Virus record (IMG/VR): IMGVR_UViG_3300017751_005770
Span: 1-29,227 of that record
DNA: 29,227 nt
Source: a virus
Direction: 5' to 3' (one strand)
The position numbers and the translations under genes were made by a program. Of the stretch, positions 1 to 29,227 are shown piece after piece. A model generated the notes under the pieces. It made no database searches and was not told the origin of the DNA. It saw only the letters and a list, made by a program, of their open reading frames with translations. Numbering within the stretch: position 1 is the stretch's first letter; each line of letters begins with the position of its first letter.

Positions 1-645
1 GCATCGGTTGCTTCATTTAAGCCCCTCAAGGTTGTTATCTTGGACGAGGCGGATTTTCTCACGATTCAAGCGCAAGCGTCGCTCAGAAACATAATTGAAA
101 CATTTTCTCGTACTACAAGATTTATTATGACTTGTAATTTTGTAGAACGTATTATTGATCCTCTACAATCTAGGTGTCAAGTACTTAAAATTGTACCTCC
201 AACTAAAAAAGATGTTGCTAAACATTTAAATTGGATCTTACAACAAGAGTCAATTAAACACGATATAAATGATTTAGTACCATTAGTTAATCAATATTAT
301 CCTGATCTACGTAAATGTATTAATACTATACAGTTATCTACACAAGGTAATACATTAAAATTAGACCAATCAATATTAGTATCATCTAATTATATAGATA
401 AAGTTATTAATGCTTTATCAGGTAAATCTAAATTTAATGATATTCGTCAAATTATAGCTGATGCTAATGTAGATGATTTTGATGAATTATTTAAATCATT
501 ATTTGATAGAGCAAATGAATACTTACCAGGTAAAGAAGGTACAGTAGCTATTTTAATAAATGAACACCAATATAAAGCTAATTTCCGCATCGACAAGGAA
601 ATAAATACAATGTCGTTAATTCAAAACTTAATAAATAATAAATAA
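1..645 (+). CDS. 44: Sliding-clamp loader large subunit, gp44-like (5' partial)
   Basis: The frame is open from base 1, so the start lies outside the window; 214 residues are visible. The protein is the ATPase of the clamp loader, which with gp62 opens and loads the gp45 sliding clamp for the phage DNA polymerase. The visible part begins ASVASF and continues with a Walker B segment (VVILDEAD, about residues 11-18), then sensor 1 (FIMTCNF) and the SRC motif (LQSRCQ) that supplies the arginine finger to the neighbouring subunit. The C-terminal helical collar follows. T4 gp44 is about 319 residues, so roughly the N-terminal third, including the P-loop, is missing here. The first 90 or so bases are clearly richer in G+C than the rest of the gene. 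The gp62-like gene lies shortly downstream, as in T4-like phages. Confidence 0.93.
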   Translation, partial: ASVASFKPLKVVILDEADFLTIQAQASLRNIIETFSRTTRFIMTCNFVERIIDPLQSRCQVLKIVPPTKKDVAKHLNWILQQESIKHDINDLVPLVNQYYPDLRKCINTIQLSTQGNTLKLDQSILVSSNYIDKVINALSGKSKFNDIRQIIADANVDDFDELFKSLFDRANEYLPGKEGTVAILINEHQYKANFRIDKEINTMSLIQNLINNK

Positions 646-647
646 TT

Positions 648-890
648 ATGCAACAAGCACCACAACAACCTCAAATTGATTTAAAAAACACCACTGAAGT
701 TAAAAATTTTAACGGTGGATCAATTTTCCAACAAGGAGTAATTTTACGTAAAGTATCTCGTTTTGTAACAGGAACAGATGATGATGCCGTATTACCTATT
801 CCAGTATTTTATGATCCTGAAACTAAAAAAATATTAACTGATTCTGTACCTAAGGATTTAAGAGAAGAGTTAGCTGATGAATTGTGCTAA
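648..890 (+). CDS. Unknown 80-aa protein between the clamp-loader genes
   Basis: The function is not recognised. The start ATG follows the gp44 stop by 2 bases, and the 3' end overlaps the gp62-like gene by 14 bases, so the three genes are almost certainly co-transcribed and translationally coupled. The N-terminus is Gln/Pro-rich (MQQAPQQPQ) and probably disordered. The central part (FNGGSIFQQGVILRKVSRFVTG) alternates hydrophobic and polar residues like beta structure. It is followed by PIPVFYDPETKKIL and an acidic helix ending in ELADELC. There is no membrane segment or metal site. The position between two subunits of one complex suggests a link to replication or clamp loading, but this is inference from context only. 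Confidence 0.8.
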   Translation: MQQAPQQPQIDLKNTTEVKNFNGGSIFQQGVILRKVSRFVTGTDDDAVLPIPVFYDPETKKILTDSVPKDLREELADELC

Positions 891-1296
891 TATATTTGAT
901 TGGCTCAAACATATAAACCAATATAAAACCCCAGTCGATAAGTTTTCGGATAAAGACTGGGATGTTTTTAATAGTTATATGGTTCATAGATTTTTATCTA
1001 TGAATAAGGATTATCTTGAAATAGTAAATTATGTTCAAGAATATCCACCTCAAGAAAAAAGAGCTATATATCAAGTATATAAAGAATTTATACCCCAAAA
1101 TAGTAAATGGAATAAATATATTAAATCAAAATCAAAACAACCTAATAAAGATTTAGTTATTTATATTAAAAATTATTTTGAATGTTCCAGTAAAGAAGCA
1201 AAAGAATATATAAATATATTGGATACCCCAGAAATTAATCGTATATTAGATAATATAGGATTAAGTAAAAAAGAAATAAAACCCTTAATAAAATGA
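877..1296 (+). CDS. 62: Sliding-clamp loader small subunit, gp62-like
   Basis: This 139-residue protein matches the expected place and general pattern of T4 gp62, the non-ATPase subunit that completes the clamp-loader pentamer with gp44. Recognisable elements are the N-terminal FDWLKHIN, the segment VFNSYMVHRFLSMNKDYLEIVNY (aromatic-rich with RFLSM), and a C-terminal helical part ending in a Lys/Ile-rich tail. T4 gp62 is 187 residues; shorter forms are common in marine T4-like phages as far as I recall. The start overlaps the previous gene by 14 bases, and the stop overlaps the next start as ATGA. The assignment rests on the pattern plus adjacency to gp44. Confidence 0.85.
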   Translation: MNCANIFDWLKHINQYKTPVDKFSDKDWDVFNSYMVHRFLSMNKDYLEIVNYVQEYPPQEKRAIYQVYKEFIPQNSKWNKYIKSKSKQPNKDLVIYIKNYFECSSKEAKEYINILDTPEINRILDNIGLSKKEIKPLIK

Positions 1297-1517
1297 TAAA
1301 ATTAATAGAAATGTTACGTACGTCTGCACTAGCAGATAAAGCAAAAGCACTATTATCACTTGAATTACTAGGTGATAGAGCAGTTGGAATTGGTGACCAC
1401 ACAACAGGAGATTTTTATAAAAATGCTGAAGAAGCACTTGCTATGTTAGTTGATGCTGATGATAGACTAGCAGCCATAGATAAGTATTTTTCCTTAGAAC
1501 AGCAAATTAATGGGTGA
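1293..1517 (+). CDS. Small unknown protein, 74 aa
   Basis: The function is not recognised. The ATG at 1293 overlaps the stop of the gp62-like gene (ATGA), which favours it over an internal ATG at 1311. The protein is predicted to be largely helical and Ala/Leu-rich (SALADKAKALLSLELLG). It has a short loop (GIGDHTTGDFYKNAEEAL) and an acidic helix (VDADDRLAAIDKYF). It is soluble, without cysteines or membrane segments. Its 3' end overlaps the DUF1599-like gene by 8 bases, so it belongs to the same replication-associated operon. A small protein-protein interaction role is possible, but nothing in the sequence tells which. Confidence 0.75.
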   Translation: MIKLIEMLRTSALADKAKALLSLELLGDRAVGIGDHTTGDFYKNAEEALAMLVDADDRLAAIDKYFSLEQQING

Positions 1518-1926
1518 TTCAATTAAAAAATATTTTACAGATATGAGTGATAGAGAAATTATGGATGCTAAAAGAGGAGTATCAACAAAATTAGGTGTAC
1601 AAGTATTCGAAAAAGAATATCCTGAGTTGTCTAAAGAGTTTAAACAAATTCAAAAAGAAATGTATGAAATGTTTGCTCGGAAACATATGGATTATGGTTT
1701 AAATAACATAGCTTTAGGTGGAGATATCGTTAATAACAGCGATGATAAACAATTCTCACTAACTGGGTTATGTATTAGATTAACTGATAAAATATCACGT
1801 TTAAAAAACCTATTAATTAATGGTAAAGCATTTGTTGAAGGTGAAGGTATACAAGATACATTTATTGATATAGCTAATTATGGAATAATCGGTCTTTTAG
1901 TAGGTCGTGATAAATGGAAAAAATAA
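1510..1926 (+). CDS. DUF1599 (nucleotide-modification-associated)/MazG-like protein
   Basis: This 138-residue helical protein has the pattern of the DUF1599 family, related to all-alpha NTP pyrophosphohydrolases (MazG type). The signature parts are a KHMDYGLNNI segment (about residues 56-65), a basic helix RLTDKISRLKNLL (about 90-102), and a final acidic DTFIDIANYGIIGLL helix. The last resembles the E/D-x3-D metal-binding helix of MazG-like enzymes. To my knowledge this family is called nucleotide modification associated domain 1 and is frequent in phages; its substrate is not established. A role in sanitising or supplying unusual nucleotides would fit the replication context but is inference. 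It overlaps the preceding gene by 8 bases. Confidence 0.75.
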   Translation: MGDSIKKYFTDMSDREIMDAKRGVSTKLGVQVFEKEYPELSKEFKQIQKEMYEMFARKHMDYGLNNIALGGDIVNNSDDKQFSLTGLCIRLTDKISRLKNLLINGKAFVEGEGIQDTFIDIANYGIIGLLVGRDKWKK

Positions 1927-1927
1927 T

Positions 1928-2899
1928 TTGGCTAAAAAAATCCCAAAAATAATAAAGGAGATTAGAAATAATCCTCCATCACCTATAAATTTTGCATTTC
2001 AAAAGAATATTTCTTATTCTCAAATGTCAATATTTAGAGGATGCCCTCATAGGTGGAAATTACAGTATAAAGACAAAATCAAACGATTTACGTCTTCTAT
2101 ACACACTGTATTTGGGACAGCTGTACATGAATCAATGCAACATTATTTAGATGTAGCATACGAAAAATCATTTGCAGCAGCAGATAGGGAAATAGATATA
2201 AAAGATCATTTCCAAAATGCTTATATATCTGAATATCAAGCTCAATATAAGAAAAATAATAATGAACATTTTTCAGATGCCTCGGAAATGAGAGAATTCT
2301 TTGAAGATGGCGTAGCAATATTAGAATGGTTTAAGAAAAAACGTAGTAGATATTTTAGTAAAAAAGGTACATATTTAGTTGGTTGTGAGTTACCAATTAT
2401 AATAGCACCAAATAAAATGTATAATAACGTATTATACATGGGGTATCTAGATGTTGTCACATACCATGAAGAAACAGAGACATTTAAAATAATCGACATA
2501 AAAACCAGTACTAAAGGTTGGAATGATTATGCTAAAAAGGATGAAGATAAACAATACCAATTATTATTATATAAACAATATTTTTCTGAACAATATGGAA
2601 TACCATTAGATAAGATTGAAATTGAGTTTATGATATTAAAAAGAAAAGTGTTAGATATAGATGATGAAAATATTATGTCACCATATCAAGCATATAGAGT
2701 ACAACAATTTACACCTCCAAGTGGTAAAATAAAATTAGGTAGGGCAAAAAGTGCTATCAATGGTTTTATTAATGAGTGTTTTACCTCAAATGGAGGTATT
2801 AAAGAAAAAACATACCCTAAAACACCATCAAAATGGACTTGTAATTTTTGTCCTTATAAAGAAGAAAAAGAATTATGTGGGGAAGGTATAATCTACTGA
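1928..2899 (+). CDS. RecB/Cas4-like PD-(D/E)XK nuclease with four-cysteine Fe-S-type motif
   Basis: From the TTG at 1928, which directly follows the upstream stop, the protein has 323 residues; a GTG at 1907 inside the upstream gene is the alternative. It starts with ISYSQMSIFRGCPHRW, the usual opening of AddB/Cas4-type nucleases. His67 (GTAVHESMQ), Glu154, Asp175 (GYLDVV), and Asp190/Lys192 (IIDIKTS) form the expected active site, and QYQLLLY follows. Cys39 pairs with Cys305, Cys308 and Cys317 near the C-terminus (CNFCPYKEEKELC). This is the arrangement that binds a 4Fe-4S cluster in Cas4 and AddB. It should act on DNA ends in recombination or repair; the polarity cannot be told. No helicase gene is adjacent, so it looks like a stand-alone nuclease. 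Confidence 0.88.
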   Translation: MAKKIPKIIKEIRNNPPSPINFAFQKNISYSQMSIFRGCPHRWKLQYKDKIKRFTSSIHTVFGTAVHESMQHYLDVAYEKSFAAADREIDIKDHFQNAYISEYQAQYKKNNNEHFSDASEMREFFEDGVAILEWFKKKRSRYFSKKGTYLVGCELPIIIAPNKMYNNVLYMGYLDVVTYHEETETFKIIDIKTSTKGWNDYAKKDEDKQYQLLLYKQYFSEQYGIPLDKIEIEFMILKRKVLDIDDENIMSPYQAYRVQQFTPPSGKIKLGRAKSAINGFINECFTSNGGIKEKTYPKTPSKWTCNFCPYKEEKELCGEGIIY

Positions 2900-2945
2900 T
2901 ATCCCAATATATGTATACTAAAATAATGTTATTAAAATCAAGACT

Positions 2946-3134
2946 ATGAACGCAAAAAAACCAATGACACTTACCAGTGTAAAAGTAAAAAGCGATTTAT
3001 TCGAGAATTTCAAGATTGAATGTGTAAAACGAAAGTTTTCATTTCAAAAACTTGCTGATAGATCTATTTATCTGTTTCTTACAGATGAAAATTTCCGTAA
3101 AGCTATTACAAATCAAACAGATCTCGAACTATAA
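2946..3134 (+). CDS. Small ribbon-helix-helix-like protein, 62 aa
   Basis: The 62-residue protein contains a likely ribbon-helix-helix fold: a short strand (SVKVKSDLFENF) followed by two helices (KIECVKRKFSFQKLADRSIYLFLTD). This resembles small Arc/MetJ-like DNA-binding proteins of phages and plasmids. Such proteins dimerise and bind operators, so a regulatory role is plausible, but no operator was identified. The 46-base gap upstream is the first clear break in the gene-overlap chain and the glycan cluster starts 13 bases downstream. It could therefore sit at a transcription boundary. The recurring promoter motif found later in this window is absent here. An unrelated small phage protein is the alternative. 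Confidence 0.6.
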   Translation: MNAKKPMTLTSVKVKSDLFENFKIECVKRKFSFQKLADRSIYLFLTDENFRKAITNQTDLEL

Positions 3135-3147
3135 ATTGTATTAAAAA

Positions 3148-4593
3148 ATGAATAAAAGTTTTAAGTATCTTCCTAAAGAAAAAAGGAAGAAAATATTGTT
3201 AATATGTGACGATATTAGAGTACACTCAGGTGTAGCAACAGTTGCAAAAGAAATAGTTCTTCATACCTCTCAACATTTTAATTGGGTACAAATGGCAGGA
3301 GCGATTAAACACCCAGAAAAGGGTAAAAGATTAGATCTTTCTGCAGACACTAATAAAAGTCTAGGAATAGAAGACGCTTCAGTATTTTTATATCCAGTTG
3401 ATGGATATGGAAATGAAAATATAGTAAGGGAAATTATTAGTATTGAAAATCCTGATGCTATAATGTTAGTTACTGATCCAAGATATTTTACATGGTTATT
3501 TAATATGGAAAATGAAATCCGTAAAAATATTCCAATTACATATTTAAATATTTGGGATGATTACCCTGCTCCAATGTATAATAGACCATACTATGAAGCA
3601 TGTGATTTACTAATGGGTATTTCTAAACAAACTGTTAATATTAATAAATTAGTTTTAGAGGGTGTTGAGAATAAATTATTTAAATACATTCCCCATGGTT
3701 TAGATCATACTAAATATTTCCCTATTGAAGAAAAAGATAAACAATATAAAGAATTTAAGAAGTTTAGAAAATCATTATTAGGAGATGATGATCCTGAGTT
3801 TGTAGTATTTTTTAATTCTAGAAATATTAGACGAAAACAAATCCCAGATACTATGTTAGCATTTAGAAGCTTTTTAGATAGTTTACCTGAGGCTAAAGCT
3901 AAAAAATGTTATTTAGTACTTCATACAGAAATGGTATCACAAGCAGGTACTGATTTAAATAAAGTAACAGAATTTTTATTTAGTGAAAAGTATGAAAATA
4001 ATATAAAATTTTCAACTTCAAAATTAAATCAAAAACAACTAAATTTTTTATATAACATGGCAGATGTTCAAATGTTATTAACATCTAATGAAGGATGGGG
4101 ATTAACCATTACAGAAGCAATGTTATCAGGTACACCTATTATAGCTAACACAACAGGTGGAATGCAAGATCAAATGAGATTTGTTGATGAAAATGGAAAA
4201 TGGTTTACACCAAGTGCTGATATACCTTCTAATCATAGAGGTACTTATAAAAAGCATGGTGAATGGGCATTCCCAGTTTACCCAACAAGTAGATCAATCC
4301 AAGGTTCACCTCCAACACCTTATATATTTGATGATAGATGTGACTGGGAAGATGCTTATAAAAAATTAGGACAAGTATATTCCTTATCCTCCGAAGAAAG
4401 AAAATCTAGAGGGTTAAAAGGTAGAGAATGGGCTTTAAGTGAAGAAGCCGGATTTACCTCAGAATATCAAGCAAAAAGAGTTATAGAAGCATTTAATGAA
4501 TTATTTGAAACATGGAAACCTAAAGAAAAATATGAAATTGTAAATGCAACGGAGCACAAAGGAAGAGTTTTAAACCATAAATTAATATATTAA
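3148..4593 (+). CDS. Glycosyltransferase, GT-B fold, GT4-like
   Basis: This 481-residue retaining-type glycosyltransferase would move a sugar from a nucleotide sugar to an acceptor in the cytoplasm. The N-terminal Rossmann half opens with KKILLICDDIRVHSGVATVAKEIV (residues 14-37), including the glycine-containing loop typical of GT4 enzymes. The C-terminal donor-binding half has the E-x7-E motif at Glu315 and Glu323 (SNEGWGLTITEAMLSGTP), followed by the usual IANTTGG. About 60 residues near positions 350-400 (rich in Pro, Ser and Tyr) are longer than in the minimal GT4 fold. It is the first gene of the sugar cluster; its stop overlaps the next start as TAATG. The acceptor and donor are unknown. 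Confidence 0.9.
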   Translation: MNKSFKYLPKEKRKKILLICDDIRVHSGVATVAKEIVLHTSQHFNWVQMAGAIKHPEKGKRLDLSADTNKSLGIEDASVFLYPVDGYGNENIVREIISIENPDAIMLVTDPRYFTWLFNMENEIRKNIPITYLNIWDDYPAPMYNRPYYEACDLLMGISKQTVNINKLVLEGVENKLFKYIPHGLDHTKYFPIEEKDKQYKEFKKFRKSLLGDDDPEFVVFFNSRNIRRKQIPDTMLAFRSFLDSLPEAKAKKCYLVLHTEMVSQAGTDLNKVTEFLFSEKYENNIKFSTSKLNQKQLNFLYNMADVQMLLTSNEGWGLTITEAMLSGTPIIANTTGGMQDQMRFVDENGKWFTPSADIPSNHRGTYKKHGEWAFPVYPTSRSIQGSPPTPYIFDDRCDWEDAYKKLGQVYSLSSEERKSRGLKGREWALSEEAGFTSEYQAKRVIEAFNELFETWKPKEKYEIVNATEHKGRVLNHKLIY

Positions 4594-5882
4594 TGAGCAA
4601 ACCAAGATTTGTAATATCCTCCCCATTTGATACTTATTCAGGGTATGGAGCTAGATCAAGAGACGTTATTAAGTCAATTATAAAAAGTGATAAATATAAA
4701 GTAGAGTTATTATCCCAAAGATGGGGTAATACATTATGGGGTTTTTGTAAACAAAATCCTGAATGGTCTTTTTTACTAAACCATTTAGCATCACCCGATT
4801 GGCAGAAGGTACAACCAGAAATTTGGATGCAAATTACAATTCCAAATGAATTCCAACCTATTGGGAAGTATAATATAGGCTGTACTGCAGGGATAGAATC
4901 AACTGCGTGCCAAGCTGAATGGATACAAGGTTTAAATAGAATGGATATTAATTGGGTATCTTCTAAACATTCTAAAAAAATATTTGAACAAGTAAAATAT
5001 ACCCAAACCCACCCCCAAACAAAACAACCAATAGGAGAAGTAAAATTAGAAAAACCAATTGAAGTTATTTTTGAAGGAGCTGATTTAGATGTATATAAAC
5101 AAATTCCATCTAATGAAATTAAAAATGTAAAATTAGATGATATTAAAGAATCATTCTGTTATTTATTTGTAGGACATTGGATGCAAGGTGAATTTGGTCA
5201 TGATAGAAAAAATGTAGGTAAATTAGTAAAAGCATTTTTAGAAATATTTAAAAATAAACAAAATAAACCGGCATTAATATTAAAGGCTACAACCGGAGTT
5301 ACTTCATATATTAGTAGAGAAGAGATTTTAAATAAAATAAATATTCTAAAAAAATCAGTAAATTCTAAAGATTTACCTAACATTTATATATTAAATGGAG
5401 ATTTTACAGACAGTGAAATGAATGAAATATATAATAACCCAAAAGTTAAAGCTATGGTTAGTTTAACTAAAGGGGAAGGATATGGTAGACCTTTATTAGA
5501 ATTTGGTTTAACAGGTAAGCCAATTATAGCGTCAGGATGGAGTGGTCAAGTTGATTTTTTACATAAAAATAATACTTACTTAATCCCAGGTAAATTAGAA
5601 AACGTTCATGATAGTGCTGCTAATAAATGGTTAATTAAAGAGTCTAAATGGTTCCAAGCTGATGATAGTCATATAGGACAATATTTTGAAGAAGTTTATA
5701 AAAAGTATAATAAGGCACTTAAAAAATCGAAAAAACAAATAAAATACGTCAAAAATAATTTTAGTTGGGGTAAAATGGATGAATTAATAAATAATGTTTT
5801 AGATTCAAATGTACCTGAATTTCCAAAACAAGTCCAATTAAATCTACCAGAACTGAGTTTACCAAAATTAGAAAAAATATAA
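4593..5882 (+). CDS. Glycosyltransferase, GT-B fold, GT4-like
   Basis: This second GT-B glycosyltransferase of 429 residues directly overlaps the first. The N-terminal half starts RFVISSPFDTYSGYGARSRD, with the Gly-Tyr-Gly loop often seen in this group. The C-terminal half carries an E-x7-E motif at Glu295 and Glu303 (KGEGYGRPLLEFGLTGKP), followed by IIASGWSGQ. A segment near residues 190-260 (VGHWMQGEFGHDRKN, then ILKATTG) corresponds to the start of the donor domain. The two neighbouring GT-B enzymes probably add successive sugars. The C-terminus ends in a Pro/Leu-rich tail (VQLNLPELSLPKLEKI) not usual for the family, which might serve for binding a partner. Confidence 0.88.
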   Translation: MSKPRFVISSPFDTYSGYGARSRDVIKSIIKSDKYKVELLSQRWGNTLWGFCKQNPEWSFLLNHLASPDWQKVQPEIWMQITIPNEFQPIGKYNIGCTAGIESTACQAEWIQGLNRMDINWVSSKHSKKIFEQVKYTQTHPQTKQPIGEVKLEKPIEVIFEGADLDVYKQIPSNEIKNVKLDDIKESFCYLFVGHWMQGEFGHDRKNVGKLVKAFLEIFKNKQNKPALILKATTGVTSYISREEILNKINILKKSVNSKDLPNIYILNGDFTDSEMNEIYNNPKVKAMVSLTKGEGYGRPLLEFGLTGKPIIASGWSGQVDFLHKNNTYLIPGKLENVHDSAANKWLIKESKWFQADDSHIGQYFEEVYKKYNKALKKSKKQIKYVKNNFSWGKMDELINNVLDSNVPEFPKQVQLNLPELSLPKLEKI

Positions 5883-5885
5883 ATT

Positions 5886-6305
5886 ATGAAATTTGATGCT
5901 TTACAAGAATGTAGTCGTTGTGGTTCTGATGCCTGTTATACTCAAGAAGTAACTAAAGACATATCTATAGAATTATGTTATGGGTGTGGTTTTCAGTCTA
6001 ATTCTTTAATGAAAAAAGGTTCAAAATTTTTTAATGAACAATTTGAATTATTACCTGAACTTCATAAAGAATTAATGGATGAAGAAGAAGATACTGGTAA
6101 AGTATGGATGCCTACTATTATTAATATTAAAGATAAAGGAATGGTATTTGCCAATGGAAATGGTAGATATGATTGGGGATGGTCAGCTGTAAAAGCTATC
6201 CCAGATGAAGAAAAAGAATTTAAAATGGATATGACTACATTATCTAATTATAAAGAACGTGACTTTATGGATGCTCTTTCATATATTGGAGTATTACCAG
6301 AATAG
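5886..6305 (+). CDS. Small zinc-ribbon-like protein of unknown function
   Basis: The 139-residue protein has two CxxC knuckles close to the N-terminus (CSRCGSDACY and CYGCGF), spaced as in a zinc ribbon. An acidic helical part (LLPELHKELMDEEED) and a domain with FANGNGRYDWGWSAVKAIP follow. No enzymatic motif is seen. It lies between two glycosyltransferase genes, 4 bases after the upstream stop and 3 bases before the next start, so it is co-expressed with the sugar cluster. Its chemistry does not look like sugar metabolism. A structural or nucleic-acid-binding role is possible. This is a description of the sequence rather than a functional call. Confidence 0.78.
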   Translation: MKFDALQECSRCGSDACYTQEVTKDISIELCYGCGFQSNSLMKKGSKFFNEQFELLPELHKELMDEEEDTGKVWMPTIINIKDKGMVFANGNGRYDWGWSAVKAIPDEEKEFKMDMTTLSNYKERDFMDALSYIGVLPE

Positions 6306-6307
6306 AT

Positions 6308-6934
6308 ATGAAGATAAGTTATGCAATAACAGTTTGTAATGAGTTTGTAGAAATACAAAAACTTGTAAATTTTGTAAGACAAAATAAAAGACAACAGGAT
6401 GAAATCATTGTACTTTTTGATCAAAAAAATGGTACAGAGGAAATTGCAAGTTGGTTAACTAAACAGTCTAAATATCCAAACTTTCAGTTTTGGAGAGGAT
6501 TAGATTTTAATGGGCATTTTGCTAATTGGAAAAACCAATTAACTGATTATTGTAATGGGGATTATATATTTCAAATAGATGCTGATGAAACCCCAAATAA
6601 GTCTTTAATAGATAATTTACCTTTAATTTTAGAAGCAAATCCTGACAATGAAGTTTATTTAGTTCCTAGAGTAAATACAGTAGAAGGATTAACTCAAGAA
6701 CATATCAATAAATGGAGATGGAATGTAAATGAAAAAGGGTGGGTTAATTGGCCTGATTATCAATGGAGAATTTGGAAAAATAAACCAGAAATTAAATGGG
6801 TAAATAAAGTTCATGAAAAATTAGAAGGATTTAAAACTTATGCTCCTCTTCCTGCTGAAGAAGGCGTAGCTTTATATCATCCTAAAACGATAGATAAACA
6901 AGAAAAACAAAATAAATATTACGAGACATTATGA
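6308..6934 (+). CDS. Glycosyltransferase family 2-like, GT-A fold
   Basis: This 208-residue GT-A-type protein begins MKISYAITVCNE, the usual first strand of GT2 enzymes. It has a DxD-type motif DAD at residues 91-93 (FQIDADETP) that would bind the metal and nucleotide diphosphate. The C-terminal half (WRIWKNKPEIKWVNKVHEKLEG) matches the WaaE/KdtX-like GT2 group, where a VHE motif follows the acceptor region. It is short but looks complete. It overlaps the next gene by 4 bases (ATGA). By resemblance to WaaE-like enzymes it could add a sugar to a lipid- or core-type acceptor, but the acceptor cannot be read from the sequence. Confidence 0.85.
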   Translation: MKISYAITVCNEFVEIQKLVNFVRQNKRQQDEIIVLFDQKNGTEEIASWLTKQSKYPNFQFWRGLDFNGHFANWKNQLTDYCNGDYIFQIDADETPNKSLIDNLPLILEANPDNEVYLVPRVNTVEGLTQEHINKWRWNVNEKGWVNWPDYQWRIWKNKPEIKWVNKVHEKLEGFKTYAPLPAEEGVALYHPKTIDKQEKQNKYYETL

Positions 6935-8076
6935 GAAAAATATGGTACGCCCCTTATAAACACGAAGCATACGGTCAAGAAGAGATAGATGCTGTAGTAA
7001 AATCACTTGAATCAGGATGGTTAGGTGGACAAGGTCCTAAATCCGTAGAATTTGAAGAAAAAATTGCTAAAACATTTGGTAAAAAATATGGTGTATTTGT
7101 AAATTCAGGATCATCAGCATGTTTATTAGCCATTGCTGCTTTAGATTTACCTAAAGGAACTAAAATTATTACTCCTGCTTGTACATTTGCTACTACATTA
7201 GCCCCAATTATTCAATTAGGGTATGTACCTGTATTTGTTGATGTAGGTTTAGATACATATTGTGCTATTATAGATCAAGTAATATCTAAAGTAACAGATG
7301 ATACATCAGCAATTATGTTACCAAATTTAATTGGTAATAAACCAGATTGGGATAAATTAAAAAGATATTTAGTTGAAATGGGTAGAGATGATATTTTCCT
7401 AATTGAAGATTCAGCTGATACTTTAACTAAGACCCCAGTAACAGACGTTGCTACTACAAGTTTTTATGCCTCGCATGTTATAACAGCTGGTGGAGTAGGT
7501 GGAATGGTAATGTATAATGATAAAAAACATGTTACTAAATGTTTACAATATAGAGATTGGGGTAGATTAGGAGATGATTCGGAGATTATGGATGATAGAT
7601 TTAATCATGTTGTTGATGGGATACCTTATGACCATAAATTTTTATATAGTGTATTAGGTTACCATATGAAAGCAAGTGAAATGAACGCTGCATTTGGTAT
7701 TGTTCAATTAGAAAGATTTGGGGTTAATAGTAAAATTAGAAGAGATAATGTTGAGCGTTATATAAAAAATCTAAAGGGTGTTGGTGATTTAATTTTACCT
7801 GATGATAGTATTGAACCAAATTGGTTAGCTATGCCTTTACAAACTGAAAATAGATTAGAATTATTAACATTTTTAGAAGAACAAAATATTCAAACAAGAG
7901 TTACATTTGCTGGTAATGTTACTAGACACCCAGTTTATAGAGAATATTTAGAAGATTTTGAAAATTCTGATATTATTATGAAAAATGGTTTTTTATTAGG
8001 AGCTCACCACGGTATGACAGTTGAAGACGTTGATTATGTTTGTGATAAAGTAAAAGAATTCTTTGAAAGACAATAA
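6931..8076 (+). CDS. DegT/DnrJ-fold sugar enzyme with catalytic Lys replaced by His (3-dehydratase-like)
   Basis: This 381-residue protein has the fold-type I PLP architecture of the DegT/DnrJ/EryC1/StrS family: GSSACLLA (phosphate loop, about residues 60-67), TPACTFATT, IEDSADTL (about 158-165), and NAAFGIVQLERF. Where aminotransferases carry the Schiff-base lysine (SFxxxK), this protein reads SFYASHVITAGGVGG, with His182. The same change is known in ColD (GDP-4-keto-6-deoxymannose 3-dehydratase) and in E1 of the ascarylose pathway, which use pyridoxamine phosphate to remove the C3 hydroxyl. The Fe-S cysteines of E1 are not present after RDWGR, so ColD is the closer model. It likely makes a 3-deoxy or 3,6-dideoxy sugar from a 4-keto-6-deoxy precursor; the substrate is inferred. 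Confidence 0.85.
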   Translation: MRKIWYAPYKHEAYGQEEIDAVVKSLESGWLGGQGPKSVEFEEKIAKTFGKKYGVFVNSGSSACLLAIAALDLPKGTKIITPACTFATTLAPIIQLGYVPVFVDVGLDTYCAIIDQVISKVTDDTSAIMLPNLIGNKPDWDKLKRYLVEMGRDDIFLIEDSADTLTKTPVTDVATTSFYASHVITAGGVGGMVMYNDKKHVTKCLQYRDWGRLGDDSEIMDDRFNHVVDGIPYDHKFLYSVLGYHMKASEMNAAFGIVQLERFGVNSKIRRDNVERYIKNLKGVGDLILPDDSIEPNWLAMPLQTENRLELLTFLEEQNIQTRVTFAGNVTRHPVYREYLEDFENSDIIMKNGFLLGAHHGMTVEDVDYVCDKVKEFFERQ

Positions 8077-8078
8077 TA

Positions 8079-8705
8079 ATGCAGTATATAAAGTATAATA
8101 CAGACCATTACCCATTTAAAAAGATTGTTAAGGGTTTATTAGAAACTAATAGTCTAGAACAAATTCATAATGAACAAGATTATAAATTATTTATTAAAGG
8201 TACGGATCAATCAACAATATGGCATCGTAGATATTATGATAATTTAGATAAATTTTTACCTTTATATGATAAATTTATAAATAAAGTAATAAAACCAATA
8301 TTTGGGGAAGAAGTAATATACCAAAAAATACCTACCTTTAGAACCCAATTAGTAAACAATTTAGGTGTTTTTGAATTCCACAGAGATAGAGATTATTCAC
8401 ATAATGAAGAAGTATGGAATTTCTTTTTACCTTTTACTGATGCCTATGCTACTAATACTATTTGGGTAGAATCCGAAGAAGATAAAGCAGATTATACCCC
8501 TATGACTACCTTATATGGACAGGTAGTAAAATGGAATGGTTGTAAATTAATGCATGGTAATAAACAAAATAATACTCAAAATACTAGAGTAAGTGTGGAT
8601 TTTAGATGTATCCCTTTATCTAAGTATAAGGAGGAAGAGGGAGCAGTTTCTATATATTCTAAAATGAAATTTAAAGTAGGAGATTATTATAAAATAACTG
8701 GATGA
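8079..8705 (+). CDS. 2-oxoglutarate/Fe(II) oxygenase-like protein (StrG-like)
   Basis: The 208-residue protein shows the iron-binding triad of the 2OG-Fe(II) dioxygenase double-stranded beta-helix: His101-x-Asp103 (FEFHRDRDYSH) and His159 (MHGN). Arg170 (TRVSVDFR) follows for the 2-oxoglutarate carboxylate. The overall pattern resembles the StrG-like proteins found in streptomycin-type sugar clusters and in many marine phages. It would hydroxylate or oxidise a substrate, here possibly a nucleotide sugar or a glycan, because it sits between a sugar dehydratase and a sugar reductase. The substrate is an inference from position only. It overlaps the next gene as ATGA. Confidence 0.8.
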   Translation: MQYIKYNTDHYPFKKIVKGLLETNSLEQIHNEQDYKLFIKGTDQSTIWHRRYYDNLDKFLPLYDKFINKVIKPIFGEEVIYQKIPTFRTQLVNNLGVFEFHRDRDYSHNEEVWNFFLPFTDAYATNTIWVESEEDKADYTPMTTLYGQVVKWNGCKLMHGNKQNNTQNTRVSVDFRCIPLSKYKEEEGAVSIYSKMKFKVGDYYKITG

Positions 8706-9376
8706 AGATATTAATATTAGGAGATGGGTTACTAGGAACAGAATTAGCAAATCAAACAAATTGGGATCTTATTAGTAGGACTACTCATGGTCTTGATTTT
8801 AATGATTTAACTCCTTGGTTTCAATACTTAGTTAAATATGATATAATAGTCAATTGCATAGCACATACTGATTCTTATTCATCAAATCCAATCCCACATT
8901 ATAATATTAATTACAAATCAGTATCAAGGCTATCTGATTGGTGTTCAGAATATGGTAAAAAATTAGTACATATATCTACTGAATTTGTTTATGCTAATAA
9001 CCCAACTCCACCATCTGAAGATGATTTACCTTTTCCAGATAATACTTGGTATGCTTATACTAAATTATTAGCAGATGAATATATTAAATTAAATAATAAA
9101 AATTATCTTATTTGTAGAGAATTACATAAACCTAATCCTTTTATTTATGATAAAGTTTGGAAAGTTCAAACATCTGGAGATACTGTTGATAAAATAGCAG
9201 GATTAATAATTCAATTAATAAATAAAAATGCTAGTGGGGTTTTTAATGTAGGTACTGGAGATAAATGGTTAAAAGAAATTGCACCCAAAACAAGTAAAGT
9301 AATACCTCCCCCATTTAAAACTCCATTTGATACAAGAATGGATTTAACTAAACTTAATAGATTTTTAAATGAATAA
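8702..9376 (+). CDS. RmlD-like NAD(P)-dependent sugar reductase (short SDR)
   Basis: This extended short-chain dehydrogenase/reductase of 224 residues resembles dTDP-4-dehydrorhamnose reductase. It begins KILILGDGLLGTELA (the nucleotide-binding glycine loop). It has NCIAHTDSY corresponding to the NxAAYT of RmlD, the strand HISTEFVY, and the catalytic pair Tyr-x3-Lys in WYAYTKLLAD. The C-terminal GVFNVGTGD is typical for the group. RmlD proteins are usually near 290 residues, so this one is shortened, mainly in the substrate-binding part. With RmlB and RmlC genes in the same cluster, reduction of a 4-keto sugar to a rhamnose-like sugar is likely; the exact product is not certain. Confidence 0.82.
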   Translation: MKILILGDGLLGTELANQTNWDLISRTTHGLDFNDLTPWFQYLVKYDIIVNCIAHTDSYSSNPIPHYNINYKSVSRLSDWCSEYGKKLVHISTEFVYANNPTPPSEDDLPFPDNTWYAYTKLLADEYIKLNNKNYLICRELHKPNPFIYDKVWKVQTSGDTVDKIAGLIIQLINKNASGVFNVGTGDKWLKEIAPKTSKVIPPPFKTPFDTRMDLTKLNRFLNE

Positions 9377-10322
9377 ATCAATAATATTTTTATCCCAAAT
9401 GGGGTTTAAGGGTAAAATACCTAGAAATCACCCAAATATGAGAGTAGAGTTTGCACAAATGTGTACTTTACAAGCAGACCATGATAGTTTATTTAATACA
9501 AATTCTATAACAACAAAATATGATATAGCTATATTATTAATACCCAAAACTGGTAAAGACAGAGATAAATTAGAAACTATTGATATAATATCTGAAGCAA
9601 GAAAAATAGCAAATAAAGTTTTATTCATGCAAGAAGGTCCTAGTTGGATTTTTCAAGATATGAGAGTAGAACAACAAATATGGCATTATAATATACTTTC
9701 CAATGTAGATGGGATACTAACTGAAAATAAAACAGATATACCTTATTTTCAAGGTATAAACCCTTCAATACCTGTAAATGATATTACTTCTTTAATGATA
9801 ACTGATTCAGTTCAAAAAGCATTAAACATTAAAAAAGAAAATAAAGTAATAATAGGAGGAAATTTTACTAGGTGGTATGGTGGTTTTGATAGTTTTGTAA
9901 CTGCAAGACACTTACAAGTCCCTATTTGGGCCCCTTCAATGGGTAGAAGACAACCAAATGAAGAACAATTAGTAAATCATTTACCTTATATGCAGTGGGT
10001 AGAATGGATTTATAAATTAGCTGAATTTAAATATGCTATACATTTAATGCCTACCATAGCTGCCGGTACTTTTGCTATGAACTGTGGGTTTTTAGGGATA
10101 CCGTGCGTAGGATATAGTGAATTAGACACACAACGTAATATACACCCAGATTTAAGTGTAGAAATGGGAGATACAGCTGCTGCAATAAAATTAACATCAA
10201 AATTAAGAGATGATAATGAATTTTATAATGAATGTAGTAAAAATGCTCAGTTAAATTATCAAAAACATCATAGTGAAGAGGTAGTTAATACATATCTAAA
10301 TAAATTTTTTAATTCCTTATGA
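9369..10322 (+). CDS. Glycosyltransferase-like protein, probable GT-B
   Basis: The 317-residue protein has no strongly diagnostic motif, but its layout fits a GT-B glycosyltransferase. It has an N-terminal part with YDIAILLIPKTG and KVLFMQEGPSWIF, a linker, then a second Rossmann-like half (KVIIGGNFTRWYGGFDS). A C-terminal segment (HLMPTIAAGTFAMNCGFLGIPCVGY) resembles the donor-binding region where a Gly-rich loop replaces the E-x7-E. The end is helical (SKNAQLNYQKHHSEE), as in many GT4 proteins. It overlaps the previous gene by 8 bases and the next by 4. It may alternatively be a glycan-binding or pyruvyltransferase-like protein. Confidence 0.68.
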   Translation: MNKSIIFLSQMGFKGKIPRNHPNMRVEFAQMCTLQADHDSLFNTNSITTKYDIAILLIPKTGKDRDKLETIDIISEARKIANKVLFMQEGPSWIFQDMRVEQQIWHYNILSNVDGILTENKTDIPYFQGINPSIPVNDITSLMITDSVQKALNIKKENKVIIGGNFTRWYGGFDSFVTARHLQVPIWAPSMGRRQPNEEQLVNHLPYMQWVEWIYKLAEFKYAIHLMPTIAAGTFAMNCGFLGIPCVGYSELDTQRNIHPDLSVEMGDTAAAIKLTSKLRDDNEFYNECSKNAQLNYQKHHSEEVVNTYLNKFFNSL

Positions 10323-11002
10323 ATATAAATGTAGTTATACCAATTGATGATACTCATCCTAATATTGGATGGGGTATGCCTGATGATGAGTGTACTAATT
10401 ACTTAACATTATTAAATCAGGAATATGGGTGTAAGTTTACTCATTTTGTACCCTCTAATTACCATAAAAATTTCCCTATATCTAAATTTAAAGAATGGGT
10501 AGATTTTTGGAATGATTTTGATTGGATTGAATTAGCAGCACATGGGCATTATCATAAACGTAATATTATAGACCCTAATTGTAGAGAATGTGAATTTGTA
10601 GAATTAGATTATAATACTGCTAAAGAAAGACTAGATAAATGTTTGTATGAATGGGAACAAGTAGGTATTAAACCTAAAGGATGGAGAATGCCTGGTTGGT
10701 TAGCAACACAGGGTTCATTTGATGCTGTTAAAGAAAAATTTGATTACGTAGCTATTCATGGTAGATTAAACGATAATATTAATCTAGAGGGTATTAAAGT
10801 ATTTAAAGGTGAAAATCCAATACATGATGCTTCATCTATGAATATCATTGATAATAATTTATATTTTCAATCTCATATAGCAGGAAAATATAATCAAAAT
10901 AATTGGAATAAAGAAAATTATGAATATTTTAAAAAAGTTCTTGATGCTCTAATTAATAATGGAAATACTTTAAATTTTAAAACATTTTCTGAATTATGTT
11001 AA
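10319..11002 (+). CDS. Polysaccharide-deacetylase-like protein (CE4/NodB-type fold)
   Basis: The 227-residue protein carries the motifs of NodB-type deacetylases: PIDDTHP near the N-terminus (Asp10/Asp11 as base and metal ligand), HGHYH at residues 75-79 (H-x3-H metal site), and GWRMPGW at residues 121-127 (the RxP motif). A late His in FQSHIAGK may be the catalytic acid. Such enzymes remove an acetyl or formyl group from an amino sugar, in a metal-dependent reaction. No signal peptide is present, so it acts inside the cell, perhaps on a nucleotide- or lipid-linked sugar before polymerisation. It overlaps both neighbours by a few bases and is part of the sugar operon. Confidence 0.82.
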   Translation: MNINVVIPIDDTHPNIGWGMPDDECTNYLTLLNQEYGCKFTHFVPSNYHKNFPISKFKEWVDFWNDFDWIELAAHGHYHKRNIIDPNCRECEFVELDYNTAKERLDKCLYEWEQVGIKPKGWRMPGWLATQGSFDAVKEKFDYVAIHGRLNDNINLEGIKVFKGENPIHDASSMNIIDNNLYFQSHIAGKYNQNNWNKENYEYFKKVLDALINNGNTLNFKTFSELC

Positions 11003-11712
11003 AGATACAATTTATTATTTTAGGATGGCATTATAACCCAATTTCATATCAAAAAGGTTTATTAGAATTAATTAAAAATAATCCTAATGTAGATATTAAG
11101 GTTTATTTTGTGTGTAAAAAAGAACCCACACAATTTGTTAAAGATAATTTTGATTATAAAGTATATGATAATATAGGATTAGAATGGAAAGGGTATACTG
11201 ATGGTTTTTTTGATTTAAATTTAGATGATGATACTATATGTTTTTTTACACATGATGATATAGAAATACTAGATTGGAATTTTTTACCTATAGTAATAGA
11301 CAAACTTAATACAGGATTTAAATTAATAGGTAATGGATCAAACCCTAATTTTTACCTAGACCCAGATGCTATTATTACTCCTAACAATACAGAAGAACCA
11401 TTTCCTTATGGAAGTAAATATACTTGGAAAGAGGTAGCAACTAATAAAGAATATTTTACAGAACCAGGTGTATGTAAAAATTTAAGAGCTAGTTTTATGT
11501 CAATGAAAGCTAAAACATTTAGAGATATGAAAGGGTTAGAATGGATAGCTGATCCTTACGATGGATCTAGTGGAAATTTACTTTGGGCAAATATCTCAGT
11601 AAATTTAAGTGGATATAAATGGACTAAATTATATGGGGAAAAATCAATTGGGTATTTATCTAATACTTATGCTATTAGTCCTTATATTAATGAATTAGAA
11701 AGAGGTAAATAA
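10996..11712 (+). CDS. GT-A-type glycosyltransferase-like protein
   Basis: The 238-residue protein has a GT-A-like arrangement: an N-terminal beta-alpha unit (IQFIILGWHYNPISYQKGLLELI), then a segment CFFTHDDIEIL in which His86-Asp87-Asp88 takes the position of the DxD metal-binding motif. Further on is a region with GSSGNLLWANISVNLSGYKW that could hold the acceptor-side residues. It looks like the group of small phage GT2-like proteins often annotated only as hypothetical. Its start overlaps the upstream stop as ATGTTAA, and its stop overlaps the next start. The donor sugar cannot be told, and confidence in the enzyme class is only moderate. Confidence 0.68.
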   Translation: MLKIQFIILGWHYNPISYQKGLLELIKNNPNVDIKVYFVCKKEPTQFVKDNFDYKVYDNIGLEWKGYTDGFFDLNLDDDTICFFTHDDIEILDWNFLPIVIDKLNTGFKLIGNGSNPNFYLDPDAIITPNNTEEPFPYGSKYTWKEVATNKEYFTEPGVCKNLRASFMSMKAKTFRDMKGLEWIADPYDGSSGNLLWANISVNLSGYKWTKLYGEKSIGYLSNTYAISPYINELERGK

Positions 11713-12368
11713 TGTTTGATTTAATCTGTACATTTCATAATTATAAAGAATTAGAACGACAAGTATCTATATTTAAAGATTCTAATTTAAAACCTAAATA
11801 CATTTGTAATTGGGAAAATAAAAGCGACATTGATAATTTAGAAAATGAAGTTCATTGGTTAGGTTATAACCCTGATAAACATATGGGGGCATATGCTTTA
11901 GCTACAAGTGCATCCCCTTTAATTGAAAATGATTATGTTTTTCATTACCATGCTGATATTAAATTTCATAATTTAGAATCATTATTGTCATCATTTAAAG
12001 AATTTAAAAAATCAAATAAAAAATTAGGAGGAATACCTCGTCAATGGGTATTTGATAATAAAAATAAATTTATTAATAATAAAAGTATACCATTTAGATC
12101 TGAATGTTTTTTTATTAAAAGTGATTTATATAAACAAATTTTTAATATTAGTAATTTAAATCAATATAGAAATAAATGTATAGAAAATGGTCATCCATCA
12201 CTTCATTTCGAACCCTTAATATATGCCGCTGCTGAAATTAATGGGGTTGATTTTAATAAAGACATTTATTATCTTGAAGATGTAAAACAAATGAAAGAAC
12301 TATATGGTAATAATGTTTTTTATTATGATGTAAAATTTCATAAAACTCAAATAGAAAGAATAAAATAA
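11712..12368 (+). CDS. Possible GT-A-type glycosyltransferase, divergent
   Basis: The 218-residue protein begins FDLICTFHNYKELERQVSIF, reminiscent of the first strand and helix of GT2 enzymes. It contains YVFHYHADIKFHN, where His80-Ala81-Asp82 is in the place of a DxD motif. The helix before it (HMGAYALATSASPLI) fits the usual GT2 position where a small-residue helix precedes the DxD strand. The C-terminal half holds HPSLHFEPLIYAAAEING with a conserved-looking Glu that may be catalytic. It is the last gene before the first true gap in the sugar cluster. The call is based on layout and neighbours and is uncertain. Confidence 0.6.
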   Translation: MFDLICTFHNYKELERQVSIFKDSNLKPKYICNWENKSDIDNLENEVHWLGYNPDKHMGAYALATSASPLIENDYVFHYHADIKFHNLESLLSSFKEFKKSNKKLGGIPRQWVFDNKNKFINNKSIPFRSECFFIKSDLYKQIFNISNLNQYRNKCIENGHPSLHFEPLIYAAAEINGVDFNKDIYYLEDVKQMKELYGNNVFYYDVKFHKTQIERIK

Positions 12369-12369
12369 C

Positions 12370-12400
12370 TTGATTAACATAAATAACTTAATTATATTAC
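12370..12400 (+). promoter_or_regulatory. Weak promoter candidate before the epimerase gene
   Basis: The 36-base gap contains TTGA at 12370-12373 and TATATTAC at 12393-12400, separated by the same 20 bases as the five stronger promoters in this window. It lacks their GG-N-T-ACC extension and the TCG before the -7 box. In such A+T-rich DNA this may be chance. It is the only candidate seen inside the 14-kb sugar cluster. Confidence 0.3.
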
Positions 12401-12404
12401 CATT

Positions 12405-13253
12405 ATGAATATATTAATAACCGGAGGTGCAGGATTTATTGGCACTAATTTAATTAGAAGATGTCTTAAAGAAGGACATAACGTAGTAAGTATAGATAAT
12501 TACGAAACTGGATTAGAAACTAACCATGTTGAAGGATGTAAATATCTAAACATGGATATAGTAGACATACATGAGTATTCATTTTTGGACAATAAACCTG
12601 ATGTTATATTTCATTTAGCTGCTTTAGCTAGAATACAACCATCATTTAAAGACCCCAAAGCATCATTTAGAGCTAATGCTATTGCAACTTTAAATGTAGT
12701 AGATTGGGCAGCTAAAAATGATGTACCTGTTATTTATGCTGGTACTTCATCAAAACATAGTGGTAAATTTAAAAACCCATATACCTATACTAAAGATGTA
12801 GGAGAAGATATTATTACACTTTATCAAACACATTTTAATTTAAAAGCTAGTATTACTCGTTTTTATAATGTGTATGGACCTAACCAATTAGTCGATGGGC
12901 CTTATTGTACAGTAGTAGGGATATGGTTGAAAGCGTTTAAAGCAAATGAAACTTTATATATAACAGGTGATGGTGAACAAAGAAGAGATTTCACCCATGT
13001 AACAGATATTGTAGATGCCCTATATAGAGTAGCTGATCAAAAAGCATATGGTCATGAATTTGAATTAGGTAGAGGCAGAAATAATTCATTAAATGAAATA
13101 ATTGAATTTATTAAACCTAATTCCTATGAATACATACCAGCTAGACCTGGTGAAGCAAGATCAACACTTAATACAGATACAACAGCAAAAGACATATTAG
13201 GGTGGGACCCTCAAATTAACATAGAACACTATATTGCAGATGAGTACAAATAA
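12405..13253 (+). CDS. NAD-dependent sugar epimerase/dehydratase (extended SDR)
   Basis: The 282-residue protein is a clear extended SDR. It starts MNILITGGAGFIG (NAD-binding TGxxGxxG) and has the strand FHLAALA. It contains the Ser-rich catalytic strand AGTSSKHSG and the Tyr126-x3-Lys130 pair (PYTYTKD), followed by RFYNVYGPNQ and GDGEQRRDFTHVTD, which are usual in UDP-glucose 4-epimerases. It probably interconverts a nucleotide sugar at C4, for example glucose/galactose forms, or acts on their uronic or N-acetyl versions. It follows the first intergenic gap in the cluster, and its end overlaps the next gene by 14 bases. The fold and cofactor are certain; the substrate is not. Confidence 0.9.
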   Translation: MNILITGGAGFIGTNLIRRCLKEGHNVVSIDNYETGLETNHVEGCKYLNMDIVDIHEYSFLDNKPDVIFHLAALARIQPSFKDPKASFRANAIATLNVVDWAAKNDVPVIYAGTSSKHSGKFKNPYTYTKDVGEDIITLYQTHFNLKASITRFYNVYGPNQLVDGPYCTVVGIWLKAFKANETLYITGDGEQRRDFTHVTDIVDALYRVADQKAYGHEFELGRGRNNSLNEIIEFIKPNSYEYIPARPGEARSTLNTDTTAKDILGWDPQINIEHYIADEYK

Positions 13254-14415
13254 TTTTACTGATAAAATCACTTTTGTAATACCAAGTAGAAATAATTTAG
13301 AATTTTTACAATTAGCTTACCAATCTATTCGTAATTTAGATACTAAACATGAAATATTAGTATTAAATGATGCAAGTACAGATGGTACTCAGGAATGGAT
13401 TAAATCTCAAAATGACGAAGATTTAATAGTACATCATAATCCTGGTCCAGATAGAATTGGAATTGTAGGTATGTTTGATAAAGGTATTGAAATGGCACGT
13501 ACTGATATTATTATGGCCTTTCATTCGGATATGGTAGCTTGTAAAAATTTAGATTATAATATACTAAAACATCTAAAAAAAGGTACAGTAGTAACTGCTA
13601 CTAGAGTAGAACCACCTCTACATCCAGCTGGACCTGAAAAATTAACTGAAAATTTTGGTATTGAGGTTGATGAATTTGATATAGAAAAATGGTATGAAAA
13701 AAGTGAATTATTAAAGAGTGATAAAATAACAGATGGTATATTTGCTCCTTGGTGTATGTATAAAGAAGATTTTTTAGCAGTAGGGGGTCATGATGAATTA
13801 TTTGCACCTCAATCTAAAGAAGATTCTGATTTATTTAATCGCTTCCAATTAAAAGGATATAAATTTATCCAACCATGGGATGCACTAGTTTATCATTTTA
13901 CTTCACGTGGGTCTAGATTTAATAAACATGCTGGGGGCGCAGCAGGTAAAAACTCAGAAGAGTGGTTACACACTACTACTAAAAATGGTAGGAATTTTAC
14001 CCGTAAATGGGGTCATTTTGTTTTACATACTCCAACAATGAAACCTATTATTCCTCCTAAATATAATATAGGAATAATACTTAAAAATAGTAGTTTTGAT
14101 TTGTTGAGAGCATTAGAACCGTGGTGTGATAACATCTATATTGAAGGATATGATCACTTAGCAATTCCTTATTTTGAAGAAGAAAAAAACAATACTACTT
14201 ATGATTTAAGTAAAAGAGTATTACCTTATGATAATGAAAAACAGAATGAAATTCTAGTAGAATTAGATAGACAAAAATTTACCCAAGACGATTTTAATAA
14301 TATTCAGCGTTTAACTCAAATAATACAAAATAGTGGGCAAATAGGTGAATTTAAATTAGGTAATATTAAAGTAAATATTATACAAATGAATGAATACCAA
14401 AATGAATTAATATGA
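13240..14415 (+). CDS. Glycosyltransferase family 2 with extra C-terminal domain
   Basis: From the ATG at 13240 the protein has 391 residues; a TTG at 13234 is a less likely start. The N-terminal 240 residues form a GT2 domain: TFVIPSRNN, the nucleotide-binding NDASTDGT (residues 43-50), a DxD-type HSD (95-97), and an EDSD motif (SKEDSDLFNRF) typical of the GT2 catalytic base. The C-terminal 130 residues (after TPTMKPIIPPKYNIGIIL) form a separate domain with a beta-rich start and an acidic, helical end. This part is unidentified. It overlaps the epimerase gene by 14 bases and the next gene by 4. A polymerising or branching transferase is possible. Confidence 0.88.
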   Translation: MSTNNFTDKITFVIPSRNNLEFLQLAYQSIRNLDTKHEILVLNDASTDGTQEWIKSQNDEDLIVHHNPGPDRIGIVGMFDKGIEMARTDIIMAFHSDMVACKNLDYNILKHLKKGTVVTATRVEPPLHPAGPEKLTENFGIEVDEFDIEKWYEKSELLKSDKITDGIFAPWCMYKEDFLAVGGHDELFAPQSKEDSDLFNRFQLKGYKFIQPWDALVYHFTSRGSRFNKHAGGAAGKNSEEWLHTTTKNGRNFTRKWGHFVLHTPTMKPIIPPKYNIGIILKNSSFDLLRALEPWCDNIYIEGYDHLAIPYFEEEKNNTTYDLSKRVLPYDNEKQNEILVELDRQKFTQDDFNNIQRLTQIIQNSGQIGEFKLGNIKVNIIQMNEYQNELI

Positions 14416-14858
14416 AACAATATAAAGTAGGATTTACAGCTGGGAATTTTGATTTATTACACCCTGGTTATATCTATACATTTGAAGATGCAAAAAAACA
14501 TTGTGAAAAATTAATTATATTTTTACAAAGAGACCCATCATTAACTAGATTTAGTAAATATAAACCTGTAATTCCATTATATGAAAGATATAGGGCATTA
14601 ATGTCTATACATTATATAGATGAAGTTTATGTATATCAAACTGAGGAAGAGTTAATGGGTTTAATTAAACATTTTAAACCTGATTTAAGGATATTAGGTG
14701 AAGATTATTTAGGTAAATCTTTTACAGGTGATGACTTACCAATTGAAGTTTTATACACTTCTAGAGCCCATGATTGGTCTACTACTAAACTTAAAGATTT
14801 AATTACTAAACAAACAATAAAACAAAACCCTAGTTTATTAGATGAAAAGAATAAATGA
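14412..14858 (+). CDS. Cytidylyltransferase-like nucleotidyltransferase, variant HxGH motif
   Basis: The 148-residue protein matches the small nucleotidyltransferase fold (TagD/HldE C-domain type). It has TAGNFDLLHPGY at residues 9-20, the equivalent of GxFDxxHxGH. It also has PVIPLYERYRAL (the RYxxL helix), LRILGEDYLG (GxD), and HDWSTTKLKD in place of the (I/V)SSTxIR motif. His17 is kept, but the second histidine of HxGH is Tyr20. Such enzymes couple a sugar phosphate or polyol phosphate to CTP or ATP, for example making CDP-glycerol or ADP-heptose. The gene sits in the nucleotide-sugar part of the cluster. The product is unknown, and activity with the Tyr20 change is open. Confidence 0.82.
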   Translation: MKQYKVGFTAGNFDLLHPGYIYTFEDAKKHCEKLIIFLQRDPSLTRFSKYKPVIPLYERYRALMSIHYIDEVYVYQTEEELMGLIKHFKPDLRILGEDYLGKSFTGDDLPIEVLYTSRAHDWSTTKLKDLITKQTIKQNPSLLDEKNK

Positions 14859-15288
14859 TAACAGGGGATTATTTGTTTTAAGTGATAGTAAAAAATATGA
14901 CCAAATATTTCTAGCGAGCAATGAAGCTAGACATACATTTAGAGGTTTACATTATCAAAATAACCCCCAACAAATAAAGCATGTAAGTATTATTCAAGGT
15001 AAAGTAATAGATTTTTTATATCATTTACGTACTGGAGAAGTTAAAACTTATATTTTAACCCCAAGTAGTGAAATACTTACCATTAGTAAAGAATATGCCC
15101 ATGGTTATTTAACTTTAGAACCCGATACTATAGTATATTATGAAGTTGAAGGCCAATATAATCCTGAAACATATAAAAGTATAGTATGGGATACAATCCC
15201 ATCTATAAAAGATAAAATTATAGAAGTAATAGGCATTAACAATTCTGATAGAATAACCATTTCAGATAAAGATAAATTAGGATTATGA
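14842..15288 (+). CDS. rmlC: dTDP-4-dehydrorhamnose 3,5-epimerase-like protein (RmlC family)
   Basis: This 148-residue cupin matches RmlC. It has FRGLHYQ (His37 as catalytic base), QIKHVSIIQGKVIDFLYHLR with the lysine and aspartate of the active site, EYAHGYLTLEPDT (His87) and then YYEVEGQYNPETYKSIVWDTIP, which corresponds to the Tyr/Pro/Trp-rich end of the family. RmlC epimerises the 4-keto-6-deoxy sugar at C3 and C5 before RmlD reduction. Typical RmlC is about 180 residues; this one lacks part of the N-terminal swap region. It overlaps the upstream gene by 17 bases and the rmlB-like gene by 4, so the two steps are made together. Confidence 0.9.
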   Translation: MKRINDNRGLFVLSDSKKYDQIFLASNEARHTFRGLHYQNNPQQIKHVSIIQGKVIDFLYHLRTGEVKTYILTPSSEILTISKEYAHGYLTLEPDTIVYYEVEGQYNPETYKSIVWDTIPSIKDKIIEVIGINNSDRITISDKDKLGL

Positions 15289-16187
15289 GAGTAGTAGTAA
15301 CAGGAGGATGTGGTTTTATTGGTTCACATTTTGTAAATTTATTATCATCTAAGGAATTAGATATTGAAGTGTTAGTTGTAGATAAAATGACATATGCAGC
15401 TAATATAAATAATATAATAGCAGCTAATTATAGAATAATACAAAAAGATATTTGTGACCTAACAATAGATGACTTAGGGCACTATGATTATTTAGTTAAT
15501 TTTGCAGCAGAATCTCATGTAGATAATTCTATTAAAGATGGTAAACCATTTGTTAAAACAAATGTTGAAGGAACATTTCATTTATTAGAATTAGCTCGCC
15601 AAAACCCTAATTTACAAAAATTTGTTCAAATTAGTACTGATGAAGTTTATGGTGATATGGCTGATTATCTTAAAGTAGATGAAGCAACACCTGAATTTCC
15701 CCTATATGGTTCATCTTATTACTCAGCAACTAAAGCATCTTCTGATTTATTAGTTCAAGCTGCAGGAAAAACTTATGGATTAAAATATATAATAACTCGT
15801 ACTGTTAACAATTATGGTGAAAACCAACATTCTGAAAAATTAATACCAACAATTATAGATTGTGTAAAAAATGATAAACCTATTCCAGTATATGGAGATG
15901 GTAAAAATATTAGAGAATGGATATATGCTGATGATAATTGTGAAAATATATTTAACTTAATGATAGGTGGTTATGAAGGAGTATATCATATAGGATCAGG
16001 TGAACGTTATAGTAATATAGAAATTATAGGGATAATAGAACAAATTTTACTTAAACGAATTAAATTTGATTTTGTTGAAGATAGAAAAGGCCATGATAGA
16101 GTTTATAAATTAGATTCTAGATTAACCCCCAAACTATATTTAAGTAACACTCTAGAAAATTACTTAACTAAAGAATTATTATTATAA
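15285..16187 (+). CDS. rmlB: dTDP-glucose 4,6-dehydratase (RmlB)
   Basis: The 300-residue protein has all the hallmarks of RmlB: VTGGCGFIGSH (NAD loop), FAAESHVDNSI, the catalytic ISTDEVYGD (Thr118, Asp119, Glu120), and Tyr146-x3-Lys150 (YYSATKAS). It also has TRTVNNYGENQ and IPVYGDGKNIREWIYADD. The enzyme converts dTDP-glucose to dTDP-4-keto-6-deoxyglucose, the branch point for rhamnose and for dideoxy and amino sugars. This is the likely supplier of substrate to the RmlC, RmlD-like and His-type dehydratase proteins of the cluster. No RmlA (glucose-1-phosphate thymidylyltransferase) is encoded here. RmlB from bacteria is near 350 residues; the shortened C-terminus is a small deviation. Confidence 0.95.
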   Translation: MRVVVTGGCGFIGSHFVNLLSSKELDIEVLVVDKMTYAANINNIIAANYRIIQKDICDLTIDDLGHYDYLVNFAAESHVDNSIKDGKPFVKTNVEGTFHLLELARQNPNLQKFVQISTDEVYGDMADYLKVDEATPEFPLYGSSYYSATKASSDLLVQAAGKTYGLKYIITRTVNNYGENQHSEKLIPTIIDCVKNDKPIPVYGDGKNIREWIYADDNCENIFNLMIGGYEGVYHIGSGERYSNIEIIGIIEQILLKRIKFDFVEDRKGHDRVYKLDSRLTPKLYLSNTLENYLTKELLL

Positions 16188-16188
16188 T

Positions 16189-17022
16189 ATGATAGGAATT
16201 ATAGGACAAGGTTTTGTTGGTAATGCAGTTTATCAAAAATTTAAAAATTATTATGATGTATTAACCTTTGATTTAGATAAAACAAAATCAAATTCTAATA
16301 TGAATGAAATAATTTATAAGTGTGAAAATATATTTATATGTTTACCAACACCTATGGATGAAGATGGTAGTTGTAACATCAATATAGTTAAAGGGGTATT
16401 AAGTGAAATAGATTTGATGGTAGATAACCTGGAGACTAAAAGAAATATTGTAATTAAATCAACTGTACCCCCAGGCACAACAGAAAAATGGAATGAAAGG
16501 TATGAATCGTTAAATATAGTATTTAATCCTGAATTTTTAACTGAAAGGAATGCTGTTGATGATTTTAATAATCAAAGTAGAATTATCCTAGGTGGCCCTA
16601 GACCTGCAACTACAGAATTAAGAAGGTTATATTCTAAGGTATTCCCAAAAGCACATATAATTAAAACAGGTTCAACACATGCTGAAATGGTTAAATACGT
16701 TACTAATAGTTTCCTAGCAACTAAAGTATCATTTGCAAATGAAATGTATGAAATTTGTCAAGGAATAGGTCTTGATTATGATAAAGTAATTGAATACGCT
16801 TGTTATGACGATCGTTTAGGAACATCACATTGGAATGTACCAGGTCCGGATGGTGATTTTGGTTATGGTGGTCATTGTTTTCCTAAAGATGTAAAAGCTT
16901 TAATACATTTAGCTAGTGATTATGATGTAAGCTCAGTAATGTTAAATGCTACAGACCAAAAAAATAATAACGTTAGAAAAAACAGAGATTGGGAACAAAT
17001 GAAAGGAAGAGCGGTAACTTAG
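16189..17022 (+). CDS. UDP-glucose/GDP-mannose dehydrogenase family, lacking C-terminal domain
   Basis: The 277-residue protein begins MIGIIGQGFVG (NAD-binding loop, residues 6-11). It contains STVPPGTT (91-98), FNPEFLTE (112-119), Lys169/Asn173, and the catalytic cysteine Cys230 in GYGGHCFPKDVKAL. This family oxidises C6 of a nucleotide sugar twice to give a uronic acid. Normal enzymes have about 390-450 residues; the C-terminal domain that holds the UDP sugar is absent. The frame ends normally with NRDWEQMKGRAVT and a stop, followed by the next promoter, so it looks like a natural short form rather than a break. The substrate is unresolved (UDP-glucose or an N-acetyl hexosamine). Confidence 0.9.
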   Translation: MIGIIGQGFVGNAVYQKFKNYYDVLTFDLDKTKSNSNMNEIIYKCENIFICLPTPMDEDGSCNINIVKGVLSEIDLMVDNLETKRNIVIKSTVPPGTTEKWNERYESLNIVFNPEFLTERNAVDDFNNQSRIILGGPRPATTELRRLYSKVFPKAHIIKTGSTHAEMVKYVTNSFLATKVSFANEMYEICQGIGLDYDKVIEYACYDDRLGTSHWNVPGPDGDFGYGGHCFPKDVKALIHLASDYDVSSVMLNATDQKNNNVRKNRDWEQMKGRAVT

Positions 17023-17053
17023 TAGGATACCTGAAGAAAAGGTCGTATATTCA
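17023..17053 (+). promoter_or_regulatory. Recurring phage promoter, copy 1
   Basis: The -33 element TAGGATACC lies at 17023-17031 and the -7 element TCG-TATATTCA at 17043-17053, with 14 bases between TAGGATACC and TATATTCA. It sits just after the dehydrogenase stop and about 30 bases before the gene at 17081. The leader contains AAAAAGGTTAT, similar to the other copies, but here the start ATG comes later, at 17081. It separates the sugar cluster from the following genes. Confidence 0.75.
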
Positions 17054-17080
17054 CGCCTAATTTAAAAAGGTTATATATTT

Positions 17081-17431
17081 ATGCTACAGACTATTAAAAC
17101 ACCCACCAAAATGAAAATGATTCCTTGTATTAAATGTGAAACACAAATGCCTGAGTTAAGATTAACTAAATATGGCTATAAAGTTTGTGTTAACTGTTCA
17201 ACAGTAGGTACTAAACGTGGTATTCCTGTAATGAGAGGATCAGGTGATCATACCTGGACTGAAACTATTATAATGGAAGAAGAACAATATGAAGAATTTG
17301 TAGTAGCATCTGCTCTTGAACGTGGAGATAAAAATGCTGCCAAAGCTGAAATGTTAAATATGGATAAAGAAGACCGTAACTTACAAGGTCCATACCAAAT
17401 AATTAATAATATAGATAAAGATAGAACTTAG
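17081..17431 (+). CDS. Small zinc-finger protein, DksA/TraR-finger-like
   Basis: The 116-residue protein has a four-cysteine finger near the N-terminus: CIKC, then MPELRLTKYGYK, then CVNC. The CxxC...(P-x-RL)...CxxC pattern resembles the zinc finger of the DksA/TraR family, which binds RNA polymerase, although the spacer is 16 rather than 17 residues and the coiled-coil arm is missing. The remainder contains GDHTWTETIIMEEEQYEEF and an acidic helical part. It is the first gene after promoter copy 1. A transcription-related role is possible, but a plain structural zinc protein cannot be excluded. The ATG at 17081 is chosen because it follows the leader. Confidence 0.72.
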   Translation: MLQTIKTPTKMKMIPCIKCETQMPELRLTKYGYKVCVNCSTVGTKRGIPVMRGSGDHTWTETIIMEEEQYEEFVVASALERGDKNAAKAEMLNMDKEDRNLQGPYQIINNIDKDRT

Positions 17432-17433
17432 TT

Positions 17434-18051
17434 ATGCCAAAACCAAAACCATTATCTAAAGAAATGATAGTGGCGGCTCAAGCAAAAACTAAATCTAATA
17501 TGGCTGCTGCTAGATATCTTCATGTTTCTTATACTCATTATAAGAGGTATGCCCAAATGTACAAGGTATTTGAGGATCATAAAAACCAATCTGGTAAAGG
17601 TATACCTAAATTTCTAAAAGGTACAAGTAAAGAACCAGCATTATTGGATATAATTGAAGGTAGAGTATCAGCAGCCTCATTCACTCCAGCTAAAATTAAA
17701 TATCGTTTAATAGAAGAAGGATATTTATTAGAAGAGTGTTCTATGTGTGGTTTTAAAGAACGTAGGGTGCTTGATTACAAAATGCCTCTACTATTACATT
17801 TTAAGGATAACAATAAATCAAATTATAATAGTGATAATATAGAATTATTATGTTATAACCATTATTTTTTAACTGTGGGAGAAATATTTACAGATAAAGA
17901 TGTTAAACAAATTGAATCTCATAAAGAAGTTAATAGTACTAGTGAAAAAGTAGAATGGGAAGTTGATGATTATCATCTACAACGTTTAAAAGAATTAGGA
18001 TTAGATAATGAAGATGAAGATAGTCCTAACCAATACATAAGTAGAATATGA
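17434..18051 (+). CDS. HTH plus HNH-like protein with lost catalytic residues
   Basis: The 205-residue protein has an N-terminal helix-turn-helix-like part (NMAAARYLHVSYTHYKRYA, residues 22-40). Between residues 102 and 145 lies a region with HNH-nuclease architecture: CSMCG, PLLLHFKDNNKSN, DNIELLCYNHYF. In active HNH proteins the pattern is L-H-H, N, and C-x-x-C-H. Here the second histidine is Phe123, the second zinc ligand is His143 in place of Cys, and the last catalytic histidine is Tyr144. It is therefore likely a catalytically inactive HNH fold used for DNA binding, or a divergent nuclease. It follows the zinc-finger gene by 2 bases and overlaps the next small gene. Confidence 0.75.
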   Translation: MPKPKPLSKEMIVAAQAKTKSNMAAARYLHVSYTHYKRYAQMYKVFEDHKNQSGKGIPKFLKGTSKEPALLDIIEGRVSAASFTPAKIKYRLIEEGYLLEECSMCGFKERRVLDYKMPLLLHFKDNNKSNYNSDNIELLCYNHYFLTVGEIFTDKDVKQIESHKEVNSTSEKVEWEVDDYHLQRLKELGLDNEDEDSPNQYISRI

Positions 18052-18218
18052 AAAAAGCAAGATCAATAGATAAGAAACATCATAAAATTGTAAAAGATTA
18101 TGATAAACAAAAATCAAGACATTTAGAAAAATTAACTGATAAAATACTTAAAAATGATGAAAAAGCATCTCAGTTAAAATCAAAACCAATCAAAGGAGAC
18201 TTTTTAAAAAACTTTTAA
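18048..18218 (+). CDS. Small highly charged protein, 56 aa
   Basis: This short gene starts with an ATG overlapping the previous stop (ATATGA) and ends 1 base before the muralytic enzyme gene. The product is lysine-rich and helical (ARSIDKKHHKIVKDYDKQ, then RHLEKLTDKILKNDEK). It ends in a segment KPIKGDFLKNF with alternating charge. No domain is recognised. The tight fit between two genes and the length of the open frame support it being real. It could be a nucleic-acid-binding or structural accessory protein. Function unknown. Confidence 0.68.
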   Translation: MKKARSIDKKHHKIVKDYDKQKSRHLEKLTDKILKNDEKASQLKSKPIKGDFLKNF

Positions 18219-18219
18219 T

Positions 18220-18825
18220 ATGAAAAAAATAGACAGTATAACAATAGTATTATTATTTGCTTTAATCTTATTTTCTACAATACTTTTATCTTCATTTAAA
18301 TCAAAAGATAATAGTCCAAAAATCATACCTCAAGAAAATGAAGTAATTAATTATACTAAGGAAGATTCTATTAGAGATGAAATTGAAAGATGGAATCAAT
18401 ATAAACTCCAAAACTATAATGATTTTTTAGATGCTATAGGCTACCAAGAATCCAGAAATAGATATCATATAGTAAATAAATATGGCTACATGGGTAAGTA
18501 TCAATTTGGTAAATCAACATTAAAAACATTAAAAATAAAAGTAAGCCAATCTGAATTTTTAAGGGATAGTGTACTTCAAGAACAAGCTATGTTTGCTTTA
18601 CTTAAATACAATAAAAAAAGATTAAAAAAATTAATAGATAAATATGATGGGCAAATTGTCCATGGTATATTTGTAACAGAATCAGGATTACTTGCTGCTG
18701 CCCATTTAGGGGGGCAAGGTAGTGTTAAAAAATGGTTTAGATCAGGTAAGATAAAAAGAGATGGTAATGGGGTAAAAATTACTTCATATATGAAAAAATT
18801 TGGTGGTTACTATTTATGCCTTTAG
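18220..18825 (+). CDS. Membrane-anchored peptidoglycan hydrolase, lysozyme-like
   Basis: The 201-residue protein starts with a hydrophobic stretch (residues 8-25, ITIVLLFALILFSTILL) without a lipobox or clear cleavage site, so it looks like a signal anchor. The catalytic domain has a lytic-transglycosylase/lysozyme pattern. Glu77 in FLDAIGYQESRNRY is the acid, MGKYQFGKSTL (about 91-101) is the conserved glycine/tyrosine segment, and LLAAAHLGGQGSVKKW (near 160) completes the substrate cleft. It would cut the glycan strands of the cell wall. It may be the endolysin exported as a signal-arrest-release enzyme, or a virion-associated enzyme; the sequence does not decide. No holin is adjacent. Confidence 0.82.
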   Translation: MKKIDSITIVLLFALILFSTILLSSFKSKDNSPKIIPQENEVINYTKEDSIRDEIERWNQYKLQNYNDFLDAIGYQESRNRYHIVNKYGYMGKYQFGKSTLKTLKIKVSQSEFLRDSVLQEQAMFALLKYNKKRLKKLIDKYDGQIVHGIFVTESGLLAAAHLGGQGSVKKWFRSGKIKRDGNGVKITSYMKKFGGYYLCL

Positions 18826-18827
18826 TC

Positions 18828-18840
18828 ATATTTATAATAA
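18828..18840 (+). promoter_or_regulatory. Repeated 13-mer ATATTTATAATAA before a small gene
   Basis: This A+T-rich 13-mer is repeated exactly at 22008-22020. Both copies lie in an intergenic gap, just ahead of a start codon (here 6 bases before 18847). It may be a late promoter element of the T4 type, because TATTTATA is the reverse complement of the T4 late motif TATAAATA. The match could also be chance in A+T-rich DNA. Confidence 0.3.
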
Positions 18841-18846
18841 AAAATA

Positions 18847-18981
18847 ATGGCTAAAATTGTTATAGGAAACTATAAACCCAATAAAAATAAAAAAAGACCT
18901 GGGGTTCATGCTAAAAGTAAAACCTCAAAATTAAAAGCAAGTAAAAACTATGCCAAAAAATATAGAGGGCAAGGAAAGTAG
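18847..18981 (+). CDS. Small very basic protein, 44 aa
   Basis: A short frame starting MAKIVIGNYKPNKNKKRPG and continuing VHAKSKTSKLKASKNYAKKY, ending RGQGK. About a third of the residues are Lys or Arg. I recall similar short proteins, with a GVHAKxKTSK and a KKYxGQG ending, in many marine T4-like phages. The pattern looks conserved rather than random. It could bind nucleic acid or ribosomes. The gene follows the muralytic gene after a 21-base gap that holds the repeated 13-mer. It is too short for most gene finders but has a clear start and fits the spacing of its neighbours. Confidence 0.72.
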   Translation: MAKIVIGNYKPNKNKKRPGVHAKSKTSKLKASKNYAKKYRGQGK

Positions 18982-18982
18982 A

Positions 18983-19126
18983 ATGTATATGACTACTCTA
19001 TTTGAGAGTATGTCTGACACAGACTTTAGAATAATATGGGAACAGGGCCAATTAAGAAATTTTTGTAATGCTTTAAGTTTAGATTTACACGTTAGATCTG
19101 ATAGCAATAATAACAGTGAATGTTAA
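18983..19126 (+). CDS. Small unknown protein, 47 aa
   Basis: This 47-residue frame starts 1 base after the previous stop; an alternative ATG lies two codons in. It ends overlapping the dioxygenase start (ATGTTAA). The product (MYMTTLFESMSDTDFRI, then IWEQGQLRNFCNALSL) looks like a single amphipathic helix bundle with two cysteines. There is no known domain. The fit between two genes with the overlap style used elsewhere in this window supports it. Function unknown. Confidence 0.62.
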   Translation: MYMTTLFESMSDTDFRIIWEQGQLRNFCNALSLDLHVRSDSNNNSEC

Positions 19127-19764
19127 ATAAGTTTATAGAACAAGGTTATATACATTTAGAACAAATAATTCCTCAAAATTTACTTAAAGAGGTCCGTTCT
19201 AGATCTATTCAATTAAAAAACAAATATGAAAATTTTGTAGGATCACCTAGACATAATGGGTCAGGTCAATTTTGGAAAGGACTTGAGTTAGCAAGTACTC
19301 TAGATCCTAATTTATGGAAAGCATATACTTCAAAATTTATGTTTGATATAGCTAAAGAATTATTACAAACACCAAAAATTTATTTATATAATGACCAAGT
19401 AGTAGTTAAATTACCTAATGAGGATTTCCATTTTAATGCTCATTTTGATAATCAATATTGTAAAGACCCTAGTGCTGCAATAAGAGGTGAGTTTAAAACT
19501 ATAAATTGTTGTTGGGTATTAACAAACATGCCCAATGAAACCGGTCCATTAAGTTGTTTTAATAGAAAAACAAATAAATTTGATTTATTACCTGCTAAAG
19601 CTGGGGACATGGTTATAATAGAGGGAAATACACATCATTCTTCTACTCCAAATAAATCAGATCAAATAAGAGCTTTATATGCCTGTGTTTATTCATCTAA
19701 AAATATTGGTGATTTTGAAAAAGGATATTACAATGAAGAATTTTTACATATTTATAACAAATAA
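19120..19764 (+). CDS. PhyH-type 2-oxoglutarate/Fe(II) dioxygenase
   Basis: The 214-residue protein has the PhyH (phytanoyl-CoA dioxygenase) pattern: an N-terminal FIEQGYIHLEQIIP, the iron site His108-x-Asp110 (FNAHFDNQY), a second histidine at 172 or 173 (GNTHHSSTPN), and Arg184 for 2-oxoglutarate (QIRALYACVYSS). Such enzymes hydroxylate small molecules, nucleotides or sugars with oxygen and 2-oxoglutarate. It is different in type from the StrG-like oxygenase in the sugar cluster. The gene precedes a probable virion protein by 9 bases, and hydroxylation of a structural protein or a cell-wall compound is conceivable, but this is speculation. Confidence 0.85.
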   Translation: MLNKFIEQGYIHLEQIIPQNLLKEVRSRSIQLKNKYENFVGSPRHNGSGQFWKGLELASTLDPNLWKAYTSKFMFDIAKELLQTPKIYLYNDQVVVKLPNEDFHFNAHFDNQYCKDPSAAIRGEFKTINCCWVLTNMPNETGPLSCFNRKTNKFDLLPAKAGDMVIIEGNTHHSSTPNKSDQIRALYACVYSSKNIGDFEKGYYNEEFLHIYNK

Positions 19765-19773
19765 ACAAATATT

Positions 19774-20706
19774 ATGATAATTAGATCAGAAGATCCAGGA
19801 CCATGGTTAAACTGGATGAAAAGACCAGAAAATAAGTCCTTAAATATTAATGAGGCAAGAATAAAATACAATAGAGAGCAAATGCTTTTTAATGAACAAC
19901 AAAATGCTTACATTGCTACTCAAAACTTCCAAAACCAACAGGCTGCTTTACAAGCAGATATGTCACCTAATGCTGGATTTACTAAAAATCAAGTTACTAG
20001 GGTTCAATTTGTTTTAAATTCACTTAAAGCTATCCCAGCAAATACAGGTAGTATAGTTGTTGGTTTCCAACATCCTGTTACAGTAACAGGTACTCCTCAA
20101 ATTACAGTACAAAACGGACAACAAGGTGGTGGTTCTGCAGCTACATTCCCATATAGTTATGTATCAGGAACTGGGACGAATGCTATGTTATTTCAACACA
20201 ATCACGCTTCAGCCTCTAATAATGATAGTGGTATTGCTGCTCATGTTTTAACATTAGATAATGAAATAGTTGGGTCAGTAACAACTCAACCCACAACAGC
20301 AACGGCAGATACCTATGTAGCTGAAACTCTAACATGGGCTCAAGGAACAGGAGGTACTGGAGGAAATAATGTAACAGCTACTATTGTTGTAGGAGATTTA
20401 GAAATAGTTGATTCCATTAAAATTACTGATAATGCTAGTGGAGTATTTTCACCTGGTAATACACTTACACTTGCTGGTTCAAACTTAGGTGGTGGTGGTA
20501 ATTTAATAATTACATTAAGAGATCAAGATCTTACAGGTGATATAATTACTATTGGTGGTCAAACTATAGCATTAAATGGTGGAACCATTAAAACAGGTGG
20601 TCCAAATGCGAACACACAAACCCAAGATGCTATTAGAAGACAAGGATTAATTCCAGAAACTAATTTTAATAGTGTACCAGTTACACAAACCGTAACTGCT
20701 AATTAA
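19774..20706 (+). CDS. Probable virion protein with Ig-like (SwmB-type) segments
   Basis: The 310-residue protein has a helical N-terminus (residues 1-65, EQMLFNEQQNAYIATQNFQ) followed by beta-rich, Gly/Thr-rich regions. Around residues 100-135 it reads VTVTGTPQITVQNGQ ... YSYVSGTGTNAMLFQHNH, like the bacterial Ig-like SwmB domain found in surface and phage adhesins. A second beta region (about 190-285) has TLTLAGSNLGGGGN and IITIGGQTIALNGG. It has no signal peptide or catalytic motif, and its composition is typical of phage neck, tail-fibre or capsid-decoration proteins. It ends just before a hairpin terminator, the only gene here clearly ended that way with a structural look. The exact virion position is unknown. 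Confidence 0.72.
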   Translation: MIIRSEDPGPWLNWMKRPENKSLNINEARIKYNREQMLFNEQQNAYIATQNFQNQQAALQADMSPNAGFTKNQVTRVQFVLNSLKAIPANTGSIVVGFQHPVTVTGTPQITVQNGQQGGGSAATFPYSYVSGTGTNAMLFQHNHASASNNDSGIAAHVLTLDNEIVGSVTTQPTTATADTYVAETLTWAQGTGGTGGNNVTATIVVGDLEIVDSIKITDNASGVFSPGNTLTLAGSNLGGGGNLIITLRDQDLTGDIITIGGQTIALNGGTIKTGGPNANTQTQDAIRRQGLIPETNFNSVPVTQTVTAN

Positions 20707-20731
20707 TAGAAAATAATATAAAAATAAATGT

Positions 20732-20757
20732 GGGGAAGCTAGGCTTCCCCATTATTT
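20732..20757 (+). terminator. Hairpin terminator overlapping the next promoter
   Basis: A perfect 8-bp stem GGGGAAGC (20732-20739), triloop TAG, and GCTTCCCC (20743-20750), followed by a moderately T-rich ATTATTT. It ends the virion protein gene. The -33 element of promoter copy 2 (TAGGCTTCC, 20740-20748) lies in the loop and 3' arm of this hairpin. The tail has few consecutive T, so termination may be partial. Confidence 0.72.
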
Positions 20758-20770
20758 GTTCGTATATTCA
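20740..20770 (+). promoter_or_regulatory. Recurring phage promoter, copy 2
   Basis: TAGGCTTCC at 20740-20748 and TTCG-TATATTCA ending at 20770, with the same 20-base distance between the first three bases of the -33 box and TATATT as in the other copies. Downstream, AATAAAGGTT (20778-20787) directly abuts the ATG at 20788, so the untranslated leader is only about 10-15 bases long. Confidence 0.82.
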
Positions 20771-20787
20771 TGTATTAAATAAAGGTT

Positions 20788-21228
20788 ATGCCCATAGTAG
20801 AATTCACAAATTTAAACAAATACGGTCACAAGAGAACCCGTAGATTTTATCAAGAAAAAAGCAATTTAAGTATCGATCCAAGTGGGTTTGGTCCGTTTAT
20901 AGCTTATAGGTTATTTAAATATGATGTAGAAAATCATTTACCTCCAACAATAGCTAAAATAAATGGTAAAACATATATAATGCCTATATGGAAAGAAGTA
21001 ATTGAAGGCACTACAATAAATGATATTAATTGGATTAAACCAAAACCTAAAGTTAAACAAGAACCCATAGTTAAAATATCAACTAGCAGTAGTAACCCAA
21101 ATAAATCATATAAAACAATATACTACCCAGATTCAGGTAAATTTCATTGTAATTGCCCTGGTAGATGGAGAGCATCAGATGGTAGATGTAAACATATAAA
21201 AGCATTAGAAATAAAAATAAATAAATGA
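20788..21228 (+). CDS. SWIM zinc-finger protein
   Basis: The 146-residue protein has a C-terminal SWIM finger (CxC...CxH): Cys121-x-Cys123 (FHCNCPGRW) and Cys134-x-His136 (RCKHIKAL). The N-terminal 90 residues (YGHKRTRRFYQEKSN, SGFGPFIAYRLFKY) are basic and of unknown fold. A Ser/Asn/Lys linker joins the two parts. SWIM domains bind DNA or partner proteins and occur in helicases, MuDR transposases and recombination factors; a stand-alone form here may recognise nucleic acid. It is the first gene behind promoter copy 2 and has the AAAGGTT leader directly before its ATG. It overlaps the HNH gene by 4 bases. Confidence 0.85.
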   Translation: MPIVEFTNLNKYGHKRTRRFYQEKSNLSIDPSGFGPFIAYRLFKYDVENHLPPTIAKINGKTYIMPIWKEVIEGTTINDINWIKPKPKVKQEPIVKISTSSSNPNKSYKTIYYPDSGKFHCNCPGRWRASDGRCKHIKALEIKINK

Positions 21229-21611
21229 TTTGTAAAGTAACATGGTGTAATAATGAAACTGAGTTTTATAATAAAACCCAAAGACATTCATATTGCTCTA
21301 CCCATTATCAGTATAAACAAATTTGTGGAGCTGCTTCCAGAAAAGATAGACCACATTTAATGTATAAAGTAGAAAAATGGACTAAAGGAGAACATCAATG
21401 TGAATGTTGTGGATTTGATCCTGTAGCTGCTTATCCTAATTTACATACTAAAGGACAATCATCTATGTTAGATGTAGATCATATTAATTCAGATATTAAA
21501 CATTCGATTAAAGGTGAACATCCTGATAATTATCAGTTAAATTGTAAACATTGTCATATAGTTAAATCCCATGAAGAAAATGATTATGTGGCTAAAATAT
21601 ATAGAAAATAA
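21225..21611 (+). CDS. HNH endonuclease
   Basis: The 128-residue protein has an intact HNH motif. CxxC (Cys59, Cys62; HQCECCGFDP) and CxxC (Cys107, Cys110) would form the zinc knuckles. Asp85-His86 (DVDHIN), Asn102 and His111 (CKHCH) supply the beta-beta-alpha metal catalytic site. The N-terminal part has a separate set of cysteines and a histidine (Cys3, Cys8, Cys24, His27) that may bind another zinc. HNH proteins cut double-stranded DNA, as homing enzymes, packaging-associated nickases or restriction-like nucleases. The position after a SWIM protein does not decide between these. There is no group I intron or intein sign beside it. Confidence 0.88.
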   Translation: MICKVTWCNNETEFYNKTQRHSYCSTHYQYKQICGAASRKDRPHLMYKVEKWTKGEHQCECCGFDPVAAYPNLHTKGQSSMLDVDHINSDIKHSIKGEHPDNYQLNCKHCHIVKSHEENDYVAKIYRK

Positions 21612-22000
21612 TGGCAGAAAATAGAGGTAGACCAAGTGAAAAACCAGCAGTAGCATTAGATAAATGGATTCAAGAAACTGAAGACCAGATATGGTACTTT
21701 GATAGAAATAAATCAGCTAATGGGTGTTGGAAAGTAGAAAACAAGTATAAGGCAGGTGAAAAACAAGCTAAACCTAAAATCGATCAACGTATGTATGCTA
21801 AAGGCATGCCTACAGTAATAGTATTTAAAACATCTAATCGTTCAAATGCTAAAACTAAAATGAAGGTAATTAATAAAAATATTGATTATGTTCTATCAGC
21901 TAAAAAAATACCAGGCATACCTGATATTGCTGAATGGTTAGAATTAGGTACTGGCAAGTCATTCATTGGTAAGTATAAACAAAAATATAATTTAGCTTAG
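21611..22000 (+). CDS. Unknown basic protein, 129 aa
   Basis: The function is not recognised. The ATG overlaps the HNH stop as TAATG. The protein begins with a Pro/Arg-rich part (MAENRGRPSEKPA). It has a Trp-containing segment (KWIQETEDQIWYFDRN, ANGCWKVENKYK), then a basic stretch (KTSNRSNAKTKMKVINKN) and ends in a likely amphipathic helix (GIPDIAEWLELGTGKSFIG). It is lysine-rich and has no membrane segment. Nucleic-acid binding is possible, given the SWIM and HNH neighbours, but the sequence shows no fold. Co-transcription from promoter copy 2 is likely. Confidence 0.75.
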   Translation: MAENRGRPSEKPAVALDKWIQETEDQIWYFDRNKSANGCWKVENKYKAGEKQAKPKIDQRMYAKGMPTVIVFKTSNRSNAKTKMKVINKNIDYVLSAKKIPGIPDIAEWLELGTGKSFIGKYKQKYNLA

Positions 22001-22007
22001 GCTTTAT

Positions 22008-22020
22008 ATATTTATAATAA
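22008..22020 (+). promoter_or_regulatory. Repeated 13-mer ATATTTATAATAA, second copy
   Basis: Exact second copy of the element at 18828-18840, in the 43-base gap before the membrane protein gene at 22044 (24 bases upstream of its ATG). A near copy (ATATTTATAACAA) lies at 19748-19760, at the end of the dioxygenase gene and before the virion protein gene. A role as a late promoter is suggested only by its position and sequence. Confidence 0.3.
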
Positions 22021-22043
22021 AATAATAACCAAATAAATTAGAT

Positions 22044-22343
22044 ATGTTAAAAATTATAGGTTTAGTAGTAGTGGTTTTAATGCTTGGAGCAGTAATTTAC
22101 TACTTTGGGTTTTACAAAGAAGGTAAAATCAATGATAGAGATGGAGATTTTATTCCTGACGAAGTTGAGGATGCAGTAGAAGATGTTAAAGAAGTTATTA
22201 AAGAAACTAAACGTAGAGCCAAAGCTGTAAAAAAAGAACTTAAAGATGTTGCTGATGCAGCTAAAGAAGTTATTAATGAAGCGGGTGATGTAGTACCTGC
22301 TATAAAAGGTAAAAAAAGAAGAGGAAGAAAATCAAAAAAATAA
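22044..22343 (+). CDS. Membrane-anchored protein with EF-hand-like calcium loop
   Basis: The 99-residue protein has an N-terminal transmembrane segment (residues 2-21, LKIIGLVVVVLMLGAVIYYFG) and then a canonical 12-position calcium-binding loop, DRDGDFIPDEVE (residues 31-42), with acidic residues at positions 1, 3, 5, 9 and 12, as in dockerin or thrombospondin type-3 repeats. A long charged helix follows (VEDVKEVIKETKRRAKAVKKEL, about 45-80) and a basic tail (KGKKRRGRKSKK). It would sit in the inner membrane; the likely orientation, with the basic tail on the cytoplasmic side, cannot be read. It may sense ions in lysis or assembly, but this is inference. No family is recognised. Confidence 0.78.
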   Translation: MLKIIGLVVVVLMLGAVIYYFGFYKEGKINDRDGDFIPDEVEDAVEDVKEVIKETKRRAKAVKKELKDVADAAKEVINEAGDVVPAIKGKKRRGRKSKK

Positions 22344-22347
22344 AAAT

Positions 22348-22803
22348 ATGAATTTATCACCAGAAGAAAAAGAAAGATTTGATAACTTATCTACTAGCGA
22401 CCAGCTTAAGTTGGAAAAAATATTTGCTATGATGAAAGCTGAGAAAGATGCTAAAAAAGCAACTAATGAAGATTTTGATAGTGTAGTAGATGATATCATG
22501 GATCAAGGTAAATCAGAAGAGGATGCTAAAAAAATTGCAGGTGCAATTAATGCTAAATATGTAGGCAATTATAGAGAAGGTGTTGAAGAAGGTATTAAAG
22601 AAGGTGTAGTTAAAAAAATTAGACAAGCACTTAAAGATGATGCTAAAGGAACTGATGTTGAAATTGATTCTTATATGGATAGTTTAAGAAAATCAGGAGA
22701 TTCATTTGATGATATAGATGATTTTGTAGAAGATTTTAAAAATTATGTAGCAGATAGAGGATTACAAGAACACTTTGGTCGTTTCTTAAAAGATTTTCAA
22801 TAA
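22348..22803 (+). CDS. Unknown acidic helical protein, 151 aa
   Basis: The function is not recognised. The protein is nearly all helical and acidic. It opens with MNLSPEEKERFDNLSTSDQL. The middle part is DDIMDQGKSEEDAKKIAGAINAK, a pattern like short helical segments seen in several phage capsid and protease precursor proteins. It ends in a long Asp-rich stretch (DSFDDIDDFVEDFKNYV). It follows the EF-hand membrane protein by 4 bases and precedes a perfect terminator hairpin, so it is the last gene of that unit. A scaffolding or DNA-mimic-like role could fit the charge, but nothing specific supports it. Confidence 0.72.
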   Translation: MNLSPEEKERFDNLSTSDQLKLEKIFAMMKAEKDAKKATNEDFDSVVDDIMDQGKSEEDAKKIAGAINAKYVGNYREGVEEGIKEGVVKKIRQALKDDAKGTDVEIDSYMDSLRKSGDSFDDIDDFVEDFKNYVADRGLQEHFGRFLKDFQ

Positions 22804-22827
22804 AATAATTTAAAATAAATTAAAGGT

Positions 22828-22859
22828 AATGCGGTATCCATTTGGTTACCGCATTTTTT
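22828..22859 (+). terminator. Strong terminator hairpin containing the next -33 box
   Basis: A 9-bp perfect stem AATGCGGTA (22828-22836) with TACCGCATT (22847-22855), loop TCCATTTGGT, then T-tract to 22859. This is a clear intrinsic terminator for the gene ending at 22803. The -33 element of promoter copy 3 (TTGGTTACC, 22842-22850) lies in its loop and 3' arm. Confidence 0.85.
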
Positions 22860-22872
22860 CTTCGTATATTCA
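22842..22872 (+). promoter_or_regulatory. Recurring phage promoter, copy 3, driving a noncoding RNA
   Basis: TTGGTTACC at 22842-22850 and TTCG-TATATTCA ending at 22872, with standard spacing. Unlike the other copies it has no AAAGGTT leader and no open reading frame downstream; it is followed by a structured region ending in its own terminator. Confidence 0.85.
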
Positions 22873-22875
22873 TGC

Positions 22876-23010
22876 CAAGTTAGTTAAGGTCAAAGCTGGT
22901 GTGAGAAGTCCAGGTAAAAGATCCAAAAAGGTGTAAAACACAATCCACTAATCTTAATTGTATGTGGTTTCAATCTACTGCTTAACAACTTAGCCCCGCG
23001 GGCTTTTTTT
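22876..23010 (+). ncRNA. Unrecognised structured RNA, about 130 nt
   Basis: Promoter copy 3 and a terminator bracket this region, which contains no plausible protein gene (an ATG at 22872 runs only three codons, and a GTG frame at 22901 gives 11 residues). The predicted ends pair: AAGTT-a-GTTAAG (22877-22888, one bulged A) with CTTAACAACTT (22981-22991), an 11-bp closing helix. Inside are smaller hairpins: CTGG/CCAG (22896-22899 with 22910-22913), GTGT-AAA-ACAC (22931-22941), and AATCCAC/GTGGTTT (22942-22948 with 22964-22970, one mismatch). The 3' end is the terminator stem AGCCC-CGC-GGGCT (22992-23004) plus seven T. It is not a tRNA and does not match tmRNA, 6S or RNase P as far as I can tell. 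Function unknown. Confidence 0.75.
22992..23010 (+). terminator. Terminator of the noncoding RNA
   Basis: AGCCC (22992-22996), loop CGC, GGGCT (23000-23004), followed by an unbroken T-run to 23010. It begins directly after the closing helix of the RNA, so it probably forms the RNA's 3' end. Confidence 0.85.
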
Positions 23011-23030
23011 AAAGATTCCCGCGTAAATAT

Positions 23031-23061
23031 TTGGTTACCCGGAGGAGAGTTCGTATATTCA
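23031..23061 (+). promoter_or_regulatory. Recurring phage promoter, copy 4
   Basis: TTGGTTACC at 23031-23039 followed by CGG, and GTTCG-TATATTCA ending at 23061, with standard spacing. The leader carries AATAAAGGTT (23082-23091) abutting the ATG at 23092. It is 20 bases behind the noncoding RNA terminator and starts the long row of tiny genes. Confidence 0.85.
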
Positions 23062-23091
23062 CGGTATAATAATTAATAAACAATAAAGGTT

Positions 23092-23376
23092 ATGAAAACA
23101 TTTAAAGATGTTATTTTTAAAAAACACAGATTGGGTGATGGATGCATCCAAGGATTACTTATGTTAGATAATGGTATTGAAATATCTGTAGTAGCAGGTA
23201 ATGGAATGTACAGTGCAGGTAAAACAGGTGTTAGAGGACCAATTAATAAAGCAGAAGATGTTTCTTCATTTGAAGTTGCTATATTTGACCAAGATGGTGA
23301 ATTTATTGGTGATGATATGGTTTTATCATGGCAATCAAGAGAAGATATTAATAATATAATTGAAAAATTTTCATAA
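23092..23376 (+). CDS. Unknown protein, 94 aa, first gene of small-gene array
   Basis: The function is not recognised. The ATG is directly preceded by AATAAAGGTT and by promoter copy 4, so the start is well supported. The protein looks like a small mixed alpha/beta fold: KTFKDVIFKKHRL, then GLLMLDNGIEISVVAGNGMYSAG, then SSFEVAIFDQDGEFIGDDMV, and a C-terminal helix (REDINNIIEKF). The pattern of a short beta sheet with Gly-rich turns resembles small phage-encoded proteins of unknown role common in T4-like genomes. It has no membrane or metal motif. It overlaps the next small gene by one base (TAATG). Confidence 0.78.
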   Translation: MKTFKDVIFKKHRLGDGCIQGLLMLDNGIEISVVAGNGMYSAGKTGVRGPINKAEDVSSFEVAIFDQDGEFIGDDMVLSWQSREDINNIIEKFS

Positions 23377-23507
23377 TGGATAAAGAATTAATTTACTTAA
23401 AATTAAATGAAATACTTGACTCATTAAATTCAAGAAAACCTCATCAAGCAAAAACTGAATTAGAAGGGTTGTTAAATGAAATTAAATATGGAATCTATGA
23501 CAAATAA
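23376..23507 (+). CDS. Small unknown protein, 43 aa
   Basis: A 43-residue frame starting in the TAATG overlap with the previous stop. The product (MDKELIYLKLNEILDSLNS, RKPHQAKTELEGLLNEI) is predicted to be two helices joined by a short turn with RKPHQ. Its stop falls inside the start region of the next gene. No domain is seen. It is accepted because it fits exactly into the coupled gene chain and has the same codon use (A/T third positions) as its neighbours. Confidence 0.68.
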   Translation: MDKELIYLKLNEILDSLNSRKPHQAKTELEGLLNEIKYGIYDK

Positions 23508-23739
23508 AGAAAATAAAAGATATGTAGTACAAATGGAAATGTACGTCTATGCTGATAATGATTATATGGCTAGAAAACGAGCTAATGATTTAAGGTTATC
23601 AATAGATAACAGACGTCATTCTCAAGATGTAGAAGTTAAAGAAATAGGTGAACAGCCATTTGCTACTTTTGATTATCGTAAATTAGATGATCCATCATTT
23701 ACCCCTAAAGATTTGTCTAACGAACCATTACCATTTTAA
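23497..23739 (+). CDS. Unknown small protein, about 80 aa
   Basis: The start is uncertain: in-frame ATGs lie at 23476, 23488 and 23497. The one at 23497 (MTNKENKRYVVQ) is preferred because it overlaps the preceding stop in the usual manner and removes residues that overlap coding sequence of the upstream gene; the longer version would add up to seven residues. The core (RYVVQMEMYVYADNDYMARKRAN) is a beta strand followed by a basic helix, like small ferredoxin-like folds, followed by DVEVKEIGEQPF. The C-terminal end is Asp/Pro-rich. Function unknown. Confidence 0.7.
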   Translation: MTNKENKRYVVQMEMYVYADNDYMARKRANDLRLSIDNRRHSQDVEVKEIGEQPFATFDYRKLDDPSFTPKDLSNEPLPF

Positions 23740-23740
23740 T

Positions 23741-23866
23741 ATGTGCATGTCAGGAATACATTACGAAATTGAAGACGAATTTAAAGAGGATTTAATAGAA
23801 GTCGATCCTAAATTAATTTGTGAATACTCAGGACTTCTATCAGTTTATGCTTACCAAGATAAATAA
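23741..23866 (+). CDS. Small acidic protein, 41 aa
   Basis: A 41-residue frame starts 1 base after the previous stop and ends 1 base before the next ATG, so it sits exactly in the gene chain. The product begins MCMSGIHYEIEDEFKEDLIE and continues VDPKLICEYSGLL, ending SVYAYQDK. It is acidic, with two cysteines (Cys2 and one in ICEYSG). No domain is recognised. The alternative long frame starting with GTG at 23820 overlaps this gene heavily and is not favoured. Confidence 0.62.
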   Translation: MCMSGIHYEIEDEFKEDLIEVDPKLICEYSGLLSVYAYQDK

Positions 23867-23867
23867 T

Positions 23868-24119
23868 ATGGAAGGATTAGGACTATTAGATAAAGCAATG
23901 AATATTGGTTATACTATGCTTATGGCAATAGATGAACAAATAATACCTAGTGATAGTAATGAAATAGAAGACATGGTATTCATTCCAGATCCAGAACAAA
24001 GCGAATTAGAATTAGCTGAAGATTTACTTGAATATTTTGAATCAACTGAGGAATATGAAAAGTGTGCTAACATAAGAGACGTAATTAAAAGTATAAACGT
24101 TATAAATGATTTAATATGA
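23868..24119 (+). CDS. Unknown acidic protein, 83 aa
   Basis: From the ATG at 23868 the protein has 83 residues. It starts MEGLGLLDKAMNIGYTMLMA and has an acidic central part with DSNEIEDMVFIPDPEQSELE. It then forms a helical hairpin (LAEDLLEYFESTEEYEKCANI, RDVIKSINVIND). The last part has the pattern of a UvrB/UvrC-type helical hairpin (short, acidic, with E-x-A/C-A-x-I-R-D), which mediates protein contacts in repair proteins; this similarity is weak but notable. It overlaps the next small gene as ATGA. The role is unknown. Confidence 0.72.
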   Translation: MEGLGLLDKAMNIGYTMLMAIDEQIIPSDSNEIEDMVFIPDPEQSELELAEDLLEYFESTEEYEKCANIRDVIKSINVINDLI

Positions 24120-24259
24120 TCAAAGCAAACGATTGGGTTATATTTAATAATAAAAGAAAAAAGTGTTTTGGTATACACTTTAATAATAATATTTTAATAA
24201 AAATGAACGGTACCTTAGTACAGGTACCAAAATCAAAAGTAAGGTTATGGCAAAAATAG
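24116..24259 (+). CDS. Small unknown protein, 47 aa
   Basis: A 47-residue frame that overlaps the previous stop (ATATGA) and the next start by 13 bases. The product (MIKANDWVIFNNKRKKCFG, then ILIKMNGTLVQVPKSKV, RLWQK) looks like a small beta-barrel such as an SH3-like or KOW-type fold: short strands with basic residues. It ends in RLWQK. The overlap style and codon use support a real gene. A nucleic-acid-binding role is conceivable but not shown. Confidence 0.62.
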   Translation: MIKANDWVIFNNKRKKCFGIHFNNNILIKMNGTLVQVPKSKVRLWQK

Positions 24260-24477
24260 AAAAACAAGTTTTACATCATTGCTTGGATAAGGCAAAAGAA
24301 TTTTTTAAATTAGGTGAGAGAGATAAGGCTAGAGACTATTGTGATATGGGAATTGGTTATGTCGCATCCAAAAAAGAAATGGGTGCTGATGGAGAAGATT
24401 TAATTGAAGACGTTAAAATTAATTTATGGTTAGAACGTTTTTGGATGTTTTTAGAAAACAAAAATTTAATGTTATGA
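24247..24477 (+). CDS. Unknown helical protein, 76 aa
   Basis: The ATG at 24247 is preceded by GTAAGGTT, close to the AATAAAGGTT leader used behind the strong promoters, which supports this start. The product is helical: LHHCLDKAKEFFKLGERDKARDY, then GIGYVASKKEMGAD, then NLWLERFWMFLENKNL. The first 40 residues resemble one TPR-like helix pair (with KAKEFFKLGERDKA). It overlaps upstream by 13 bases and downstream as ATGA. No enzymatic motif. A protein-interaction role is possible. Confidence 0.7.
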   Translation: MAKIEKQVLHHCLDKAKEFFKLGERDKARDYCDMGIGYVASKKEMGADGEDLIEDVKINLWLERFWMFLENKNLML

Positions 24478-24683
24478 TAAGATACGATAGCGAAAATTCA
24501 GACAAATGGTGGGAATTATTATTAGGTTGGAAATGGCCCCATCAAGGATTAACATTTGGATATGACTTAGTAGAACCAAGTGAACAACCAGATAATGGAT
24601 TATATTATTATACGGTATTAATTTATTTAGGACCTTTATCTATTATCTATAATTTTGGTAATCATGAAAATAACTCAGAATGA
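24474..24683 (+). CDS. Unknown aromatic-rich protein, 69 aa
   Basis: The ATG at 24474 overlaps the previous stop (ATGA) and is preferred over an in-frame GTG-type start further upstream inside the preceding gene. The protein is rich in Trp and Tyr (SDKWWELLLGWKWPHQ, LYYYTVLIYLGPLSII) and predicted as a small beta sheet. The hydrophobic segment near residues 45-60 is not long enough for a sure membrane helix. It overlaps the next, clearly membrane-spanning, protein as ATGA, so the two could work together at the membrane. Unknown function. Confidence 0.7.
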   Translation: MIRYDSENSDKWWELLLGWKWPHQGLTFGYDLVEPSEQPDNGLYYYTVLIYLGPLSIIYNFGNHENNSE

Positions 24684-25030
24684 AATTAGATAGTTTATTA
24701 TTAGGAGTAATTTATTTTATAATTGGACACGTATTAGTATGGTTTCAATTAAATGGGCAATTCTTTAAAATGGATTGGTTTAGGAAAAATGAAATTATTG
24801 TGGCTGGGTTCGGATTAGTTATTTCATTTTTTTACATATGGGCTACTAAACATACAGTTGAATCATTTAACGGTTTATTATGGCCTGCTCGGTTTATTGG
24901 GTTTGCTATTGGTATATTAATTTATGCTTTATTTGTAGCAATATTTTTTAATGAAGGAATTAGTACAAAAACATTCATTAGTTTAATGTTATGTATTTTA
25001 TTAATATGTATCCAAGTATTATGGAAATAA
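24680..25030 (+). CDS. Membrane protein, four predicted helices, 116 aa
   Basis: Four hydrophobic segments are visible: about residues 5-22 (LLLGVIYFIIGHVLVWF), 38-56 (EIIVAGFGLVISFFYIWAT), 69-90 (RFIGFAIGILIYALFVAIF) and 97-114 (FISLMLCILLICIQVLW). The loops are short, with WFRKNE between helices 1 and 2. There is no transport or enzyme signature. Similar small membrane proteins occur in marine T4-like phages, to my recollection, without known function. It could act in lysis, membrane modification or superinfection exclusion; a holin is less likely because of four helices and no nearby lysin. It is coupled to the upstream gene by ATGA. Confidence 0.75.
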   Translation: MKLDSLLLGVIYFIIGHVLVWFQLNGQFFKMDWFRKNEIIVAGFGLVISFFYIWATKHTVESFNGLLWPARFIGFAIGILIYALFVAIFFNEGISTKTFISLMLCILLICIQVLWK

Positions 25031-25043
25031 AAAATAAAATAAA

Positions 25044-26078
25044 ATGGAAGAATACCTAAAGGATTTACACTCAGTTTTTAAAAATACAAAACAATTAGTT
25101 TGTTGGGAAAGTTTTAATAAATATGTTGATCATTCAATTAAAGCAAATACATTACATCCTCATACTGAATGGGCTACTAACTTTTATAGATCAGATTATT
25201 TTCAAGAAAATAATTTAATAGATGAATATAAAACAAGGATTAAAGATTATGATCATGCTGATAGACCACATTTACTTACAGAGCAATATAAAGAAAATTT
25301 AAGGGAACTTGTAAAGTATGAAACAAATCAATCAAAATTACCTATAGATAAGGTAGAAGATTTTATATTAAAATCACTTCCAATCCATAATAAAATATTT
25401 AGTTTAGGAATAAACCATTATAGAGGAGAATTTCAATTTTTATCTAGATTTTCTATGTGTAAAGCAAATCATGAACATTTTCCAAATCAATATAAAGATT
25501 TTAAAGATACAGTTAAAATTATTAAAGCTTACAATAAAACAGGCAAATTAAAAATTACAAAGTCACAAGAACATCTTAGAGACAAATATCATGGTCTAAT
25601 GAATGTACTATGGGGTTTTGCTGAAGTAGGAATAGGTGATAAGGTATTAGATGGTTTAGATGTTTTATTAGAATTTGAAACATTATGTGGAGAACAAAAA
25701 CGAATGGAAGATCAATTTTGGCCTAAAATAGATTTAGCATCGGGTTCATTAAGAAGAAGGCTATCATTATTAATGATTAAGTCTAGTATTTATCAAGGAT
25801 TAGGTGAAAATAAAAAACGAATTAAAGTTTTAAAAGAGATTATTAATATGCATGTTTCTAAATGTAATTTTAGACCAATACATTATTATGTAGGGGCAAA
25901 TAGACTAACTGAAGCGGCTTTAAGTTTATATAAACTCCAACCTACTAAAGAAAATAAACAACGAGTATTAGAATATTATATTTCATCTGAACCACAAACA
26001 CATGATCATTATGAATCTCCTAGAGAAAGAGCATTGATTACATTTGAAATATTAAAAACATTTGGGCATATTGAGTAA
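25044..26078 (+). CDS. Unknown helical protein, 344 aa, partner of radical SAM gene
   Basis: The function is not recognised. It is nearly all helical and charged. The N-terminal part is EEYLKDLHSVFKNTKQLVCWESF, with HPHTEWATNFYRSDYF. The middle reads PIHNKIFSLGINHYRGEFQFLSRFSMCKANHEHFP, with several His and Cys. The C-terminal 170 residues look like helical repeats (SSIYQGLGENKKRIKVLKEI, NRLTEAALSLYKLQPTKEN). It overlaps the radical SAM gene by 8 bases (from TTG 26071), suggesting joint action; it could be a substrate, a scaffold, or a recognition protein. No homology is claimed. Confidence 0.75.
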   Translation: MEEYLKDLHSVFKNTKQLVCWESFNKYVDHSIKANTLHPHTEWATNFYRSDYFQENNLIDEYKTRIKDYDHADRPHLLTEQYKENLRELVKYETNQSKLPIDKVEDFILKSLPIHNKIFSLGINHYRGEFQFLSRFSMCKANHEHFPNQYKDFKDTVKIIKAYNKTGKLKITKSQEHLRDKYHGLMNVLWGFAEVGIGDKVLDGLDVLLEFETLCGEQKRMEDQFWPKIDLASGSLRRRLSLLMIKSSIYQGLGENKKRIKVLKEIINMHVSKCNFRPIHYYVGANRLTEAALSLYKLQPTKENKQRVLEYYISSEPQTHDHYESPRERALITFEILKTFGHIE

Positions 26079-27036
26079 TATAATAAAACCATACATTGAA
26101 CGTGCTGTTATTGAAATAAATGGAGGGTGTAATTACACCTGCCAAATGTGTCCTCAAACTAACCCAGGCAGACATAAAGGGTTTTTAAAACAAATGCCTT
26201 TAAATGAATTTGAAAATTATGTTTTACAATGTGTAGATAAAGGAGTTAAAGTAGTTAATTTAGAAGGATCAGGTGAAGCTACCTTAGTAAGGAAATTACC
26301 TGAATATATTAAAATATTAACTAAACATAACATTTTATCTTATATTTTTTCAAATGGCTTTAAGTTTAAAGGTGATTTTATGAAAAAATGTGTTGATGAA
26401 GGATTAAGTCGTATTCGCTTTTCAATTATAGGTTACGATAATGAAACATATAAAAAATGGATGAATAGAGATGCATTAGATTTAGTTAAAGATAATGCAA
26501 TTCAAGCCCAAGAATATATAGCAAAAAATAATGGTGTAACTGAAATTGCATCATACCATTTAATTACAAATAATGAAAAAATTGATTATGAGATAGAACA
26601 ATACAAGAAAAATTGGATTAAACCCACTGATGCATTAGCCGAAATTTGGAAAATGCATAACTGGTCAGGGGTGTATGAAAATCCTAATGAAAGAAAAGGT
26701 ACAGTTAAAACTTGTGGTAGACCATTTGCACCCGAAATTACAATTAGAGCAGGTGGTTTAGACGGTAAAACCGGAGCAATCCATCCATGTTGTCAAGTAT
26801 TAGGTAGAGATGAGGAAGCCGTATTAGGGCACTTATCAGAAAATACATTTGATGAAATTTGGAATGGAGCAGAATATCAAAAATTAAGACAAGGTCATAT
26901 GACAGGAGATTACCCCTCATATTGTAAAGGGTGTGATTTTTTAATTGATGACCCTGAAGTATTAGTTTATACAAATCATAATAGAAGTGTTCACACACTT
27001 CCAGGAACAAATTTTACATTAGAAAATTATAGATAA
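26071..27036 (+). CDS. Radical SAM protein with SPASM-type C-terminus
   Basis: The start is TTG at 26071 (or TTG at 26062, adding three residues); no ATG precedes the conserved part. The radical SAM motif C-x3-C-x2-C is at Cys20, Cys24 and Cys27 (GGCNYTCQMCPQ), followed by NLEGSGEATLV (the GE/GxGE motif binding SAM). The C-terminal third carries further cysteines (TCGRPF, HPCCQV, YCKGCDF) as in the SPASM domain, which holds extra Fe-S clusters and is common in peptide- and protein-modifying enzymes. It probably performs a radical modification of a protein, peptide or sugar; the substrate is unknown. It overlaps a helical protein gene and is followed by a small basic one. Confidence 0.88.
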   Translation: MSNIIKPYIERAVIEINGGCNYTCQMCPQTNPGRHKGFLKQMPLNEFENYVLQCVDKGVKVVNLEGSGEATLVRKLPEYIKILTKHNILSYIFSNGFKFKGDFMKKCVDEGLSRIRFSIIGYDNETYKKWMNRDALDLVKDNAIQAQEYIAKNNGVTEIASYHLITNNEKIDYEIEQYKKNWIKPTDALAEIWKMHNWSGVYENPNERKGTVKTCGRPFAPEITIRAGGLDGKTGAIHPCCQVLGRDEEAVLGHLSENTFDEIWNGAEYQKLRQGHMTGDYPSYCKGCDFLIDDPEVLVYTNHNRSVHTLPGTNFTLENYR

Positions 27037-27176
27037 TGGACAACGAACAAAAAAATGGCAACACACAACTTAATATAGACCGAAATGCATTTAACGCAAG
27101 AGTAAGTAAATTAAATATGTTAGGTAAATCAAAAAAAGTAAAATGGTCTAACAGCCGTAGATGGAGAAACGTATAG
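27036..27176 (+). CDS. Small basic protein, 46 aa
   Basis: A 46-residue frame starting in a TAATG overlap with the radical SAM stop. The product begins MDNEQKNGNTQLNIDRNAF and ends KSKKVKWSNSRRWRNV, with a strongly basic, Trp-containing tail. Position directly behind the radical SAM gene makes it a possible substrate of the enzyme, but it has no cysteine, and nothing in the sequence proves this. It may equally be an unrelated small phage protein. Confidence 0.65.
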   Translation: MDNEQKNGNTQLNIDRNAFNARVSKLNMLGKSKKVKWSNSRRWRNV

Positions 27177-27179
27177 ATA

Positions 27180-27458
27180 ATGAAAAAAACTATATTAAAT
27201 AAATATTGGAGAGGAACTATATTAAAAGCTATGGTTCGAGATAAAAGATTATCCCCTATTGAAAGATTAGGAACCAGAATAGGTTATATGGGGGTAGGAT
27301 TTTTAATAGCGGGTCAATGGACATTATCTCCTCCTATGTATGTAATAGGCTTTAGTTGCGTATTGATCCAAGTATCGATAAGGCGACAATGGAATTTAGT
27401 AGCATTACAATTAAACGGTCTTATAGCATGGACCATACATTTTATAAATTCACTATGA
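27180..27458 (+). CDS. Small membrane protein, 92 aa
   Basis: The protein has a basic N-terminus (KKTILNKYWRGTILKAMVRDKR) and then two to three hydrophobic segments: about residues 33-50 (IGYMGVGFLIAGQWTL), 52-68 (PMYVIGFSCVLIQVSI) and 72-90 (LVALQLNGLIAWTIHFI). The basic start points to a cytoplasmic N-terminus. There is no signature. It could be a holin-like protein by size and topology, but the distance from the muralytic gene (about 8 kb) gives no support for that. It overlaps the next small gene as ATGA. Unknown function. Confidence 0.72.
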   Translation: MKKTILNKYWRGTILKAMVRDKRLSPIERLGTRIGYMGVGFLIAGQWTLSPPMYVIGFSCVLIQVSIRRQWNLVALQLNGLIAWTIHFINSL

Positions 27459-27613
27459 TAAACAACACAAAATTAGAGGAAGCAAGATCTATCATGAATA
27501 TGATTATCCATTTAAAAACTCAACCATCAACAATAGAGACTAAAAAAACTATACAAACATTACAACAAAGAATGGGTGAATTAAATCAAAATATGGATGA
27601 AACCAAGATGTAA
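27455..27613 (+). CDS. Small helical protein, 52 aa
   Basis: The ATG at 27455 overlaps the upstream stop (ATGA) and is preferred over longer in-frame starts that lie inside the membrane protein gene. The product (MINNTKLEEARSIMNMI, then KTQPSTIETKKTIQTLQQRM) is likely two helices with a coiled-coil tendency, rich in Thr, Gln and Met. It overlaps the next gene by 17 bases. No known domain. Function unknown. Confidence 0.62.
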   Translation: MINNTKLEEARSIMNMIIHLKTQPSTIETKKTIQTLQQRMGELNQNMDETKM

Positions 27614-27812
27614 TATAATCTATAAGAATAATATAGCCTATGAAATACTTGATGTAATAGGTATTCATCATTTTTTAAATGGAGATGATAGTATTAATAA
27701 ACAAGTATTAGGATTATATGTACATGAAATAGAAGGTGATCATGTTTTACAACGTGATAATGATTTCCTTATTTGTAATGAAATTGAAGAAGCAATCATA
27801 ATAAATGAATAG
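27597..27812 (+). CDS. Unknown acidic protein, 71 aa
   Basis: This 71-residue protein begins MKPRCNIIYKNNIAYEILD and continues VIGIHHFLNGDDSINKQVLG, then VHEIEGDHVLQRDNDFLICN, with an acidic end. It looks like a small beta-rich fold with alternating hydrophobic residues. The start overlaps the preceding gene by 17 bases, and the end overlaps the glycosyltransferase gene by 8 bases. The overlap with two genes and the A/T-rich third positions support coding. Function unknown. Confidence 0.65.
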   Translation: MKPRCNIIYKNNIAYEILDVIGIHHFLNGDDSINKQVLGLYVHEIEGDHVLQRDNDFLICNEIEEAIIINE

Positions 27813-28557
27813 TATACCAGTTTTAGGAGTTGCAATTGTTAATGGTGTTTACTGGTTAACAAAACAAATAGCATCAATAGATTATCCAGTTGATAATTAT
27901 ATTGTAATTAACAATAATGGTAAAGGTGAAATTGATGATGATTTAATAGCGTTATCTAAAATTAAACATCCTTATATTAAAAATTTTAAAGTAGTAAATT
28001 TACCCTCTAATTTAGGTTGTGGTGGAGCTTGGAATTTAATTATAAAAAGTTATATTACATCCCCAGGATGGCTTATTACATCTCATGATGTTAGTTTTAC
28101 TCCTGGATTTTTAGAAGAATTAAGTTGTGCAGCTGGAAATGAAGATGTAGGATTAGTATTTGGTCAAGGAGGAGACTTTGGTTTGGGTTCATTTGATTTA
28201 TTTTATATTAAAGATTGGGCAGTAAATAATGTAGGACTATTTGATGAGAATCTATATCCAGCATACTGTGAAGATTGGGATTATATATTAAGATTAAAAC
28301 AAAACCCAATTAAAACTATATATGATTTAAACCATAAATATTATCATGGTAATACATTTAATTATAATATATCAGGTAAACAAACCTTAAAACATGATGA
28401 ACAACTATCTAAATTAATAATAGATGCTTGGGATAAAAATAAAGAATATATGAGGTTAAAATGGGGTGATGAATGGGAATCATTTAATATATCAGATAGT
28501 CGAATAAATAAACCATTTGACTTGATGTTTAGACGAAAAAAATATTTAGGTTTCTAG
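27805..28557 (+). CDS. Glycosyltransferase family 2-like, GT-A fold
   Basis: The 250-residue protein is a GT2-type glycosyltransferase. It starts IPVLGVAIVNGVYWLTKQI and has NYIVINNNGK (the nucleotide-binding strand), LPSNLGCGGAWNLII (the helix with the usual Asn/Gly/Trp), and SHDVSF (residues 93-98, in place of DxD). YPAYCEDWDYILRLKQ follows with the E-D pair expected for the catalytic base. The C-terminal tail is positively charged (FRRKKYLGF). It is isolated from the main sugar cluster by more than 10 kb, so it may serve another acceptor or be an independent acquisition. It overlaps the upstream gene and is followed by promoter copy 5. Confidence 0.85.
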   Translation: MNSIPVLGVAIVNGVYWLTKQIASIDYPVDNYIVINNNGKGEIDDDLIALSKIKHPYIKNFKVVNLPSNLGCGGAWNLIIKSYITSPGWLITSHDVSFTPGFLEELSCAAGNEDVGLVFGQGGDFGLGSFDLFYIKDWAVNNVGLFDENLYPAYCEDWDYILRLKQNPIKTIYDLNHKYYHGNTFNYNISGKQTLKHDEQLSKLIIDAWDKNKEYMRLKWGDEWESFNISDSRINKPFDLMFRRKKYLGF

Positions 28558-28565
28558 CAAAATGC

Positions 28566-28596
28566 TTGGCTACCCGGGATAGGGTTCGTATATTCA
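28566..28596 (+). promoter_or_regulatory. Recurring phage promoter, copy 5
   Basis: TTGGCTACC at 28566-28574 followed by CGGGAT, and GTTCG-TATATTCA ending at 28596, with the standard spacing. The leader (about 40 bases) ends with AATAAAGGTT at 28630-28639, touching the ATG at 28640. No hairpin terminator is evident at the upstream stop (28557). Confidence 0.85.
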
Positions 28597-28639
28597 CCAC
28601 GTTGATGCAGTTAAGTATCACGTTAAAACAATAAAGGTT

Positions 28640-29227
28640 ATGTCAAATTCAAACAATCAATTAGATTTATTTAATGGAGTATTATTAACTACTGAGCAAG
28701 AGAAAGAAATTGCTACTTGGATTGAGCGTCAAGCTAAAAGAGCAGCTGAAGTTAATGATGAAACTAATACAATAATGCTAATGTTAGATAGAGCAGGTTT
28801 TGTTCAAAATGAAGATTACAAAAGTAATTTTGAGGTTTTTGAAGTTACTAAAGAAGTAGATTTTGGTTATTCATATAATAACACAAATTATACAAAAGAG
28901 GTTACTTATATGAATGCTGTAGGTGGTGTTTCACTTATTACTAATTGTATTCATGAAGGTAAAATGAAAACATATAATGCTAGTGTTAGTAGAGATGGTA
29001 ATAAATTAATGTGTACTAGTATTACTGAGCAGTATAGATATTATAAGCCAAGTTCATTGTATACTAAATTTAATGAGCATAATGAGCGTAAAATAAATGA
29101 ATTAGCTAGAACAAATAAAGAATCTATAGCAATAAAGAATGTAATAGCAAAATTCAGAAAACAATACCCTGAAGCTACTGTTTATGCTAGTACTGATTAT
29201 TATAGAAGATCTTACCAATCGTTTCCA
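28640..29227 (+). CDS. Unknown protein, 3' partial (196 codons in window)
   Basis: The ATG at 28640 stands directly after the AATAAAGGTT leader of promoter copy 5. The frame runs open to the window end (588 bases). The start is MSNSNNQLDLFNGVLLTTEQ, followed by a helical part (EKEIATWIERQAKRAAEVND), a beta-rich middle with YTKEVTYMNAVGGVSL and NCIHEGKMKTYNASVSRDGN, then a charged part with AIKNVIAKFRKQYPEA. No domain is recognised. Codon use differs slightly from the neighbours, with more GAG and AAG codons, which may reflect higher expression. The protein continues beyond the window. Confidence 0.8.
   Translation, partial: MSNSNNQLDLFNGVLLTTEQEKEIATWIERQAKRAAEVNDETNTIMLMLDRAGFVQNEDYKSNFEVFEVTKEVDFGYSYNNTNYTKEVTYMNAVGGVSLITNCIHEGKMKTYNASVSRDGNKLMCTSITEQYRYYKPSSLYTKFNEHNERKINELARTNKESIAIKNVIAKFRKQYPEATVYASTDYYRRSYQSFP

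Follow-up and report, generated by a model that had tools for sequence, protein, structure and literature searches.

The window analyzed here, a 29,227-nt stretch of viral DNA (IMG/VR record IMGVR_UViG_3300017751_005770), carries on its + strand a member of a new family of phage RNAs that falls within the broad kind of free-standing structured phage RNAs and has no match among catalogued families. The existence of the RNA, its boundaries, structure, and conservation, as well as its arrangement as an autonomous transcription unit, are shown by comparative sequence analysis; its transcription and its role are inferred. The 29-kb source record is related to Flavobacterium phage immuto (Immutovirus), with 53% identity between the epimerases and 42.5% between the nucleases. 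Its PHROGs matches include a clamp loader, an exonuclease-type nuclease, glycosyltransferases, an aminotransferase, and a UDP-glucose dehydrogenase, which suggests a T4-like phage. The host group of the RNA-bearing phage is marine Bacteroidota. No tRNA or tmRNA genes were detected in the window by ARAGORN.

The structured body of the RNA, the predicted core of the transcript, spans 115 nt (positions 22877 to 22991; this and all other features described below are on the + strand) and has covariance model matches of 128.3 bits and 120.7 bits. Its two ends pair in helix P1, in which the 5′ strand AAGUU-A-GUUAAG (22877-22888, with A22882 bulged) forms 11 bp with CUUAACAACUU (22981-22991). The interior consists of the P2 hairpin (22896-22913; CUGG/CCAG, with 22896-22899 paired to 22910-22913), whose loop contains the conserved GAG.AGU, and the long-range helix P3 (22919-22976; AGAU/AUCU, with 22919-22922 paired to 22973-22976), which carries the P4 hairpin (22945-22967; CCAC/GUGG). 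The P2 loop might also pair with the strand 3′ of P3 in a two-pair pseudoknot (22902-22925; U22902-A22925 and G22903-C22924), but the evidence is merely suggestive: one of the pairs co-changes, being U-A in 5 sequences and G-C in 12, and this represents a single evolutionary event. The UUAAGGU segment of the P1 5′ strand (22884-22890) is also complementary to AYCUUAA in the P4 loop (22951-22957). This alternative pairing could act as a switch or occur as an intermediate during folding; the divergent copy retains most of it, with one double change. The GUGUAAAACAC hairpin seen in the energy fold was rejected as a conserved element, as it is not kept in relatives. The fold energy itself is not unusual compared to shuffled sequences (z = 0.19) and is therefore uninformative, which left it to the homologs to decide.

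Searches of IMG/VR by neighboring proteins and DNA patterns, followed by the covariance model R1, identified 23 further viral records with the RNA (at least 24 with the window), which represent four lineages; two of the copies are partial. These lineages are a T4-like clade related to Immutovirus (records G008, G011, and G034-G043), large phages in which the RNA lies near GroEL or NadE/APRT genes (G030, G044, G045, G048, G050, and G051), small phages that carry it directly behind the terminase gene (G046, G047, G049, and G052), and a divergent record of 94.8 kb (G012, with an R1 score of 59.8 bits). In the large phages, the RNA is found near a phage GroEL gene, which has named homologs, at loci L151, L153, L156, L161, and L162, and some loci of this group have genes nearby that resemble those for NAD synthetase, adenine phosphoribosyltransferase, or nucleosidase (named by eye). 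Two copies, L147 (4362-4510) and L146 (5683-5787), contain an insertion of about 34 nt within the P4 arm. The P4 loop (22949-22963 in the window), UAAYCUUAAWUGYAU, which is the sole long loop with a conserved sequence, is conserved only in the T4-like and GroEL groups. When the window and ten records were searched over their full length with the model, each had a single strong copy, at varying positions. Among the 22 loci around the copies that were scanned with ARAGORN, a single tRNA gene was found, for tRNA-Arg near the L149 copy.

The structure is supported by covariation in several analyses. RNAalifold, applied to a MAFFT alignment of 18 sequences, predicted 20 pairs, 8 of them with double changes. 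In a second MAFFT alignment, which included the divergent copy and was not fitted to the structure, 95.1% of the cells of the 25-pair structure were paired and 15 of the 25 pairs showed double changes; sliding the partners by 1 to 3 columns lowered these values to 31 to 45% and to 1 to 3 pairs, respectively, and none of the 500 shuffles reached the covariation score of the structure. The structure-fitted alignment gave the same picture. In an unguided scan of all possible stems, P3, P1, P4, and P2 ranked first, P3 with four double-change pairs (reached by 0 of 300 column shuffles) and P1 with three in its upper six pairs (reached by 6 of 300). All four pairs of P3 change on both sides, the helix being GUAC/GUAC, GAGC/GCAC (with one mismatch), or GAGU/ACUC elsewhere; the P4 stem is found as CCGC/GCGG, CCGG/CCGG, or CCUAAC/GUUAGG, and P2 has a U-A to C-G change that keeps the pairing. 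Some of the co-changes arose only once and were then passed on within a lineage. In P1 of the divergent record G012, which reads AUAAU-A-GUUGGG/CCCAAC-AUUAU, the sequence has changed, with A-U replaced by G-C twice, and the 11-bp helix is kept together with the bulged A.

The locus has the sequence properties of a free-standing structured phage RNA, namely, its own promoter, its own terminator, no open reading frame (ORF), and a covarying structure; this conclusion rests on sequence evidence, and transcription has not been observed. The predicted promoter (22841-22872) combines a −33-like box, TTTGGTTACC, starting at 22841, with a −7-like box, TATATTCA, at 22865-22872. Its core, TCGTATATTCA (22862-22872), occurs five times in the window without mismatch, each time on the + strand; with one mismatch allowed, the count is 5, compared to an expectation of 0.95, and none of the shuffles had as many. 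The exact copies are at 17043, 20760, 22862, 23051, and 28586; several of them are preceded by a GGnTACC-type box, and several are followed by a leader of the AAUAAAGGUUAUG type. A promoter scan found no Escherichia coli-type sigma-70 site at this position. The promoter resembles the TTTG/TAnnTTTG type of Bacteroidota. The only intrinsic terminator found in the 22700-23150 region (0.3 expected) is located at 22992-23010 and consists of AGCCCCGCGGGCT, with its stem at 22992-23004, and a T run. Within 22998-23025, CGCGGG and CCCGCG, 3′ of the terminator stem, could pair as a second hairpin around the T run.

The next gene (23092-23376) has a separate phage promoter (23030-23061, with its core at 23051-23061), and the RNA is therefore not the leader of that gene. 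On the other side, the terminator hairpin (22829-22859) of the upstream gene (22348-22803) overlaps, through its 3′ arm, the −33-like box of the RNA promoter. The 22829-22872 segment thus appears bifunctional, with the terminator hairpin of one gene containing a box of the next promoter, and this same layout recurs in relatives as GCGGTAACATTTGGTTACCGC-T9-CGTATATTCACG. In relatives that lack the RNA, the same bifunctional terminator/promoter stands directly before the same downstream gene, which indicates that the promoter-RNA-terminator unit is a cassette that has been gained or lost. Upstream sequences differ by lineage, and a promoter-like box precedes P1 in nearly every homolog (about 25 nt further upstream in the terminase-linked group and less clear at L155). 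Nearly every copy is closely followed by a terminator, whose sequence differs by group; an exception is the most divergent copy, L192, in which P1 is followed by a T run alone, without a separate terminator hairpin. Neighboring genes also vary between lineages, and many copies are followed by a gene with its own promoter right after the terminator.

The preliminary description of this region had proposed a stand-alone RNA with its own promoter and terminator. Its observation is confirmed and its interpretation supported, the unit being kept in unrelated contexts, with the transcript itself still inferred from sequence alone. The promoter, the closing helix with its bulged A, and the terminator had been placed at positions that match the sequence, and the proposed 11-bp pairing of the ends held exactly and is part of the minimum-energy fold of the trimmed RNA. 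The claim of three smaller hairpins held only in part, as the conserved interior comprises the P2 hairpin and a P3 helix that carries the P4 hairpin. Two outcomes that would have refuted the proposal did not materialize: the closing helix does covary, with double changes in 6 of the 11 P1 pairs, and there is no conserved protein frame, since small indels between homologs break any frame. The absence of a credible protein gene was also borne out. The sole in-frame ATG opens a 7-codon ORF (MWFQSTA/MRFQSTT) that is confined to the T4-like clade and absent from the other lineages, and the protein-coding reading was rejected.

The statement that the RNA belongs to no recognized family held as well. 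Scans of the window and of representatives of the four groups against Rfam 15 with cmscan yielded only subthreshold matches, mostly to terminator hairpins; a weak CRISPR-repeat-like match (E = 0.66) was rejected, since the bases concerned are not the same in other lineages. Searches of named phages by blastn with three family members gave no match, nor did model searches of seven phage records. Immutovirus immuto and the Nonlabens phages tested all lack the RNA, and phages of these types can therefore do without it. In 84,980 genomes, a pattern able to recover the three main lineages had 7 matches, of which the model supported none. The model itself, run with strict filters on 395 Bacteroidota genomes, found no copy, and a looser pattern was about as frequent in 395 genomes as its reversed control, with nothing significant among the seven loci tested. 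As evidence of absence from host genomes, these results are strong with respect to close members of the family and weak with respect to distant ones. No description of this phage RNA was found in the literature searched.

In the preferred reading, the RNA is a small RNA that lytic Bacteroidota phages encode as an autonomous unit and that acts in trans. Transcription from the RNA's own phage promoter would start at or near 22877; the RNA would fold closed through P1 with its bulged A, the P2 hairpin, the P3/P4 arm, and, perhaps, a small pseudoknot. Termination at the RNA's own intrinsic terminator would yield about 130 nt of transcript. Within the junction, the unpaired bases that are conserved (GGU.AA, GAG.AGU, GU.AA, CC, G..UAA.A, UU.CA, and AC) would make up a binding core that holds a specific partner, whereby a host factor would be sequestered or redirected; potential partners include a defense effector, an RNase, a ribosomal component, and RNA polymerase. 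Transcription, action in trans, partner binding, and the host nature of the partner are all inferred, and the proposal as a whole could as easily prove wrong as right. The roles suggested in the preliminary description (a regulator, a mimic of a host RNA, or sequestration of a protein) likewise remain unshown.

What favors a binding core is the distribution of conserved bases: over eight representatives, 56% of the unpaired core positions are invariant, compared to 30% of the paired ones. The junction is kept as sequence and the helices as shape, which argues for a bound partner (or an active site) rather than a variable seed. A host partner appears likelier than a phage protein or an mRNA bound by base-pairing, since the core is common to unrelated phages, T4-like and small terminase-linked, and the neighboring genes are not, and the presence of the RNA in unrelated phages and not, as far as searched, in hosts suggests a common host target. 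The host nature of the partner rests solely on this sharing of the core and is inferred, not shown; horizontal exchange of a phage-internal function would also fit, and no systematic search for companion genes common to the RNA-bearing phages underlies the inference. A bolder reading, toward which the balance of evidence does not quite tip, is that the family represents a new class of phage RNA effectors, i.e., a compact, perhaps pseudoknotted, promoter-RNA-terminator cassette that is exchanged between unrelated lytic marine Bacteroidota phages and would block or take over one conserved host machine or defense system by direct binding and not by base-pairing.

Among the alternatives, an antisense regulator, whose P4 loop would pair with translation starts of phage or host mRNAs, survives best but is still unlikely. 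The loop comes close to full complementarity with ACAAUUAAGGUUAUG, a leader found after some of the phage promoters, is kept between subfamilies that differ elsewhere, and gives pairing energies with the leader of the MKTFKD gene of −13.1 kcal/mol in a relative of the window and −9.0 kcal/mol in the window. However, in 11 phages, matches of the loop to start regions are no commoner than those of shuffled loops, and no 15-nt stretch of the RNA consistently prefers gene starts over gene interiors (phage genes only). Further, the GroEL-group phages keep the P4 loop, yet only 1 of 50 genes there has this leader, and the loop sequence is missing from the terminase-linked group and from L192. Mimicry of the Shine-Dalgarno sequence by GGAG in the P2 loop was considered and rejected, as this motif is not kept in the clade of the window (UGAG).

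A cis-acting nascent RNA, either a processive antiterminator (similar to HK022 put or EAR) or a riboswitch or attenuator controlling terminator read-through, appears improbable as well. The location of the RNA at the very start of the transcript, with a terminator at once after it, is consistent with such a function, and conserved unpaired junction bases are typical of cis elements. However, the downstream genes vary by lineage and many carry their own promoters right after the terminator, which makes action in cis unlikely; in addition, the terminator does not overlap P1, so that no switch is visible, and the RNA is present as a single copy per record in varying positions. A packaging RNA or an RNA scaffold that assembles with virions or into oligomers, as in phi29 or GOLLD/ROOL, would fit the paired ends, the branched junction, and the position just after the terminase gene in one lineage. 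This reading is very unlikely, as the other lineages showed no terminase gene next to the RNA, there is no Rfam match, and the P4 loop is absent from two groups, leaving no conserved loop-loop contact visible. An equally remote possibility is a small catalytic RNA or metabolite sensor, with the junction as an active site or ligand pocket; the core is more conserved than the helices and a pseudoknot is possible, but no Rfam ribozyme or riboswitch matches, and a free-standing unit without a regulated gene disfavors a riboswitch. A chance arrangement or a DNA element without an RNA product, for which only the ordinary fold energy (z = 0.19) speaks, is all but excluded by the covariation controls and by the promoter and terminator that flank the RNA in independent contexts.

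Stable RNAs C and D of phage T4 are free-standing transcripts of about 120 to 140 nt with unknown function, encoded within a tRNA cluster. By analogy, without a comparison of sequence or structure, the RNA described here is of similar size and also free-standing, but it does not lie in a tRNA cluster. GOLLD and ROOL are phage-encoded stand-alone structured RNAs of unknown function that were defined by covariation; they are about 600 to over 800 nt long, are often found near tRNA islands, and oligomerize (PMC12286853), whereas this RNA is about 130 nt long and not located by tRNAs. With this size, no Rfam match, and one tRNA in 22 loci, it does not qualify as a member of either family. The packaging RNA of phi29, which binds the connector and the ATPase and is required for packaging, is a short phage transcript with an end-pairing helix and a branched junction. 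The RNA shares both features, but the junction sequences differ, and with no Rfam match and a terminase gene adjoining in only one of the four lineages, membership in the phi29 type is not supported. The HK022 put and EAR RNAs fold right after the promoter and before a terminator; unlike these, the phage RNA is single copy and not an operon leader, and the genes downstream of it are variable. Host 6S RNA, tmRNA, and Y-RNA-like RNAs are also closed by pairing of their two ends, and mimicry of a host RNA is possible. However, the phage RNA has a branched multihelix core and not a bubbled rod or a tRNA-like domain; it does not belong to 6S RNA (no Rfam match and a branched conserved structure) or to tRNA/tmRNA (by ARAGORN and Rfam).

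The new family combines a structure fixed by covariation with a conserved unpaired core and is spread among unrelated phages; these belong to an abundant marine group about whose phages little is known. The RNA is a well-defined target for pull-down and probing experiments, and the covariance model of the family could become an Rfam entry. Several of the best-known families of phage noncoding RNAs are very large or linked to tRNAs; this one is small and well bounded.
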